Positions 1-64,000 of a stretch of DNA of 64,000 nucleotides are shown in pieces. Position numbers and translations under genes: made by a program. The first letter of the stretch is position 1, and each line of letters starts with the position of its first letter. The notes under the pieces are model-generated. The model saw nothing but the letters and a program-made list of their open reading frames with translations. It was not told where the DNA came from and did no database searches. Source of the DNA: Pyxidicoccus sp. MSG2 (GTDB taxonomy: Bacteria; Myxococcota; Myxococcia; Myxococcales; Myxococcaceae); the NCBI RefSeq assembly GCF_026626705.1, contig NZ_JAPNKC010000001.1:5660001-5724000 (forward strand). The letters are read 5' to 3'.

Positions 1-11
1 GGTGGTTTTCC

Positions 12-84
12 GGGGCTGTAGCTCAGCTGGGAGAGCGCCAGCTTTGCAAGCTGGATGTCGTCGGTTCGATCCCGATCAGCTCCA
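12..84 (+). tRNA. tRNA-Ala (anticodon UGC)
   Basis: A complete cloverleaf can be drawn. The acceptor arm GGGGCTG (12-18) pairs with CAGCTCC (77-83), with one G-U pair. The anticodon stem CCAGC/GCTGG encloses TTTGCAA, giving anticodon TGC at 45-47, and the T-arm GGTTCGATCCC is present. The discriminator is A84. CCA is not encoded. Its place just ahead of a 23S gene is the usual 16S-(Ile)-Ala-23S spacer, so the 16S gene should lie upstream of the window. Confidence 0.97.
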
Positions 85-121
85 CACGTTTTTTCCCAGT
101 CAGTAACGGGAAGCGTTCTTT

Positions 122-151
122 GACAAGTGCATACGAAGGGTAAGTTCAATT
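122..151 (+). other. 5' arm of the 23S rRNA processing stem
   Basis: These 30 bases (GACAAGTGCATACGAAGGGT...) are the near-perfect reverse complement of 3451-3480, on the far side of the 23S gene, with only three mismatches by eye. In known rRNA operons such flanking repeats form a long duplex in the precursor, which is cut by RNase III. The following bases 152-176 can form a local hairpin, and part of them (TTCTCGCAGAG) is directly repeated near the 3' arm. Confidence 0.85.
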
Positions 152-364
152 TCTGCTGAGAGAAGTTCTCGCAGAGGATTGGCCATGCCAGGTGCGATGG
201 AGCCGGGAGGCTTCGACGTACCGACAGAGCGGGCCAGTCCCATCAAGTGCTGAATCAAATTAGAAGAAGAAGTCTTCCGGGCCTGCTGCGAAGAGCAGGG
301 GTCTGGGCCTTGGTTTCGAGTTTCAACAAGTCCGCCGAGAGGTGGGCCTGAAAGAGATCAGGGC

Positions 365-3327
<2,963 letters not shown>

Positions 3328-3419
3328 CCCCGTTCTCTTCCATGCCTCCTTTTGGGGCGTAAGGGACTCGGGGCCAAGGCCGAGGCTCGAGTGCGAAAGC
3401 ACTCGCCCGGAAGACGCTT

Positions 3420-4700
<1,281 letters not shown>

Positions 4701-4987
4701 GCGACGTCTCCTGATGGCGTCCCGCTGCCTAACGTCCGACGGTGGCACTCGCCCTGCTCGTGCGGCACGTCGCTGACACCTCGCGAACCTGCACCGCGCC
4801 GACGAAGAGCCGCGCTGTTTCTCGCGGCTCGAAGCCACGCTGTCCGTTGAGAGTGTCCCCCTTCCGTTGCGACTGGGTGTCCGCCGCGGAAGTTCGCGTT
4901 TCACACATGCTGAAGCCACTGTGTGGCTGGCCTCGCTGCTCGCGGCTTGATTGAGTGGCGCTCCCCCGTCACTCAGGAGCCTCTTGC

Positions 4988-5431
4988 ATGAAGCTGCTTC
5001 GTCCCTGCCTCGGCGGCCTGCTCGCGGTCGGTCTGTTCTTCGCCCCCATGACTTCCGAGGCCGCTGCCGTCCGCGTCGGGCTCGGCGCCGACTACTGGAT
5101 TGATGAGAGCGCCGCCTTCAGCTTCACCCTCGGCGTCGAGGGACGCATCACGGGCCCGCTCTCCGTTGGCGCGCGGTTCGGCGCGACGCTCATCACGGAC
5201 GGCAATGACGTCGGCATTCCGCTCGACCTCTACCTGCGCGCCAACGTTGCCAGAAGCGTCTACATCGAGGGCATGGCCGGACCGTGGATTGTCTTCGGCC
5301 GCAACGACGAGTTCCGCGCCCACGCCGCCTTCGGCTTCGGCCTGCAGGGCAAGGCCGCGAGCATCGGCATCGAGGTCGGCTACCTCGAACCCAATCCCGT
5401 CATCGGCCTGCGCCTGGGCTACAAGTTCTGA
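4988..5431 (+). CDS. Exported small outer-membrane barrel-like protein, function unknown
   Basis: 147 residues starting at the ATG preceded by AGGAG (4988). A signal peptide is clear: MKLLRP, then a hydrophobic run ending near SEAAA. The mature part alternates hydrophobic and polar residues and is rich in Gly and aromatics (VRVGLGADYW, SVGARFGATL, LRLGYKF), ending in a terminal aromatic Phe as outer-membrane beta-barrels do. No catalytic motif is seen. It probably inserts in the outer membrane as a small barrel, but this rests on pattern and length only. It converges with slyX, three bases away. Confidence 0.7.
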   Translation: MKLLRPCLGGLLAVGLFFAPMTSEAAAVRVGLGADYWIDESAAFSFTLGVEGRITGPLSVGARFGATLITDGNDVGIPLDLYLRANVARSVYIEGMAGPWIVFGRNDEFRAHAAFGFGLQGKAASIGIEVGYLEPNPVIGLRLGYKF

Positions 5432-5434
5432 GCC

Positions 5435-5635
5435 TCAGTAGTGCGGTGGACGCTCCTGCTGCCGGGCGTCCACCAGCCCGGGGTCTCCCGCCAGCTTCTG
5501 CTTGAGCACCTCCACCTCCGCCTTCAGCGCGGAGATGACCTTCTGCTGGTCGTACAGCACGTCGCTCAGCTCCTGCAGCAGGTCCTGCTGCTGCATGTAG
5601 CGAAGCTCCAGCTCGGCAATGCGCTTCTCGTCCAT
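5435..5635 (-). CDS. slyX: SlyX family protein
   Basis: 66 residues that fit the SlyX family in length and layout. An N-terminal coiled coil (RIAELELRYMQQQDLLQELS) is followed by VLYDQQKVISALKAEVEVLKQKL and the diagnostic C-terminus PPHY. SlyX proteins are widespread small cytoplasmic coiled-coil proteins of unknown biochemical role. The gene is monocistronic here, convergent with the exported protein at 4988 and divergent from the gene at 5703. Confidence 0.88.
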   Translation of the reverse strand: MDEKRIAELELRYMQQQDLLQELSDVLYDQQKVISALKAEVEVLKQKLAGDPGLVDARQQERPPHY

Positions 5636-5702
5636 GGGTGGCTACCCTTAACCCGGAGCGGCCCCTTGCGTCCCCTCCCCGCGCCACCCATCTGTCCATG
5701 CC

Positions 5703-6002
5703 ATGAACGTCCAGGAATACCTCCAGCGTGCGCGTGAGCTCCTCGCCCGGGGACAGCCCGAGCTGGCCGAGTCCGCCCTCAGCGATGCCATCGACGCCGC
5801 GGTCGCCGCCGAGGACATCGTCCTCCTCACCCGGGCCCGCTTCGCCCTCGGTGAGCTGCTCTTCCAGCAGGAGCGCGACGACGAGGCGCTCCCCTACCTG
5901 CAGGCAGTCGTCCGCACGGAGCGCGTGGATGGCTCCGTCGACACCGAGGTGAAGGCCTCCGCGCGGATGCTCCGGCAGATTCGCGGCACCGAGCCTCGCT
6001 GA
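5703..6002 (+). CDS. Small TPR-like helical protein
   Basis: 99 residues, all helical and rich in Ala, Leu and Glu. Two TPR-like helix pairs can be read: YLQRARELLARGQPELAESA, and ARFALGELLFQQERDDEALP. There is no signal peptide or membrane segment, so it is probably cytoplasmic. TPR proteins serve as protein-binding scaffolds; the partner cannot be told. It converges with the larger TPR protein at 6023, which is not related closely enough to suggest duplication. Confidence 0.7.
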   Translation: MNVQEYLQRARELLARGQPELAESALSDAIDAAVAAEDIVLLTRARFALGELLFQQERDDEALPYLQAVVRTERVDGSVDTEVKASARMLRQIRGTEPR

Positions 6003-6022
6003 GCCGGCTCAGGCGCGTCGAA

Positions 6023-7012
6023 TCAGGGGATGCTGCAGGACTGACGGATGAGCTCCGTCCTTCCCGAGAAGCGACGCTCCAGGTCCATCCGTGTGAGCCG
6101 TGCGTCGTTGATGCGCCGCTGCTCGAGCTGCATCGCGCACAGGGCCGCGAGTGCCTTGGGGTCGCTCAAGTCCAGCCGGTCCGCCTGGCGCAGGGACTCC
6201 TCGGCCGCCTCCGTGTTTCCCTGCCGGTACAGCGCGAGCCCCAGCTCGAAGTAGCCGATGCCCAGCCTCGGGTCTTCCTCCACCGCCTTGCGGAAGAGCT
6301 TCACCGCGTCCGCGTCCCGCCCCTCGCGCGTCCACACCCGGCCCTGCTCCACCAGCAGCCGGCCTCGCGGGAGCTGTCCCGCGAGCTCCTTCAGCACGGA
6401 CATCGCCTCGTCCCCGTGCTTCGAGGCACTCAGCAGCCTCACGTAGCGCAGGCCGATGACCGCATCCCCCGGCGCCTTGCCGTACGCCTGTCTCAGTGAC
6501 TCAGCCGCTCCCGCCACGTCGCCGTCCTGCTCCTGGAAGTCGGCTCGCAGCAGGTCCGGCCGGGCGTCCTTCGGTGCCACCTGTGCCGCCCGCTCCAGCG
6601 AGGTGCTCACGCAGCGCTCCATCCGCTCCACGTCACAGATGCGCGCCAGCAACAGCTGCGTCTCCAGGGCGCTGGGGTCCCTGCGCTCCGCCTCCTGCGC
6701 GAGCTCGTGGGCTTCGGCCGGCGCTCCGTCCAGCAGCAATTCCGCGGCCTCGCGCAGCTCCGCGGGCGTGGCCTTCGGGTGTTGCCGAAGCGGCATCAGG
6801 AACTGCACCCGCTCCTCCGCGCTCGTCGCCGCGCGGGCGATGGCCAGCTCCTGCTCGGGCATGTTCCTGGGCAGGAAGAGCGGGATGAGGTGGATGAGCA
6901 GGGCGACGCCACACACCACCAGGATGCTGCGCATCCCCCGGTCCAGCCTGCGCCGGTGCTGCTCTCCGGAGCCTCGCGGGTCGGCCCCTGTCGTCATCGA
7001 CGGATTGTCCAC
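6023..7012 (-). CDS. Membrane-anchored TPR-repeat protein
   Basis: About 329 residues. The proposed GTG start at 7012 (reading VDNPSMTTG) lies 6 bases behind GGAGGAGGGG; an upstream ATG at 7048 and a downstream ATG at 6997 are alternatives with poorer ribosome sites. A single membrane segment (SILVVCGVALLIHLIPLFL) follows a short basic cytoplasmic tail. The rest is a run of TPR-like units up to the C-terminus, e.g. LGIGYFELGLALYRQGNTEA, so the TPR array lies outside the inner membrane. It is a likely scaffold in the periplasm, with no enzymatic motif. Confidence 0.75.
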   Translation of the reverse strand: MDNPSMTTGADPRGSGEQHRRRLDRGMRSILVVCGVALLIHLIPLFLPRNMPEQELAIARAATSAEERVQFLMPLRQHPKATPAELREAAELLLDGAPAEAHELAQEAERRDPSALETQLLLARICDVERMERCVSTSLERAAQVAPKDARPDLLRADFQEQDGDVAGAAESLRQAYGKAPGDAVIGLRYVRLLSASKHGDEAMSVLKELAGQLPRGRLLVEQGRVWTREGRDADAVKLFRKAVEEDPRLGIGYFELGLALYRQGNTEAAEESLRQADRLDLSDPKALAALCAMQLEQRRINDARLTRMDLERRFSGRTELIRQSCSIP

Positions 7013-7093
7013 GCGGCCCCTCCTCCCTCGCTGCCAGACCTCTTCCATGCCTCACCGAAGAGGCCTCCGCCATCGCTTCCCGGGCGGGCCTGT

Positions 7094-7438
7094 CTACACC
7101 GCCCGCAGCCGCGGCCGCAGCCCCGAGGGCAGCTCCAGGCCGCAGCTCCAGCACAGCTCGAAGTTCCCCGGGTTCTCCTCACGGCACTTCGGGCACTCCA
7201 CGGAGCGCTCCGACGCCTCCTGGTTCTCCCGCAGCTCGGCGAGCAGGCCGCGCGCCTGCTCCAGCTCGTGCGGCCACAGCCACAGCTCCACCCACGTCTC
7301 GCCGCTGGGAATCTCCCCACTCAGCGGAGCGAGCGATTCGCCGCGCACCTCCACCGACACCCCCACGGCCTCCAGCGCTCCCGCCAGCAGCCGCGCTTCT
7401 CCCACCGTGCGATGCACGGAGAACTGCACGCGCTTCAT
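7094..7438 (-). CDS. DUF2007-like protein with C-terminal zinc ribbon
   Basis: 114 residues from the ATG at 7438 (GAGAGGGG just upstream). The first half (VHRTVGEARLLAGALEAVGV) resembles the DUF2007 'putative signal transducing' fold, a small ferredoxin-like domain built around choosing or reading positions in a chain. The C-terminus carries a zinc-ribbon pattern CPKC...CWSC (ECPKCREENPGNFELCWSCG). The role is unknown. The next gene on the same strand (7509-7925) lies 70 bases upstream, so the two may be co-transcribed. Confidence 0.75.
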   Translation of the reverse strand: MKRVQFSVHRTVGEARLLAGALEAVGVSVEVRGESLAPLSGEIPSGETWVELWLWPHELEQARGLLAELRENQEASERSVECPKCREENPGNFELCWSCGLELPSGLRPRLRAV

Positions 7439-7508
7439 CCCCCTCTCATCACAGAACACCGCGCCCCCGGCAACCCCACCTGGACCTACGTCCAGGCTCG
7501 TCCGCCGG

Positions 7509-7925
7509 CTACTCCTCCTCGCGCAGCTCGTGCGGCCAGACGACGTGCGCATGCCTGGGCGCTCGCGTGTGGAGCTCCGCCGTCAGCAGCGCGTCCATCT
7601 CCGCGAGTAGCGCGTCGTACACGGGGCCTGCTCCGCGCGCGGGGAGCTGCTCCGTCGCCAGGCGCACGCGGGGGGCCTCGTCCTCGAAGGCGAGCGTCAC
7701 GGCCAGCCCCTCCGGTTCGCCTTGCGGCACCATGACCGCGGGGACCGGGTCTCGTCCGGCCGCCTCGAGCAGCGGGCCCAGTCTCCGGGCCTCGTCCTCG
7801 GTCAGGGCGCGCTCGGTCACCACCTCGCCCTGCTCCAGCACCTTCAGCAGCTTCAGTCCTTCCAGCCGCAGCGCCTGGGCGCCCGTGTTGGTCCGGCCAT
7901 TGCGTTCATAGGTCACCATCCTCAC
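7509..7925 (-). CDS. Conserved-looking hypothetical cytoplasmic protein
   Basis: 138 residues if the GTG at 7925 is used. A near-perfect ribosome site AGGAGGTGAT lies at the right distance from this GTG and is too far from the ATG at 7919, which decides the start. The sequence (ALRLEGLKLLKVLEQGEVVT, TEDEARRLGPLLEAAG) mixes helices and strands, with no signal, membrane segment or recognised motif. Codon use is typical of the neighbours, which supports a real gene. It probably forms an operon with the zinc-ribbon gene downstream. Confidence 0.7.
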   Translation of the reverse strand: MRMVTYERNGRTNTGAQALRLEGLKLLKVLEQGEVVTERALTEDEARRLGPLLEAAGRDPVPAVMVPQGEPEGLAVTLAFEDEAPRVRLATEQLPARGAGPVYDALLAEMDALLTAELHTRAPRHAHVVWPHELREEE

Positions 7926-8130
7926 GCGTCCATCACCTCCTCGGGCACGAGGTAGGCACCCCGGCTCGCGGCGGCATCCGGGCCCACCTCCGTCACGTCG
8001 CGCCCGCACCCGCCGGGCGTGCGTTTCCCGACAAGCGCGCGGGCCCTCCGGCCGAGTGTGCCTCCCTCGCGCGCTCCCTAGTTTGCGGCCCTCCCCTGGC
8101 ACTCTCGCCAGGGGCTCCCGAGGTAGGTCC

Positions 8131-8382
8131 ATGAGCAAGGACAGCGGCAAGACCCCCAACGATCAGCGTTCCGACAGCAAGAACCCCAACAACCCCGCGC
8201 AGAAGGCGTCGCAGGACAATCGCTCCAACCAGATGAACCCGAACAACCCCCGCCACTCGGGCAACACGTCCGACGGCAGCGGCTCGGGCGGCTCGGGCGG
8301 CTCCGGTGGCTCCGGTGGCTCGGGCGGCTCCGGTGGGACGCCGGGCCAGGGCAACAACTGGGGCGGCAACAAGAAGAGCTGA
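8131..8382 (+). CDS. Small disordered protein with Gly-Ser repeat tail
   Basis: 83 residues from the ATG at 8131, preceded by GAGGTAGG. The first 50 residues are hydrophilic and rich in Asn, Ser, Lys, Gln and Pro, with two NPNNP motifs (KNPNNPAQK, MNPNNPRHS). They are followed by about seven GSGGSG-type repeats (8278-8338) and a GNNWGGNKKS end. There is no signal peptide and no hydrophobic core, so it is almost surely unstructured. The short repeats are in-frame, so copy number could vary between strains. Function unknown. Confidence 0.65.
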   Translation: MSKDSGKTPNDQRSDSKNPNNPAQKASQDNRSNQMNPNNPRHSGNTSDGSGSGGSGGSGGSGGSGGSGGTPGQGNNWGGNKKS

Positions 8383-8409
8383 GGTCCGCTCCGTCTCTCC
8401 GCAACAACC

Positions 8410-8441
8410 CCAGGACCGGGGAGGTCGGCCCCAGGTCCTGG
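8410..8441. terminator. Hairpin between convergent genes, possible terminator
   Basis: The inverted repeat CCAGGACC...GGTCCTGG has an inner GGGG/CCCC extension around a 7-base loop. It lies between the small Gly-Ser protein gene (plus) and the lipoprotein gene (minus). There is no T-run on either side, so termination would be weak or Rho-assisted. Confidence 0.45.
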
Positions 8442-8523
8442 CTCCTGGCGCGGTGAGGCTCGCGGCGCTCCCTGCCGCGCTCACCGCGCCAGCGTGTTTC
8501 CTCCCGCTCCTGTCAGGGGCGGC

Positions 8524-9363
8524 TCAGCGGGCTCGGGGGCTGCACTCGCCCTCGCCGCGGTAGTGGCCCACCGTCCGCACCAGCGCCGTCACGAAGTCGC
8601 GCAGGTTGCGCACGCTGCCCACGCCGCCGGTGCCGTACCGGTCCGACGGCAGCTCGGTCAGGTCCACCGCGGCCAGCTCCTCCAGCGTGATGTCCCCGTC
8701 CGCACCGACGATGCCCAGCTTGTCCGCGTCGGCCAGCGCATCGAAGCGCATCTTCGCGCTCGGCGACTGCAGGTCGTCGAAGAAGAGGTGGTCACCGTGG
8801 ATGGTGAGCTCCACCTTCTCCTCGCCGCCGTCCGGCACCGTGACGCCCTCGCCGAGGTCCGGATTCTCACAGTGCTCGTACACGGTGTTCGTGGGGAAAC
8901 CCCAGGCGAAGCGCTTCGTCACCGAGCCCTTCGTCGCCGTGCCCTGCACGAAGACGGAGTAGCCGCCCGTCTTCATCATCGTCACGTCCTGCGCGTCCGC
9001 GTTGCCCGCCACCGCCTCCGGCCAGGGCGCAATCGCATAGCTGACGTGGTCCCAGTCCTTCGACGCCAGGTCGGTGAAGGTCTCCACCACCACCGGTCCG
9101 GGCTTGTGCACGTCGAACACCTTCGACTGCCCCTGCTGCGCGGCCGTCTCCTCCTCCGTGGCCACCTTCACCTCGCCGAGCATCACCAGGAACTTGTCGT
9201 ACTTCACCGTCCAGCCGTCCACGAAGCCGGCCCCGCCTCCCGTGGCCGCGGGGATTTGCTTCTCGATGTAGTCCTCGCCGTACGTGGTGAACGTGACGGT
9301 GCCCTTGCCCTCGCCACACGCGGCCAGCCCGAGGAACGACAACCCCAGCATCCAGTTCTTCAT
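8524..9363 (-). CDS. Lipoprotein of a TonB receptor operon, function unknown
   Basis: 279 residues. MKNWMLGLSFLGLAACGEGKG has a lipobox (LAAC), so the mature protein is a lipid-anchored envelope protein. The body is beta-rich (KGTVTFTTYGEDYIEKQIPA) with acidic and His-containing stretches (HGDHLFFDDL) and an EF-hand-like DADKLGIVGADGDITLEEL. The ATG overlaps the stop of the upstream lipoprotein gene (ATGA), so translation is coupled. It is third and last in a TonB receptor - lipoprotein - lipoprotein operon, which suggests a role in handling the imported ligand, perhaps a metal. That role is inferred from context only. Confidence 0.75.
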   Translation of the reverse strand: MKNWMLGLSFLGLAACGEGKGTVTFTTYGEDYIEKQIPAATGGGAGFVDGWTVKYDKFLVMLGEVKVATEEETAAQQGQSKVFDVHKPGPVVVETFTDLASKDWDHVSYAIAPWPEAVAGNADAQDVTMMKTGGYSVFVQGTATKGSVTKRFAWGFPTNTVYEHCENPDLGEGVTVPDGGEEKVELTIHGDHLFFDDLQSPSAKMRFDALADADKLGIVGADGDITLEELAAVDLTELPSDRYGTGGVGSVRNLRDFVTALVRTVGHYRGEGECSPRAR

Positions 9364-10112
9364 TGCGCGGCTCCTTCTTCCCACGTCACGACGTAGGTGG
9401 TGGTGTCCTCCACGCCGCGCACCAGCGCGTTCTGCGCCTGGCTGCCAGCGGGGAACGTGTAGACGCCGTCCGCGTCCGGGTCGGTCGCGGTGGCGAAGTC
9501 GATACGGCCCAGCCACGTCCCCAGGTCCACGGCGATGCGCACCCGCCCGGCCTCCATCCCCAGGGACTTCTCGAAGCGGACCCCCGCCACGGGCGCCGGC
9601 AGGTCCGCCACCGCGTCGAAGCGCACCGCGCCTCCGTCCGCGTTGCGCGCCGTACCCCGCACCCGCACCGCGTGGCCACCCAGCGCACCCGCCGCATCCG
9701 TCGACGCAGTGGGCGTTGCGAGCGTCAGCTCCAGGGAACCGTACTCGCCCGTCACCGCGCTCGCGTCTCCGAGCGGCGCTCCTGTCAGCAGGTCGACGGT
9801 GGCGGTGGTCAGCACCTCGCCCAGCGCGTCTCCCGCCACGTAGTGCCCCGGGTGCGCCTGCGCCGTGCCGCCGATGAGCGAGTACCAGTCGAAGCGCGGC
9901 GCGCGCCGGGACAGCAGCACACGGCCATTGAAGAAGCGCACCGGACCCACGGACGCGTGCGCGGACTCCAGCGTCACCGTCCAGCCCCGCTCGTTGGCGC
10001 CGCTGGGAAGCGTCCCCGTCAGCTCGACGGGAAAGGTGCGGCGCTCTGCTTCGCTGCCGCAGCCGCTCAGGGCGAGGGCGAGCGCGCCCATCAGCACGTG
10101 TCTGCGAATCAC
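9360..10112 (-). CDS. Lipoprotein of a TonB receptor operon (HPGHY motif)
   Basis: 250 residues from a GTG at 10112, preceded by GGAGG with 7-base spacing and overlapping the receptor stop (GTGA). The N-terminus VIRRHVLMGALALALSGCG is a lipoprotein signal (lipobox ALSGC). A striking conserved-looking segment is FDWYSLIGGTAQAHPGHYVA, where the HPGHY could bind a metal. The remaining beta-rich body ends in a TTTYVVTWEEG stretch. The tight coupling to a TonB receptor and a second lipoprotein suggests that the three work as one uptake unit. No enzyme motif is seen. The substrate cannot be read from the sequence. Confidence 0.75.
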   Translation of the reverse strand: MIRRHVLMGALALALSGCGSEAERRTFPVELTGTLPSGANERGWTVTLESAHASVGPVRFFNGRVLLSRRAPRFDWYSLIGGTAQAHPGHYVAGDALGEVLTTATVDLLTGAPLGDASAVTGEYGSLELTLATPTASTDAAGALGGHAVRVRGTARNADGGAVRFDAVADLPAPVAGVRFEKSLGMEAGRVRIAVDLGTWLGRIDFATATDPDADGVYTFPAGSQAQNALVRGVEDTTTYVVTWEEGAAQ

Positions 10113-12325
10113 AGGTGGACCTCCAGGGTGAGCGAGGCCATCCGTGGCGACCCCGCGGTGAAATGTCTCGCCGGCACGAGGCTCGGCACGGACTCCGGGG
10201 CGAAGCGGGAGCTGTAGACGAACTCGCCGTCGCGCCAGCGCGCGTCGAGCAGGTTCTTCACCTCCAGCCGCAGGCCCAGTTCGCCGCGCCTCACCGCCGT
10301 GTACGCGTCCGCGAGGAACACGGTGCGGCTGCGCTCGTCGAAGGGCAGCGGACGCGGGCCGAGGAACGTGAGCCCCGTGCCCACGGAGAACGTCGCATTC
10401 GTGCCGCCCAGCCAGGCCCACGTCACTGGCCGCTCCCAGCCCACGTCCGCGCGCGCCACCAGCGGCGCGAAGTAGGGGAGCAGCGTGTCCGTCGCCGTCA
10501 CGTATGCGTGCGCCACCGTGGCACTCAGCGCCGTGACGAGGCCGCGCACCGGCCTCGCCTGCACCGCCGCGGAGACGCCCGAGCGCAGCGTCTCGCCCGT
10601 GTACACGGTGCTGCCCACCGCGTGGTCGAAGAAGAAGTCGTTGGCCACCTGCGAGCCGAAGAGGCTGACCTGCGCGGCCCAGTGCTCGCCGTCGCGGCGC
10701 GCGCCCAGTTCCGCGCCCTTCACGGAGACGAACGGGGTTCGCTCTCCTTCCGCCAGGCTCCGTGCCTGCGGGGAGCGGAAGCCGTCACCGTAGCTGGCGA
10801 AGAGGCGCCACGTGTCCGGGTCGTCCCCGAGGGCGTACTCCACGCCCGCCTTCGCGCCCAGGTGCATGCCGAAGGCGCTGCGAGCGTAGCCGCGCCCGTC
10901 GTAGAAGCGCGGGTCGCTGAAGGCGAGCGCGTCGAAGACCTCCACGCCCAGCGCGTCGGCGCGTCCGCCCAGGCGCAGCGCCCAGTGGCCCAGGGCCATG
11001 CGCGCCTCCGCCCAGCCCCACACGTCCGTCTGGGTGATGCGCGCGTCCACCTCGTCCGAGAAGAAGGTGCCGTCCGACTCACGGTAACGCCGTTGCGTCT
11101 GCTCCACGCCGTCGCGCCGGGCTCCGAGGCCCAGCTCGAGCGCGACGGGGCGGCCGAACGCCGTCACGTTGCGGCGGTGCTCGGCGCGCGCGCCCAGGGT
11201 GGTGCCGTCGTTCGTCTGCTCCAGCCCGTCTCCGCGGTCGTCCACGCGGTAGCCGGTGAAGTTGTTGCGCAGCCGCACGTCCGAGAGGATTCCGAAGACC
11301 TCCAGCTTCGTGCGCCCCTTGCCCGTGCGCGGCAGCTCGAAGCCCAGCAGGAGCTGATGCCGCGTCACGGTGCCGCCCTGCCTCGTGGTGGAGGGCGAGA
11401 AGAAGGTGCTGCGGCCCGCGAGCAGGTCGTCCTCGCGCACCACACCCGGCGAGTCGAAGCGCGTGACGTAGCTGCCACCGAGCGCCCTCACCATGAGCCC
11501 GTCACCCAGCTTCGTCGTCGCCTGCGCGAGGAGGGACGCGCGCCCGTAGCCGCGCTGCGCGCCGTAGCCGTTGCCCTCGCCCAGCTCCACCGCGGCGAAG
11601 GTGCCCTCGTCGTCTCCCGGGCGCACGGTGACGACGAGCCTCCGCTGGCCGTACTGCCCCAGCGTGCCCGCGAGGTGGACGCCGGGCTCCTCGACGCCCA
11701 GGTCCATGCGCACCGTGCCGGCGACGGCGAAGTCTCCCTGTGAAGCGCGGTAGGAGCCCTCCGTGACTTCGAGCGCGCGGACGACCTCGGGGATGACGAA
11801 GTTGGTGTCCGCGTAGCCGAGCGCGTGGATGTGGCTCACCTCGTTCACCGGCAGGCCGCCCACGTCCAACTCCACGTCCTGGCCGTGCAGTGCATCGAAG
11901 CCGCGCAGGAAGAGCTGGTGCGCCTTGCCCTCTCCGCTGTGCTGAGAGGCCACGAGGCCCGGCACCGCGCGGAGCAGGTCCACGGCGCTCGTCCTGGGCG
12001 CCGCGTCCAGGATGTCCCGGCCGAGCGTCACTTCGGAGGCGCTCTGCGTGGGACGGGTGCCTCGCACCACCGTGGAGGGGGCCTCCGGGGACTTCGCGGT
12101 GGAGGACTGCGGCGGAGGCTCGGAGCCCGCGGGTGGCGGCTCCGAGGGCGTTGGCCCGCTGTTGTCGGAAGCCCCGGTGTCAGCCGCCTGCACGCCCACG
12201 GGGGGCTCGGCCCCGGGTCGCTCCGCCGGAGGCGGGGCCTCGGAGGCACGTCCTCCCTCCGGGGGAACGACAGGGGACACGGCGAGGACACACGCCGACA
12301 ACGCGGTAACGAAGAGCACGGGCAC
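10109..12325 (-). CDS. TonB-dependent outer-membrane receptor
   Basis: 738 residues from a GTG at 12325; no clear ribosome site is visible. A signal-like start (PVLFVTALSACVLAVSP) is followed by a long Pro/Glu/Ala linker. The plug domain then begins (TVVRGTRPTQSASEVTLGRD...LLRAVPGLVASQHSGEGKAH), containing FLRGFDALHGQDVELDVGG and VSHIHALGYADTNFV. The remainder is a 22-strand-type barrel. The His-containing SHIHALGYAD stretch is unusual for siderophore receptors. The downstream lipoproteins overlap by 4 bases each, and a His-rich membrane protein lies upstream, which together favour a metal ligand (zinc, nickel or cobalt). This is an inference. Confidence 0.88.
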   Translation of the reverse strand: MPVLFVTALSACVLAVSPVVPPEGGRASEAPPPAERPGAEPPVGVQAADTGASDNSGPTPSEPPPAGSEPPPQSSTAKSPEAPSTVVRGTRPTQSASEVTLGRDILDAAPRTSAVDLLRAVPGLVASQHSGEGKAHQLFLRGFDALHGQDVELDVGGLPVNEVSHIHALGYADTNFVIPEVVRALEVTEGSYRASQGDFAVAGTVRMDLGVEEPGVHLAGTLGQYGQRRLVVTVRPGDDEGTFAAVELGEGNGYGAQRGYGRASLLAQATTKLGDGLMVRALGGSYVTRFDSPGVVREDDLLAGRSTFFSPSTTRQGGTVTRHQLLLGFELPRTGKGRTKLEVFGILSDVRLRNNFTGYRVDDRGDGLEQTNDGTTLGARAEHRRNVTAFGRPVALELGLGARRDGVEQTQRRYRESDGTFFSDEVDARITQTDVWGWAEARMALGHWALRLGGRADALGVEVFDALAFSDPRFYDGRGYARSAFGMHLGAKAGVEYALGDDPDTWRLFASYGDGFRSPQARSLAEGERTPFVSVKGAELGARRDGEHWAAQVSLFGSQVANDFFFDHAVGSTVYTGETLRSGVSAAVQARPVRGLVTALSATVAHAYVTATDTLLPYFAPLVARADVGWERPVTWAWLGGTNATFSVGTGLTFLGPRPLPFDERSRTVFLADAYTAVRRGELGLRLEVKNLLDARWRDGEFVYSSRFAPESVPSLVPARHFTAGSPRMASLTLEVHL

Positions 12326-12358
12326 GCAATGACAGACAGCGGCGCAAAGACACGTCCC

Positions 12359-12404
12359 GGGGACTCACGCGCCCGTGGACACACCACGGGGCACGCGTCT
12401 CCCC
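12359..12404 (-). promoter_or_regulatory. Long imperfect hairpin in the TonB receptor leader
   Basis: The gap 12326-12527 holds a 46-base inverted repeat ending 34 bases before the receptor start. Its core CCCGTGG/CCACGGG and outer GGGGA/TCCCC arms pair with few mismatches. Beside it, GGTGGA-CGGC-TCCACC (12405-12420) is a perfect small palindrome. No B12-box or other recognised riboswitch consensus is present. It could be an attenuator or operator, or chance in GC-rich DNA. Confidence 0.35.
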
Positions 12405-12527
12405 GGTGGACGGCTCCACCGGCAGGACGGATACACGGCACGGACGAAGGCACAGGCCCGCAGGCGCCGCTTCGACCGCGCGACACCTACGCTCCTGGAT
12501 GCACTTTGGATGTCTGGCCCCGCGCGA

Positions 12528-13046
12528 CTACGGGCCCTGCGGCATCGCCGTCAGGCGCGGCGCCGAGCCCGGTGCTCGCGACGGCCCTCGCGAGACTTCC
12601 GCGAACCACGACACCCCCCGGACGCGCGGCGCTTCCACCACCGTCCAGGAGGCCGCCAGCGCGTGCAGGTGCTCCACCGCGCCCGCCGCGTGCTGGTGCC
12701 CGCCCGGCCCATGGCCCTTGCCCGGTGCCCGGTCCTCCGGCACGTCCCGCTTCGGGCCGTGCGAGTGCGCCCGCTCACCCGAGCCATGCACGTGGACGTG
12801 CGGCCGGCCGCCACCGCCACCGTGCCCCACCACCGCGTGCACCACCGGCGCGACGGCGAGCCCGTACACCAGGACCATCAGTCCCAGGCACGCCAGGTCT
12901 CGTCGGTCATGACGGTTCAGCACGGGGCTCGGGCGGGGAGGGAAGGGGTGGGGCGGCCGCCTCCTAGCCGTCTTCCCCAGGACACGCAAGGCCGCCTCCC
13001 CCGTGAGCTGACCCTTCTTCAACACCCGCAAGCCCTCGCGAGCCAT
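12528..13046 (-). CDS. His-rich membrane protein, possible metal binding
   Basis: About 172 residues. The ATG at 13046 is one of several possible starts and none has a good ribosome site, so the N-terminus is uncertain. A single hydrophobic segment (LACLGLMVLVYGLAVAPVVH) is followed by a region with about a dozen His residues among Gly and charged residues (RPHVHVHGSGERAHSHG, GPGGHQHAAGAVEHLH). Such His clusters in exported proteins usually bind Zn, Ni, Co or Cu. It lies about 200 bases upstream of the TonB receptor on the same strand and may be the first gene of that uptake group. The family is not recognised. Confidence 0.55.
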   Translation of the reverse strand: MAREGLRVLKKGQLTGEAALRVLGKTARRRPPHPFPPRPSPVLNRHDRRDLACLGLMVLVYGLAVAPVVHAVVGHGGGGGRPHVHVHGSGERAHSHGPKRDVPEDRAPGKGHGPGGHQHAAGAVEHLHALAASWTVVEAPRVRGVSWFAEVSRGPSRAPGSAPRLTAMPQGP

Positions 13047-13120
13047 ACGCGGTGTATCACTCTTGACGCGGCGCATTGAATTCCACTGCCGTGTCGGTGC
13101 CGTGGCATTAAACTCTCTCC

Positions 13121-14818
13121 GTGCGTTCCGAATCCGCCGCGCTCCTCGAACCTTCATCCGAGGCCGAAGTCCCTTCGCCTCCGCCCCGCGCGGACCGCCT
13201 GCGCGCCCTGGGCACGCAGGAGTTCGACCTCCTCATCATCGGCGGAGGCGTCACCGGCTCCGGCTCGGCTCGCGACGCCGCGCTGCGCGGGCTCAAGGTC
13301 GCCCTCATCGAGCGCGAGGACTTCGCGAGCGGCACGTCCAGCCGCTCGTCGCGCCTCATCCACGGCGGCCTTCGCTACCTGGAGCACGGCCACCTCGGGC
13401 TCGTCTTCGAGTCCAGCATCGAGCGCCGGCGGCTGCTCCAACTGGCACCGCACCTGGTGCGGCCCCTGGCCTTCATCTGGCCCGTCTACGAGGGCGCGCG
13501 TGTGCCCCGGTGGAAGCTCAACGCGGGCCTCATGCTCTACGACGCCCTGTCCCTGTTCCGGAACGTGAAGGGCTACCAGCGCCTCAGCCTGCGTCAGGTG
13601 CAGGAGATGGAGCCGGGCCTGCGCTCGGATGGACTCAAGGGCGGCGCCCGCTACTACGACGCCGCCACCGACGATGCGCGTCTCACCCTGGCCAACGCAG
13701 TGGGCGCGTCCGAGGCCGGTGCCACCGTGCTCAACCATGCCTCCGTGCGCAGCCTGGTCCTGCACGAGGGGCAGGCGCGTGGCGCCGTGGTGGTGGACCA
13801 TCTCACCGGCCAGGAAGTCACCGTGCGCGCCCGCGCCATCGTCAATGCCACCGGGCCGTGGAGCGATGAAATCCGCAAGCTCGACGCTCCGGACCACAAG
13901 AGCTCCGCGGTGCGCGGCAGCAAGGGCGTCCACCTCGCCGTGCCGCGCGAGCGCCTGGGTCACCGCGACGCGCTCACGCTGCTGTCGCCCAAGGACGGGC
14001 GCGTCATGTTCGTGCTGCCCGCCGAGGGCTTCACCATCATCGGCACCACGGAGACGTCCACGCGCGCCCACCCCGCCGAGGTGCGCGCCAGCGAGGCCGA
14101 CGTGGCCTACCTGCTGGAGTCCGCCAACGCCTTCTTCCCCGAGGCGCGCCTCACCCGCGAGGACGTGGTGAGCGCATGGGCCGGCATCCGGCCCCTCGTC
14201 GCCAGCGGCTACCACGGTGCCCCGTCGGACGCGGGCAGCGCGAGCCGCGAGCACGCCATCGACGTGAGCCCCTCGGGCGTGCTGGCCATCAGCGGTGGCA
14301 AGCTCACCACGTACCGGGTCATGGCCCGCGACGTGGTGGACGCGGTGGAGCGCCACCTGGGCCAGGCCCGCCGCAAGTCGCCCACCGAGACGCTGCCCCT
14401 GCCCGGCGGAGACATCCCCAGCATGGACGCGGAGTTCGCCGCCGCTCGCGCGGAGGTGGGCGACGACGCCACCGCCGTGCACCTGGTGCGCGCCTACGGC
14501 AGCCGCTGGCGCCGCGTGTGGGCCCTCACCCGCGAGGAGCCCGCGCTGGCCCGGCCTCTCGCCGAGGGGCTGCCCTACCGCGCCGCCGAGGCCGCGTGGG
14601 GCGTTACCCATGAGCTCGCGCATACCTTGTCCGACCTGCTCGTCCGCCGTCTCAAGGTCGCCTTCGAGACGCGAGACCTGGGCCGTGCCGCCGCCCGCGT
14701 GGCCGCCGAGGTGATGGCGCCGCGCCTGGGCTGGGATGCCGCCGAGACGCAGCGTCAGCTCGCCACGTACGACGCTGACGCGCTGCGCATCTTCGGAGTG
14801 GACAGCGCGGACGCCTGA
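13121..14818 (+). CDS. glpD: Aerobic glycerol-3-phosphate dehydrogenase
   Basis: 565 residues. It oxidises glycerol-3-phosphate to dihydroxyacetone phosphate at the inner membrane and passes electrons to quinone. The FAD site LLIIGGGVTGSGSARDAALRG sits at about residues 37-57. The GlpD signature SSRSSRLIHGGLRYLEHG and the later GSKGVHLAVPR and IIGTTETSTRAHP match the family, as does the C-terminal helical domain. The GTG start at 13121 lacks a ribosome site, so it may be leaderless or begin slightly downstream. It stands alone; no glpF or glpK is beside it. Length is normal (500-570). Confidence 0.93.
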   Translation: MRSESAALLEPSSEAEVPSPPPRADRLRALGTQEFDLLIIGGGVTGSGSARDAALRGLKVALIEREDFASGTSSRSSRLIHGGLRYLEHGHLGLVFESSIERRRLLQLAPHLVRPLAFIWPVYEGARVPRWKLNAGLMLYDALSLFRNVKGYQRLSLRQVQEMEPGLRSDGLKGGARYYDAATDDARLTLANAVGASEAGATVLNHASVRSLVLHEGQARGAVVVDHLTGQEVTVRARAIVNATGPWSDEIRKLDAPDHKSSAVRGSKGVHLAVPRERLGHRDALTLLSPKDGRVMFVLPAEGFTIIGTTETSTRAHPAEVRASEADVAYLLESANAFFPEARLTREDVVSAWAGIRPLVASGYHGAPSDAGSASREHAIDVSPSGVLAISGGKLTTYRVMARDVVDAVERHLGQARRKSPTETLPLPGGDIPSMDAEFAAARAEVGDDATAVHLVRAYGSRWRRVWALTREEPALARPLAEGLPYRAAEAAWGVTHELAHTLSDLLVRRLKVAFETRDLGRAAARVAAEVMAPRLGWDAAETQRQLATYDADALRIFGVDSADA

Positions 14819-15046
14819 AGTCCTCCGTCCGGGGGCTACAACGTCCGCCGCTCCACGCATGCGCGGCAGAAGCCGTCAAACGCCCGTTGTCCGGCGGACA
14901 AGCACCCGAGCGGACGGCCGTCATGCGTGCTTAACTTGCGCGCCGGGAACGGGACAGGCTGTCCTCTCGTCTCATCCGGCCCCGGTTGAGTGCCGGAAAG
15001 GGAAGCCGCACACCACCCGCTGGCCGGGGCGTGTAAGGAGAACGAC

Positions 15047-16834
15047 ATGAAGCGTTGGGTCTGGCTGGGTCTGGTCGGAGGACTGGTGGCCTGTACAGAG
15101 AAGCCGCCGCCGTCCCAGGTGGAGCCCCAGGTCTGTCCGGGCACCGAACAGGAGTCGCTGCCGAACCCGGCCCAGGCCCAGGCGCTGAAGGTGGAGGATG
15201 GGCTGGAGGACGTGCTCATCACCTTCCGGCCCCGCGTGTCCGCCAGCGCCAAGGCTCGCGCCGACGCGTTCGCCACCGACGTGGCACGCGTGGGCGGTCA
15301 GGTGAAGCGCCGCTTCCCCAACCTCAACCTCGTGTCCGCGCGGCTGTCGGCCGAGGCGCGCGAGGCGCTGGCGAAGAATCCGGACGTGGTGTCGGTGCGG
15401 CCCAACCGCACGGTGCACGCCTTCGGGATGCCCCGGCTCCCCACCAGCACCTGGCTGCACGGCACTCCCAACACCGCCGGCTCCGTGGGCGAGTACACCC
15501 CGGGCCTGAAGATGATCCAGGCGACCGAGGTCTGGGATGCCAACAACGACGGTGTGCTGGACACGGGGAGCGCGTCGGGCACGAACGTCAAGGTGTGCGT
15601 CATCGACAGCGGCTGGGATGACCGGCACCCCGAGCTGAAGGCGGCCTACATCGGCGGCATGGACTTCATCGACCACGAAGACACCATTCCAGGCGACGGA
15701 CCGCTGGACCGCGCCCTGCAGGATGGCGTCTACGTGTATGGCGGCGGCCATGGCACGCACACCGCGGCCACCATTGCGGCGCAGCTCGGCGTGGGTGGCA
15801 AGGTGCGCCCGGGCAAGGAGCCCAACGGCGTGGCGGGCGTGGCGCCCACCGTGTCGCTGCTGATTGCCCGCGTGCTGGATGTGACGGGCAGTGGCAAGAC
15901 GGACGACGTCGTCGCCGCCGTCGAATGGTGCAGCTCGCAGGGCGCGGACATCGCCTCGCTGTCGCTGGGCTCGAACTCGCCGGATGAGGACGAGAAGCTG
16001 GCCTTCGAGAAGGCGCTGGAGGGCGGCATGCTGTCCTTCGCGGCCACCGGCAACTCCGGCGCGGACAGGGTCGCGTATCCCGCCGCCTATCCGTCCGTGG
16101 TGGCCGTGGGCGCGGTGAACTTCAGCGGCGAGTGGGCTCCCTTCTCCCAGTTCGGCCCGCAGGTGTCGCTGGTGGGGCCGGGAGTGGACGTGCTGAGCGC
16201 GAGCATCGTCGGCGCCTCGCCGTTCGCGGATGTCCAGGCGGGGGGGACGCACTTCACGTCCGACCCGCTGGAGTACTCGGCCATCAACACCTACACGGGC
16301 CGGCTGATCAACTGCGGCCTGGGGGACAGCGTCACCTCGTGCGGCGAGGAGGCCAACTGCTCGGGCTTCGTGGCGTATGTGGACCGCGGCGGCGGCCTCT
16401 ACTTCGAGGAGAAGGCGCGCCATGTCATCCAGGCGGGTGCCAAGGCCGTCATCGTCGGCAACAACGTCGCGGAGGACCCGGAAGGCGGCTTCACGCTCGG
16501 CGCGTCGTCCCCCATCTGGGTGCCCACGACGTGGGTGCCCCTGGATATCGCCAACACCATCAAGGGACTCGTCGGGCAGCAGGTGACGGTGGACGTCACC
16601 GGCTCGGATTACCTGGTGCAGTCGGGGACCTCCATGGCCACGCCCCACGTGGCGGGCGCGGCCGCCCTCCTGATGAGCGCGCGCCCGGACCTCAAGCCCG
16701 CCCAGGTGCGCGACGTGCTGGAGAAGAGCGCCAGGCCCCTGGGCCCCGAAGGGCGGGACAATCAGTACGGCTTCGGTCTGGTGCAGGCCGCCGACGCCAT
16801 CAAGTACGCGAACGCGAACATCCCCGTGCCCTGA
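15047..16834 (+). CDS. Subtilisin-like (S8) serine protease lipoprotein with PA domain
   Basis: 595 residues; the start has AAGGAG. The signal MKRWVWLGLVGGLVACTEKP has a lipobox (LVAC), so the enzyme is probably lipid-anchored and may reach the cell surface. An I9-like propeptide (DVLITFRPRVSASAKARADA...RRFPNLNLVS) precedes the S8 domain. The catalytic triad is complete: Asp187 in VIDSGWDD, His235 in GGHGTHTAA, Ser529 in SGTSMATPHVAGAAAL. A protease-associated (PA) insert lies between His and Ser (NCSGFVAYVDRGGGLYFEEK). It is likely a nutritional or predation protease. It is monocistronic, with a strong terminator after it. Confidence 0.93.
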   Translation: MKRWVWLGLVGGLVACTEKPPPSQVEPQVCPGTEQESLPNPAQAQALKVEDGLEDVLITFRPRVSASAKARADAFATDVARVGGQVKRRFPNLNLVSARLSAEAREALAKNPDVVSVRPNRTVHAFGMPRLPTSTWLHGTPNTAGSVGEYTPGLKMIQATEVWDANNDGVLDTGSASGTNVKVCVIDSGWDDRHPELKAAYIGGMDFIDHEDTIPGDGPLDRALQDGVYVYGGGHGTHTAATIAAQLGVGGKVRPGKEPNGVAGVAPTVSLLIARVLDVTGSGKTDDVVAAVEWCSSQGADIASLSLGSNSPDEDEKLAFEKALEGGMLSFAATGNSGADRVAYPAAYPSVVAVGAVNFSGEWAPFSQFGPQVSLVGPGVDVLSASIVGASPFADVQAGGTHFTSDPLEYSAINTYTGRLINCGLGDSVTSCGEEANCSGFVAYVDRGGGLYFEEKARHVIQAGAKAVIVGNNVAEDPEGGFTLGASSPIWVPTTWVPLDIANTIKGLVGQQVTVDVTGSDYLVQSGTSMATPHVAGAAALLMSARPDLKPAQVRDVLEKSARPLGPEGRDNQYGFGLVQAADAIKYANANIPVP

Positions 16835-16861
16835 GGCGGGTGCGCGAGCGCTGAAGTGAGA

Positions 16862-16900
16862 AGACCCCCGGCGCCGCTCCAGGCTCCGGGGGTCTTTCTT
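16862..16900. terminator. Intrinsic terminator after the S8 protease
   Basis: A perfect 10-bp stem AGACCCCCGG (16862-16871)/CCGGGGGTCT (16886-16895) is followed by TTCTTATTTC. It serves the protease gene and also lies just past the stop of the convergent anti-sigma gene at 16927. Confidence 0.88.
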
Positions 16901-16926
16901 ATTTCAGGGCCCGAGGCCCGTGGCCC

Positions 16927-17406
16927 TCAGCGGGAGGAGATGACGGGCGAGGCCACGAGGCACGCGCCCAGGGCGGCCTCGAGCGCGGCCACGGCCTCTC
17001 CCGACGGGTCCTCACACGCCTCACCCAGCATGCGCACGTCGCGGCCGCGGGGCTCGTCGCCGAGGAGCGCGGGCCCGCCCTGCATCAGGCTGAGGCCCAC
17101 GAAGGCCACCGTGGCGGCGGCGGCCATCATCATCTTCCCCCAGTTGGCCCAGTTGCCCGGCAGGGGCACCCAGGGCGGAATGGCGGGCCGCGCGAGGCGG
17201 GCCTCCAGCGCGGAGAAGCTCAGCGCGGGGCGCGCGGGTGTGCGGCGCGCGCGCTGTGCCATCCATCCGCGCTCCAGGCGCAGCCACGTCAGGGCATGCC
17301 GGCACGCGGGGCAGGTGTCCACGTGGGCGTCCACGCGCGCGGCGTCCTCGGGGGACAGCTCTCCGGCCAGCAGCGCGTCCAGCTCTCCTTCACGGCATGC
17401 GCTCAT
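16927..17406 (-). CDS. Zinc-binding anti-sigma factor
   Basis: 159 residues. The N-terminal zinc anti-sigma motif HVDTCPACRHALTWL (His-x3-Cys-x2-Cys) lies near residues 28-42. One membrane segment (MMMAAAATVAFVGLSLMQGG) lies near residues 90-110, and a short outer part follows with two Cys residues (GEACEDPSG, LGACLVA). Its ATG overlaps the sigma-factor stop (ATGA), the classic arrangement. It should hold the sigma factor at the inner membrane until an envelope signal arrives. The short sensor domain gives no hint of the signal. Confidence 0.9.
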   Translation of the reverse strand: MSACREGELDALLAGELSPEDAARVDAHVDTCPACRHALTWLRLERGWMAQRARRTPARPALSFSALEARLARPAIPPWVPLPGNWANWGKMMMAAAATVAFVGLSLMQGGPALLGDEPRGRDVRMLGEACEDPSGEAVAALEAALGACLVASPVISSR

Positions 17407-18017
17407 GGCCGGCCTCCCACGTGGGCGGCCAGTTGCTCGCGGAGCTGCAGCCGGGCGCGGTGGATTTCGTTCTTCACCTTCTGCGGGGACCAGCCCATGA
17501 CCGACGCAATCTCCTCGTAGGGAAGGCCGTGGTCGATGCGCAGCAGCAGCGCCGCGCGTCGCTCCTCGCGCAGCATGCCGAGTGCGTCGGCCAGCAGTCC
17601 CTCCAGCTCGCGGTCCAGCAGCAGGTCCTCCGGCGTGGGCGTGGGGAGCACGGCCTCCACGCGGCTGGCGTGCTCCTCGTCGTCCACGTCCACATGCACG
17701 CCGCGGCTGCGACGGGACTCCAGGTACACGTGCCGGGCGATGCCCAGCAGCCACGCACCCAACCGGTCCTCGTCGCGCAGCGCGCCGAGCCGCCCGTGGG
17801 CGCGGACGAAGGTCTCCTGCGTCGCCTCGTCGGCGGCGGCCTCGTCGCGGAGCAAGTCCCGCAGGAAGCGCCACACGCCGGGGGCATGGCGCTCGAAGAG
17901 CGTCCGGAAGGCGGCGGGGTCGCCGGCACGCGCACGGCGCAGCAGGGCCCGCTCCCGGTCCATGTCGGACGGGGGCGCACCTGCCAGCACCATCTTCACC
18001 GCGGAAAGAAGGGCCAC
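17403..18017 (-). CDS. ECF-type RNA polymerase sigma factor
   Basis: 204 residues from a GTG preceded by GGAGGGG. Region 2 is seen as FRTLFERHAPGVWRFLRDLL...ADEATQETFVRAHGRL. Region 4 is seen as LREERRAALLLRIDHGLPYEEIASVMGWSPQKVKNEIHRAR. The linker carries a run of Asp residues (VDVDDEEHASR). It is co-translated with the zinc anti-sigma factor, which should control its activity. No auto-regulated promoter was recognised in the upstream 270 bases. Target genes are unknown; the lipoprotein at 18293, read divergently, is a candidate. Confidence 0.93.
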   Translation of the reverse strand: MALLSAVKMVLAGAPPSDMDRERALLRRARAGDPAAFRTLFERHAPGVWRFLRDLLRDEAAADEATQETFVRAHGRLGALRDEDRLGAWLLGIARHVYLESRRSRGVHVDVDDEEHASRVEAVLPTPTPEDLLLDRELEGLLADALGMLREERRAALLLRIDHGLPYEEIASVMGWSPQKVKNEIHRARLQLREQLAAHVGGRP

Positions 18018-18292
18018 GGCCCCTCCGTGTCACGAGCCGGCCCGGAGTTTCACCGGGTCGTGTCTTTTTCCCAAGCCCGGCGGTTTCGGGGCGTATCGGC
18101 CGGTGGGTGGCGGTCGTTTCCGCCGGCTGGTGTGGCGGTGATTGACTGGCGACGGCGCTCGCGCGCCTGGGCCCGGGGGGCCAGGTTGAGTGGCATGATG
18201 GTCGGCTGGCTGGAATCTCCGTTCTTCCCGGTCCGCGTGTATGTATTTGTTTTGAGTCGTTGCCGGCCTACACGGAGAAGGAGCAGGTACCC

Positions 18293-18787
18293 ATGTCCCA
18301 TCCTCCCAGGCTCATGACCCGTTCAACGCCACGTCTCTGGAACCTCGCCGTGGTGGTCGCTGCCTGCGGGGGACTCCTCGGCTGTGATGAGCTGGAGGGC
18401 CTCAACCGCACCGTGTCGGTCCGGGCGGAAGTCACTGACGCCTGCATCCGTCAGGCGCTGGAGGGAATCCCCGGCGCCGTGCTCTCCGGAGAGAGCGAGC
18501 GGTGGTCGGTCCAGTTGCCCGGGAGCTCAGATGGAAAGCAGGACCTGACCGTGGTGCTAACGCGGAAAACGGCTGACACGGAGCTCACCGTGTTCGTGCA
18601 GCAAATCGTCTCGGGCCGCCTCAGGTACACGCCCTCGGAGATTGCCACCGCCGACAAGGCGACCGCGGAGGTCATGAAGGCGCTGGTCTCCGCGTGCCTG
18701 CCCGCGGGGAAGCCGCTTTCTGCATCCTGTGAAGTCCGGGCCCGCGTTGTTCCGGACGGGAAGTGCCAGCACAACAACGGGCCCTGA
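18293..18787 (+). CDS. Lipoprotein, function unknown
   Basis: 164 residues from the ATG at 18293, with AGGAG upstream. After a basic N-region the signal NLAVVVAACGGLLGCDELEG has a lipobox (LLGC). The mature part (VRAEVTDACIRQALEGIPGA...WSVQLPGSSDGKQDLTVVLT) has a mixed alpha-beta pattern with four further Cys residues, probably paired outside the cytoplasm. No family is recognised. The 275-base gap before it, shared with the divergent sigma gene, has GC-rich dyads (GGGCCCGGGGGGCC near 18170) but no clear promoter. Confidence 0.7.
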   Translation: MSHPPRLMTRSTPRLWNLAVVVAACGGLLGCDELEGLNRTVSVRAEVTDACIRQALEGIPGAVLSGESERWSVQLPGSSDGKQDLTVVLTRKTADTELTVFVQQIVSGRLRYTPSEIATADKATAEVMKALVSACLPAGKPLSASCEVRARVVPDGKCQHNNGP

Positions 18788-18996
18788 GGCCGGCCCGGCC
18801 GTGGAGAGGTCCGCGCAATCACGGTGAAGGCGCGCGTGCGCTCCGGAAGAGGGAGCGGAGCGCACGCCTGCCCGGTCGCTGACCCACGTGTCCCAGAGTC
18901 CCGGTCTTGTTGGAAATTTCACGCGTTGGTAAGAGTCGGGGCGTCGTGCGCGAGGAGAGGGGCCGCGCACGGAACCTCCGAGGAGAGCCCACCGTC

Positions 18997-20226
18997 ATGT
19001 CCGCCAACCTCGCCCGCCCGGATGCCGCGGCGGCGCACGCTCCGCGCCTGCAGGGCCACCTGCCGGTGCTCGACGGTGTGCGAGGCCTCGCCGTCCTCCT
19101 GGTGGTCTTCTTCCACACCACCCACCTGAGCGACCAGAGTGCCGTGGGCCGCGCGACGTGGTGGCTGGCTGGCGCTGGCTGGACGGGCGTGGACCTCTTC
19201 TTCGTCCTCTCCGGCTTCCTCATCACCGGAATCCTCTGGGAGGCGAAGGGCCAGCCGTACTTCTTCCGCAACTTCTACATGCGCCGCTTCCTGCGCATCT
19301 TCCCGCTCTACTACCTGGCCCTCGCCGTCTCCTTCCTGGTGCTGCCGTCGCTCGCCGGACGCCTCAACCTGGACCAGCGCATCACCACCGAGGGGGCGAC
19401 GTGGTACCTGCTCTACCTCTCCAACTTCTACCAACTGTGGGTGGACACCACGCACCCCATCCTCGGCGTGGTGTGGTCGCTGGCGATTGAAGAGCAGTTC
19501 TACATCGTCTGGCCCTTCCTCATCGCCGCGGTGTCCTATCGCGGCGCCATCCGCCTGTGTCTCGGCACCATCGCCATGGCCATGCTCGTGCGCGTGGGGC
19601 TCACCCTCTCCGGTGCCAGCGTCGAGAGCACCTACGTGGTGACGTTCTGCCGCGTGGACTCGCTGGCCGTCGGCGCGCTCCTGTCCCTGGCGCTGCGCCA
19701 CCCGGAGGGTGTGGGGCTGAAGGCGTTCCCCTGGATGCGCTACGCGGTGTGGGCCGCGGTGCCGGTGGTGCTCACCCTCGTGGTGCTGCCCGTCGGCCCG
19801 GCCTTCCACACGGTGAACCGCACCGTCGGCTACACCGCCATCGCCGTCCTCTTCGGGGCCGTGGTCCACCGGGCCGTGGCCGTCGCGCCGGGCCACCCGC
19901 TCAACCGCTTCTTCTCCTCGAAGCTGCTGCGCACCTACGGCAAGTACAGCTACGCCATCTACCTCATCCACTCGCCGCTGGACGCCATCCTCCGGAGGAC
20001 GTCCTTCCTGCGCACGCCGCTCAAGCCGGTGCTCGGTTCCGACTTCCCCATGCAGGTGGTCTTCTACGTCGTGGCCGCCGGCCTCTCCCTGGGCATCGCG
20101 CTGGTGAGCTGGAACCTCTTCGAGAAGCACCTGCTCAAGCTCAAGGACCGCTTCCCCTACGGCGAGCGCCCCAAGGCCGCCGAGCCCGCGCCGCTCGCGG
20201 GTGGCTCTTCGGGCGCCACCCGCTGA
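18997..20226 (+). CDS. Membrane acyltransferase, OafA/YrhL type (acyltransferase 3)
   Basis: 409 residues, with about ten membrane segments. The family motifs are clear: LDGVRGLAVLLVVFFHTTHL (catalytic His), WTGVDLFFVLSGFLITGILW, and FYMRRFLRIFPLYYLALAVS. Members move an acyl group to sugars of surface polysaccharide or lipids at the inner membrane. The ATG at 18997 follows AGGAG by 12 bases; an in-frame TTG at 18907 would add a non-hydrophobic leader and is not preferred. No polysaccharide genes are beside it, so the substrate is open. Confidence 0.9.
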   Translation: MSANLARPDAAAAHAPRLQGHLPVLDGVRGLAVLLVVFFHTTHLSDQSAVGRATWWLAGAGWTGVDLFFVLSGFLITGILWEAKGQPYFFRNFYMRRFLRIFPLYYLALAVSFLVLPSLAGRLNLDQRITTEGATWYLLYLSNFYQLWVDTTHPILGVVWSLAIEEQFYIVWPFLIAAVSYRGAIRLCLGTIAMAMLVRVGLTLSGASVESTYVVTFCRVDSLAVGALLSLALRHPEGVGLKAFPWMRYAVWAAVPVVLTLVVLPVGPAFHTVNRTVGYTAIAVLFGAVVHRAVAVAPGHPLNRFFSSKLLRTYGKYSYAIYLIHSPLDAILRRTSFLRTPLKPVLGSDFPMQVVFYVVAAGLSLGIALVSWNLFEKHLLKLKDRFPYGERPKAAEPAPLAGGSSGATR

Positions 20227-20267
20227 CCTCGCCCCACGCTGTCTGTCTTTGCGCCAGAGGTGGCATC

Positions 20268-20290
20268 AGGTGGGGCGTCAGGCCCCACCT
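20268..20290. terminator. Hairpin between convergent genes
   Basis: A perfect 9-bp stem AGGTGGGGC/GCCCCACCT has a 5-base loop and is followed by a second small hairpin GGGCG-TTA-CGCCC (20291-20303). It lies between the acyltransferase gene and the convergent small gene at 20312. No T-run is present, so termination strength is uncertain. Confidence 0.5.
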
Positions 20291-20311
20291 GGGCGTTACG
20301 CCCCGCCGCCC

Positions 20312-20605
20312 TCAGTCCCGCTGCTGGCTGACGGCCTCTGCCACGCGCAGGGCCCAGGCCTCCGCCGAGTCCAGCTCCGCGCGTGCGCTCGCGTAGCGGT
20401 CCAGCCCCTCGTCGGAGCCGTCGCGCGCGAAGACGGCGTCATGGAACTCCTTCTGTGCGCGGGTGAGCCACTGGCTCGCCTTCTGTCGCAGCCGCGCCAC
20501 GTTCTGCGGCGTGAGGGCCACCTGTTCAGGAGCCAACAGCTCATGCTCTTCCGGGTACAGCGACGTCACCTTGTTGAAACCAACATGTTCAAGGGTCGTA
20601 GTCAT
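20312..20605 (-). CDS. Small hypothetical helical protein
   Basis: 97 residues starting MTTTLEHVGFNKVTSLYPEE. Mostly helical, with charged and Ala-rich segments (VARLRQKASQWLTRAQKEFH, ARAELDSAEAWALRVAEAVS), and no signal or membrane segment. Codon use and length support a real gene, but the ribosome site is weak (CAGAGC). No family is recognised. The next gene upstream on this strand (BTAD regulator) ends 118 bases away. Confidence 0.6.
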   Translation of the reverse strand: MTTTLEHVGFNKVTSLYPEEHELLAPEQVALTPQNVARLRQKASQWLTRAQKEFHDAVFARDGSDEGLDRYASARAELDSAEAWALRVAEAVSQQRD

Positions 20606-20722
20606 GCTCTGAGAATTTGCACCGCAGGGCGGGCGGGCACCTGACCGATTGGGCAAGTCGAAGTGTGATTTCGAGCAGACCGTTGGCCCGGACCATGAAG
20701 GCTCCGGGCCCGGGACGCTGCG

Positions 20723-22795
20723 TCAGGCGCTGGGGATGCCCCGGGCCCGGGCCCTGACGCGCGCGGCCTCCTCTGCATGGCCCGTCTCCTCCAGGAGCGC
20801 GGCCGCGCGGTGGTACAGCACGGCCGCCTCCAGGTGGCGCAGGGCCGCGGCCTCCGCGTTGGCGGCGGCCACCAGGAAGGGCGCGGCCCGGCGCGGCTCG
20901 TTGCCTTCCATCCAGTGTTGCGCCACCACCGCCGGCGCGGCCTGGCGCACTTCCAGCGCAGCCGCGAGCCTCCGGTGGAGCAGGGCCTCCAGCGAGCGCG
21001 GCACGCCCTGGCGCACCACCTCGAAGAGCAAGTCGTGGGTGAAGCGCTCACCCCGGAAGATTTGCGCCGCCTCCAGCTCCGCCACGTGCGTGGCGAGCGA
21101 GAGCGCCGGCATCTCCAGCACCTCGCTGGCCAGCTCCAGCCCGAAGTCCGTGCGCGCCAGCGCCGCCAGCCGCGCCACCTGGAGCGCCGGTGGGGACAGC
21201 CGCTCCAGGCGCTGCTGGATGAGCTGCCGCAGTCGGACGGAGGGCGTGACGTGCTCGGGCCAACCGCGCTCCAGCCCACCCGTCTCCAGCAAATCCTTGA
21301 GCGTCTCGGTGATGAAGAGCGGGTTGCCGCCGGTGTGCCGCGTCACGTCTCGTGTGAGTCGCTCGGCGCCGGGCAAATCCAGGCTGCCCAGCAGCGCGCC
21401 CACCGCGTCCGCGCCCAGTGGCTCCAGCTCGATGACGACGGCCAGTCCCGCCACCACCAGTTGCTGCACGCAGGCGACGGCCCCGGGGGACAGCTCGTCG
21501 CTGCGGTAGGTGTCGATGAAGCGCGGGAAGCGGCCTCCCGGCCCGGGCGGATGGCGGCGCGACAGCATCAGCACCGCGAACTCGGCGGTGGCGGAGTCCA
21601 TGAACTGCAAGTCATCCGCGACGAGCGCGTCCACGCCGGAGCACAGCTCGTAGATGAGCTGGCAGTGCGCTTCGAGGAAGCGGCTGCGGTCTGCCTCGTC
21701 CGCCATGGGCGGGGGTGGCCCCTCATGACCGGCCAGGTCCGGTAACAGCCGCGCCAGCTCGCGCCGCACCCAGGGCTCCAGCTTCGGGTCCGGCACCCGG
21801 GCCAAGAGCTGCCGCATCAGCCTCACGTGGGACGCGTACGGCACGTTCTGCTCGCCGGGTCGCGCCTCCAGCATGAAGTGCGTGCCGCGCGACGCGGCGA
21901 AGTCATGCGCCAGGCGCGTCTTGCCCACGCCGGGCTCGCCGGCGAGGAAGATGGTCTGCCCCGCCTCCCACGCCGCCTCCATGCGTGCCCACTCGCGCTC
22001 GCGTCCCACCAGCACCGGCGGGCGCAGCACGGACAGTGGCAGTTTCGGCTTCGGCGGCGGGCCGGGCTTCGCGGCCGTCGGGCCGCGCTCGATTTCGCGC
22101 GCCAGTGCCACCGTCTCCGGCAGCGGCGTGGTGTCCAGCTCCTCGCGCAGCAGGCGGCGGCAGCGCTCGAAGGCGTTGAGCGCGGCCATCCTGTCTCCGG
22201 CCACGTAGTGCAGCCGCATCAGCCGGCGCCACGCCTCTTCCGAGTACGGGTCCATGCCCAGCAGCCGCTCCGCGAGCAGGAGCGCTCCGGACAAATCCCC
22301 CCGGCGCTCGGACGCGTCGGACTCCAGCGCCGCGGCCCGGCGGCGCAGCTTGTCCAGCCGCTCCCGCGCGCCCTCCAGCCACGCCTGGAACTCGGTGCAG
22401 TCCTCGTACTCCAGCGCGCCCAGCAGCACGCCATCCAGTTGCAGGGCCTGGGCGTGACGCCCCGCGAGCACGTGCGCCTGCAGCTCCGACGCGTCCGCGA
22501 CGACGCGCTCGCAGAGGGAGAGCACGTCCGCGCCCTGGACCAATTCCGCGCCGCACGCGAGCCGCAGCCGGCGCAGCAGCTGTCGCATGTTGTTTCGCGC
22601 CGTCGTCTCGCTGGACTCGGCCCACAGCAGGCCCGCGAGCCGATACTTGGGGTGCGGCCCTTCGAGCGCGAGCCACGCCAGCACTCCGGCCGTGCGCCGC
22701 TCCAGGGGAATGAGTCCCTCTCCGCTCCGAAGCCGGGCTTCGCCCAGCAGCTCCAGGCGGTAGTCCTGCGTGCCTGCCGCGTCGTCTCCTGCCAT
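20723..22795 (-). CDS. BTAD/AfsR-like transcriptional regulator with STAND ATPase domain
   Basis: 690 residues. An N-terminal winged-helix segment (YRLELLGEARLRSGEGLIPL...ARNNMRQLLRRLR) is followed by a bacterial transcriptional activation domain (about residues 95-235; EEAWRRLMRLHYVAGDRMAA). An ATPase of the STAND class comes next, with Walker A GEPGVGKTRLAHDF (Lys292) and a helical C-terminus. Such proteins are ATP-dependent activators, often of secondary metabolism. The ATG at 22795 has GGGGAGG close upstream. It is divergent from the aromatic monooxygenase at 23037 across a 241-base gap, which suggests it may control that gene. This is an inference. Confidence 0.85.
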   Translation of the reverse strand: MAGDDAAGTQDYRLELLGEARLRSGEGLIPLERRTAGVLAWLALEGPHPKYRLAGLLWAESSETTARNNMRQLLRRLRLACGAELVQGADVLSLCERVVADASELQAHVLAGRHAQALQLDGVLLGALEYEDCTEFQAWLEGARERLDKLRRRAAALESDASERRGDLSGALLLAERLLGMDPYSEEAWRRLMRLHYVAGDRMAALNAFERCRRLLREELDTTPLPETVALAREIERGPTAAKPGPPPKPKLPLSVLRPPVLVGREREWARMEAAWEAGQTIFLAGEPGVGKTRLAHDFAASRGTHFMLEARPGEQNVPYASHVRLMRQLLARVPDPKLEPWVRRELARLLPDLAGHEGPPPPMADEADRSRFLEAHCQLIYELCSGVDALVADDLQFMDSATAEFAVLMLSRRHPPGPGGRFPRFIDTYRSDELSPGAVACVQQLVVAGLAVVIELEPLGADAVGALLGSLDLPGAERLTRDVTRHTGGNPLFITETLKDLLETGGLERGWPEHVTPSVRLRQLIQQRLERLSPPALQVARLAALARTDFGLELASEVLEMPALSLATHVAELEAAQIFRGERFTHDLLFEVVRQGVPRSLEALLHRRLAAALEVRQAAPAVVAQHWMEGNEPRRAAPFLVAAANAEAAALRHLEAAVLYHRAAALLEETGHAEEAARVRARARGIPSA

Positions 22796-23036
22796 GTCCT
22801 CCCCGGCCCCCCGAGGTTGGGAGAGGCGCCAACGTAACACGGTGAGCCGGGGCCGCCGTCACGGGTAGGGATTGCCCCAGCACTGACCCCAGCACTGACA
22901 ATCCTTGTCATGTGGGTTTCCCGCTATACGGCAGCTCGCCACTCTGGGCGGAAGCCGTAAAAACCCGTGAAGGCCGTCACAGCGTGGTCACACCCTTTGG
23001 TTAATCAATATGCTTGAGATTACCCCAGGAGGCGCC

Positions 23037-24599
23037 ATGGGTTGTGACAGCCAGCAGTCCGACATGCAGGTCGATGTCATCATTAGCGGCTGCGGTCCGG
23101 TGGGGGCGCTCACGGGCAACCTGCTCGGACTGATGGGTGTGAAGACGCTGCTGCTGGAGCGGGACACCGCGCCGCACGGCGAGCCGCGGGCCTTCTCGTG
23201 CGACGACGAGGGGCTGCGCATCTACCAGGCCACGGGGCTCCTGGAGCTGCTCCAGAAGGACATGCGGGAGACGCGCTTCGCCGAGTACGTGGGCGGCTCC
23301 GGCAAGCGCTTCGCCGAGATTCACACGGGCGAGGCGGACTTCGGCTTCGGGCACACGCCGCTGTGGTTCTTCCACCAGCCGCTGCTGGAGGGCGCGCTGC
23401 GCGACGGGCTGCGCCGCTTCCCGCACGTGGAGCTGCGCACGGGCGTGGCCTTCGAGAGCGCGGACCAGCGCCCCGACGGGGTGACGGTGCGCTACCGCGA
23501 GGTGGCCAGCGGCGAGGAGCGCACGGTGCGCGCGCGGTACCTGCTGGCGTGTGACGGCGCGCGCAGCGCGGTGCGCAAGTCGCTGGGCATCCCCATGTCG
23601 GGCAAGGCCTACGGCGAGCCCTGGCTGGCGGTGTCCGGCACCATCGACGGGGAGGCGCCCGACATCTGCCGCTTCGTGTGCGACCCGAAGCGCCCCGCCT
23701 TCGTGGCGACGGGCGCGGTGAATCAGCTCCGCTGGGAGTTCATGATGCTGCCCGGCGAGACGCGCGAGGAGCTGGAGAAGCCGGAGACGATTGGGAAGCT
23801 CATCGCGCCGTACATCGACCCGAAGCGCGTCCACATCGAGCGCGCGCAGGTGTACACGTTCCACTGCCTCAGCGCGGCGCGCTGGCGCGAGGGCAACATC
23901 TTCCTGCTGGGCGACGCGGCGCACACCATGCCGCCCTTCATGGGCCAGGGGCTGGTGTCCGGCCTGCGCGACGCGGCGAACCTCGCCTGGAAGCTGAAGC
24001 GGGTGATTCACGGGCAGGCGCCCGCGACGCTGCTGGACACCTACGAGGCGGAGCGCCGCCCGCACGTGGCGGAGGTGCAGAAGCTGTGCGTGCGTGTGGG
24101 GCACCTGTTCCTGGCGCGCAACCCCGTGCTGGCCGCGGCCCGCGACGCGCTGATGCGCACGCTGCAGCGGATTCCGAGCGTGCGCGACTTCATCCAGGGC
24201 TTCAAGTTCAAGCAGCCCCCGCTCCACGAGAACGGCTTCTACTTCGGGGGCAAGGGCACGTACTTCATCCAGCCCCGCGTGCGGCTGGAGTCGGGGGAGG
24301 AGGTGCTCCTCGACGACGCCCTGGGAAACGACTTCACGGTGATGTGCCGGTGGGACGCTCCCCAGGCGGAGCTGACCGCGGCGCGCGAGCTGGCCGAGTC
24401 CCTGGGGGGCCGGCTGGTGACGTTCCGCCCCGAGGCCGCGAAGTCCGAGGCCTCCGCCGTGGTGGACGTCACCGGGAAGCTGACGGAGTGGTTCTCCCGC
24501 CAGGCCGCCGACGTGGTGGTGCTGCGTCCGGACCGCTTCGTCTTCGGCGCGGTGAAGGCCGCGCGCCTCCCGGAGCTGCGCGAGGCGCTGGGCGTCTGA
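23037..24599 (+). CDS. FAD-dependent aromatic ring monooxygenase (MhpA-like)
   Basis: 520 residues; AGGAGG lies 5 bases before the ATG. It is a class A flavoprotein hydroxylase: FAD-binding VDVIISGCGPVGALTGNLLG at the N-terminus, the middle LLACDGARSAVRKSLGI, and GDAAHTMPPFMGQGLVSGLR. The last is followed by RDAANLAWKL, typical of MhpA and related phenol hydroxylases. A C-terminal thioredoxin-like extension fits the family. It would put a hydroxyl on a phenolic ring using NAD(P)H and O2. No ring-cleavage genes are near, so catabolic use is not shown; tailoring of a metabolite is equally possible. The divergent regulator at 20723 may control it. Confidence 0.88.
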   Translation: MGCDSQQSDMQVDVIISGCGPVGALTGNLLGLMGVKTLLLERDTAPHGEPRAFSCDDEGLRIYQATGLLELLQKDMRETRFAEYVGGSGKRFAEIHTGEADFGFGHTPLWFFHQPLLEGALRDGLRRFPHVELRTGVAFESADQRPDGVTVRYREVASGEERTVRARYLLACDGARSAVRKSLGIPMSGKAYGEPWLAVSGTIDGEAPDICRFVCDPKRPAFVATGAVNQLRWEFMMLPGETREELEKPETIGKLIAPYIDPKRVHIERAQVYTFHCLSAARWREGNIFLLGDAAHTMPPFMGQGLVSGLRDAANLAWKLKRVIHGQAPATLLDTYEAERRPHVAEVQKLCVRVGHLFLARNPVLAAARDALMRTLQRIPSVRDFIQGFKFKQPPLHENGFYFGGKGTYFIQPRVRLESGEEVLLDDALGNDFTVMCRWDAPQAELTAARELAESLGGRLVTFRPEAAKSEASAVVDVTGKLTEWFSRQAADVVVLRPDRFVFGAVKAARLPELREALGV

Positions 24600-24630
24600 G
24601 GCCTCCGCGCCGTGACTCTCCGCGGAGAAT

Positions 24631-24674
24631 CAACTAAGGGCTTAGTTGACGAACAACTAAGGACTTAGTAGTTT
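24631..24674 (+). promoter_or_regulatory. Two palindromic operators and promoter of the blaI-like operon
   Basis: A perfect palindrome CAACTAAG-GG-CTTAGTTG (24631-24648) is followed by a second copy ACTAAG-GA-CTTAGT (24655-24670), with dyad centres 23 bases apart. TTGACG (24646-24651) and TAGTTT (24669-24674), spaced 17 bases, could be the -35 and -10 and would be covered by the operators. They lie 22 bases before the GTG of the repressor gene. BlaI/MecI proteins bind paired dyads of this size, so auto-repression is expected. Confidence 0.85.
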
Positions 24675-24695
24675 GCTGGCCACGGAGGAACTCAC

Positions 24696-25094
24696 GTGGC
24701 CAGCAAACCCGAGCCCGAAGCGCCCCGGCCGTTGACGCCGGTGGAGCTCGAGCTGATGCAATTCGTGTGGAAGCAGGGTGAGGTGAGCGTGGCGGACGTG
24801 CTCGCCGCGCTGCCGCCGGAGCGCGCGCTCGCGTACACCTCGGTGTCCACCGTCCTTCGGATTCTGGAGCAGAAGGGCGTGGTGCGAAGCCGCAAGCAGG
24901 GGCGGGGGCACCTGTACTCGGCGGTACTGCCGCGCGAGGCGTACGAGGCACAGAGCGTGCGCCACCTGGTGGACACGCTCTTCTCGGGCACGCCGTCCGC
25001 GCTCGTGGCCCGGCTGGTGGAGGCCGTGCCGCTGGCGCCCGACGAGGTGGAGCAGATCCGCAAGCTGCTCAAGGCGAAGGGGGACAAGTCATGA
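24696..25094 (+). CDS. BlaI/MecI family transcriptional repressor
   Basis: 132 residues from a GTG preceded by GGAGGA. The winged-helix domain LTPVELELMQFVWKQGEVSV...LAYTSVSTVLRILEQKGVV is the BlaI/MecI signature. It is followed by the helical dimerisation part (LVDTLFSGTPSALVARLVEA). Members block transcription as dimers and are removed by proteolysis when a partner M56 sensor protease is activated. The stop overlaps the start of the M56 gene (ATGA), so the two are co-translated. Two palindromes upstream are the probable operators. No beta-lactamase gene is beside it. Confidence 0.92.
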   Translation: MASKPEPEAPRPLTPVELELMQFVWKQGEVSVADVLAALPPERALAYTSVSTVLRILEQKGVVRSRKQGRGHLYSAVLPREAYEAQSVRHLVDTLFSGTPSALVARLVEAVPLAPDEVEQIRKLLKAKGDKS

Positions 25095-26707
25095 GCGCCG
25101 TCCTCCGGGAGCTCGCCTCCCTCTATCTGGCCGTGGCGCTGCTGCTGCCGGTGGCACTGCTGCTCTCGCGGGTGGCGCTGGCCGTCCTCGCGCGGCTGGG
25201 GGCGCCGCTGTCCGCGCGGCAGTCCCTGGGCGTGGGGCGGGGCGCGCTGCTGCTGGCGCTCGTCCTGCCGCTCGTGGCGACGGTGGCGCACGCGGTGTCC
25301 CCGGCCGGGCCCCTCTTCGACTTCGAGCGCTCGGTGGCGCGGCACGCGGGACGCCTGCCCGGACCCGCCTGGGATGCACCCCCGCCCCGGCCCGTCGCGA
25401 GCCCTCGCGAGTCCTTGCCCACGTCCTTTCCCGTGTTGCCCGCCGCCACGCTCGTGATTGTCATTGGCGCGTCTGTCTTTACCGCCCGGGCCCTGATTCG
25501 TCACCAGCGCCTGCTGCGGAAGCTGGAGTCCTGGCCCCACGTGCGCGGCGTGGGCCGCGTCCGCGTGGTGCTGGGCGAGGAGGGCACGCCCGCCTTCTCC
25601 GCGTGGTTCCCGCGCCTGGGCGGCGGGCCTTCCGCATGGGTGGTGGTGCCTCCTGCCGTGCTCGGTGACGCGGAGTCGCTGCGCCTCACGGTGCTGCACG
25701 AATTGCAGCACCACCGCCAGCGCGACACGCATCTGGCCTTCGCGCGCCTGGTCCTCACTGGCGCCTTCTTCTGGCATCCCGCCGCGCACATGTTGTCGCG
25801 CTGGCTCGTCTCGCTGCAGGAACTGGCGTGTGACGAGGCGCTGGTGGCGGGCGGCCGGGCCCAGGCGCACGCGTATGCCCGCTGTCTGCTTCAAGCGGCG
25901 CTCACCCTTCCGGGAGCGCCGCCGCTTCCCGCCGGAGCCACCGGCATGTCCCATCCCACCGCGAGGAGAATCGAAATGCTGTTCCAACCCCGTCCCCTGC
26001 GCACCCACGGCGCCGCGGCGCTGCTATCCGCGCTCTTCCTGGTCCTCCTTCCCCTGGCGACGCTGGCCCAGGGCGCGGCGCGCGGCCGCACGGTGACGCT
26101 CGCGGAGGCGAAGGCGCTCGCCGAGTCCAGCCAGCCCGCCGGAGACCTGCCAGTGGTGGTGGACGCGAAGGTGGTGGAGCAGCTCAACCGGCTCATCGGC
26201 ACGGAGAAGGGCCGCGCCTTCATGAAGCGCGCGCTGGCGAACCTGGGGACGCACCGCGAGGCCCTGCTGACGGGCCTGCGCGCCAGGAACCTGCCCGAGG
26301 GGCTGCTGGCCGTGGCGGTGGTGGAGTCCGCGGTGACGAACATGTCCGAGACGGACGGACGCCCGTCGCTGGCCCCCGGCATGCGCGGCGCGGGCGTGTG
26401 GATGTTCATCCCCGAGACGGCGCGCCGCTACGGGCTGGAGGTGAGCGCCACCAAGGACGAGCGGCTGGACGTGACGCGCGAGACGCAGGCCGCCGCGGCC
26501 CTGCTGTCGGACCTGCACGCGCAGTACAGCGACTGGCGGCTGGCGCTCGCGGCCTACAACCAGGGCGACAAGAAGGTGGCCGAGGCGCTCGCCCAGGGCG
26601 GCAGCCGCGACGTGAGCGCGCTCATGGCCTCCGGCCGGCTCAACGACTACACGGCCACCGTGCAGGCCGGTCTGCTCATCGTCCGCAATCCGCACCTGCT
26701 GGACTGA
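25091..26707 (+). CDS. M56 (BlaR1/MecR1-type) membrane protease fused to a lytic transglycosylase domain
   Basis: 538 residues. The N-terminal half is a multi-pass M56 peptidase: hydrophobic helices, then zinc motif HELQHHRQRDT (His203, Glu204, His207) and ELACDE (Glu244). After a membrane segment (LLSALFLVLLPLATLAQG) the outer part is not the penicillin-binding sensor of BlaR1. It is a goose-lysozyme/MltD-like transglycosylase domain instead: LAVAVVESAV (Glu412 probable catalytic acid), GAGVWMFIPETARRYGL, DWRLALAAYNQGDKKVAEAL. The reading frame is continuous, so this is a true fusion. Together with the overlapping BlaI-type repressor it suggests that peptidoglycan or its fragments, bound or cut by the outer domain, trigger repressor cleavage. 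Confidence 0.88.
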   Translation: MSAVLRELASLYLAVALLLPVALLLSRVALAVLARLGAPLSARQSLGVGRGALLLALVLPLVATVAHAVSPAGPLFDFERSVARHAGRLPGPAWDAPPPRPVASPRESLPTSFPVLPAATLVIVIGASVFTARALIRHQRLLRKLESWPHVRGVGRVRVVLGEEGTPAFSAWFPRLGGGPSAWVVVPPAVLGDAESLRLTVLHELQHHRQRDTHLAFARLVLTGAFFWHPAAHMLSRWLVSLQELACDEALVAGGRAQAHAYARCLLQAALTLPGAPPLPAGATGMSHPTARRIEMLFQPRPLRTHGAAALLSALFLVLLPLATLAQGAARGRTVTLAEAKALAESSQPAGDLPVVVDAKVVEQLNRLIGTEKGRAFMKRALANLGTHREALLTGLRARNLPEGLLAVAVVESAVTNMSETDGRPSLAPGMRGAGVWMFIPETARRYGLEVSATKDERLDVTRETQAAAALLSDLHAQYSDWRLALAAYNQGDKKVAEALAQGGSRDVSALMASGRLNDYTATVQAGLLIVRNPHLLD

Positions 26708-26922
26708 AGTCGCGGGGATTCACCTCCCCCGCCACACGGGCAGCAAGGCCGCGCCCGTCCCGCCAGGACGCGCCCGCGTTCACCCTGAACGCCTGGGCCT
26801 GGAGCTCCGCTTCCGTCCCGTGCCGTCCCCCTCTGAAAGTTCATGCAGGAGCGTCGTGGCTCGCGGCTTGCTGTGGGGCCACGCCATACCTGCAACTCCT
26901 TTCCGAGGGGGAAGACAGCCAC

Positions 26923-28596
26923 ATGCGTTCCTCACATGAAGTGCGCGCTGTTTGGATTCACGGCCTGCTCCTGGCGGCCGTGCTGGTGCTGCCGTCGGCG
27001 GCGTGGGCGGACTCGAAGAGCAGCGCGTGGGTGAGCTCCACCGGCCGGACACTCGAGAACCCACGGTTCCGGTTGGAGCTGTCGGCGCCCGCGACGGTGA
27101 CGCTCGACCTGATGTCCTCCGTCGACACCTATCTCTACCTGCTCAACCAGGACGGCTCGCAGCTCATCGCCCAGGATGACGACAGCGGCGGCAACTTCAA
27201 CAGCCGGCTGACGGTGTCGCTGGGAGCCGGCAGGTACATGCTCGTCGCGGCGACCTATTCAGCGGGCCAGCGCGGGGACTTCACACTCAACAGCAGCCAG
27301 GGCGGCCTGGCCTATTGCTTCCAGGCGTACGCGGACACGAACTACTCCGGCGCCTCCAACACCTTCTGCGAGGGCGGAAGCCAGCCCTTCATGAACGACG
27401 CGTACTCGTCCATCCGCGTCCCCAAGGGCATGCGCGTGCGCGCCTATGAGCACGGCGGCGGCGTGGGGCTGGCGCGGACGTACTTCCAGGACGTGCCGAA
27501 CGTGGGCGGGCTCTACAACGACATGATTTCGAGCTTCTCGTGGTCCAACTTCCAGACGAACGACTTCTTCATGGTCTTCGCCTCGGACCCGCAGTTCTCC
27601 TGGAAGCACTGCAACGACGGGCCGGGCCCGCTCTGTGACAGGGAGAACCAGGTCTTCGCGGGATGGAACGACGACGACCTGGCGCGCTACTACAACACCA
27701 ACGTCGTCAATGGCATCAACCAGGTGAAGAACCTGCTGGGCGAGTACCGGTTCGGCGGCACCGTGGTGAACGGCGACCTGACGGAGTTCGGAAACCAGGA
27801 CGTGGACCTGGGCGACTACATCAACATCTACGAGCACGGCGTGCAGTCCAACGTCTACCTGGGCCTGGGCAATCACGACTACGCCAACAACGTGAATGAC
27901 TGCTACGAGAACCAGTGCGCCACGGGCATGGTCTGGTACTTCAAGGACCAGGTCTGGACGCTCAACGCCACGCGCTTCGACTACTCGGAGAGCGGCGTCT
28001 ATTACGAGTTCCCCAGCAACCGGAAGAACCACACGGGCAGCCTGGGGTACTCGTGGGACATCGGCAAGGTCCACTTCGCCCAGCTCAACAACTACCCCAC
28101 GTACACGCGCGACTGGAACGGCTGGAACTTCAGCGCGGCGCGCCGCGACTACTTCTACATCCAGTCCGCCATCAACTGGCTGCGAAGCGACCTGCAGGAC
28201 GCCGTCAATCGCGGGCAGGAAATCGTCGTCAACATGCACGACTGGGGCTCCGGCGCGAGCACGGAGATGATGTCGGTGCTGAACGACTTCCCTGTCTCCG
28301 CCGTCTACGCGGGCCACTATCACGGCAGCTATGGCCGGTATGACACGCGGTGGATGAACGACGGCAAGCCGCTGCCCGTGTTCCTCAGCGGCTCGGCCCA
28401 CCTGGGCACCTTCCTGGTGACCCGCTTCGTGAACGGCAAGACGTACACGTGGGTCATGGCCGTGGACCAGTTCAACGGCGGCCAGCTGCGCGTGCTCTAC
28501 AACGGCACCTACTACCCCGCGGCCTCCACGCCCGGCCTCTTCGACACCTGCGCCGGGTGCTCGCGCTACTACCAGGAAGTGTTCGACATGCGCTGA
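26923..28596 (+). CDS. Secreted metallophosphoesterase with PPC and beta/gamma-crystallin-like domains
   Basis: 557 residues. The signal peptide ends near SAAWA. Residues about 35-120 form a PPC-type beta domain (FRLELSAPATVTLDLMSS...YLYLLNQDGSQLIAQDDDSG). Residues about 130-215 look like a beta/gamma-crystallin fold (YADTNYSG, SSIRVPKGMRVRAYEHG, NDMISSFSW). The catalytic calcineurin-like domain follows: VVNGDLTE (Asp285), GNHDY (Asn317-His318-Asp319), VVNMHDWG, GHYHG (His465, His467). These residues bind the two-metal centre. It is a secreted phosphomonoesterase or diesterase of unknown substrate. The 215-base gap before it shows no clear regulatory motif. Confidence 0.87.
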   Translation: MRSSHEVRAVWIHGLLLAAVLVLPSAAWADSKSSAWVSSTGRTLENPRFRLELSAPATVTLDLMSSVDTYLYLLNQDGSQLIAQDDDSGGNFNSRLTVSLGAGRYMLVAATYSAGQRGDFTLNSSQGGLAYCFQAYADTNYSGASNTFCEGGSQPFMNDAYSSIRVPKGMRVRAYEHGGGVGLARTYFQDVPNVGGLYNDMISSFSWSNFQTNDFFMVFASDPQFSWKHCNDGPGPLCDRENQVFAGWNDDDLARYYNTNVVNGINQVKNLLGEYRFGGTVVNGDLTEFGNQDVDLGDYINIYEHGVQSNVYLGLGNHDYANNVNDCYENQCATGMVWYFKDQVWTLNATRFDYSESGVYYEFPSNRKNHTGSLGYSWDIGKVHFAQLNNYPTYTRDWNGWNFSAARRDYFYIQSAINWLRSDLQDAVNRGQEIVVNMHDWGSGASTEMMSVLNDFPVSAVYAGHYHGSYGRYDTRWMNDGKPLPVFLSGSAHLGTFLVTRFVNGKTYTWVMAVDQFNGGQLRVLYNGTYYPAASTPGLFDTCAGCSRYYQEVFDMR

Positions 28597-28600
28597 GGCT

Positions 28601-29950
28601 TCAGCTCCGCGGATACACCCGCGGAGCCGGGTCTCCCCGCCACAGCGTCTCCAGCGTCTTCGGCGTGAATCTCACGCGCAGCCTGTCGGAGCCGTCGACG
28701 GCGAACAGTCCGTCCGCCGTCAGCGGTGACAGGCGGCGGGTGGGGCGGTCGGGCCGTGCCATCCAGAGCGCGCCCTCGCGCACGCTCACCTCGACCTCGC
28801 CGTAGCGTCCGGCGAGCGACTTCAGCCGGGCCGCCGCGACAGAGATGGGCTTCAGGCGTGCCTCCACGTCGAGCCGCGCCCACTCGTAGTCGGCCAGGGC
28901 ATCGGGTGACACGCCCGGTGCCGCCGCCAGGCGCTTGAAGGCCAGCAACTGGGCGACCTCCAGCGCCTGGGCGGGCGGCGTCTCCACGGTGGGCGGGACG
29001 CCGACGCCCTCCCAGTTGGTGCCGCTGACCGGATGCACCGGGCGGCCGAAGGAGACGCTCAGCATGAAGCCGGGGGAGATGGGGACGAAGCGGTTGTTGT
29101 TGGCCGCGCCTGCCGTCTTCGTGCCGACCAGTTCGCCCAGCTTGAACTGCGCCACGTCGTAGGCGAAGGCCTCGCCCGCGGAGGCCACGCCGCCGTCGAT
29201 GAGCACGTACAACGGCTTGCCCTTCAGTCGCCCCGCCGGGACGTGCTCCAGGGTGCGCGACTGCGCCGGTGGCTTCGAGCCCTCCAGGAAGGTCATCTCC
29301 AGGACGTCCTCGTCCAGGAAGTGGCTGACCAGGTAGCGCACGGCCGCGTGCGAGCCGCCGCCGTTGCCGCGCAGGTCGATGACCACCGCGTCGCCGTCCC
29401 GCAGGAAGCGCAGCGCTTCGTCGTAGACCGCGCCCGTCTCGTCGCGGACCCATTCGAAGCCGGTGATGCGCAGGTAGCGGAGGTTGCCGGGCAGGAGCTT
29501 CAGCTCCGCGAGGCCGTGGTGGTCCCTGAGGGCCTCCTGGCGGAAGAGCGCGTCGCTGTCCGCGCCCTCGCTCGGTGACGCATGCGAGAGCTTGCGCAGC
29601 TCGGCGGCGTACTCGGTGGGGTTGTAGTGGATGTAGAGGTGGCCGTCTCCGCTGGCGGCCCCGAGGTCCGAGGTGATGCGCTCGGCCAGCAGCGCCGCGT
29701 CGTCCACGGTGTAGCGCCCGGCCTTCCGGGATTGCTCCAGTCGCTCGGCGATGGCGGGGACCTTCTCGGGCAGGACGTAGGACTCGCGGATGACCGCGAT
29801 GATGGCTGCCAGCGCTGCGTCTCGGTCGGCGGGGGAGAGGGTGCGCGGCGCGGAGCGCTCGGACGCGGGCGCGACCTGGGCCGCCGCGGGGCCGGGGGAC
29901 AGCGTGAGCAGCAGCGACGTCAGGGCCGCGGTCAGGCTTCGGGAGTGCAT
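28601..29950 (-). CDS. Exported S41 family peptidase (IRBP-like)
   Basis: 449 residues from the ATG at 29950 (GGAG upstream), with signal peptide MHSRSLTAALTSLLLTLSPG...AAA. An N-terminal helical part (IIAVIRESYVLPEKVPAIAE) is typical of IRBP/tricorn-type S41 enzymes lacking a PDZ domain. The core has AVVIDLRGNGGGSHAAVRYL and the nucleophile motif GGVASAGEAF (Ser257). A C-terminal beta extension (VEVSVREGALWMARPDRPTR) resembles add-on domains of this group. It works in the periplasm or outside. It follows the MarR gene on the same strand by 86 bases and converges tightly with the phosphoesterase gene (4 bases). Confidence 0.87.
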   Translation of the reverse strand: MHSRSLTAALTSLLLTLSPGPAAAQVAPASERSAPRTLSPADRDAALAAIIAVIRESYVLPEKVPAIAERLEQSRKAGRYTVDDAALLAERITSDLGAASGDGHLYIHYNPTEYAAELRKLSHASPSEGADSDALFRQEALRDHHGLAELKLLPGNLRYLRITGFEWVRDETGAVYDEALRFLRDGDAVVIDLRGNGGGSHAAVRYLVSHFLDEDVLEMTFLEGSKPPAQSRTLEHVPAGRLKGKPLYVLIDGGVASAGEAFAYDVAQFKLGELVGTKTAGAANNNRFVPISPGFMLSVSFGRPVHPVSGTNWEGVGVPPTVETPPAQALEVAQLLAFKRLAAAPGVSPDALADYEWARLDVEARLKPISVAAARLKSLAGRYGEVEVSVREGALWMARPDRPTRRLSPLTADGLFAVDGSDRLRVRFTPKTLETLWRGDPAPRVYPRS

Positions 29951-30035
29951 CAAAGGCTCCAGGGGGCGGGGGCTCACGGCCGCCGGGCGAGGCAGGCGCA
30001 AGCGCGGGTTCGGGTCATTCGCTCGGGCTCCGTGC

Positions 30036-30536
30036 TCACTCTCGCGGCCTGCTCTTGCGTGACGGCTTCAGCTTTGCGGCCGCCTTCTCGAGCCGCGCGT
30101 CGAAGGGCTCTCGCTCCAGCGCCTGCAGCGCTTCGGCGAGGACTCGAGACAGCGGCGCGGAGAGCTCCTTGTCGAGCTGGTCCGCCGCCGCGTTGGTCGC
30201 CGCCCACTGGCGCTCCAGGGCGGGAAGCATGGCCCGGCCCTGGGGCGTCAGGGCGACGATGCGCTCGCGGGCGTCGGAGCCGGGCTGGAGCTCCACCAGT
30301 CCGGCGTTGACCATCTGCGAGACGGTCTGGCTGACGGCGGAGTGGCTGACCTGCGCCTGCTGGGCAATGGCGCGGATGGAGACCGGGCCCTGCGCCATCA
30401 ACGTCCGCACGATGGGCGTGTAGCGCGGGCGGTAGTCCAGCCCCGCGCGCTCGTAGGCCTGCTCCACGGCGCCGTCGAGGTGCTCGATGAGGTGCCGCAA
30501 CAGCGTGCCGAGGGTGGGGCCTTTGCCGGTGCTCAT
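30036..30536 (-). CDS. MarR family transcriptional regulator
   Basis: 166 residues with the MarR winged helix: PIVRTLMAQGPVSIRAIAQQ, VSHSAVSQTVSQMVNAGLVE, GSDARERIVALTPQGRAML, flanked by dimerisation helices. The C-terminus is basic (KLKPSRKSRPRE). It heads a probable two-gene unit with the S41 peptidase and is divergent from the GH43 gene at 30666. An inverted repeat TATAA-N6-TTATA just ahead of its start is a likely operator. The ligand is unknown. Confidence 0.9.
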   Translation of the reverse strand: MSTGKGPTLGTLLRHLIEHLDGAVEQAYERAGLDYRPRYTPIVRTLMAQGPVSIRAIAQQAQVSHSAVSQTVSQMVNAGLVELQPGSDARERIVALTPQGRAMLPALERQWAATNAAADQLDKELSAPLSRVLAEALQALEREPFDARLEKAAAKLKPSRKSRPRE

Positions 30537-30546
30537 GCTGGATATG

Positions 30547-30562
30547 TATAAGCGCTGTTATA
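30547..30562. promoter_or_regulatory. Candidate MarR operator
   Basis: TATAA-GCGCTG-TTATA is a perfect inverted repeat with a 6-base spacer, 10 bases upstream of the marR-like start. It is AT-rich against a GC-rich background and lies between the divergent MarR and GH43 genes, so it could control both. MarR proteins bind palindromes of about this size. Confidence 0.6.
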
Positions 30563-30665
30563 TCGCGTCAAGGCGATGTGTCGGGCAGGCCCCATGGAAG
30601 ACTGGTCTGGCTGACTTGTCCGGTATTTCGTGCTACCTCGCGCGCCTCCATCTGGAGGTGTTCCC

Positions 30666-32102
30666 ATGAGGAAGTCCCCCCGCATCCTGGCCCTCGCGTT
30701 CGCGAGCGTCCTCTCGACGTTCGTGTCCGGCTGTGGCGACGAGCTTGCCGACACCGAGGCTCCCGTCGACTCCACCCGCGCGGCGCTCGCGTGCAGCACG
30801 CGCATCACCTACGGCGACCGGTGGATTCGTCCCTCGGGGCACACGTCGCAGTACGACATCGCGAGCGACCTGGTGACGTGGAATGGCACCTGCGTCAACG
30901 AGGGCACCAACTCGTACGCGGTGCTCTCCAACGGCTGGAAGCCGTACTTCACCGGCAACAACGCGTGCGTGCTGGCGCTCGACACTGACTGTGCCGGGGC
31001 CACCGCGTGTGCGACGCGCATCACCTACGCCGCGTCCTGGCTGAAGCCCTCGGGGCACACGGCGCAGTACGACGACGCGGGCGGGCGCGTGTTCTGGGAC
31101 AGGGGCTGCACGAACGAGGGGAGCAACTCCTACGCGGTGCTCTCCAACGGCTGGAAGCCGTACTTCAGCGGCTCCGGCGCGTGCGGCATGTCGTTCCGGT
31201 ACACGGGCTGCGGCGGGCTGTACCAGAACCCGGTGGTCAACGCGGACTGTGCGGACCCGGGCGTCATCCATGATGGGACGCGGTACGTCGCCGCCTGTAC
31301 GTCGGGCGGCGCGGCCAACGCCTTTGCCCTGCGCACGTCGACGGACCTGGTGACGTGGACGAGCGCGGGCCACATCTTCCCCTCCGCGAGCAAGCCCACG
31401 TGGGCGACGGGCGACTTCTGGGCTCCGGAAATCCACAAGGTGGGCACGCGCTTCATCGCGTACTTCACCGCGCGGCACTCGGACGGGAAGCTGTCCATTG
31501 GCGCGGCCACCTCGGCCAGCGCGCTCGGGCCCTTCACGGACCGCGGCCAGCCGCTCGTGCACGACACGGGGATGGGCATGATTGACGCCACCTTCTTCCA
31601 GGACACGGCCGGAGTGCCGTACCTGGTGTGGAAGGCGGACGGCAACGCGGTGGGGCAGGCGACGCCCATCTACGGGCAGCAACTGGCGGCGGATGGCCTG
31701 TCGCTCGTCGGCACGCGCCGCACGCTGATGAGCAACAACCTCGCCTGGGAGGGCGGCGTCGTCGAGGCGCCGTGGGTCGTCGCGCGGGGCGGCTACTACT
31801 ACCTCTTCTACAGCGGCAACTCGTACGCCAACAGCACCTACGCCGTGGGCGTCGCGCGCGCCACCAGCCCGCTGGGGCCGTACACGAAGCTGGGCAACCC
31901 AATCCTCAAGACGGGCGGCGGCTGGGTGGGGCCGGGACACAACTCCGTCGTCACCGGGCCGGGCGGCGACACGTACATGGTCTACCACGCGTGGAACAGC
32001 GCCCACACCGCGCGGGTGATGCTCGTCGACCAGATGACGTGGCCCAACGGCTGGCCCGCGGTGCCGTCGGCGCCGTCGGCGGGCTCGCGGCCCATGCCGT
32101 AG
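30666..32102 (+). CDS. GH43-like glycosidase lipoprotein with two N-terminal repeats
   Basis: 478 residues from the ATG at 30666, with GGAGGTG upstream. The signal has a lipobox (FVSGC). Residues about 43-101 and 114-175 are two copies of a Cys-containing repeat (CxTRITYxxxWxxPSGHTxQYD...NEGxNSYAVLSNGWKPYF), possibly a wall- or sugar-binding module. The rest is a five-bladed propeller of GH43 type, with Asp197 in DPGVIHDG, Asp307 in GMIDATFF and Glu367 in VVEAPWVV as the probable base, pKa modulator and acid. Substrates of the family are arabinans, xylans or galactans. It sits at the surface, divergent from the MarR gene. Confidence 0.85.
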   Translation: MRKSPRILALAFASVLSTFVSGCGDELADTEAPVDSTRAALACSTRITYGDRWIRPSGHTSQYDIASDLVTWNGTCVNEGTNSYAVLSNGWKPYFTGNNACVLALDTDCAGATACATRITYAASWLKPSGHTAQYDDAGGRVFWDRGCTNEGSNSYAVLSNGWKPYFSGSGACGMSFRYTGCGGLYQNPVVNADCADPGVIHDGTRYVAACTSGGAANAFALRTSTDLVTWTSAGHIFPSASKPTWATGDFWAPEIHKVGTRFIAYFTARHSDGKLSIGAATSASALGPFTDRGQPLVHDTGMGMIDATFFQDTAGVPYLVWKADGNAVGQATPIYGQQLAADGLSLVGTRRTLMSNNLAWEGGVVEAPWVVARGGYYYLFYSGNSYANSTYAVGVARATSPLGPYTKLGNPILKTGGGWVGPGHNSVVTGPGGDTYMVYHAWNSAHTARVMLVDQMTWPNGWPAVPSAPSAGSRPMP

Positions 32103-32150
32103 CGGCGTGCGCCCTCGTGCAAGTCCAGCGAGGGGCATGATGAAGAAGAG

Positions 32151-32177
32151 GGCCCCGCACGAGGCTTGTGCGGGGCC
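32151..32177. terminator. Bidirectional hairpin between GH43 and LysR genes
   Basis: A perfect 10-bp stem GGCCCCGCAC/GTGCGGGGCC has a 7-base loop. Read on the minus strand it is followed by CTCTTCTTCATC, so it suits the LysR gene ending at 32190 better than the GH43 gene. Confidence 0.75.
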
Positions 32178-32189
32178 GCTTGGGGACGC

Positions 32190-33080
32190 TCACTGCTGGC
32201 GTGCGACGGCCTCATGGGCCACGGCGCGGAAGTGCGCGGCGGCGGGAGAGGGTTGCGGCCCCGCGAAGGCGACGGACAGCTCCGCGTACCCCGAGGCATC
32301 GCGCAGGGTCCGGAAGACCACGCCCTTCGGACGCAGCGCCCGGGCGGACATCGGGGCAATGGTGAGCCCGAGTCCCGCTTCCACCATGCCGATGACCGAG
32401 GTCCACACGCTGGCCTCCTGGACGATGCGCGGAGAGAAGCCCGCGGAGAGGCACATGCTCGTCACCGTGTCGTGCAGGCCGGGCGCCGAGTGCCGGGGGA
32501 ACAGCACGAAGGGCTCGTTCGCCAGCGAGGACAGGGCGACCACTTTCTGACGGGCCCGTGGGTGGCGGGCGGGCAGCGCGAGCACGAAGCGTTCTCGCAG
32601 CAACCGCTCCACCGTCACCCCGTCATGCTGGAAGGGCGCGCGGACGATGGCCAGGTCCAGCTCTCCGGTGGTGAGCGAGACGCCGACGTTCATCGTCACG
32701 CGGTCATCGAGATCCAGCTTCACCGCCGGAAACCGCGTCCGGAACCGCAGCACGATGTCGGGCAGCACGCCGAAGGCCGAGGACGCCGCGAAGCCGACCC
32801 GCAGCGTTCCCGTCTCTCCCCGCGCCGCCTGCCGCACGGAGGTGATGACGTCCGCGCGCTTCGTCAGCAGCGCGCGGGCGTCCTCCAGCAGGTGGCTCCC
32901 GGCGGGAGTGAGGGCCACGCGCCGGCTCGTCCGGGTGAGGAGCTCGACGCCCAGCTCCGACTCCAACCTGCGAATCTGCTGGCTGAACGGCGGCTGTGCC
33001 ATGCCCACCCGAGCGGCGGCCCGGCCGAAGTGAAGCTCTTCCGCGACGGCGATGAAGAGCTGGAGCTGGCGGAATTCCAT
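32190..33080 (-). CDS. LysR family transcriptional regulator
   Basis: 296 residues, full length. The N-terminal helix-turn-helix MEFRQLQLFIAVAEELHFGR...RVGMAQPPFSQQIRRLESEL is the LysR signature. The effector-binding domain follows (TGTLRVGFAASSAFGVLPDI, GELDLAIVRAPFQHDGV). The start at 33080 gives the standard family length; the long upstream extension of the frame is rejected. It is divergent from the S9 peptidase gene at 33157 with only 76 bases between, so that gene is the likely target. ATATC/GATAT repeats in the gap are candidate binding sites. Confidence 0.9.
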   Translation of the reverse strand: MEFRQLQLFIAVAEELHFGRAAARVGMAQPPFSQQIRRLESELGVELLTRTSRRVALTPAGSHLLEDARALLTKRADVITSVRQAARGETGTLRVGFAASSAFGVLPDIVLRFRTRFPAVKLDLDDRVTMNVGVSLTTGELDLAIVRAPFQHDGVTVERLLRERFVLALPARHPRARQKVVALSSLANEPFVLFPRHSAPGLHDTVTSMCLSAGFSPRIVQEASVWTSVIGMVEAGLGLTIAPMSARALRPKGVVFRTLRDASGYAELSVAFAGPQPSPAAAHFRAVAHEAVARQQ

Positions 33081-33093
33081 ATCCAGACGATAT
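33079..33093. promoter_or_regulatory. Candidate LysR-type box
   Basis: ATATC-CAGAC-GATAT is a 15-base dyad of T-N11-A type that touches the LysR start codon. A further GATATT copy lies at 33116-33121, nearer the S9 gene. The arrangement (site inside a short divergent gap, AT-rich against GC-rich surroundings) is typical for LysR auto-control and activation of the neighbour. Confidence 0.55.
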
Positions 33094-33156
33094 CCGTCTC
33101 GATTCGCGTCGAAAGAGATATTGGTCTTACAGAATCCGGCTTCGTACGCTCCTGGC

Positions 33157-35370
33157 ATGCGACGCCTCCTGCTTGCTGTTGGAATCCTGATGACGGCCTT
33201 CGCGAGCGTGCCCGCCGTGGCGCAGCCGAGCCCGGACGCGAAGCTCCAGGAGCGGCTGGACCTGGCCGACCGGTTCCTCCGGCTCCATCGGCTCGTCCGC
33301 GACAGCCTCGTCCCCCCGAAGTGGTTCCGCGAGGGAGACCGGCTGGTGTTCTGGTCGGAGGACGGGAAGGACGGAGGGACGTGGATGCTCTTCCAGGCCC
33401 GGACGGGAGTGGCGACGCCGCTGGTGTCCGGCGCCGAGCTGCGGGCCCAGCTCTCGCAGTTGGCAGGCAAGCCCGTCTCCGCGCTGAAGTTCTTCGAGGT
33501 CGCCATCACCGCGGACCAGAAGGGCATCGTCTTCCGGCACGAGGGGAAGGCCTTCAAGCTGGGGCTGACGGATGGCCGCGTCACCGCGCTCGCTCCGGAG
33601 GACCGGTCCGCGCTGGAGCTCTCGCGGACGCACGTCCTGGCTCCGGCGGGAGGAGGTGTCGCGGAGCAGCGTGACGGCGGTGGCTTTGCCGTGCGCGGTG
33701 CGGACGGGAGCCTGGTGGTGGAGCGCGCCGGGGAGGAGCACCTCGGCTGGCGCATCCCGGAGAACCCCTGGTCGCCGGATGGCCGCTTCCTGGCGGTGCT
33801 GCGCGAGGACCTGCGCGGCGTCCACAAGGTGCCGGTGGTGGACTACTCCACCGCGCTGGAGCGGGTGACGTGGGTGCCCTATGCGAAGTCGGGCACGCCG
33901 CTGCCGAAGCGGGAGCTCCACATCGTCGAGCTGGCGACGGGCCGCGTGATGGCCATCGCTCCCGCCGAGGGAGAGACGCATGACTTCTTCATCGGCTGGC
34001 GGCCGGATGGTGGCGAGGCGCTGAGCCTCCACCTCTCGCGCGACGGCAAGCGGCTGGACCTGACGGGGGTGGAGCCGGTGTCCGGCAAGCGACGGCGCGT
34101 GCTGCGCGAGGAGCGGCCGGAGACCTTCGTGGCGGGGCTGGACCTCGAGGCGGGCGGCTTCGCGAAGCAGGTCCGGTTCCTGCCGGACAGCAAGGCCTTC
34201 CTCTGGATGTCCGAGCGCGACGGCTGGCGGCACGTGTACCTGTATGACGTGTCGGGACGGCTCATCCGCCAGGTGACACGGGGCGCGTTCCCCGTCCACG
34301 AGGTGGTCGGCGTCGCGCCTGGTGGTGACGCAATCTTCGTGGTGGCCTCCGCCGACAGCGGTGCGCCGTACGAGCAGCTCTTCTATCGGGGAAGCTTGAA
34401 GGGCGGTGCGCTGAAGCGACTGTCGTCGGGCTCGGGCCTGCACCGAATCACCCTGGCGCCGTCGGGCGGGTACTTCGTCGACACGTGGTCTTCGAGGACG
34501 CAGCCCCGGCTGCGGGAGGTGGGCTCCACGGACGGGAAGTCGCGCGTCCGGCTCACGACGTCCGACGTGAGCGCGGTGGAGGCGCTGGGTTTCAAGCCTC
34601 CGGAGGCGCTCACCGTCACGGCCGCGGATGGCGTCACGCCGCTGCACGGAGTGCTCTACAAGCCGCGCGACTTCGACCCCACGAAGCGCTACCCGGTCAT
34701 CGCGTACATCTACGCCGGGCCGTTCATGACGGCGGTGCCCTGGAGCTACCTCGGCAACGGCATGTCGCTCGACAGCGCGTCGATGGCGCAGCTGGGCTTC
34801 GTGGTGGTGTTGCTGGACCCCCGGGGGACGCCGGGCCGGAGCAAGGCGTTCCAGGATGCGAACTACGGCCGCGTGGGCCAGACGGAGATTCCCGACTACG
34901 TCGCGGGAGTGAAGCAGGCCGCCGCCACCCGTCCGTGGATGGACCTGGAGCGGGTCGGCATTCATGGCCACTCGTGGGGCGGCTACTTCGCGCTGCGCGG
35001 CATGCTGACGGCGCCGGAGTTCTTCAAGGCCGGCTACGCGGGGGCGCCCGGAGCGCTGGAGGAGGAGGCAATCATCAACGAGCCGTACCTCGGACTGCCG
35101 GGCACGAATCCCGCCGCCTATGAGGCCGGGTCCAACGTCGCCCTCGCGGGCAAGCTGCAGGGGCAGCTCAAGATGATGCACGGGACGAGCGACGTGAATG
35201 CGACGCTCTCCACGACGATGCGCATGGCCGAGGCGCTCGTCCGGGAGGGCAAGCACTTCGAGCTGCTCATCATGCCAGGACAGCCCCACAACCCCGAGCC
35301 GCCCGCGGACCGCTACTACACCGACGATGTGAACATGTTCTTCGTGCGGACCTTGGGCGGGCCGCGCTGA
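33157..35370 (+). CDS. Secreted S9 family prolyl peptidase (DPP-IV-like)
   Basis: 737 residues. The signal peptide MRRLLLAVGILMTAFASVPAVA precedes a DPP-IV-type N-terminal beta-propeller (WSPDGRFLAVLREDLRG, RPDGGEALSLHLSRDGKRLD, FLPDSKAFLWMSERDGWRHV). The C-terminal alpha/beta-hydrolase domain has the full triad: Ser606 in GHSWGGYF, Asp679 in HGTSDVNA, His711 in PGQPHNPE. It removes dipeptides or cleaves after proline in the periplasm or outside. The ATG at 33157 has a weak ribosome site (CTGG). Probably regulated by the divergent LysR protein. A hairpin follows the stop. Confidence 0.92.
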   Translation: MRRLLLAVGILMTAFASVPAVAQPSPDAKLQERLDLADRFLRLHRLVRDSLVPPKWFREGDRLVFWSEDGKDGGTWMLFQARTGVATPLVSGAELRAQLSQLAGKPVSALKFFEVAITADQKGIVFRHEGKAFKLGLTDGRVTALAPEDRSALELSRTHVLAPAGGGVAEQRDGGGFAVRGADGSLVVERAGEEHLGWRIPENPWSPDGRFLAVLREDLRGVHKVPVVDYSTALERVTWVPYAKSGTPLPKRELHIVELATGRVMAIAPAEGETHDFFIGWRPDGGEALSLHLSRDGKRLDLTGVEPVSGKRRRVLREERPETFVAGLDLEAGGFAKQVRFLPDSKAFLWMSERDGWRHVYLYDVSGRLIRQVTRGAFPVHEVVGVAPGGDAIFVVASADSGAPYEQLFYRGSLKGGALKRLSSGSGLHRITLAPSGGYFVDTWSSRTQPRLREVGSTDGKSRVRLTTSDVSAVEALGFKPPEALTVTAADGVTPLHGVLYKPRDFDPTKRYPVIAYIYAGPFMTAVPWSYLGNGMSLDSASMAQLGFVVVLLDPRGTPGRSKAFQDANYGRVGQTEIPDYVAGVKQAAATRPWMDLERVGIHGHSWGGYFALRGMLTAPEFFKAGYAGAPGALEEEAIINEPYLGLPGTNPAAYEAGSNVALAGKLQGQLKMMHGTSDVNATLSTTMRMAEALVREGKHFELLIMPGQPHNPEPPADRYYTDDVNMFFVRTLGGPR

Positions 35371-35374
35371 GCGA

Positions 35375-35399
35375 TGCCAGGAGTCCATGCTCCTTGGCA
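35375..35399 (+). terminator. Hairpin after the S9 peptidase gene
   Basis: TGCCA-GGAG...CTCC-T-TGGCA forms a stem with one bulged base, right after the stop codon. The T-run is absent. 35400-35541 holds no other recognisable element and is less GC-rich than the neighbouring genes. Confidence 0.5.
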
Positions 35400-35541
35400 G
35401 GCGCCCCAGCGCCGCCTTTCATGTCGAGAAGTCGCGCGTGGGCGCTTCAGAGAACAGGGGTGGGTGATGCCGATGGGGGACCGAGCAGGTCCAATGGCGG
35501 ATGGTAGGCTCCTGAAGCTTGCTTGAGCGAAGGAGTGCCGC

Positions 35542-35883
35542 GTGCTGCAAGATGCGCGAAAGACGCTGACGAGTCTGCTGCTGGGACTCGGCATGCTGGG
35601 GGCCTTGCAGTTGCCGACAGCGCATGCGGAGCCTCCTCTGACGAAGGCCCCTGGGTGCATCAAGCGCGGATGGCCCGCGACCGTCGCATGCGGAAGCAAG
35701 GCGTGCTTCGTTTCGAGCTGCGGTGAGGGGAAGTGTCCCTACTGCTTCATTGAGGGCATGGAGAACCTCGTCTTCACGGGATGGGCGGTCTACACCTGCA
35801 TGAGCGGTGACAGCGTGACGGGGAAGGCGCTGCTGTTCAGCACGCTGCCCTTCAACGCTCGCCTGGGGCCCATCTGTGGCTGA
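35542..35883 (+). CDS. Secreted cysteine-rich small protein, function unknown
   Basis: 113 residues from a GTG with AGGAG 6 bases upstream. A signal peptide (LLLGLGMLGALQLPTAHA) is followed by about 84 residues with eight Cys (PGCIKRG, VACGSKACFVSSCGEGKCPYC, TCMSG, GPICG). These are probably paired as disulphides or bind a metal outside the cytoplasm. The base composition is lower in GC than the neighbours, a sign of accessory DNA. Its stop lies inside the start of the next gene (8-base overlap), so the pair is co-expressed. The secreted plus cytoplasmic pairing recalls effector/immunity pairs, but no family is recognised. Confidence 0.65.
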   Translation: MLQDARKTLTSLLLGLGMLGALQLPTAHAEPPLTKAPGCIKRGWPATVACGSKACFVSSCGEGKCPYCFIEGMENLVFTGWAVYTCMSGDSVTGKALLFSTLPFNARLGPICG

Positions 35884-36256
35884 GGTTTCGTGGGAGCAGG
35901 AGGCGGCCCTGGTGGTTGAGGCACTCAACCTCCTGACCGTACTGGCCGCACCTCGTCTCTACGAGCGATGGTGCACACAAGCCCCGGCTGAGGAACTGCG
36001 TACAGTGCTCCAGTCCCGTATGGCGGCGCTCGCGGCTTTCTGCGCGAAGGCGTGGGGGAGCCCGGATGCGGAGCGCTTCCGGGCAGCGGCCCCCAAGGTG
36101 CAGACGCTCGCTGATTCACTGGCAGGCGCTCCGACCGGAAGCCTCATGGAACCCGGATGGAATGCCCAGGCCCGCGAGTGCTTGGACACGATGGGAGTCC
36201 CGGCACCTCCAGAAGGATGGGAAGCCTTCGAGGGGTGGCGTGCCGGCAGCGAATGA
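35876..36256 (+). CDS. Small cytoplasmic protein co-translated with the Cys-rich protein
   Basis: 126 residues from a GTG at 35876 that overlaps the upstream gene. All-helical prediction by eye (QEAALVVEALNLLTVLAAPR, RTVLQSRMAALAAFCAKAWG), no signal peptide, three scattered Cys. The C-terminus is acidic and Trp-rich (PPEGWEAFEGWRAGSE). Unrecognised. Its overlap with a secreted partner suggests a linked role such as protection or assembly; this is speculation. The next short frame (36240) begins before its stop. Confidence 0.6.
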   Translation: MAEVSWEQEAALVVEALNLLTVLAAPRLYERWCTQAPAEELRTVLQSRMAALAAFCAKAWGSPDAERFRAAAPKVQTLADSLAGAPTGSLMEPGWNAQARECLDTMGVPAPPEGWEAFEGWRAGSE

Positions 36257-36401
36257 GGAGATTGAGCGGGAATTGATTGCCAACGTTCGCGAGAGCAACT
36301 TCATGTTAGACATCGAGAACGTCAATCCCGGGGGAGAAGGGATTGGAGACGCGGATCGGTCGAATTACATCTACGTGCTGGTGGCTGGCAGGCGATTCTG
36401 A
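36240..36401 (+). CDS. Short frame, possible N-terminal part of a frameshifted gene
   Basis: 53 residues from a GTG at 36240 with GAGGGG upstream, overlapping the previous gene by 17 bases. The sequence VPAANEEIERELIANVRESN...DRSNYIYVLVAGRRF looks like genuine protein, with moderate codon use. After its stop, protein-like sequence resumes in another frame (ILTDWFGWPPLMGWEGRQVW) and continues to 36652. Either one gene has been broken by an indel near 36390, or two small genes follow each other. Confidence 0.4.
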   Translation: MPAANEEIERELIANVRESNFMLDIENVNPGGEGIGDADRSNYIYVLVAGRRF

Positions 36402-36427
36402 CTGACTGGTTTGGATGGCCGCCTCTC

Positions 36428-36652
36428 ATGGGCTGGGAAGGCCGGCAGGTCTGGACCTCGGGGCCGAGGGTCGTCATCCGGTACTACGAGGCCCACCTGC
36501 CAGATAGCGAGAAGCTCTCCATCTGCGCGGTGGCCCGGCTCAGCTACGACCAGATGCGGAAGCTGCCCGAGTCGAAGCCGGGAACGGCCATCCTCGAAGG
36601 CCCCGTCGCCTCCGCCTCCGCCTCCGCCTACGTCGAGGAGTCCTTCCGGTAG
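36428..36652 (+). CDS. Short frame, possible C-terminal part of the same broken gene
   Basis: 74 residues from the ATG at 36428; the frame is open upstream to 36266 and has no ribosome site. The sequence (WTSGPRVVIRYYEAHLPDSE, SICAVARLSYDQMRKLPESK) reads as a compact beta-alpha protein and ends with a GCCTCC repeat coding Ala-Ser (36605-36635). If joined with the preceding frame it would give one protein of about 135 residues. Not recognised. Confidence 0.4.
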   Translation: MGWEGRQVWTSGPRVVIRYYEAHLPDSEKLSICAVARLSYDQMRKLPESKPGTAILEGPVASASASAYVEESFR

Positions 36653-36752
36653 CGCCGTGTCTGCGTCACGAGTCCCCACGTCAGGCCCGTGACACCCATG
36701 GCGTCGGAGCCGTGCCGCTGAGGGCAGGGCGGCCCGTACCCGGGGGTGTCTC

Positions 36753-37574
36753 ATGGACAAGCTTTCGCGGCTGGACCTCGTCTTCTGCGTGGACCTGACC
36801 AGCAGCATGACCTCCTTCATCGCGCAGGCGCGGGCGCATGTGCGCCGCATCCTCGATGCGCTGAAGGCCATTCCCGACCTGGACCTGTGCGTCGCGCTCT
36901 CCGGCTACCGCGACCACGGCTTCCCGGCGGTGCTCGAGGTCCATCCCTTCACCCGTGACGTCTCCGCGCTCGCGAAGGCGCTCGATGCGGCCCAGGTCTT
37001 CAGCCACGCGTCGAACGTCGACGCGGCCGAGGCCGTCTTCGCGGGCCTCGACGCGGCGGCGAAGCTCCCCTGGCGCGAGGGCGCCTTCATGGTCGTCGTG
37101 CTCGTGGGCGACGCCCCCCCGCATGCCTGCGGAGGTGATGGCGGCCACGCTCCGGACCGCTTCCGTGAGAAGGACCCGAGCGGCTGGGACCTCGATGGCC
37201 TCACCAACCACCTGGAGGCCCAGGGCATCTTCCTGCATGCGCTCGCCATGGTGCCCTCTGTGCACCCGCACTACGACGCCGCGCTGGAGCGTGCCTTCCG
37301 CCGCCTGTCCATCTCCACCGGTGGCACCTACCAGTCCGCGCGCGGCCCGGATGCCGCGCTGGCCATCGTGGAGACGCTGGTCCAGCGCACCTCTGTCGAG
37401 TTCGCCTTCGACCGCCGCGTGCATGGCGCCATCGAGGCGCTCGCCCTGGACGCGCGCGGCAGCTCCGCGCTCCGCGAGTCCCTGGCGAAGCAGCTTGGGA
37501 GCACGGAGGTCATCGTGTCCTCGGCCCTGATGCGCCTGCGCCAGCGGGGGCTCCTGCCCGTGGGTGTGGAGTAA
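36753..37574 (+). CDS. von Willebrand factor A domain protein
   Basis: 273 residues. It opens with the VWA core LDLVFCVDLTSSMTSFIAQA, where Asp14, Thr16 and Ser18 supply the metal-ion site (DxTxS). It continues with CVALSGYRDHGFPAVLEVHP and FMVVVLVGDAPPHACGGDGG. The conserved strands and the second MIDAS Asp (VGDAPPH) are present. There is no signal peptide, so it should be cytoplasmic. A C-terminal helical part of about 60 residues follows. VWA proteins mediate metal-dependent protein contacts; the partner is unknown. It is read in the same direction as the ECF operon 36 bases downstream. Confidence 0.85.
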   Translation: MDKLSRLDLVFCVDLTSSMTSFIAQARAHVRRILDALKAIPDLDLCVALSGYRDHGFPAVLEVHPFTRDVSALAKALDAAQVFSHASNVDAAEAVFAGLDAAAKLPWREGAFMVVVLVGDAPPHACGGDGGHAPDRFREKDPSGWDLDGLTNHLEAQGIFLHALAMVPSVHPHYDAALERAFRRLSISTGGTYQSARGPDAALAIVETLVQRTSVEFAFDRRVHGAIEALALDARGSSALRESLAKQLGSTEVIVSSALMRLRQRGLLPVGVE

Positions 37575-37610
37575 CGTTCCACCTCCGATGTCCCAACTTC
37601 CGCGGCTCGC

Positions 37611-38141
37611 GTGTCCAATCCGGTGAAGATGTCCCAAGGGTTGAGCGCCACGGAGCTCCAGGAGCTGTACGACCGGTATGCCCCAGGCATGTACCGGAGG
37701 GCCTTCGCCTTGCTCCAGCGGGAGGCGGATGCCTGGGACGCGGTGCAGGAGGCGTGCATCCGCCTCCTCCAGTCCGCCGCCGAGTTCCGGCGCGAGGCCC
37801 GGCCGATGACGTTCATCTACCGGGTGACCACCAACGTCTGTCTCAACATGCTCCGCTCCCGCGCCCTGCGGGACGTGGCCCCCGAGGCGGACGGGCCGGA
37901 GGGCACGGTGGACGCGCTCGCCTCCACCGAGTGCAGGGACTTCCTGGTGAAGCTGGCGCGCGAGCTGGACGAGCGCGGCCTCACCGTGGCGGCGCTGTAC
38001 TACCTGGACGGGTTGTCCCAGGAGGAGATTGCCCAGGTGCTGGGGCTCTCCAGGAAGACCATCGTGCGCGAGGTGCAGCGCATCAGCGTCCTGGCCCGCG
38101 CCCTGGGCGAGCCCAGGGGCGTGCGTGGAGGTGCCGGATGA
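37611..38141 (+). CDS. ECF-type sigma factor of the caspase operon
   Basis: 176 residues from a GTG at 37611; an ATG at 37629 is an alternative. Region 2: LYDRYAPGMYRRAFALLQRE, DAWDAVQEACIRLLQ, and the melting helix RPMTFIYRVTTNVCLNMLRS. Region 4: ERGLTVAALYYLDGLSQEEI, LGLSRKTIVREVQRISVLAR. It heads a three-gene operon whose members overlap by ATGA (anti-sigma-like protein, then caspase). Region 4 is present and complete, so it is a functional-looking factor. Its own promoter could not be recognised in the 36 bases upstream. Confidence 0.9.
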   Translation: MSNPVKMSQGLSATELQELYDRYAPGMYRRAFALLQREADAWDAVQEACIRLLQSAAEFRREARPMTFIYRVTTNVCLNMLRSRALRDVAPEADGPEGTVDALASTECRDFLVKLARELDERGLTVAALYYLDGLSQEEIAQVLGLSRKTIVREVQRISVLARALGEPRGVRGGAG

Positions 38142-38890
38142 GTGAACACCTGTCGGACCTCGTCCTGGACGAGGTGATGGCCGGCGGCGCGAAGCCGCCA
38201 CACCTGGAGTCCTGTGACACCTGCAATGCGCGTGTCACCCTGCTGCGCGCCCATGTGGAAGGAGTCCGGGCCCGGCCCGACTTCTCCCGCGTCCGTGCCC
38301 GCGTCCTCTCGGAGGCGGCACTGCGTCCGTCGCGGCCCGCGGCCTCGTGGTTCTCCGGCTGGCTGCTCGTCCCCGCGCTGGCCACCGTGGCCATGGTGGT
38401 GCTGCTCCGAGGCCCGCTGTCGGGGGACACGCCAGGTACGGGGACGCAGCCTGTGATGCCAGGCCTCCGCGTGAAGGGTCCACCCGGGGTGGAGCTGCTG
38501 CGGCTGGTGGACGGCCAGGTGAACCCCGTCCTGCGCGAGGGGGACGAGGTGGCGCTGCGGCTGAGGAGCGGAGGTCGCAGGTATGCGCTGGTCGTCTCCG
38601 TGGACGCGCAGGGGCAGGTGGAGGCACTGTGGCCGTCGGGGGGCGAGCGCAGCGGCGAGCTGGACGCCGAGCAGCCCGCGCCCCTGTTCCAGGTCACCCG
38701 GGGAGACTTCGCGGTGCATGCCATCTATTCGGAGTCGCCGCTGAGCCTCGACGAGGTTCGTGACTGGCTGCCCACGCACGGGACGCAGTGCTCCGGTGTC
38801 CCGGACGCGGCCGCATGTCAGGAGCCCGCCGGGCTCCCCTCGGGGGCCGCGCACGCCTCGGTGGTGCTCGTGGTCGAGGTCCAGCAATGA
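38138..38890 (+). CDS. Putative transmembrane anti-sigma factor with DUF4384-like outer domain
   Basis: 250 residues. The start overlaps the sigma stop (ATGA). A short N-terminal cytoplasmic part has two Cys (HLESCDTCNARVTLL), a reduced version of the zinc anti-sigma motif. One membrane segment follows (WLLVPALATVAMVVLLRG). The outer domain, about 150 residues (VELLRLVDGQVNPVLREGDE, RRYALVVSVDAQGQVEALWP), resembles DUF4384-type beta domains often found next to caspase-like proteins. It should tether and control the sigma factor. Its stop overlaps the caspase start. Confidence 0.8.
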   Translation: MSEHLSDLVLDEVMAGGAKPPHLESCDTCNARVTLLRAHVEGVRARPDFSRVRARVLSEAALRPSRPAASWFSGWLLVPALATVAMVVLLRGPLSGDTPGTGTQPVMPGLRVKGPPGVELLRLVDGQVNPVLREGDEVALRLRSGGRRYALVVSVDAQGQVEALWPSGGERSGELDAEQPAPLFQVTRGDFAVHAIYSESPLSLDEVRDWLPTHGTQCSGVPDAAACQEPAGLPSGAAHASVVLVVEVQQ

Positions 38891-40419
38891 CGCTCGCGCT
38901 GCTGCTCGCGGCCGTGGTGGCGGCGCAGCCCGTGACTCCGGAAGACACGCCGCGCCGCTTCGCCCTCGCGGTGGGCAACAACCGGGGCACTGGCGCGGAC
39001 GCTCCGCTGCGGTACGCGGAGCGCGATGCCCGCTCGGTGCTGGGCGTGCTCGAAGAGGTGGGCGGGCTGCGGCGCGAGGACGCCCTGCTGGTGCTTGGCA
39101 CCGACGCGGACGCGGTGCGCGACGCGCTCGCCCGCTTCGAGCGCCACCTCCAGGCCAACGCACGTCCCGGCGACCAGCTCTTCGTCTACGTCTCCAGCCA
39201 CGCGGACGCGGGCGAGCTGCACCTGGGCGGCACGCGCCTGCCCCTGGGCGAGGTGGTGCGCTTCATCGAGCACGCCCCGGTGAGCGTCGCCCTGCTGGTG
39301 GTGGACTCCTGCCAGTCCGGCGAGGCGGCGCGCCTCAAGGGGCTCAAGCCCATCCCCGGCGTGCTGGTGAATCTGGAGCGGCCGGAGCTCGCCGGGCGCG
39401 TCATCATCACCGCATCCGCCGCGGACGAGTCCGCGCAGGAGTCGGACGCGCTCGCGGGCTCCATCTTCACGCACCACCTGGTCGCCGCGCTGCGCGGGGC
39501 GGCGGACGTGTCCGGAGACGGCCGCGTCACGCTCGCGGAGGCCTATACGTATTCGTATGCCCGCACGGTGGAGTCCTCGCTCCTGTCCCGCGCGGGCACG
39601 CAGCACCCCAGCTTCCACTTCGACCTCCAGGGGAAGGGAGACCTCGTCCTCTCCGCGCCCGCCCGCGCGACGTCACTCTTGACGCTCGCCATCGACGAGC
39701 CCGGCGACTGGACGGTGTCCACGCTCGACGGCGAGCCCTTCCTCGGGCACGTGCGCAAGGGCGCGGGCTCGGCCACGCTGGCACTGCCCGCGGGCAGCTA
39801 CCTCCTCACCACGCGCGGCGAGCACACCGCCCTGGTGGCGCGCGTGCAGGTGCCCGACTCCGGGCGCGCGGAGGTGACGCGCGCCCAGCTCCGTCCGCAG
39901 AAGCTGGAGGCGAACGCGCTCAAGGGGCCCCGGGACACGAGGTGGATGGTGCACCTCGGTCCCAGCGTGGGCAGTCCCCTGCTCGAATCCTTTGGGGCGA
40001 TGGTGGGCGGCACCGTCGCGCTCCAGCACGTCTGGAGGCCCGCCGGGCTGAATCTGGCGACGGCCGTGGTGGAGGTCCGTCATGGCCGGCACGCGTCCGG
40101 GGGCCTCGCTCAGAACGACCATGCGCTGCGGCTGGGCCTGGGGCACCTCGTGCGTGACTGGCACGGGCTGCACCTGCAGCTCGCCGTGGAGGCCGGCGCC
40201 ACCGTGTCCAGCCAGCGGCAGTCCAGCAATGGCGAAACGCGGCTCGCGCTGCAGCCCGCCATCGGAGTGGCGGGCGGCGTGTGGCTGCCGGTGGGTGGGC
40301 CGTTCGCGGTGTCGCTGCTCGGCAACGCGGGGCGCACGTGGGTGCGCACGGAGGTGGGTGCTCCGGTTCCGTCCTCGCTGTCCATGGGGGCGAGCCTGGG
40401 CATCGGCTGGCTGCGCTGA
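38887..40419 (+). CDS. Exported caspase-like (C14) peptidase with C-terminal barrel-like domain
   Basis: 510 residues, with a short signal (TLALLLAAVVAAQPV). The caspase-like domain spans about residues 20-265: RRFALAVGNNRGTGADAPLR, the His motif FVYVSSHADAGELHLGG (His105), and VALLVVDSCQSGEAARLKG (Cys142). The usual SGHG is replaced by SSHA. The second half, about residues 275-510, is a beta-rich segment ending in alternating strands (MVHLGPSVGSPLLESFGAMV...LSMGASLGIGWLR), like a small outer-membrane barrel. It is co-translated with an ECF sigma factor and its anti-sigma factor. The role could be a regulated envelope protease. Confidence 0.83.
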   Translation: MTLALLLAAVVAAQPVTPEDTPRRFALAVGNNRGTGADAPLRYAERDARSVLGVLEEVGGLRREDALLVLGTDADAVRDALARFERHLQANARPGDQLFVYVSSHADAGELHLGGTRLPLGEVVRFIEHAPVSVALLVVDSCQSGEAARLKGLKPIPGVLVNLERPELAGRVIITASAADESAQESDALAGSIFTHHLVAALRGAADVSGDGRVTLAEAYTYSYARTVESSLLSRAGTQHPSFHFDLQGKGDLVLSAPARATSLLTLAIDEPGDWTVSTLDGEPFLGHVRKGAGSATLALPAGSYLLTTRGEHTALVARVQVPDSGRAEVTRAQLRPQKLEANALKGPRDTRWMVHLGPSVGSPLLESFGAMVGGTVALQHVWRPAGLNLATAVVEVRHGRHASGGLAQNDHALRLGLGHLVRDWHGLHLQLAVEAGATVSSQRQSSNGETRLALQPAIGVAGGVWLPVGGPFAVSLLGNAGRTWVRTEVGAPVPSSLSMGASLGIGWLR

Positions 40420-40486
40420 GTCCCATGCGGGAGGCCTCGCGTGTCCAAGGCACTGCTCACGCCGCATCCACTTCATGAGGTCTCCC
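40390..40486 (+). repeat. Left copy of a tandem-duplication boundary
   Basis: From the last codons of the caspase gene to the start of the first lipoprotein paralogue, this stretch matches 42317-42415. The core of about 66 bases from GTCCCATGCGGG has about six mismatches by eye; the upstream 30 bases are weaker. It holds the ribosome site (GAGG) and presumably the promoter of the paralogue. Confidence 0.8.
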
Positions 40487-42304
40487 ATGCACGCCACCCG
40501 TTCCCGCCCCTGGAAGTCCGTGCTGCTGTGCACGGCCCTGGGGCTCGCCGCCTGTGACTCCCTGAAGGCGGAACCGGACCCGGGTCCGCCCGTCAAAGAG
40601 GAGTCGCCGCCTCCGCCCGAGCTCCGCGTCACCGTGACTCCGGCGGGGCCGGCGCGCTGCCGCGAGGGCACGTGGACGCTCTCTGTCTCCGTCGAGGGCG
40701 GCACGCCCGAGAAGGTGGAGCTCATCGCCAACGGGCTGGCTCCCACCACGCTCGACAGCCCGTACCGCCACACCGTCGACTGCGCGACCGCTGAAGAGGG
40801 CAGCTACTTCTTCATCGCTCGGGCCACGGCGGAGGGACGGACCTTCGAGAGCCAGAGCGTCTCGATGGTGGTGGACCGGCAGGGGCCCTTCGTCGAGTCC
40901 TGGGGCCCGGCGTCGTACTACCCGAGCGTCGACGCGCCGCTGGAGATTGTCTTCTCCGAGCCGCTGCTGCCCGCGTCTCTCCAGTCCGCACCCACGGTGC
41001 TCCGGGATGGCAATGGCTTCTCGGTGGCGCACACGGCGGTGCTCAGCGGTGACGGGCGTGTCCTCCGGCTCACGCCGACGGTGCCGCTCCGTGTGCCCGG
41101 CACGCTGCGCGCCGAGCTGGTGCAGCGGAACATGACCGACCTCGTCGGCAATCCCTTCACCCTGGAGCGCAGCGTGGTCGAGAAGCGCTTCGACTACTGG
41201 CCCTTCGCCCAGGCAGCACCCCGGATGAGCGACACGTCCAAGGGATGGCTTCGCTTCGCCTTGCAGCCCTTCCCATCGCGGCCTGTCGTCGCCTTCATCG
41301 AGCAGGGCTCTGATGACAGTGCGGACAAGGTTGTGCTCGGCGTCGAGGTCATGAACGGTGACTCGTGGGAGCGCTTGCCTTCACCCCGTGCCCCGGTGGC
41401 GCTCGCGGACGCCCCGGCGAATCTGCAGCTCGAGGTCCACTTTGGAAGCATGGTGCTCGCGTGGGTCGAGCGCACCTCGTTCCAGGACATGATTCATGTA
41501 TCCCGGTTCGACGGCACGTCCTGGAAGGACCTGGGCGCGCCGCTCGCCACCGGGGCCCCCTACGGCACATACCAGATGGCGCTGGACGAGGAGGGGGACC
41601 CGGTCGTGGTCTACCAGGAGAAGCAGGAAGACGGCCTCGACCTGCGCGTCGTCCGGTGGGCCGGGAATGACTGGCAACTGCTCGGAGGCACGCTCAGTGC
41701 CAATCCCAAGCCCTGGACCGTTGCGGGGCACCCGGCCATCGCCGTGGACAGCTCCCGGGTGGTGGTGGCCTGGGCGGAGAAGCCTCCGGAGGGGGAGTCC
41801 TCCTCCGAGGTCTTCGTGATGGAGTTCAAGGATGGGGGTTGGAGGCAGTTGGGCTCATCGCTCAGTGGCGTGCCGGGAGGCTGGGGTGCGGGGCAGGTCG
41901 CCATCGCACTGCGCGGCTACGAGGACAGCCCCGTCGTCGCCTGGACCGAGAGCGCGTCCTTCTCCTACGACGGGTATGTGTTCACCGCGTACTGGAAGCC
42001 CAGTCCCTTCGCCGGCATTCCCGGGAGCTGGACGCGTCCGGAGGAGCTGCAGGGAGCAACGCAGTACGCCTTCCTGGACAATCTTCGCCTCCTCATGGAC
42101 TCCACGAACGAGCCCTGGGTGGTGTGGCAGCGCAAGGACGGGGATGACCTCATCACCTACTACCGCAAGCACCGCCCCACGGGCTGGGAGCCGGAGCAGC
42201 TCGTGGTGGGTACCGAGGTGTTCGGGTTCCGGCTGGATGAGAACTCCTTCCCCTGGGTCTTGGCGGGGTACTCGCCGCAAGACGCCATCCTCCGGCCGCA
42301 GTAG
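40487..42304 (+). CDS. Lipoprotein, tandem paralogue 1 (Ig-like plus propeller-like)
   Basis: 605 residues from the ATG at 40487 (GAGG 6 bases upstream). The lipobox is LGLAACDSL. The first part has Ig-like beta domains (CREGTWTLSVSVEGGTPEKV...SYFFIARATAEGRTFES and the Big5-like ASYYPSVDAPLEIVFSEPLL). The C-terminal 350 residues contain propeller-type repeats (VLAWVERTSFQDMIHVSRFD, GDPVVVYQEKQEDGLDLRVV, SSRVVVAWAEKPPEGESSSE). It is probably surface-exposed. It follows the caspase operon directly and is duplicated in tandem. Function unknown. Confidence 0.8.
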   Translation: MHATRSRPWKSVLLCTALGLAACDSLKAEPDPGPPVKEESPPPPELRVTVTPAGPARCREGTWTLSVSVEGGTPEKVELIANGLAPTTLDSPYRHTVDCATAEEGSYFFIARATAEGRTFESQSVSMVVDRQGPFVESWGPASYYPSVDAPLEIVFSEPLLPASLQSAPTVLRDGNGFSVAHTAVLSGDGRVLRLTPTVPLRVPGTLRAELVQRNMTDLVGNPFTLERSVVEKRFDYWPFAQAAPRMSDTSKGWLRFALQPFPSRPVVAFIEQGSDDSADKVVLGVEVMNGDSWERLPSPRAPVALADAPANLQLEVHFGSMVLAWVERTSFQDMIHVSRFDGTSWKDLGAPLATGAPYGTYQMALDEEGDPVVVYQEKQEDGLDLRVVRWAGNDWQLLGGTLSANPKPWTVAGHPAIAVDSSRVVVAWAEKPPEGESSSEVFVMEFKDGGWRQLGSSLSGVPGGWGAGQVAIALRGYEDSPVVAWTESASFSYDGYVFTAYWKPSPFAGIPGSWTRPEELQGATQYAFLDNLRLLMDSTNEPWVVWQRKDGDDLITYYRKHRPTGWEPEQLVVGTEVFGFRLDENSFPWVLAGYSPQDAILRPQ

Positions 42305-42316
42305 GCGACTCCCGCG

Positions 42317-42415
42317 GGTGAGCGCCGGCATGGGCTGGCTGTGCTGTGTCCCATGCGGGCGGCCTCGCGTGTCCAAGGCACTGCTCACACTGCATCCGCT
42401 TCACGAGGTCCCCAC
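42317..42415 (+). repeat. Right copy of the tandem-duplication boundary, with caspase-tail remnant
   Basis: It matches 40390-40486. The first 30 bases (GCATGGGCTGGCTGTGCTGTG) correspond to the 3' end of the caspase gene, which is not needed here. This shows the duplicated unit was copied from inside that gene. The matching frame has no function here; the rest carries the leader of the second paralogue. Confidence 0.75.
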
Positions 42416-44230
42416 GTGCAACCCCGTCATCCCCGCGCATGGACGCCCCTGCTGCTCTGCGCGGCCCTGGGGCTCATCGCCTGTGACCCCCTGAAGCTGA
42501 ATCCGGACCCGCCGCCACCGGTGGAGGAGGAGCCGCCTCCGCTGGAGCTCCAGGTCACCGTGGCGACGGAGGGGCCGGCGTTCTGCCGCGAGGGCACGTG
42601 GATGCTGTCCGTCTCCGTGGCGGGTGGGACGCCCGAGAGGGTGGAGCTCAGCACCAACGGGCAGCCCCCCATGAAGCTCGACAGCCCGTACCGCTACAGC
42701 GTCGACTGCGCGACCGCCGACGAGGGCAGCTACTCCTTCGTCGCGCGGGCCAGGGCGGAGGGGCGGACGTTCGAGAGCGCGAGCGCCTCCGTGGTGGTGG
42801 ACCGCACGGCTCCGCGCATCGCGTCCTGGCGGCCGAAGACGTTCTACCCGACGGTGGACACGCCGGTGGAGGTTGTCTTCTCCGAGCCCCTCCTGCCCGA
42901 GTCGCTCCAGGCCTCCCCCACGCTGCTGCGGGACGGCAATGGCTTCTCGGTGCCCCACCAGACGGTGCTCACCGAGGAGGGACGCGTCCTCCGCCTGGTG
43001 CCGTCCGCGCCGCTCCAGCCGCCCGTCACCCTGTACCTCGAGCTGGTGCAGCGGAGCATGACCGACCGGGCCGGCAATCCGCTCAAGGTGGAGCCCTCCG
43101 AGGTCTACTACCAGTCGCAATTCAGTTACTGGCCCTTCGCCCGGGGGGAGGAGGCCCCGATGAGCGAGAAGTCCATCGAAGGGGTTTCCTTCGCCCTGGA
43201 GACCTTCCCCCAGACGCGGCCCGCCGTCGCCTTCGTCGAGCGGGAGATTGGGGGACCGGTGGAATCGGGAGAGCTGGTCGTCACGCGCCTGGTGGGTGGC
43301 ACGTGGGAGCGCCTCCCGCCGCCCCGGGCGATGGACGCGCGAGCGAACAGGCCGGAGCTCCCGCGGCTCGAGGTGAATTGGAAGGGAGACATGGTGCTCG
43401 CCTGGCTCGAGACCGACCGCGCGAGCGACATGGAGCGGATTCACGTGTCGCGGTACGACGGCACGTCCTGGACGTTGTTGGGCGAGCCGCTCGACACCCA
43501 GTCCCGCATCACCCAATACAAGATGGTGCTGGACACGAACGGGTACCCCGTCCTCGTCTATCTGGAGCGTGAGCTCGACCTGCGCGTCGTGCGCTGGAGC
43601 GGCTCCGCCTGGCAGTTCCTCGGGGACCCCCTCAGTGGCAATCCCGGCATCGTGAGCCGCGCGGAGTCCGCGGCCATCGCCGTGGACGTGATGAGTGTGG
43701 TGGTGGCCTGGTCGGAGACGCCTCCGGGCAAGGACTCGCCGCATGTCTTCGTGATGGAGTTCCGGGAGGGAAGCTGGAAGAGCGTGGGCACGCCGTTCCG
43801 TGGCCTGCCGGGCGGCCGCGCGGGGAAGGTCGCCGTCGCGATGCGGAGCGCCGCGGACAGTCCCGTCGTCGCGTGGATCGAGTCCTCGTCCAACCTCGAG
43901 GATGAAACCCTGTTCATCTCATCCTGGAAGGTCACCTCCACGACGCTCGGCTGGACGCCTCCGGAGCAACTGCAGGGGATGACGCAGTACCATCATTCCC
44001 TTGGCGTGCCGTGGCTCGTCATCGGCGCCGGGCAGGAGCCCTGGGTCGCGTGGCAACGCCGGGACAGTGCCTCCACCTCGGTCATCTACCGCAAGCACCG
44101 CTCCACCGGATGGGAGCCGGAGCAGTTCGTCGCCGGCACGATGCTGTATGGGTTCCAGCTGGACGAGAAGTCCTTTCCCTGGGTGGCAGTGGGCTACCCG
44201 CATGAGGAGGCCATCCTGCGGCCGCAGTAG
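42416..44230 (+). CDS. Lipoprotein, tandem paralogue 2 (Ig-like plus propeller-like)
   Basis: 604 residues. It uses a GTG at 42416, behind the same GAGG as paralogue 1; the ATG of the first copy is not present. The lipobox is LGLIACDPL. The domain order is the same as in paralogue 1, with many conserved blocks (CREGTWMLSVSVAGGTPERV, FSEPLLPESLQASPTLLRDG, YRKHRSTGWEPEQFVAG). The two proteins have diverged throughout, which suggests a duplication that is not recent. The paired expression units imply both are maintained. Confidence 0.8.
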   Translation: MQPRHPRAWTPLLLCAALGLIACDPLKLNPDPPPPVEEEPPPLELQVTVATEGPAFCREGTWMLSVSVAGGTPERVELSTNGQPPMKLDSPYRYSVDCATADEGSYSFVARARAEGRTFESASASVVVDRTAPRIASWRPKTFYPTVDTPVEVVFSEPLLPESLQASPTLLRDGNGFSVPHQTVLTEEGRVLRLVPSAPLQPPVTLYLELVQRSMTDRAGNPLKVEPSEVYYQSQFSYWPFARGEEAPMSEKSIEGVSFALETFPQTRPAVAFVEREIGGPVESGELVVTRLVGGTWERLPPPRAMDARANRPELPRLEVNWKGDMVLAWLETDRASDMERIHVSRYDGTSWTLLGEPLDTQSRITQYKMVLDTNGYPVLVYLERELDLRVVRWSGSAWQFLGDPLSGNPGIVSRAESAAIAVDVMSVVVAWSETPPGKDSPHVFVMEFREGSWKSVGTPFRGLPGGRAGKVAVAMRSAADSPVVAWIESSSNLEDETLFISSWKVTSTTLGWTPPEQLQGMTQYHHSLGVPWLVIGAGQEPWVAWQRRDSASTSVIYRKHRSTGWEPEQFVAGTMLYGFQLDEKSFPWVAVGYPHEEAILRPQ

Positions 44231-44285
44231 CTATGGGCTCCGGCGGTGAGCCGCGACGGAGCAGGTTCTCGAATTTCGGGGTTTT

Positions 44286-44305
44286 GAGGAAACTTCGGTT
44301 TCCTC
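44286..44305 (+). terminator. UUCG-loop hairpin, possible terminator
   Basis: GAGGAAAC-TTCG-GTTTCCTC is a perfect 8-bp stem closed by C(UUCG)G, an exceptionally stable tetraloop. It lies 56 bases after the second lipoprotein paralogue and 72 bases before the next gene. A C/T-rich stretch follows (CTTCCGAC). It may end the preceding transcript or protect the next one. Confidence 0.6.
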
Positions 44306-44376
44306 CTTCCGACAACCCAGGTGCTCTTGCAGGCCCATTTCCGGCGGCCTGACGAAGACACCTGGAGACGTCACCC

Positions 44377-45297
44377 ATGCACCTGAAGCGGATGCTGTGG
44401 AACACCGCGCTGCTGTCGGCGGGCCTCGTGCTGGCCTCGTGCGGCGGCAGCCCCGAGGACACCGCGCGCGACGTGCCGGAGGCGAGCCTCGGCACCGCCA
44501 CCGCCGAGCTGAACTCGCCCATCTACGACAGGGCGCGCACGTACGCCGCCAACAACCCCAAGCGGGATGGCGGCACGTGGGACCAGTGGTGCGGCTCGCT
44601 GATGTGGCGCTTCGGCCAGCTCCCCGAGTCCTCGGCGCGGCCCTCCGCCATCGAGGCCTACCACGCGTCCACCATCGTCTCGCTGGACGCTTCGAAGGCG
44701 CTCATCGGTGCCTTCCACTGGTGGGACATCGGCGCGTATGGCCACGTCGGCACCGACCTCAACGGTGCTGGCAGGACGGTGTTCATGGCCACGCGCAACC
44801 TCGCCGAGTCGTGGGGCGACGCCATCGGTGTCAACAGCGTGTCCGGCTATTCGAGCCGCACCGGCGCGCGGTACCTCGGCTGGTCGATGGACTACGCGGG
44901 CGGCCGCATCGCCGGTGGCGGAGGCCCTCCGGTGGATGGCACGGGCGGGCTGCCCTGGACGACGACGGAGCAGGACGGCATCCCCGGCCCCATCTATTAC
45001 ATGCGCATCCAGACGGTGGGCCGGCGTGACTTCGGCTACACGGGCCCCATCGATGGTGTCACCGGCCCGAACACGGAGAAGGTCCGCGTGAGGATTACCG
45101 CGCGTGAGCTCAACCGTCGTGGCAGCCCCCGGACCTCCGCGCAGGAGGATGGGATTCCCGGCAGCATCTATTGGACTCGCGTCCAGACGGTGGGCAGGAG
45201 CTTCGGCTACACCGGACCCATCGACGGCATCCCCGGGCCGAACACCTACAAGGCCGAGCACAAGATCTGCGCCTACGCGGTGAACCGGGCCTTCTAG
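44377..45297 (+). CDS. CHAP-like cell-wall hydrolase lipoprotein with two peptidoglycan-binding-like repeats
   Basis: 306 residues, lipobox VLASCGGSP. The middle (DGGTWDQWCGSLMWRFGQLP, FHWWDIGAYGHVGTDLN) has the Cys, then His arrangement of CHAP/NlpC-type amidases. Two repeats close the protein: residues about 198-236 (DGIPGPIYYMRIQTVGRRDF, FGYTGPIDGVTGPNT) and 256-292 (DGIPGSIYWTRVQTVGRSFG, YTGPIDGIPGPNTYKA). Similar GxxGPxDGxPGPNT units occur in actinobacterial phage lysins. A peptidoglycan amidase is the best guess; the repeats would anchor it. The catalytic dyad is assigned only by pattern. Confidence 0.7.
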   Translation: MHLKRMLWNTALLSAGLVLASCGGSPEDTARDVPEASLGTATAELNSPIYDRARTYAANNPKRDGGTWDQWCGSLMWRFGQLPESSARPSAIEAYHASTIVSLDASKALIGAFHWWDIGAYGHVGTDLNGAGRTVFMATRNLAESWGDAIGVNSVSGYSSRTGARYLGWSMDYAGGRIAGGGGPPVDGTGGLPWTTTEQDGIPGPIYYMRIQTVGRRDFGYTGPIDGVTGPNTEKVRVRITARELNRRGSPRTSAQEDGIPGSIYWTRVQTVGRSFGYTGPIDGIPGPNTYKAEHKICAYAVNRAF

Positions 45298-45311
45298 CGG
45301 GGGCCTCTGCT

Positions 45312-45342
45312 CGACGACGGGAGGTTTCGCTTCCCGCCGTCG
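45312..45342. terminator. Bidirectional hairpin between convergent genes
   Basis: The 13-bp stem CGACGACGGGAGG/CTTCCCGCCGTCG has one mismatch and a TTTCG loop. It lies between the CHAP-like gene and the convergent MBL gene. No long T-run. Confidence 0.65.
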
Positions 45343-45347
45343 GACCT

Positions 45348-46301
45348 TCAGTGCTGGTGTCCCAGCCGCACGTCGACATTCGGGTGCGCCTTCGCGAAGG
45401 CGCGCAGCTTCTTGAAGCTCTCCACGCCGCGCGGGCCGTCGGCGGTGAAGGCGCCGGGCTCCACGTCGTGCTCCCAGCCCCAGCGCGTGTGGCTGGCGTC
45501 ACCCACCAGCAGCACCGGGCCCTTCGTGGAGCGCACCAGGTACGCGGTGCTGCCGGGCGTGTGGCCGGGCACCCAGAGCGCCCACACCGAGCCGTCGCCG
45601 AAGATGTCCACCGCGCCGTCGAAGAGGCCACTGGACTCGGCCGCATAGGTCCACTCGGACAGCGCCGGCTTGCCCTCCAGCGCGCGGTCGGTGCTGCCCT
45701 GCACGGCGGCGTTGAGGAACTGGCGGGCGGACGCCTCGCCGGGGCCGGTGTACACGGGCGTGCCCGCGGGCACGTCCGCCATGCCGGTGATGTGGTCCAG
45801 GTGCAGGTGCGTGAGGAACACGCCCTTGAGCGGCTGCGCCTGCTTCGCCAGCCACTCGCCCAGCGGCACGTTCACCTTCAGCTTCTCCATGTGCATGGCG
45901 CCGCGGACCAGCCCGCTCAGCGCGGACTTCTCCGGCGCGTCGCGCAGCGCGTTCTCCACGCCGGTGTCCACGATGAAGAGTCCCTGTGTCGGGTGGCGGA
46001 GCGCGTGGAAGTAGACCTGGATGGGCTCGTCGCCGTCCTTCAGGCCCTCGGACTTCGCGGTGGGGTGGCCCAGGTTGATGAGGCCGCTGCGCTCCACGGC
46101 CCAGTCCGCGGAGTTGACGGTCTCCAGTTCCACCGGGCCGGGCTGGTCCAGCAGGGCGAGCACGTCCTTCGTCGGTCGGGCCGCGCCGAGCGAGGACTTC
46201 TGCGCCTCATGCGAGCTGGCCGCGAAGCCGACGACACCGGCGACGGCGAGGAGGCCGCCGAGGGCGGCGACGATGGAGAGGGCGATGTACCTGGGGCGCA
46301 T
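45348..46301 (-). CDS. Membrane-anchored or exported MBL-fold hydrolase
   Basis: 317 residues from the ATG at 46301 (GGAG upstream). An N-terminal hydrophobic segment (YIALSIVAALGGLLAVAGVV) is a signal or anchor. The zinc motif THLHLDHITG (His165, His167, Asp169, His170) is followed by VPGHTPGSTAYLVRS and LVGDASHTRWG, so both metal sites are intact. Such enzymes include lactonases and thiol hydrolases. It acts outside the inner membrane. It is divergent from the LysR gene at 46391 across 89 bases and is its likely target. Confidence 0.87.
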   Translation of the reverse strand: MRPRYIALSIVAALGGLLAVAGVVGFAASSHEAQKSSLGAARPTKDVLALLDQPGPVELETVNSADWAVERSGLINLGHPTAKSEGLKDGDEPIQVYFHALRHPTQGLFIVDTGVENALRDAPEKSALSGLVRGAMHMEKLKVNVPLGEWLAKQAQPLKGVFLTHLHLDHITGMADVPAGTPVYTGPGEASARQFLNAAVQGSTDRALEGKPALSEWTYAAESSGLFDGAVDIFGDGSVWALWVPGHTPGSTAYLVRSTKGPVLLVGDASHTRWGWEHDVEPGAFTADGPRGVESFKKLRAFAKAHPNVDVRLGHQH

Positions 46302-46372
46302 GAAGCGGGCTCCGTGACTTCGAGACATGCGAAAGGTAGCGATGCCAGAATGGATGGAAAATAGCGAATACG

Positions 46373-46386
46373 GCATGGGGTCATGC
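46373..46386. promoter_or_regulatory. Candidate LysR operator
   Basis: GCATG-GGGT-CATGC is a perfect inverted repeat of 14 bases lying 4 bases before the LysR start, in the gap shared with the MBL gene. Confidence 0.45.
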
Positions 46387-46390
46387 ATTC

Positions 46391-47275
46391 ATGGATATCT
46401 CCTGGGATGACGCGCGGCTGTTCCTGGCCATCGCGGAGACGGGCAGCCTGAGCGAGGCGGCCCGGCGGCTGCGCGTGGGGCAGCCCACGGTGAGCCGGCG
46501 GCTGGCGGCGTTGGAGTACACGCTGGGGGCGGCGCTGTTCCGCCGGAGCGTGGACGGCGCGGCGCTGACGGCGGCGGGAGAGCGGCTGGTGCTGCCCGCG
46601 AAGAAGATGGCGGAGTGGGCGGGAGAGCTGCACCGCGCCGCGGAGTCGGCGGACAACTCGCCCAGGGGCCTGGTGCGCGTGACGGCGAGCCCCTTCGCCA
46701 GCTTCGACTTCCTGGCGCCCTTCGCGGCCTTCGTCGCGCAGAAGCACCCGGGCCTGCGGCTGGAGGTGCTGTCGACGATTCAGTACCTCGACCTGGCGCG
46801 AGGCGAGGCGGACCTCGCCCTGCGCGCGAAGCCGCCGACCAACGCGGACCTCAAGCTCGTGTACACGCTGGAGATTCAAAACGCCGTCATGGTCGCCAGG
46901 TCCCTGAAGGCGAAGCTGCCGAGGAAGCCCACGCTCCAGCAGCTCCCCTGGGTGGCGTGGTCGCCGCCATTCGAGTCGGTGCCGCCCAACCCGCAGCTCG
47001 AAGAGCTCATCCCGGATTTCGCGCCCGTGTTCACCGCCGACAACTACCTGGTGATGCTGGCCGCGGTGGAGGCGGGCGTGGGGGCGATGGTGCTGGGGAA
47101 GCTCTCGCACCGCTTCAGCCGCGACAGGGGACTGGTGCCACTGGACCTCGACCTGGGGCCGTATGCGACGAGCGAGGTCCACCTGGTGTGTGCGAGGTCC
47201 GCGCTCGACATTCCCCGCGTGAGGAAGGTGTCGGAGCTGCTGGTGGACGAGCTGGAGCGGTTCAAGCGGAAGTGA
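46391..47275 (+). CDS. LysR family transcriptional regulator
   Basis: 294 residues, full length. The helix-turn-helix is MDISWDDARLFLAIAETGSL...LRVGQPTVSRRLAALEYTLG. The effector domain is a short-lobed type (VRVTASPFASFDFLAPFAAF) with ASEAD-like RGEADLALRA. The subfamily resembles regulators paired with detoxifying enzymes. It is divergent from the MBL hydrolase. The ATG at 46391 gives the standard length. Confidence 0.9.
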   Translation: MDISWDDARLFLAIAETGSLSEAARRLRVGQPTVSRRLAALEYTLGAALFRRSVDGAALTAAGERLVLPAKKMAEWAGELHRAAESADNSPRGLVRVTASPFASFDFLAPFAAFVAQKHPGLRLEVLSTIQYLDLARGEADLALRAKPPTNADLKLVYTLEIQNAVMVARSLKAKLPRKPTLQQLPWVAWSPPFESVPPNPQLEELIPDFAPVFTADNYLVMLAAVEAGVGAMVLGKLSHRFSRDRGLVPLDLDLGPYATSEVHLVCARSALDIPRVRKVSELLVDELERFKRK

Positions 47276-47281
47276 GCCCGG

Positions 47282-47614
47282 CTACTCGTCCGGCTCCTCG
47301 AGGTCCGCCTTCAGGCGCGCGAGCAGGTGCACCGCACCCTGGGCGTAGCGGCTGATGTACCGGTCGTGAATCTCCTGGATGGGCAACGGATTGAAGTAGT
47401 TCCAGCGCTGCCGGCCCTCCTTCTTCGCGATGAGCAGCCCCGCCTTCTCCAGCACGCCCAGGTGCTGCATCACCGTGGTGCGGTCCAGCTCCGGGAAGTG
47501 CTCGGTCAGCTCGCCCGTCGTCATCGGCCGCGTCTTCAACAGGTCGAGCATCGCCCGCCGCCGGGCGTCCCCCAGGGCCTTGAAGACCGCGTCGTGGGCG
47601 TCACTGCTTGACAT
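47282..47614 (-). CDS. ArsR-type winged-helix repressor
   Basis: 110 residues. The core DAVFKALGDARRRAMLDLLK...MTTGELTEHFPELDRTTVMQHLGVLEKAGL is an ArsR helix-turn-helix. It lacks the ELCVCDL metal-binding motif of the arsenic regulators, so it probably senses a small molecule or protein. It is divergent from an SRPBCC gene (47671), a common pair in which the regulator controls an AHSA1-type protein. A strong palindrome overlaps its start codon. Confidence 0.9.
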   Translation of the reverse strand: MSSSDAHDAVFKALGDARRRAMLDLLKTRPMTTGELTEHFPELDRTTVMQHLGVLEKAGLLIAKKEGRQRWNYFNPLPIQEIHDRYISRYAQGAVHLLARLKADLEEPDE

Positions 47615-47632
47615 GTTATAAATCTATAACAT
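47613..47632. promoter_or_regulatory. ArsR-type operator in the divergent promoter
   Basis: ATGTTATA-AATC-TATAACAT is a perfect 8+8 palindrome and clearly AT-rich in a GC-rich region. It overlaps the ArsR start codon and sits 38 bases before the SRPBCC gene, so the repressor can cover both promoters. Confidence 0.8.
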
Positions 47633-47670
47633 ATTGACCTTGAACGCACGAACTTCGGAGGAGGCACGCA

Positions 47671-48153
47671 ATGGCACAGGAGCAGAGCGGGAAGCCGTCG
47701 GCGCAGGGGGAGATGGAGCTCAAGTTCCAGGTCCACGCCAAGGTTGCGAAGCCCATCGCCGAGGTCTTCGACGCGGTCTACAACCCGAAGAAGCTGAGCG
47801 GCTACTTCACGACCAACGGAGCGAGCGCCCCGCTCGACGAGGGCACCACCGTCACCTGGGACTTCGCGGACTTTCCCGGCGCCTTCCCCGTGTACGTGAA
47901 GAAGGTGGAGAAGAACCGCTCCATCGAGCTGGAGTGGAAGGCCGGCGACGGCGACTACAACACCAGGGTCCGCATGGAGTTCGAGCCGCTCGACGGCAAC
48001 GCGACGCTGGTGCGCATCAGCGAGTCCGGGTGGCAGAAGACGCCGAAGGGGCTGGAGAGCTCCTACGGCAACTGCATGGGCTGGGCACAGATGCTCCTGT
48101 GCATGAAGGTGTTCGTCGAGCAGGGGACGAACCTGCGTAGGTTCCTCTATTAG
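47671..48153 (+). CDS. SRPBCC (AHSA1-like) domain protein
   Basis: 160 residues; GGAGGAGG upstream. A helix-grip fold is recognisable: LKFQVHAKVAKPIAEVFDAV, FTTNGASAPLDEGTTVTWDF, SIELEWKAGDGDYNTRVRME, ending in a long helix (YGNCMGWAQMLLCMKVFVEQ). Family members bind hydrophobic ligands in a deep cavity. Control by the divergent ArsR protein is expected. An SDR gene follows 66 bases downstream and may share the transcript. Confidence 0.87.
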   Translation: MAQEQSGKPSAQGEMELKFQVHAKVAKPIAEVFDAVYNPKKLSGYFTTNGASAPLDEGTTVTWDFADFPGAFPVYVKKVEKNRSIELEWKAGDGDYNTRVRMEFEPLDGNATLVRISESGWQKTPKGLESSYGNCMGWAQMLLCMKVFVEQGTNLRRFLY

Positions 48154-48167
48154 TTAGGGGATGCGCG

Positions 48168-48219
48168 GAGGGGTCTCCCTGGCGTACATCCGTACCACCT
48201 TACGCTCAGGAGACCCCTC
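48168..48219 (+). promoter_or_regulatory. Inverted repeat that masks the SDR ribosome site
   Basis: GAGGGGTCTCC (48168-48178) and GGAGACCCCTC (48209-48219) are perfectly complementary over 11 bases with a 30-base loop. The right arm holds the SDR ribosome-binding site (AGGAGA) and ends at its ATG. If the stem forms in the mRNA, translation of the SDR gene would be blocked until it opens. It could also act as a terminator of the upstream gene, though it has no T-run. Confidence 0.65.
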
Positions 48220-49041
48220 ATGGCCGACCTCAAGGGAAAGACGCTCTTCATCACCGGCGCCAGCCGCGGTATCGGCAAGGCCATCGCGCTGCGGGCCGCG
48301 CGCGACGGCGCGAACATCGTCATCGCCGCGAAGACGACGGAGCCGCACCCCAAGCTCCCCGGCACCATCTACACGGCCGCGGAGGAAATCGAGAAGGCCG
48401 GCGGCAAGGCGCTGCCGTGCATGGTGGACATCCGCGACGAGCAGCAGATTGCCGCCGCCGTGGCGAAGGCGGTGGAGACGTTCGGCGGCATCGACATCCT
48501 GGTGAACAACGCCAGCGCCATCAGCCTCACCGGCACGCTCGAGACGCCGATGAAGCGCTATGACCTGATGCACGGCATCAACACGCGCGGGACGTTTGCC
48601 TGCTCGCAGGCGTGCATCCCGTACCTGAAGAAGTCCAGCAACCCGCACATCCTCAACAACTCGCCGCCGCTCAACATGGAGGCGCGCTGGTTCGGGCCCC
48701 ACGTCGCGTACACCATGGCGAAGTTCGGGATGAGCATGTGCGTGCTCGGCATGGCGGAGGAGTTCAAGTCGGACGGCATCGCCGTCAACGCCATCTGGCC
48801 GCGCACCGTCATCGCCACCGCGGCGGTGCAGAACCTGCTCGGCGGAGATGAGACCATCGCCGGCAGCCGCTCGCCGGAAATCATGGCCGACGCCGCCTAC
48901 GCCATCCTCACCAAGCCGAGCCGCCAGTTCACCGGCAACTTCTGCATCGACGAGGACGTCTTGCGCGGCGTGGGCGTGACGGACTTCTCGAAGTACCAGA
49001 TGGTGCCCGGGGCGGAGCTGTTCCCGGACTACTTCATCTGA
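48220..49041 (+). CDS. Short-chain dehydrogenase (HSDL2-like)
   Basis: 273 residues. NAD(P) binding TLFITGASRGIGKAIALRAA; the structural ILVNNASAISL; catalytic region SPPLNMEARWFGPHVAYTMAK (Ser, Tyr, Lys spaced as in SDRs). The VNAIWPRTVIATAAVQNLLG and KPSRQFTGNFCIDED stretches match hydroxysteroid dehydrogenase-like 2 proteins. HSDL2 enzymes are linked to fatty-acid metabolism; the substrate is unproven. The gene's ribosome site is inside a perfect inverted repeat. It converges with the next gene, overlapping 13 bases. Confidence 0.87.
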   Translation: MADLKGKTLFITGASRGIGKAIALRAARDGANIVIAAKTTEPHPKLPGTIYTAAEEIEKAGGKALPCMVDIRDEQQIAAAVAKAVETFGGIDILVNNASAISLTGTLETPMKRYDLMHGINTRGTFACSQACIPYLKKSSNPHILNNSPPLNMEARWFGPHVAYTMAKFGMSMCVLGMAEEFKSDGIAVNAIWPRTVIATAAVQNLLGGDETIAGSRSPEIMADAAYAILTKPSRQFTGNFCIDEDVLRGVGVTDFSKYQMVPGAELFPDYFI

Positions 49042-50240
49042 GGGGCCAGGCCCTCCGCTCCGGAGGGCTCGCCGAACACGGACACCTCGCGCAGGCGTGA
49101 GAACTGGCCCATGCCCGAGCTGCCGTCCGTGTAGCGGTCGGTCATCCACAGCCGGATGCGGCCCACCCCGGGCGCATCCGGCGCGAGCGCCACGTCCAGG
49201 TACTGCTCGCCAAGGGTCGCCGTGGCCGGGTCGTCCTCGTAGGGGATGGAGGCGACGACGTCGGAGAACGGCGCGCTGTCTCCCAGCGGGAACCACGTCT
49301 TCCCGTCCACCGAGCCCTCCACGTGGAGTACGTCGCCGAAGCCGTCCAGCCCCCGCACGATGACGCGCCGGGGCCGCACGGGCTCCTCGAGCAGGATGAA
49401 CAGCTCGGAGGGCAGGAAGTTCTCGCCAATGGCCGCCCGGGCCAATTCCAGCCTGCCGTCGGTGAAGGGACACGGCGAGAAGGTGCCGGACTTCAGCGCG
49501 CAGCCCGCGCCACGGCTGGCGGGGACGACAGCCGCGAAGGGCAGCGGCACCGGGGGCGACTCGGAGACGGCGTCGTAATACAACGAGTTCTTGAACCAGG
49601 CGCGCATGCCCCGCGACACGGCCTGCACTCGCGCGGAGTGGGTGAAGTCCTCCACCAGCTCTGGCCTCAACCGGGGCTCGCCGCTGCCCGCGCGGAGCTG
49701 CCACGCGATGCCGTCCTCGCCGCGAAGCTGCACGAAGTAGTCCGGCTCCGGGATGTCCGCCGTGGGCACCACCGGCTCCCACGACAGGCGGACGCCGCCC
49801 GCCTCGTCCACGGTGCGCACGTGGCCCTCCCAGGGGCGCAGCGGCGGCAGGTCCACGTCGCGGATGAATTCGAACGAGAGGAAGTCCCGCCCTCCGTCCG
49901 TGCGCGGCAGGTGGAGCTGGAACTGGTTGACGGACGTCCACGGGTGGGGATGCTCCAGGCCATCCGCGCCCACATCGCGCGCGGAGAGCCGGTGGAGGAA
50001 GAGTCCTTGCGCGTCGGGCGTCACCTCGGCCCAGGGCTCGTAACGGGTGGCGTAGACCTCGCCGCCGTATTCGTTGGGCGGGGCGGCCACCTTGCGCGGG
50101 CGCATCAGCGTGAGTGGCCCGCCGCGCCAGGGCGTGCCGTCCGCCGCCAGCGCGGTGCCGGACACGTAGATGGGGTCATCCGGCTCCAGCGCGCAGCCGG
50201 CCAGGGTGAGGCAGAGCGGAAGCAGTCGCGACAGTCGCAT
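49029..50240 (-). CDS. Lipoprotein with discoidin-like C-terminal domain, paired with a TonB receptor
   Basis: 403 residues; lipobox LAGCALEPD. The body has fibronectin-like segments (VRTVDEAGGVRLSWEPVVPT) and a C-terminal part that resembles F5/8-type discoidin domains (DGFGDVLHVEGSVDGKTWFP, TLGEQYLDVALAP). It is the second gene of an operon; the receptor stop lies 2 bases ahead of the start codon. It is probably a surface lipoprotein that helps the receptor capture a ligand, as SusD-like and other receptor partners do, though it is not SusD. Substrate unknown. Confidence 0.75.
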   Translation of the reverse strand: MRLSRLLPLCLTLAGCALEPDDPIYVSGTALAADGTPWRGGPLTLMRPRKVAAPPNEYGGEVYATRYEPWAEVTPDAQGLFLHRLSARDVGADGLEHPHPWTSVNQFQLHLPRTDGGRDFLSFEFIRDVDLPPLRPWEGHVRTVDEAGGVRLSWEPVVPTADIPEPDYFVQLRGEDGIAWQLRAGSGEPRLRPELVEDFTHSARVQAVSRGMRAWFKNSLYYDAVSESPPVPLPFAAVVPASRGAGCALKSGTFSPCPFTDGRLELARAAIGENFLPSELFILLEEPVRPRRVIVRGLDGFGDVLHVEGSVDGKTWFPLGDSAPFSDVVASIPYEDDPATATLGEQYLDVALAPDAPGVGRIRLWMTDRYTDGSSGMGQFSRLREVSVFGEPSGAEGLAPQMK

Positions 50241-50242
50241 GG

Positions 50243-52879
50243 TCAGAAGCTCCCCTTCACGCCGAGGGTGGGGAGAACCACCGGCACGCCCACCGACGTC
50301 TTCTTCAGTCCACTCGGCTTGCCGTAGCCGTACTCGAAGGTGACGACCTCCTTGCGCGCGGTGATGTTGAAGACGTCCAGGTAGGCCTCGAGCACGAAGC
50401 GGTCGAACACCCAGCTCCGCGAGGCGCGCACGTCGAGACGGAAGAAGCCGGGCAGCCGGTCCACCGAGCCGCGGTCCACGGGCATCCACTCGGCGTTGCC
50501 GTCCGCGTCGGTGCCCTCGCGCCGGGTGCGGTAGCCGAACTGGCCGCTCTCCGGACGGCCGGTGTTGAAGTGCGCCACCGCGCCCACCGTGGCGAAGGCG
50601 AAGCGGTAGCTGAGCGCGGCGTTGACCGAGTGCGCCTGCTCGAAGACGTACGGCAGGTAGTCCTCCGCCTGCCCCAGCTCTTCGCCCTGCGCGCCCAGGC
50701 GCGAGTAGCGCTCGAAGCGCCGGCTCTGGTTGAAGCCGTAGGTGAGCCAGCCGAACCAGTGGCGCCCGAGCGGCCGGCGCACCATCAGCTCCAGTCCGTA
50801 GGTGTAGCCGTGCCCCTGGACGTCCTCGGCCTCCAGGCCCCGGCGGCGCACGTTGCTCACCACGTCCTCGAAGTTGAACTCCAGCGTGCGCACGAGCGGG
50901 TTGAAGTAGGCCTCGGCGGACAGCTCCCAGTCCTGTGACGGCCGCCACTCCGCGCCCGCGGAGAGCTGCACCGCGCGTTGCAGGCCGCGCTCCAGCGCGA
51001 GCATCTCCCCCGCGGGCACCGGCAGCAGCACCGTGGCGGGCTGGTGGTAGAGGCCCGCGCCGGCTTTGAGGGTGAGCGCGTCCGTGAGCGCGTGGCGCAC
51101 CGCGAGCCGGGGCTCCAGCGCGACGTACGTGTCGAGCCCGAAGCCGTGGTAGCTGTCCACGCGCAGGCCCGGCACCAGCGTCCACCGCGCGGCGGGGCGC
51201 CACGTGAGCTGCGTGCCCACGCCCGCGAAGGTGGCGAGGATGTCCGGCCGACTGTACGCGTCGCGGCCGTCGACGGGGCCCACGGGACGGAAGAGGCCGG
51301 TGGCCACCAGGCCCGCGCTCCGGCGCTCGAGCTGGCCGAAGGCCTCGAAGGTGAGCGAGGGCGACAGCTCGCGCGTGTAGCCGGTGCGCAGCGCCACACT
51401 GCCCTGCGTCAGCTCGTAGCTGCCGGGGCTGTTGTAGCCCTCGTCGAAGTTGAGGCCCAGCCGGTCATACCCGAGCGTCAGCCCCACCTCCGCCTCGCCG
51501 CCCGCGAGCGGATGGCGGCCGCGCAGGTCCACGCGGTGGAAGAGCAGGCCCACGCCGCCGCTCTCCTGGCCGGGCAGGCGCGCGGTGATGCCCACCGCGT
51601 CCGACGAGCCCATGACGAGCAGCCGCAGCCGTCCCTCGTCGCCCACGCGCTGCTCCACGCGAGCGGAGTAGTCCCAGTAGTCCGCGTAGATTTTGGGCTC
51701 GCCCCGGTCCGGGTACTGCGTCCCGTCCGGGGCCGTGTAGATGGACGGGGCGGTGATGCTGTTGGCCACGCGCGTGACGATGAGGCCGGTGTAGCTGATG
51801 CGCGCGGCGGCGGTGACGGTGGTGCCCGTCTCGGGGAAGGGCACCTCCAGGAAGACACCGCTGTTGATGATGTCGAGGTACGCGCTGCCGCGCACGCCGT
51901 CCTCGCGCGGGCGGCTGACGTGCGCATCCACCGCGCCGCCGAGCAGGCTGCCGTACCGCGCCGAGGGCACTCCCACCTGGAAGTCGAGCGTGTCGATGAA
52001 GTCTGGATGGACGACGGCGTTGCCCACGAGCAGGTGGTAGAGGAAGGGCACGCGCACGCCGTCCACGAAGAAGGCGCTCGCGGCGGGCTGCACGCCGCGC
52101 ACCACGGGGTAGGAGAGGCCCGAGGCCAGCGTCGTCACGCCGGGCATCAGCATGATGACGCGGAACGGGTCGCCCATGGTGCCGGGCACCTCGCGCAGTT
52201 CCTGGTCGTGGAGGGTGACGCGGGAGACCTCGGTGCGGGGCCTGTCCGCGCGCACCACCGTCTCGTAGGGGTTCACCTCCAGCGGCTCCAGGCCGTAGAG
52301 GACCTCCAGGTGCTGGTGTGCCTCCAGCGTCTCGTCGATGTACAGCGGCTGGTGGCCGGGCGCGGAGACCTTGAGCCGGGTGGTGCCGGGAGGCAGCTCC
52401 AGACGGAAGAGGCCCTGGGCATCCGTCTCCGCCGTGGCCTCTCCTGCTTGTACGGTGGCACCTGCAATCGGCTTGCGTGTGCCCTTCTGCCGCACGCGGC
52501 CGGTGATGAGGGCGCGCAGGGCCGGGGGCTCGAAGCGGTAGGAATAGGGCAGGCGCACCGAGACGGGCGTGCCGCCGGAAGTGGCGGGGTGGAAGCGCAG
52601 GCGGTGGGCAGCCTCCAGGGCGGCCGCGGCGAGCTGGGGTGGTGCGTCACCGATGACGGTGGCGTCCGTGACGGCGCCGGCCTCATCGAGCGTGAGCTCC
52701 AACCGCACCACCACGGGGGCGGTGAGGGGGAAGCCCTCTGGCACGCGGGCGGGGGCGTCCTCGCTCAGGGTGGGCGGGAGGAGGGGGGCTTCGTCAGGGC
52801 CGGATTGTGGGGCCGCGAGCGCCGAGGCGGAGGAGAGGCCAAGGGCGAGCGCGAGGAGGAAGGGACTGAAACGCGTCAT
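50243..52879 (-). CDS. TonB-dependent receptor with N-terminal TonB-C-like and carboxypeptidase-regulatory-like domains
   Basis: 878 residues. After the signal peptide (FLLALALGLSSASALA), residues about 45-120 look like the C-terminal domain of TonB (TAPVVVRLELTLDEAGAVTD...ALEAAHRLRFHPATSGGTPV). That domain normally belongs to the energy transducer. A carboxypeptidase-regulatory-like beta domain follows (LITGRVRQKGTRKPIAGATV). Then come the plug (VSRVTLHDQELREVPGTMGD...SGLSYPVVRGVQPAASAFFV) and the barrel, ending GVKGSF with a C-terminal Phe. It is co-transcribed with the discoidin-like lipoprotein. The fusion could recruit other parts or regulate uptake; the substrate is unknown. Confidence 0.88.
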   Translation of the reverse strand: MTRFSPFLLALALGLSSASALAAPQSGPDEAPLLPPTLSEDAPARVPEGFPLTAPVVVRLELTLDEAGAVTDATVIGDAPPQLAAAALEAAHRLRFHPATSGGTPVSVRLPYSYRFEPPALRALITGRVRQKGTRKPIAGATVQAGEATAETDAQGLFRLELPPGTTRLKVSAPGHQPLYIDETLEAHQHLEVLYGLEPLEVNPYETVVRADRPRTEVSRVTLHDQELREVPGTMGDPFRVIMLMPGVTTLASGLSYPVVRGVQPAASAFFVDGVRVPFLYHLLVGNAVVHPDFIDTLDFQVGVPSARYGSLLGGAVDAHVSRPREDGVRGSAYLDIINSGVFLEVPFPETGTTVTAAARISYTGLIVTRVANSITAPSIYTAPDGTQYPDRGEPKIYADYWDYSARVEQRVGDEGRLRLLVMGSSDAVGITARLPGQESGGVGLLFHRVDLRGRHPLAGGEAEVGLTLGYDRLGLNFDEGYNSPGSYELTQGSVALRTGYTRELSPSLTFEAFGQLERRSAGLVATGLFRPVGPVDGRDAYSRPDILATFAGVGTQLTWRPAARWTLVPGLRVDSYHGFGLDTYVALEPRLAVRHALTDALTLKAGAGLYHQPATVLLPVPAGEMLALERGLQRAVQLSAGAEWRPSQDWELSAEAYFNPLVRTLEFNFEDVVSNVRRRGLEAEDVQGHGYTYGLELMVRRPLGRHWFGWLTYGFNQSRRFERYSRLGAQGEELGQAEDYLPYVFEQAHSVNAALSYRFAFATVGAVAHFNTGRPESGQFGYRTRREGTDADGNAEWMPVDRGSVDRLPGFFRLDVRASRSWVFDRFVLEAYLDVFNITARKEVVTFEYGYGKPSGLKKTSVGVPVVLPTLGVKGSF

Positions 52880-52944
52880 CGTCGGGTGCGGGGCGAAGGC
52901 AGATGCCTATGACGCCCGTACCCGAATTCTTGATCAAAGTCTTC

Positions 52945-53346
52945 TCAGGCCTCGGCCCCGCCCGCGCTGTGGCGCGCGTGAGGTTCAGGCGGGCTGCTAC
53001 CGAGCCGCCGCGCGCAGAAGGCATCCACCGCGGTGGCCGCGAGGACGTTGCTCAAGGCGAAGCCCAGGCTGCCCTTCTTCGGGCTGTGCCTCAGGGCCCT
53101 GCCCAGGCCCACGAGGTCCAGGACGTCTCCGGCCACGCGCGCCCAGACCCACGGCGCGACCCGGGCCGGCGAAAGCAGGATGCCGATGCCCACGGCGATT
53201 TCCCGCAGCCCGGAGACGCGCAGCAGCGCGGGGCGCGCCTCCTTCACGCCCAGGAAGCGGGCGAGCGCACGAGGCACCATCAGCTCCGTCAGGCCCACGC
53301 CGATGCTGAGCCACCCGAGCCCCTTTGCCAGTTGCCTGATGTTCAT
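52945..53346 (-). CDS. Small integral membrane protein, function unknown
   Basis: 133 residues; GGAGG 9 bases ahead of the ATG. Three to four membrane helices can be read (LAKGLGWLSIGVGLTELMVP, LREIAVGIGILLSPARVAPW, LSNVLAATAVDAFCARRL). The pattern resembles DUF4267-like small proteins next to SRPBCC or cyclase genes in other bacteria; this is a loose match. The C-terminus is hydrophilic (SPPEPHARHSAGGAEA). Confidence 0.7.
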   Translation of the reverse strand: MNIRQLAKGLGWLSIGVGLTELMVPRALARFLGVKEARPALLRVSGLREIAVGIGILLSPARVAPWVWARVAGDVLDLVGLGRALRHSPKKGSLGFALSNVLAATAVDAFCARRLGSSPPEPHARHSAGGAEA

Positions 53347-53504
53347 CGCGGCCGTCCTCCGTCCAGGGGCGCCAGCCCGCCCGCTCTCCCGAGCGGGAGC
53401 CCTCCAGGGAAGGTGGTCATGGAGGCAGGGCGGCGCGAGAGGGCTGCTCCCAGGCAGGCAGGCTGTGCAGTCGGTAGGGCAGGTGAGGTAGGTACGAAGG
53501 CCTC

Positions 53505-54710
53505 ATGTCCACGTCGTTCGCCCGAGCCCTCCTGCTGGCGGCCTGTGCCCTGTTCGTCACGGCCTGCCCGCGCCCCACGCGCGCCCCGATTACGAAGCCC
53601 GAAGAGGCGCTCGTCCCGGTCTCCCGCTCGCTGGAATTGCGTGACGACGGTGAGCCCGCGGCGCTGCGGGCCGCCATCGCGCAGAGCGTGGTGTGGCTGC
53701 GGACGCGGCCCGTGGACCAGCGCTTCATCTACGGGGACCGCCAGGTCACCGCCGGCATGCTCCGGGCCGCGCTGGAGCGCCTGCACTCGCGCATCCGCGA
53801 CGGCATGTCGCCCGGGGAATTGTCGGTGCAGGTGCTCGAGGAGTTCGAGCCGCTGGAGGCCGCTGGCGGCGAGGACGGCCAGGTGCTCTTCACTGGCTAT
53901 TACGAGCCCACGCTCGACGCGAGCCTCACGCGGACGGCCGAGTACTCGGTGCCCATCCACGGGCTGCCGCAAGATTTGCTCGAAGTCCCGCTGGAGCCGT
54001 TCGCGGAGCGCTTCGCGGCGGAGCGCGTCTTCGGGCGGCTCGACGGGCGGAAGGTGGTGCCCTACTGGACGCGCGGAGAGATTCGCGGCGGGCGGCTGGA
54101 CGGACGGGGGCTGGAATTGGCGTGGGCGAAGGACCCGGTGGCGCTCTTCTTCGTGGAGGTGCAGGGCAGTGGACGGCTGCGGCTGCCGGACGGGAGCGAG
54201 CGCCGCATCGGCTACGCGGCGTCGAACGGGAGGCCCTACCGGAGCATCGGCTCGTTGCTCATCCAGGAGGGCACCATTCCCCGCGAGACGATGTCGATGC
54301 AGGCACTGCGCTCGTGGCTGGCGGCGAACCCGGCGCAGTGCGGGCGGGTGCTCGACTTCAACGAGTCGTATGTGTTCTTCCGCTACCTGGAGGGCCCGTC
54401 GGAGGGCTCGCTGGGGAGACCGGTGACGCCGGGGCGCTCCATTGCCACGGATGCGCGGCTGTTCCCCAAGGGCGGGCTGGCCTTCATCCAGACCGAGCAC
54501 CCGGTGAAGCGGGCGGATGGGACGGTGGAGTGGAGGCCGCTGACGCGCTTCGTGCTCAACCAGGACACGGGTGGCGCCATCCGTGGCGCGGGCCGCGTGG
54601 ATGTCTACTGGGGCCCCGGCCCCGAGGCCGAGCTGGCCGCGGGGATGATGAAGCAGAAGGGGCGGCTGCTCTTCCTCGTGCCGCGCGCGGTGCCGGTTAC
54701 TGCTCGCTGA
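53505..54710 (+). CDS. mltA: Membrane-bound lytic murein transglycosylase A
   Basis: 401 residues. Lipoprotein signal with lipobox FVTACPRPT. The MltA core is clear: LFTGYYEPTLDASLTRTAEY, VPYWTRGEIRGGRLDGRGLE, LAWAKDPVALFFVEVQGSGR, IGYAASNGRPYRSIG. It ends with the 3D-type segment NQDTGGAIRGAGRVDVYWGP, where the conserved Asp residues sit. It cleaves peptidoglycan glycan strands, forming 1,6-anhydro ends, from the inner face of the outer membrane. Length is slightly above E. coli MltA. Its 3' end overlaps the convergent OsmC gene by 14 bases. Confidence 0.92.
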   Translation: MSTSFARALLLAACALFVTACPRPTRAPITKPEEALVPVSRSLELRDDGEPAALRAAIAQSVVWLRTRPVDQRFIYGDRQVTAGMLRAALERLHSRIRDGMSPGELSVQVLEEFEPLEAAGGEDGQVLFTGYYEPTLDASLTRTAEYSVPIHGLPQDLLEVPLEPFAERFAAERVFGRLDGRKVVPYWTRGEIRGGRLDGRGLELAWAKDPVALFFVEVQGSGRLRLPDGSERRIGYAASNGRPYRSIGSLLIQEGTIPRETMSMQALRSWLAANPAQCGRVLDFNESYVFFRYLEGPSEGSLGRPVTPGRSIATDARLFPKGGLAFIQTEHPVKRADGTVEWRPLTRFVLNQDTGGAIRGAGRVDVYWGPGPEAELAAGMMKQKGRLLFLVPRAVPVTAR

Positions 54711-55149
54711 CCTTCATGGTGAGGTGGATGGGCGTGGCGTGGGCGAGGTTGTCGCTCACGGGGCAGCGCGCTTCGACTTCGCTCTTGAGCTTCGCAATCT
54801 GGTCCGCGTTGGCGGTGCTCTTCACGTAGATGACGACCTCGAGCGACTGGTAGCCGGCGCGCACGGAGCGGTCGGTGCCGGCGAACTTCGCGGGGTCCAG
54901 CGAGCCTCGCACGGTGATGTCGGTGCCGGACACGGGGATGCCCAGCTCCTTCGCGATGAAGAAGGTCATGTAGTTCAGGCAGCCGGCGTGTGCGGCGAGG
55001 ATGAAGTCGAGCGGGCTGGGCGCGCCGTTGCGGCCTCCGAGCTCCACGGGCTCGTCCATGAAGATTCTGAAGGCGTGGGCCTCGGTGGTGCTGCGGGCCA
55101 TGCTCTCGCCCAGCGTGCGGACCTCTCCGGTGTAGAGCTGCTTTTCCAT
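54697..55149 (-). CDS. OsmC/Ohr family protein
   Basis: 150 residues; AAGGAG upstream. A typical OsmC fold: LYTGEVRTLGESMARSTTEA, GAPSPLDFILAAHAGCLNYM (first reactive Cys), ELGIPVSGTDITVRGSLDPA, and the second Cys in KSEVEARCPVSDNLAHATPI. The two Cys are the peroxidatic pair that reduce organic hydroperoxides. Members act in the cytoplasm. It is divergent from the dioxygenase gene at 55406; the 256 bases between contain no recognised site. Confidence 0.9.
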   Translation of the reverse strand: MEKQLYTGEVRTLGESMARSTTEAHAFRIFMDEPVELGGRNGAPSPLDFILAAHAGCLNYMTFFIAKELGIPVSGTDITVRGSLDPAKFAGTDRSVRAGYQSLEVVIYVKSTANADQIAKLKSEVEARCPVSDNLAHATPIHLTMKVSEQ

Positions 55150-55405
55150 GGCGGCGTTCTCCTTGTGAGAGGGATACGCGCCTGGTGGAGATTCTTGGCT
55201 ATCCCGTGTCTGGGATTGGCCCGCCGTACGGCCGGACGGTGGAATCGGGGACACACCCGGCGAGGGGGCGGGCAGGGGAGGGGGCCACGCGTAGGTGGCG
55301 GGCACACTCCGAAACCGGGCAGTATTGTCACCGTCTCCAGAGGCGGGGGTGCCTGGGCACCTCGGCTCGCGCGTGTGGCGCCGTGAGGGGACAGAGGCAT
55401 TCGGG

Positions 55406-56497
55406 ATGAGCAGCGAAGTGGCTGAGACGAAAGACGGAGTGGTCCTTCTCGACTACGCGAAGCTCGCGGCGGGCGTGGACATGTCGGCCGCCATCGAGCG
55501 CGCCTATGGGCCGGACGGCATCGGCCTGCTGGTGGTCCGGGGCATCCCGGGGCTGGTGGAGCTGCGCAACGGCCTGTTGCCGCTGGGGTTCCGCTTCGCG
55601 GCGCTCCCCAACGCGGTGAAGGACAAGTACGTCCATCAGCGGAGCAGCTACTCGTTCGGCTGGAGCCACGGGAAGGAGCTGCTCAAGCCCGGTCAGTTCG
55701 ATGAGTTCAAGGGCTCGTACTACAACAACCCCCAGTACGACGTGCCGCAGGCGGACGCGTCACTGGTGGAGAAGTACCCGGAGAACTACCACCCGAACGT
55801 GTGGCCGGACGCGGACTTCCCGGAGCTGCGCCCCGCCTTCATGACGCTGGGGCAGCGGATGGTGGACGTGGGCGTGCTGGTCGCGGAGCAGTGCGACACG
55901 TACGTGCGCTCGCGGCTGGGGGAGCGGTTGTCGCCGGACGCGCAATTGGCGAAGACGATTCGCGAGTCGCGCGCGTGCAAGGCGCGGCTGCTCTACTACT
56001 TCGCCATCAACGAAGACGCGACGCCGCGCACGCGGGACTCGTGGTGTGGCTGGCACAGCGACCACGGCTCGCTCACGGCGCTGTGCCCGGCGATGTACTT
56101 CGAGGCGGAGCCCGGAGCGCACGAGCCGGCGAAGTCGGACATCCCGCTGCCGGACCCGGAGGCGGGGCTGTACGTCCGCACCCGTGGCGGCGAGGAGCGG
56201 AAGGTCATCATCCCGAAGGACTGCCTGGCGTTCCAGATTGGCGAGAGCTCGCAGGTCGTCACGGGCGGGCTGTTGAGGGCGACGCCGCACGCGGTGCAGG
56301 CGCTGGCGCATCCGGCGAGCCGGAACATCTCGCGCTCCACGTTCGCGGTGTTCATGCAGCCGGACAACGACGCGCACCTGCGGGCGCCGGCGGGCACGGA
56401 CCCGAAGGAGCAGCGGGTGGGGGCGTTCCAGCCGGGGATGACCTTCGGCGACTTCGCCCGGGCGACGTTCGCGAAGTTCTACAACCCGTACGCGTGA
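55406..56497 (+). CDS. 2-oxoglutarate/Fe(II)-dependent oxygenase (isopenicillin N synthase-like)
   Basis: 363 residues from the ATG at 55406 (GAGG upstream). The iron-binding facial triad is visible: His217 and Asp219 in WCGWHSDHGSLTALCPAM, and His295 in LRATPHAVQALAHP. An N-terminal DIOX_N-like segment (GPDGIGLLVVRGIPGLVELR) is present. The family hydroxylates or cyclises small molecules; plant and fungal homologues act in secondary metabolism. The substrate cannot be told. Stand-alone; the hairpin CCGGGCT...AGCCCGG follows its stop (56504-56527). Confidence 0.87.
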   Translation: MSSEVAETKDGVVLLDYAKLAAGVDMSAAIERAYGPDGIGLLVVRGIPGLVELRNGLLPLGFRFAALPNAVKDKYVHQRSSYSFGWSHGKELLKPGQFDEFKGSYYNNPQYDVPQADASLVEKYPENYHPNVWPDADFPELRPAFMTLGQRMVDVGVLVAEQCDTYVRSRLGERLSPDAQLAKTIRESRACKARLLYYFAINEDATPRTRDSWCGWHSDHGSLTALCPAMYFEAEPGAHEPAKSDIPLPDPEAGLYVRTRGGEERKVIIPKDCLAFQIGESSQVVTGGLLRATPHAVQALAHPASRNISRSTFAVFMQPDNDAHLRAPAGTDPKEQRVGAFQPGMTFGDFARATFAKFYNPYA

Positions 56498-56542
56498 ATA
56501 TTGGCCGGGCTTTTACGTCGGAGCCCGGACGGAGGAGGTTCG

Positions 56543-56872
56543 ATGCGTACGCTCTTGCTGGCAGTGGCCGTGGCAGTGGTGTGGGTCCCCGTGGTTGGAC
56601 AGGCAGCTTCGCTGCGCTGCGGCACGGGGCTCGTGTCGGACGGGGCGTCGAAGTCGGACGTGGCGGCGAAGTGTGGTGAGCCCACGTCGAAGGAGTCCCG
56701 CACGGAGTCGGAAGAGGTGAAGACGAAGGACGGGGACACCTCGACGAAGCGCGTGGTTCAGAAGACGTTCGAGGAGTGGACGTACAACTTCGGCGCCAAC
56801 CGGCTGCAGCAGGTGGTGGTGTTCGAGAACGGCAAGCTCATCGAGGTGAAGAGCGCGGGGTACGGGCGGTAG
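56543..56872 (+). CDS. DUF2845 periplasmic protein
   Basis: 109 residues from the ATG at 56543 (GGAGG 4 bases ahead). The signal peptide MRTLLLAVAVAVVWVPVVGQ ends at AA; the mature part SLRCGTGLVSDGASKSDVAA, KCGEPTSKESR, EWTYNFGANRLQQVVVFENG has the two-Cys RCG...CG pattern of the DUF2845 family. It is a small periplasmic protein resembling the BamE/SmpA fold. Function unknown. It converges with the immunity gene (14 bases). Confidence 0.85.
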   Translation: MRTLLLAVAVAVVWVPVVGQAASLRCGTGLVSDGASKSDVAAKCGEPTSKESRTESEEVKTKDGDTSTKRVVQKTFEEWTYNFGANRLQQVVVFENGKLIEVKSAGYGR

Positions 56873-56885
56873 CGGGCCCGTGGCG

Positions 56886-57572
56886 CTAACCGCCGCTCGG
56901 CTGCGGCCGCGGCGGTAGGAGGCCCAGCGGGTCCCAGACGTATTTCTCGATGGGCACCATGGCCATGTGGCTCATGGCGTGTCGCTCGGCGAAGCGCTTG
57001 AAGCGCTCGGAGACGATGATGTCGCCCCACATGCCGCGCGGCCGGAACACGTCCTCGCCGTTCCAGGTGCCTTCCTCCAGGGCGAGGCCATCGATGGCGT
57101 CGGGGCCGGCATAGCGGCACCAGGTGCACGTCGGGGGCTTCTTGCGCAGGATGCGGCTGCGCTCCATGTCCAGGGCGGCGTGGCCGTAGGCGAGGGTGAC
57201 GAAGAGATACCTGGGCGGCGGACCGGGCTTGGGGCCACGGCCCTTGCGGCGGACCCGCTTCACCTCGACGGGGTGGAAGCCGTTGAGGCCCGTCAGTCCC
57301 TCCGCCTTGAAGTCCTCGGCGAAGCGCTCGGTGACGAGCAGGCCGCCGCAAGGACCGTCCAAGATGTCCCCGAAGGCCTTGCCGTAGAGCTCCAGGTCGC
57401 CCTGGTAGGGCGGTTCCCAGCTTCGTGATCCGACGAAGTCCCCACACTGAGGGCAGCGCAGCCCGGGGCCGGTATTCGAGCTGGTCCTGCTGAACTCCGT
57501 GTCGTGCTCACCTTCGCGCAGCTTCTCCAGGACGAAGAAATGTGTCGGGTGCGAGGGAGCATCAGAAGCCAT
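56886..57572 (-). CDS. SitI-like double-CXXC immunity protein
   Basis: 228 residues. It starts MASDAPSHPTHFFVLEKLRE inside the last codons of the toxin gene (11-base overlap) with GAGG 7 bases ahead. It has the features of the myxobacterial double-CXXCG family: a first Cys pair LRCPQCGDFVGSRSWEPPYQ (Cys40, Cys43) and a second PTCTWCRYAGPD (Cys149, Cys152). The second has Arg where most members have Gly. Proteins of this family (SitI6 type) protect against cognate SitA toxins. There is no signal peptide, so it is cytoplasmic, as needed to neutralise a toxin that reaches the cytoplasm. Family assignment is by recollection of the motif. Confidence 0.82.
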   Translation of the reverse strand: MASDAPSHPTHFFVLEKLREGEHDTEFSRTSSNTGPGLRCPQCGDFVGSRSWEPPYQGDLELYGKAFGDILDGPCGGLLVTERFAEDFKAEGLTGLNGFHPVEVKRVRRKGRGPKPGPPPRYLFVTLAYGHAALDMERSRILRKKPPTCTWCRYAGPDAIDGLALEEGTWNGEDVFRPRGMWGDIIVSERFKRFAERHAMSHMAMVPIEKYVWDPLGLLPPRPQPSGG

Positions 57573-58812
57573 TGGGGAACCTCGCTCGCATGGCTGGGCG
57601 ACTGTAGATCTGTCGCAAGAACGCCTCGAACTCCTGGGGTGTTGCGTTGTTGTATCTGCGCAGCCAGCCGATGACTTCATCATCCACATCGCGGTGCCAC
57701 TTCTGGTAGCCGTTGTGGGCCGCCTTGTCGGCGGCTCGCGTGACGAAGCGTGGGTCTCTCGCAGTGTAAAGCCCACTGAGGGTGGAGTGATCTTCAAGTT
57801 CTGCCGCGATCCGCTTGGAAATGACGTGATGGAGCTGTCCGGTCGCGGAAGACGCCGCCGGGCCTCCGCTCATGCCCTGGGCCACCATGGCGATTGCGGT
57901 AGCAGGCAGGGAGATGACGACGGTGCCTCCCATGACGGCCACCGCGGTCACCTGCCCCACGTTGGCCAGACTGATTCCCATCTGTGATGCTCCCACCGCT
58001 GCGGCCTCAGGGAAGCGAGGCAGCATCGACAGCCGCGACGCCAGCAGCGCGGCGCCTCCAGTCATGCCGTGGGTCACCACCACCGTCACCGCGAGGACGA
58101 CGACGCGTGCCACCTCCGGCCCTACCCGGTTCGCGAAGCGCTGGCCGGCCTCTACCAGTTCCAGGGGTGTGGTGGCCCTGTCGGTGGTCCGCTTCAGCTC
58201 CCTGCTCGCCTCCACCACTTCGAGGAAGGTCTCCAGCCCCAGGTAGATGAGGAGGACCGCCGAGACGATGGCCGCCGCCTTGGTGAAGACGGGCTCGGGG
58301 TTGGCCGCCATGACGGCCCAGCTGACGAGGCCTGTCGAGATGACCGCGTAGAAGAGCTGGGGCGCGAGGGTGTTCTCCACGGCCTTGGCAATGCTCTCTT
58401 TCATGGGGTCGAGCGACAGACCCAGGGCTACCCCCAGCTTGTCCCACTCGCTCATCCCCATCGCATCGTCGAGGAGCGACAGGCAGTCTCCCCTGCGCTG
58501 GCCCGCCTTGCAGAGGCCTCCGAAGCTCCTGCCCATGAGGCGCTGCCATGCAGAGGCCCCGTCGTTGGCTGGGTAGGAGACTCGTTGCAGCCACCCCTGG
58601 TGGGAGGAGCGGATGGTCATGGGAGCGTTCAGCACCAGTCGCGTCAGTGCGTCCTCGAACGCGTCTGCGTCCACCCTGACGACCTTGTCGGAAGTGGGCG
58701 GGCTGTACTCCTGCGGCGCTCCCTGGCCCGTGTCGAGGCGCACGACGCGCGAGGTGGCGCACCCGGACAACAGCGCCAGCAACAGGAACGCGATGCTCCA
58801 ACGAGCTGCCAT
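57562..58812 (-). CDS. SitA-like polymorphic toxin lipoprotein with C-terminal HNH/AHH-type nuclease domain
   Basis: 416 residues from the ATG at 58812. Lipobox LALLSGCATS. The middle contains four hydrophobic segments (LFYAVISTGLVSWAVMA, IVSAVLLIYLGLETFLEVVE, VARVVVLAVTVVVTHGMTGG, AVAVMGGTVVISLPATAIAM). The last 90 residues are a likely toxin module: QLHHVISKRIAAELEDHSTL (His328-His329), YTARDPRFVTRAADKAAHNG, YQKWHRDVDDEVIGWL. This follows the HNH/EndoVII-like AHH pattern. SitA proteins of Myxococcus are transferred between kin by outer-membrane exchange and kill cells lacking the matching SitI. The start lacks a good ribosome site. The immunity gene overlaps its 3' end. Confidence 0.82.
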   Translation of the reverse strand: MAARWSIAFLLLALLSGCATSRVVRLDTGQGAPQEYSPPTSDKVVRVDADAFEDALTRLVLNAPMTIRSSHQGWLQRVSYPANDGASAWQRLMGRSFGGLCKAGQRRGDCLSLLDDAMGMSEWDKLGVALGLSLDPMKESIAKAVENTLAPQLFYAVISTGLVSWAVMAANPEPVFTKAAAIVSAVLLIYLGLETFLEVVEASRELKRTTDRATTPLELVEAGQRFANRVGPEVARVVVLAVTVVVTHGMTGGAALLASRLSMLPRFPEAAAVGASQMGISLANVGQVTAVAVMGGTVVISLPATAIAMVAQGMSGGPAASSATGQLHHVISKRIAAELEDHSTLSGLYTARDPRFVTRAADKAAHNGYQKWHRDVDDEVIGWLRRYNNATPQEFEAFLRQIYSRPAMRARFPNGF

Positions 58813-58900
58813 GAGAAGGACTCTGGGGTGAGGGAGACTCCCCATCGTACGGGAAATCAACGGCGAGGCCTGAGCCGCCTGTCGAGGTAGAAGAGCCGGC

Positions 58901-60103
58901 ATGAAGGCTCCCCATGTCGTCATCGTCGGCGGTGGACCCGCCGGAATGGTCCTCGCCTATCAGCTCGTCTCGAACGGCGTCCCGGTGCGCGTCCTGGAGC
59001 GCCACCCAGACTTCGAGCGCGAGTTTCGCGGCGAGCTCCTACAGGCCTCCGTCGTGGAGGCCCTCGAGCGCGCGGGGCTCTTCTCCGTCCTGCGCGAGCG
59101 GGGCCTGGCGCTGCCGGACATCGAGCGGCGCATGTACGTGGGCATGCGCCGCCAGGTCCGCGTGCCCGGGCCCCGGGAGCGTGGCGCGGTGGTGTCGCAG
59201 CCCGGGATGCTCGCCCTGCTGCACGAGCTGTGCGGCCGCTACCCCCACTACCAGCTCGACTTCGGCACCACCGTGCTCGACGCCATCCAGGAGGATGGGC
59301 GCGTCGTCGCGATGAAGACGCGGCACGACGGAGTGGAGGGCCGCGTCGACGGCGACCTCTTCATCGTCTGCAACGGGCGCAACAGCCACCTGCGCAAGTC
59401 GTGCGGTCTGGAGACCGAGGAGTTCGAGACGACCGCCGACGCGCTCTGGCTGCGCTTCGACCTCTCCTCCGCACCCGAGACGCTGCCCGAGTCACTCCAG
59501 GTCCACATGTTCGGCAAGGGGCTCGTCGTCGTCTTCCAGCCGTCCACGAACCACCGGCTGCACCTGGCGTACAGCGAGCCGGGCGACCTCAACCGGCTGC
59601 GCAAGGACCTCCCGGAGCTGCGCAAACGGCTCCTGCCCACGGTGCCCGAAGCGCTGCGCCCGCACCTGGAGCGCGAGCTCGACGAGAAGACCGAGTGGCA
59701 GGTGCTCAAGATTCTCGTCGACCGCGTGCGCCGCTGGCATGCGCCCGGCGTGCTCTTCCTCGGAGACGCCGCGCACACCATGTCGCCGTCGGGAGGGCAG
59801 GGTTTGAATCTCGCCATCCGTGACACCTTCGTTGCGGCCAACCGCCTGCTGGATGCCATCCAAGAGGAAAGCCCCCTGGACGAGGCGGTCTTCCAGGCGA
59901 TTCAGCAGGAGCGCCAGCCCGAAATCGACCGGGTCCAGGCGGGCCAGACGCGTGCGGGGCAGATGGTGCTCAAGCCTCTCGGCGTGCTGCACGTGATGTT
60001 CACCATGCTCGGCGCGGTGATGAAGCTCGCGGGCAAGAAGATGCAGGGCACGGGCGGAGTCCCCGCCGTCGAGCCGCGATACCTCACACCGCTCGCACGC
60101 TGA
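58901..60103 (+). CDS. FAD-dependent monooxygenase
   Basis: 400 residues. FAD-binding motif HVVIVGGGPAGMVLAYQLVS at the N-terminus, the second motif GRVDGDLFIVCNGRNSHLRK, and VLFLGDAAHTMSPSGGQGLN with the trailing LAIRDTFVAANRLLDAI. The arrangement is that of class A flavoprotein monooxygenases (p-hydroxybenzoate hydroxylase group). No thioredoxin-like tail is present, unlike the enzyme at 23037. It is divergent from the toxin gene; 88 bases lie between. Substrate unknown. The 157 bases that follow hold a PadR-type dyad (60220). Confidence 0.87.
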   Translation: MKAPHVVIVGGGPAGMVLAYQLVSNGVPVRVLERHPDFEREFRGELLQASVVEALERAGLFSVLRERGLALPDIERRMYVGMRRQVRVPGPRERGAVVSQPGMLALLHELCGRYPHYQLDFGTTVLDAIQEDGRVVAMKTRHDGVEGRVDGDLFIVCNGRNSHLRKSCGLETEEFETTADALWLRFDLSSAPETLPESLQVHMFGKGLVVVFQPSTNHRLHLAYSEPGDLNRLRKDLPELRKRLLPTVPEALRPHLERELDEKTEWQVLKILVDRVRRWHAPGVLFLGDAAHTMSPSGGQGLNLAIRDTFVAANRLLDAIQEESPLDEAVFQAIQQERQPEIDRVQAGQTRAGQMVLKPLGVLHVMFTMLGAVMKLAGKKMQGTGGVPAVEPRYLTPLAR

Positions 60104-60219
60104 GACTCAGCCGGATGAGCCCGGAGAGAACCTCGGGCCCCTGAGGCGTCGGGCGTCGGCGCGGACCCTCCTCCACCCGCGTCAATCCCCATGCAATCGT
60201 CCGTCGCGGGCTCCGTATT

Positions 60220-60230
60220 CTACATTGTAG
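60220..60230. promoter_or_regulatory. Candidate PadR-type operator of the ADOP permease gene
   Basis: CTACA-T-TGTAG is a perfect 11-base palindrome, AT-rich for this DNA, lying 30 bases before the permease start. PadR regulators bind short dyads with ACAT/ATGT-like arms, and a PadR gene lies directly after the permease gene. Confidence 0.55.
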
Positions 60231-60260
60231 TAACACCCCAGCCAGCAAGACGAGGTTTGC

Positions 60261-62921
60261 GTGCCGCCGTTGGAGCCGAGGAGTGGAGGCCCCCAGAAGG
60301 TCCCCCGACTGCCTCTGGCCCTGCTGCGGGCATGGCTTCCGTACGCCGAGCGGGACGAGGTGATTGACGAGCTCCGCGCCGAGTTCGCTTCCCGCGAGGC
60401 CCGTGAGGGCCGCCGGGCCGCGAGCGGGTGGCTGTGGCGTCAGGTGCTCGGCTCCGTGCCGCCGCTGGTGCGGCGCACGTTCTTCCGCGGATGGACTGGC
60501 TTCGAGCCTGCCTCCAGCCGCCTGCGCCCCGGAGGCCCCCCGATGGAGAGCTTCATCATGGACCTGCGCTACGCCGCCCGCCGGCTGCGCACGCGTCCCA
60601 GCTACGCGCTGCTGGCCATCCTCACCCTCGCCATTGGTGTCGGCGGGACGGCGGCGGCCTTCGGGCTCGTCCGGGGACTGCTCCTGACGCCGCTGCCGTA
60701 CCCCAACGAGGAGCGGCTCGGCCTCTTCTGGTCCCCGGGTGACTGGTCCGAGCGCGAGTTCCTCCACCTGTCCTCCGACTGGTCCGGCTTCAGCGCCGTC
60801 GCAGCCTTCCGCACCAAGGAGCTTCCGCTGCGCCGAGGCCCCCAGGCCTCGCCCGAGCTGGTGACCTCGGTCTCCACCACGGCCGGCCTCTTCGACGTGC
60901 TCGGCGTCCGCCCCGTGCTGGGCCGCGCCTTCGAGCCGGGCGAGGACCGTCTGGGCGCCGCGCCCGCGGTGGTCATCAGTGACGGGCTCTATGCGGACCT
61001 CGGCGGGCAGCCGTCGCTCATCGGCAACACGGTGGAGCTCGATGGGACGACGCACACCGTGGTGGGCGTCATGCCCAAGGGCTTCTGGTTCCCGGACCCG
61101 ACGGTGCGCGCCTGGGTGCTGGAGCCGCTCAATCCAGAGGACGGCTCCGGCAACTACGCGCTCGTGGGACGCCGCGCTCCCGGGACGGATGGGCCCGCGG
61201 TCGACCTGGCGCTGAAGCGGTTCGGTGCGCGGCTCAAGGAGCGCTTCCAGTACCCGGCGGCCTGGGACAAGTCCCGTGCGCCCGCGATGACGCCGCTGCG
61301 CGAGCACCTGCTCGGGCCGCTGCAGGCGCCGCTGCTCGCGACGCTCGCGGCCATGGCGGTGCTGCTGCTCATCGCCTGCGCCAACGTCGCCGCGCTGATG
61401 CTCGGGCAGGTGGACAGCCGCGCCACCGAGCTCGCCGTCCGCATGGCGCTCGGCGCGGACAGCCGCCGGATGACGCAGCAGTTGCTCGCGGAGGCGCTCC
61501 TCCTGGGGCTCGCGGCCGCCGGAGTCGGCGCCGTCATCGCGGCCCAGGGCTTCCGGCTGCTCACCGACGCGCTGCCGCTCGGACCCCTCGCGCCGCACGG
61601 CTCGCTGGACTGGGGCGTGTTCTTCGCGGCGCTCGTGCTGGCGCTCGTCGCGGCCTTCGCGGTGGCGCTGCTGCCGGCGCGCTCGCTGCGGAGGTCCGAC
61701 CCGCAGCGCGCGCTCTCGAAGTCGCGCACGGGAGGTGTGGGCGCACGCGGTGGGCGGACGGAGGGCGCGCTGGTGGTGGGGCAGGTGGCGCTCGCGGTGC
61801 TGCTGACGGCGGGGGCCGCGCTGCTCGTGCGCTCGGTGACGAACCTGCGCGCCATCGACTCGGGGGTGGACACCGGCCGCGTGGCGGTGCTCGACGTGGT
61901 GATGGAAGGCAACGTCGCTCGCGAGGCCCGGCCACGGGTGATGGCGGACCTGGTGGCCTCGCTCGCCACGCTCCCGGGTGTCCGCGCGGTGGGCGCCACG
62001 CAGAAGCTGCCGCTGCGCGGCTCGGGCGAGAGCTGGGGGCTCGAAATCGAGGGCAAGTCGGACCTGCCCTCCACCACCACCTTCGTGCGGCTGGTGTCCC
62101 CAGACTACTTCGAGACCATTGGCATCCAGTTGCTCGACGGGCGCCTGTTGCTCGAGAGCGACCGGGCGGACACCGAGCGCGCAGTGGTCATCAACCGCGC
62201 GCTCGCGAAGAAGTACTTCCCGGGGGAGAACCCCATCGGCCAGCGCATCGACACGGGGCTCGGCGGGCTGGAGCGCATCGTCGGCGTGGTGGAGGACGTG
62301 GCGGAGGCGGGCCTCACCGACGGCTCCGTGCCCGCGCGCTACATGCTCCACGCGCAGGTGGCGGACATGATGATGACGCGGCAGGTGCTGGTGCTGCGCG
62401 CCCAGCCGGGGCAGGACCCCGCGGCGCTGGTCGATGCCGCCCGGAAGCAGATTGCCGCCACCTCGCCCTCCGTGGCCGTGCAGCGCGGCTCCACGCTGGA
62501 GGCGGTGTTCGCGCAGGCCATCGGCCCCGCGCGGCAGGTGATGTCGGTGCTCACGTTCCTCACGGTGCTCGCGGTGGTGCTCGGCGCGGTGGGCGTGTAC
62601 GGCGTCACGTCGCACTTCGTCCGGCGGCGGCAGCGCGATTTGGGCATCTGCATTGCGCTCGGGCTGCGGCCGTCGCGCGTGGTGGCGCAGGTGGTGGGAC
62701 GCGGTGGGGCGCTGGTGTTGCTCGGGAGTGTGATTGGCACCATCGCGGCGCTGGCCCTGGCGCGGCTGCTCTCGTCGTTCCTGTATGGAGTGAGCGCGGT
62801 GGACCCGCTGTCGCTCGCGGGCGCCACGCTGGGGTTGCTGGCGGTGGGGGTTGGCGCTGCGCTGCTGCCCGCCTGGCGCGCCAGTCGACTGGACCCCGCC
62901 GTCGTGTTCCGCGAGGGATAG
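60261..62921 (+). CDS. ADOP-type ABC transporter permease
   Basis: 886 residues from a GTG (GAGG upstream). An N-terminal cytoplasmic domain with helices (LLRAWLPYAERDEVIDELRA...RAASGWLWRQVLGS) precedes two MacB/FtsX-type permease modules. These are visible as LRYAARRLRTRPSYALLAIL, LLATLAAMAVLLLIACANVA, LVVGQVALAVLLTAGAALLV and MSVLTFLTVLAVVLGAVGVY, with periplasmic domains between (VVISDGLYADLGGQPSLIGN, LVSPDYFETIGIQLLDGRLL). This is the duplicated-permease layout of the ADOP family, first noted in Acidobacteria. No ATPase gene is adjacent, as is typical of ADOPs. It is probably controlled by the PadR protein encoded next. Confidence 0.9.
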   Translation: MPPLEPRSGGPQKVPRLPLALLRAWLPYAERDEVIDELRAEFASREAREGRRAASGWLWRQVLGSVPPLVRRTFFRGWTGFEPASSRLRPGGPPMESFIMDLRYAARRLRTRPSYALLAILTLAIGVGGTAAAFGLVRGLLLTPLPYPNEERLGLFWSPGDWSEREFLHLSSDWSGFSAVAAFRTKELPLRRGPQASPELVTSVSTTAGLFDVLGVRPVLGRAFEPGEDRLGAAPAVVISDGLYADLGGQPSLIGNTVELDGTTHTVVGVMPKGFWFPDPTVRAWVLEPLNPEDGSGNYALVGRRAPGTDGPAVDLALKRFGARLKERFQYPAAWDKSRAPAMTPLREHLLGPLQAPLLATLAAMAVLLLIACANVAALMLGQVDSRATELAVRMALGADSRRMTQQLLAEALLLGLAAAGVGAVIAAQGFRLLTDALPLGPLAPHGSLDWGVFFAALVLALVAAFAVALLPARSLRRSDPQRALSKSRTGGVGARGGRTEGALVVGQVALAVLLTAGAALLVRSVTNLRAIDSGVDTGRVAVLDVVMEGNVAREARPRVMADLVASLATLPGVRAVGATQKLPLRGSGESWGLEIEGKSDLPSTTTFVRLVSPDYFETIGIQLLDGRLLLESDRADTERAVVINRALAKKYFPGENPIGQRIDTGLGGLERIVGVVEDVAEAGLTDGSVPARYMLHAQVADMMMTRQVLVLRAQPGQDPAALVDAARKQIAATSPSVAVQRGSTLEAVFAQAIGPARQVMSVLTFLTVLAVVLGAVGVYGVTSHFVRRRQRDLGICIALGLRPSRVVAQVVGRGGALVLLGSVIGTIAALALARLLSSFLYGVSAVDPLSLAGATLGLLAVGVGAALLPAWRASRLDPAVVFREG

Positions 62922-62963
62922 AGTCCCGCCCGTTTCAAGCTGTCGTTTCGAGAGGAGCAGCCC

Positions 62964-63332
62964 GTGTCACCCGCTTCCAACACGACGTCCGACGCACCCC
63001 TCGGCACCTTCGAAGAGCAGGTGCTGCTCGCGGTGGTCCGCACCGCGCGGGCCCCCGATGAGGGGGGCGCCTACGGGATGGCCGTGCGCCGCGAGCTGGA
63101 GGTGGTGGCCGGACGCGAGGTGGCGATTGGCGCGGTGTACGCCACGCTGGACAGGCTCGAAGCGAAGGGGCTGGTTGCGTCCGAGCGGGGTGACAGCTCC
63201 CGGCGGGTGTTCGCCGTCACGCCCCGGGGCGCCCGCGCGCTGGTGGACACGCGCGAGATGCGGGAGCGGCTGTGGAGCGGGGTGGACCTCGTGCCGCTGC
63301 TCGCGGGTGGGGTGACTCGGCGAGCCACCTGA
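62964..63332 (+). CDS. PadR family transcriptional regulator
   Basis: 122 residues from a GTG (AGGAG upstream), 42 bases after the permease. The winged helix LGTFEEQVLLAVVRTARAPD, YGMAVRRELEVVAGREVAIG, AVYATLDRLEAKGLVASERG, SRRVFAVTPRGARALV is the PadR signature. PadR proteins linked to ADOP permeases usually repress them. The dyad at 60220 is a candidate site. The C-terminal dimerisation helix is shorter than in most PadR proteins. Confidence 0.92.
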   Translation: MSPASNTTSDAPLGTFEEQVLLAVVRTARAPDEGGAYGMAVRRELEVVAGREVAIGAVYATLDRLEAKGLVASERGDSSRRVFAVTPRGARALVDTREMRERLWSGVDLVPLLAGGVTRRAT

Positions 63333-63400
63333 CCCGGGTCGGTGGACGTCACCTCGCGGGCCAGATTGACTTGGTGTTGATGTGACACTAAGTAGAGGAA

Positions 63401-64000
63401 ATGAGCGCTCCGACACCCGTCTGCCTGCTCCGCCGTGAGTACGAACCCGTCGCCCTGCTCGCCGCGCACCCGCCCGTGCTCCGGCATCCGCACAAGAATC
63501 TGCTGTTCGAGCTGACGTGTCCCCCTGGCGCCGTCCACGAGGGCAGCATCGTGCTGACCCGGTGGCGTGCCCTGTCGCTGCCCGCGACGGTGGAGCTCGC
63601 GGCCACCGAGGTCCTCGCGGTGCCCGGCACCTACGACTACAGCGGAAGCGACGCCGGGGTCTGGCACGTGAACTTCGCCGACCCGCAGTTGTTCATCGGC
63701 TACGGCTCCGCGCTGCTGGCTCAGGACGAGACGCAGGCCGCTGAACACCCGGTGCTCGGCTCCTTGCGCGAGGCGCTGCTCGACGAGGGTCTCCCGGCGA
63801 CGACCGAGGTCGATGACGAAGCGACGCCCGTCCTCGTCGCGGGCGCCGAGCGTCGGTGCGCCATCTCGACCGAGCCGGACCGCGCCGCCGGCCGGCCGCT
63901 CGGCCTCTACGGCAACAGGTTCGCCGCGGCGCCGGCCAACGTCATCCGCGCGGCGGTGCGCGTGCTGCGTCCTCCTACCCGGACGAACCTCATCGCCATC
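63401..64000 (+). CDS. Hypothetical protein, truncated by the window end
   Basis: At least 200 residues from the ATG at 63401 (AGAGGAA just ahead), still open at 64000. It starts SAPTPVCLLRREYEPVALLA, with HPPVLRHPHKNLLFELTCPP and VWHVNFADPQLFIGYGSALL, in a beta-rich pattern with no signal peptide or membrane segment. The second half contains a run with Glu, Asp and Arg (AGAERRCAISTEPDRAAGRP). Not recognised. The 68-base gap before it has TTGACT-N17-TAAGTA resembling a promoter, but it would place the start of transcription at the ATG. Confidence 0.65.
   Translation, partial: MSAPTPVCLLRREYEPVALLAAHPPVLRHPHKNLLFELTCPPGAVHEGSIVLTRWRALSLPATVELAATEVLAVPGTYDYSGSDAGVWHVNFADPQLFIGYGSALLAQDETQAAEHPVLGSLREALLDEGLPATTEVDDEATPVLVAGAERRCAISTEPDRAAGRPLGLYGNRFAAAPANVIRAAVRVLRPPTRTNLIAI

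Follow-up and report, generated by a model that had tools for sequence, protein, structure and literature searches.

What would a BlaI-M56 pair report if its receptor carried a wall-cutting enzyme? Modules that pair an M56 receptor with a repressor are known chiefly as penicillin alarms, and a locus of Pyxidicoccus sp. MSG2 raises this question because there a modified wall-cutting enzyme serves as the sensor on such a chassis. The locus lies in the window, i.e., the whole stretch of 64,000 nucleotides analyzed (contig NZ_JAPNKC010000001.1, positions 5,660,001 to 5,724,000), within a genome of 13.3 Mb, and its features are collected in Table 1. By analogy with related systems, the sensor probably reports cell-wall state.

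Table 1. Features of the locus, in window positions (residues are those of the fusion protein unless BlaI is named; fractions refer to the distinct fusions, MltD proteins, or upstream regions compared).
Feature	Position	Strand	Remarks
Operator 1, palindrome TCAACTAAG-GG-CTTAGTTGA	24630-24649		20 bp, perfect 9-bp arms; conserved
Putative -35, TTGACG	24646-24651	+	Overlaps operator 1; TTGACG in 17/35 upstream regions, TTG-starting in 34/35
Operator 2, AACTAAGGACTTAGTA	24655-24670		Fills the 17-bp spacer; conserved
Putative -10, TAGTTT	24669-24674	+	TAGTTT in 23/35 distinct upstream regions
blaI, BlaI-type repressor	24696-25094	+	132 aa, GTG start; PF03965, 109.1 bits
Arg106-Leu107 of BlaI	25011-25016	+	Counterpart, by alignment, of the staphylococcal BlaI/MecI cleavage bond (Asn101-Phe102); putative
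M56 protease-lytic transglycosylase fusion	25091-26707	+	538 aa, ATG start; Pfam and alignment
Conserved island PxGPxFxFERS, residues 71-81	25301-25333	+	TM2-TM3 loop, place of the BlaR1 EL1 plug; putative role
HELQH zinc motif, residues 203-207	25697-25711	+	36/36
ELACD, ExxxD gluzincin motif, residues 244-248	25820-25834	+	E244 and D248 in 36/36
Fourth transmembrane stretch, about residues 305-328	26003-26074	+	Kyte-Doolittle
MltD-type transglycosylase domain, residues 351-538	26141-26704	+	C-terminal end of protein; Pfam, alignment, structure match
Glu412, catalytic Glu position	26324-26326	+	36/36
Eight-residue insertion, residues 424-431	26360-26383	+	Between ES and GVWM; absent in 16/16 MltD; low model confidence
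Met438, at the motif-II Gln position	26402-26404	+	Met in 36/36; Gln in 16/16 MltD
Ala488-Tyr489-Asn490 (AYN)	26552-26560	+	36/36
Arg516, at the Glu of ETxxY	26636-26638	+	Four before Tyr520; R in 3, H in 26, and K in 7 of 36

An earlier note, made from the letters of the window, had proposed that an HExxH protease and a transglycosylase domain are joined in one continuous frame. This proved correct: the frame contains no internal stop, Pfam recognizes M56 and SLT domains in it, and His203-Glu204-xx-His207 and Glu412 (in a VVESA motif) occupy the positions that the note had given. Of the 147 genomes of the class, 53, which all come from one family, gave a match to the fusion at an E value of ≤1e-20, and since most of these matches were near full length and in one open frame, the fusion is real rather than an assembly join. 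The match starts at a contig edge in three genomes (G058, G064, and G072) and is split in two pieces in two (G057 and G067). No match was obtained in the other 94 genomes, some of which belong to the same family. The named carriers are Myxococcus, Pyxidicoccus, Corallococcus, Archangium, a Myxococcaceae MAG, and one record labeled Comamonas; the counterpart in P. caerfyrddinensis is 95% identical. The record labeled Comamonas sp. KCTC 72670 carries a fusion that is 74% identical, together with blaI, and its label may be wrong.

When 193 genomes of the phylum were searched with the single protein, the full-length hits among the matches listed were confined to the window's own family. Fifteen weaker phylum matches, some of which seemingly reached the protease part, were rejected as fusions, all of them being MltD-like and lacking HExxH. 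Plasmid records gave 59 matches, none covering over 80% of the query, and the 20 of these that were listed align within residues 332 to 535 only. No study of an M56-transglycosylase fusion was found among the open-licence literature matches listed. The NCBI name for such proteins presumably resembles "M56 and MltD domain-containing protein," and a literature search on most of this phrase found no paper.

The note had also described an ATGA overlap between blaI and the fusion gene. The overlap is present in the window but is not universal, as the P. caerfyrddinensis locus has a gap between the two genes. Neighboring genes differ among the 11 sources compared. Upstream in the window, positions 23010 to 24599 hold a gene that is oxygenase-like and encodes an FAD_binding_3 domain (PF01494); near it, a large regulator with BTAD and AAA_16 domains is encoded on the minus strand (20723-22840). 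Downstream are a calcineurin-like phosphoesterase gene (26923-28596, plus strand; weak PPC match, start picked by eye) and, convergent to it, an S41 peptidase gene (28601-30001, minus strand); these two also adjoin the fusion in P. caerfyrddinensis but were not seen at most of the other loci compared.

The domain search assigned the C-terminal part of the receptor to the transglycosylases, as the note had anticipated. The SLT family (PF01464) matched residues 399 to 507 above its curated cutoff (63.4 bits, E = 2e-17) and matched all 21 domains scanned. The nearest NCBIfam model was MltD (PRK10783), with 59.1 bits, far under its cutoff of 508. A structural model of residues 345 to 538 (pLDDT 82.9, pTM 0.82) had Pseudomonas aeruginosa MltD as its first structural match (8rhi; Z = 17.1, rmsd 2.9, 173 residues aligned), and Foldseek matched it to MltD with an E value of 1.8e-6. 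The MltD entries matched (8rhe, 8rhf, and 8rhi) are complexes with bulgecin A. Pfam found no LysM after the domain, the protein stopping at residue 538, and LysM-like repeats were seen by eye in the 15 MltD proteins fetched. Nor did Pfam find a penicillin-binding domain in the fusion, where M56 and SLT were the only families recognized, and the C-terminal domain does not fall in the beta-lactam receptor class (BlaR1/MecR1). Judged by domain content, the proteins belong to the M56 and BlaI families, and the sensor corresponds to MltD in part.

Which parts of MltD were kept was assessed in the fusion proteins with at least 500 residues that the collected loci encode (46 proteins, 36 of them distinct; shorter ones were excluded) and in 16 MltD proteins (15 from the phylum search and one of the same genome). 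Glu412, Ser413, AYN, and Tyr520 are retained in all 36 fusions. With MltD the fusion shares the fold, the catalytic Glu, the Ser that follows it, AYN, and the Tyr. Unlike MltD, the fusion is anchored by a protease, ends after its catalytic domain, has an eight-residue insertion, has Met for the Gln of motif II, and lacks the Glu of ETxxY, which is present (as ET) in 16/16 MltD proteins and is replaced by Arg, His, or Lys in 36/36 fusions. The genome has 15 other SLT domains; by eye, 14 of them carry the motif-II Gln and one (L108) lacks it. Among the seven regions compared, conservation was highest in the sensor (mean of 0.86, versus 0.83 for the protease).

The GLMQI/V motif is described as essential to the architecture of the active site (PMC550655). 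A second active-site Glu (E498 of Cj0843, E580 of LtgA) is described as contacting the acetamide or the inhibitor (PMC5951611 and PMC5372988) and as likely having a part in anhydro-ring closure (PMC5951611). Judging from spacing and from the alignment of the MltD ET with P. aeruginosa Slt, we infer that E498 and E580 correspond to the Glu of ETxxY. The note had envisaged a sensor that "binds or cuts" peptidoglycan; of these two activities, cutting is doubtful because the motif-II Gln and the ETxxY Glu are replaced in every distinct fusion. The sensor is probably an enzyme-derived receptor and not an efficient transglycosylase. The alternative that the fusion is an active lytic transglycosylase, with the protease and repressor only tuning its amount (for instance, in division, sporulation, or predation), appears unlikely: the retained Glu412, Ser413, AYN, and Tyr520 speak for it and may leave room for enzyme activity, whereas the two replacements, the insertion beside the active site, and the roles published for the GLMQI/V motif and the second Glu speak against it.

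The other half of the receptor matched Peptidase_M56 over residues 174 to 297 (53.3 bits against a cutoff of 31). BlaR1 was the nearest NCBIfam model for it, at 18.7 bits, far under the cutoff of 400. Kyte-Doolittle analysis gave hydrophobic stretches at about residues 8 to 34, 48 to 70, 112 to 135, and 305 to 328, and the zinc motif lies after the third of these and before the last. In BlaR1, the protease residues reported are H201, H205, E242xxxD246, D210, Y261, and R293/R294 (PMC9834060). Matched by spacing, H201/H205 correspond to H203/H207 and E242/D246 to E244/D248; by spacing from the zinc motifs, D210 corresponds to D212, Y261 to Y262, and R293/R294 to R292/R293. H203, H207, E244, and D248 are invariant in the 36 distinct fusions; D212, Y262, R292, and R293 are likewise invariant across the 18 sequences aligned. 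A profile of these 18 sequences matched BlaR1 structures weakly (E = 0.07 and 0.11, residues 196 to 275). Given its HExxH and ExxxD motifs and its Pfam score, this half is by sequence an M56 protease, and proteolysis of BlaI by it is predicted.

In BlaR1, EL1, the loop between the second and third helices, occupies the active site of the sensor and is displaced by the drug (PMC9834060). The equivalent loop of the fusion (about residues 71 to 111) is mostly variable outside the PxGPxFxFERS island, of which P71, P74, F76, F78, R80, and S81 are present in 36/36 fusions; this pattern was not found in the four paralogous receptors of the genome. A full-length model had a mean pLDDT of 65 and fell under 50 in the loop (residues 71 to 114), in a protease stretch (150 to 211), and in the loop at 415 to 434. 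This fold is too weak to bear on docking of the periplasmic loop. The sensor might instead grip glycan strands and act as a wall tether or distance gauge, the membrane-wall gap being reported by a pull on the protease with no soluble ligand. The short linker from the fourth transmembrane stretch to the domain (which begins at residue 351) would suit such a device, as would a groove retained while the catalytic equipment changed; we nevertheless regard it as improbable, the BlaR1 precedent being displacement of a loop by a ligand.

The repressor matched Penicillinase_R (PF03965) well above the cutoff of 22.6 bits and aligns with MecI (1sd6). Its domain and the palindromes in its own promoter agree with the BlaI/MecI/CopY family, the operators being predicted binding sites. 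Staphylococcal BlaI and MecI are cleaved at Asn101-Phe102 (PMC9834060). The aligned residues here are Arg106-Leu107 rather than Asn-Phe, both invariant in the 15 BlaI sequences aligned, and the pair may therefore have its own cleavage specificity.

Two palindromic operators in the promoter of the pair had likewise been pointed out in the note. The motif CTAAG-N2-CTTAG, with up to one mismatch, occurs in two places in the whole window, namely, the two operators. Chance expectation for the window is 0.36, and at least two sites arose in 6 of 100 shuffles; the count inside the window alone is weak evidence. We accept the operator pair because of its conservation rather than these statistics: the 45 loci with blaI gave 35 distinct upstream regions, and every one contains two sites at 23 bp, each with ≤2 mismatches. 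The consensus scan for promoters and terminators reported nothing, including at the putative -35 and -10.

On the note's further question, whether the operator marks other BlaI targets, the outcome speaks, by the note's own criterion, against a wide regulon. We searched 42 (8 plus 34) of the 53 fusion genomes with the pattern AACTAAGNNCTTAGTT, allowing ≤2 mismatches, and found this operon and one convincing extra promoter. The 23-bp pair lies upstream of the fusion in 42/42 genomes, where its farther site is separated by 440 to 623 bp from the point at which the receptor match begins; 7 of the 42 have one site in addition to the pair. A control pattern (the same read backwards) gave 1 to 18 sites per genome, so that, the pair aside, the true pattern occurs less often than the control. 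Among 25 genomes of the family without a fusion match, taken from the 94 negatives of the class search, 22 had no site and 3 had some site, 1 of which (G047) had the pair. Since G047 keeps both operators intact with a closely similar blaI, whereas receptor similarity ends after about 22 codons, the operator follows this blaI. The truncated receptor similarity in G047 (L125/L133) adjoins a gene with a GmrSD_N domain, leaving blaI as an orphan repressor.

The convincing extra site, in G105, is again one of a pair at 23 bp, with the second site more diverged. The promoter that holds it is organized likewise (TTGAAA-17-TAGCTT) and precedes a gene for a polysaccharide deacetylase (PF01522) with a signal-like start. 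This deacetylase case (L080, around position 2580) is the sole one seen in the 42 genomes searched. The remaining six extra sites are 2-mismatch matches, and inspection of the one in G043 found no convincing target. A search with 3 mismatches in two genomes gave 28 sites besides the known pair; 12 of these were obtained as loci, and none had a partner at 23 bp. One of the 12, with a weak partner at 22 bp, precedes another blaI of the same genome.

The circuit therefore seems to be mainly self-controlling, and a wider regulon is unsupported. For the most part, the output of the circuit appears to be the receptor; this either sharpens the switch or implies a separate function for the domain. For this reason the enzyme role stays the main rival: the operator being almost confined to this operon, induction would chiefly produce the fusion. 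The operators also bear on a beta-lactam response in disguise, i.e., an indirect response via wall fragments in which the transglycosylase part only modulates. The BlaI-type repressor fits such a response, and a wall dipeptide is described as a coactivator that binds BlaI/MecI (PMC3305447). We consider it very improbable, given that the fusion has no penicillin-binding domain recognized by Pfam and that, of the two extra operator sites inspected (G105 and G043, of seven), neither was seen to precede a beta-lactamase or PBP gene.

The genome encodes four further BlaI-M56 pairs (L001, L002, L003, and L005) with the same pairing of repressor and receptor and with palindromes upstream of each. By eye, these palindromes differ from the operator of the fusion (e.g., ACGAAGACCTTCGT and ACGACGGACGTCGT). 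Their C termini differ as well; Pfam found TonB_C in L002, weak repeat matches in L003, and no further sensor-like domain in L001 and L005. Across the four receptors, the C termini are all different (TonB_C, repeats, proline-rich, and none). M56 receptors thus look like a chassis with exchanged sensors.

Taken together, we favor with moderate confidence, by analogy, a pair of BlaR1 architecture whose receptor responds to peptidoglycan glycan or to a transglycosylase inhibitor. The receptor probably crosses the membrane four times (N-out/C-out topology), with its zinc protease in the cytosol and, in the periplasm, a sensor derived from the catalytic domain of an MltD-type transglycosylase. At rest, BlaI dimers would sit on the operators 23 bp apart and cover the -35 and the spacer between -35 and -10, and the PxGPxFxFERS motif would lie in or near the transglycosylase groove, as EL1 does in the BlaR1 sensor. 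A ligand (a glycan end, an anhydro-muropeptide, or a transglycosylase inhibitor) would bind the altered groove, shift the loop, and open the protease, which would then cut BlaI near Arg106-Leu107. Derepression of the operon would yield more receptor and, in one relative, also the polysaccharide deacetylase. A cytoplasmic wall fragment may contribute, as is reported for BlaI/MecI (PMC3305447). Bulgecin is a possible ligand, suggested by the structures of related enzymes only.

The invariance of the counterparts of the BlaR1 residues checked counts for a BlaR1-like receptor, as do the four hydrophobic stretches, the MltD fold of the sensor, its altered pocket and conservation, the operator pair in 42/42 genomes, and the varied neighbors in the 11 sources. 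Against it count the Arg-Leu rather than Asn-Phe at the aligned bond, the weak profile match to BlaR1 (E = 0.07), the poor full-length model, the retained catalytic Glu, AYN, and Tyr, and the 94 of 147 genomes in which the fusion was not found. That the switch has hardly any target beyond itself is unusual for a stress response and also counts against this reading.

A narrower form of the favored reading is put forward tentatively, as possible and yet rather doubtful: a second wall-drug target enzyme may have been made into an alarm in the style of BlaR1, as a transglycosylase receptor with crippled turnover, gated by a periplasmic loop and reporting the occupancy of its groove. The occupants would then be glycan ends, anhydro-muropeptides, or a bulgecin-like inhibitor.

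The BlaR1 sensor is itself related to an enzyme of wall biology and keeps the catalytic residue. Both it and the sensor of the fusion are wall-enzyme-like domains in which the catalytic residue is kept and the pocket changed. As in BlaR1-BlaI and MecR1-MecI of Staphylococcus and Bacillus licheniformis, the repressor and the M56 receptor are encoded side by side, and the sensor follows the fourth transmembrane stretch; the likeness extends to HExxH, ExxxD, and the counterparts of D210, Y261, and R293/R294. The systems differ in that BlaR1 and MecR1 bind penicillin, whereas the sensor of the fusion is transglycosylase-like, in the aligned Arg-Leu bond of its BlaI, and in that no separate resistance gene was seen under the fusion's operator. 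RsiV, a lysozyme receptor that controls sigma-V, works alike in that an envelope receptor signals that peptidoglycan is under attack, and does so through proteolysis of a regulator (PMC4183432). We claim no kinship with RsiV, in which an anti-sigma factor is cut stepwise, whereas a repressor would be cut in the pair described here.

Because copies of the operator elsewhere are scarce in the genomes searched, the circuit lends itself to clean tests. Should its ligand be glycan or a transglycosylase inhibitor, it would offer a genetic readout of transglycosylase occupancy in living cells; it might serve as a biosensor for compounds like bulgecin and would be a second system for testing how BlaR1-type receptors signal across the membrane. 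The fusion is conserved in many Myxococcus, Pyxidicoccus, and Corallococcus genomes and in some of the Archangium group. Should the sensor indeed be a wall-drug target enzyme turned into an alarm, these predatory soil bacteria would possess a transglycosylase counterpart of the penicillin receptor.
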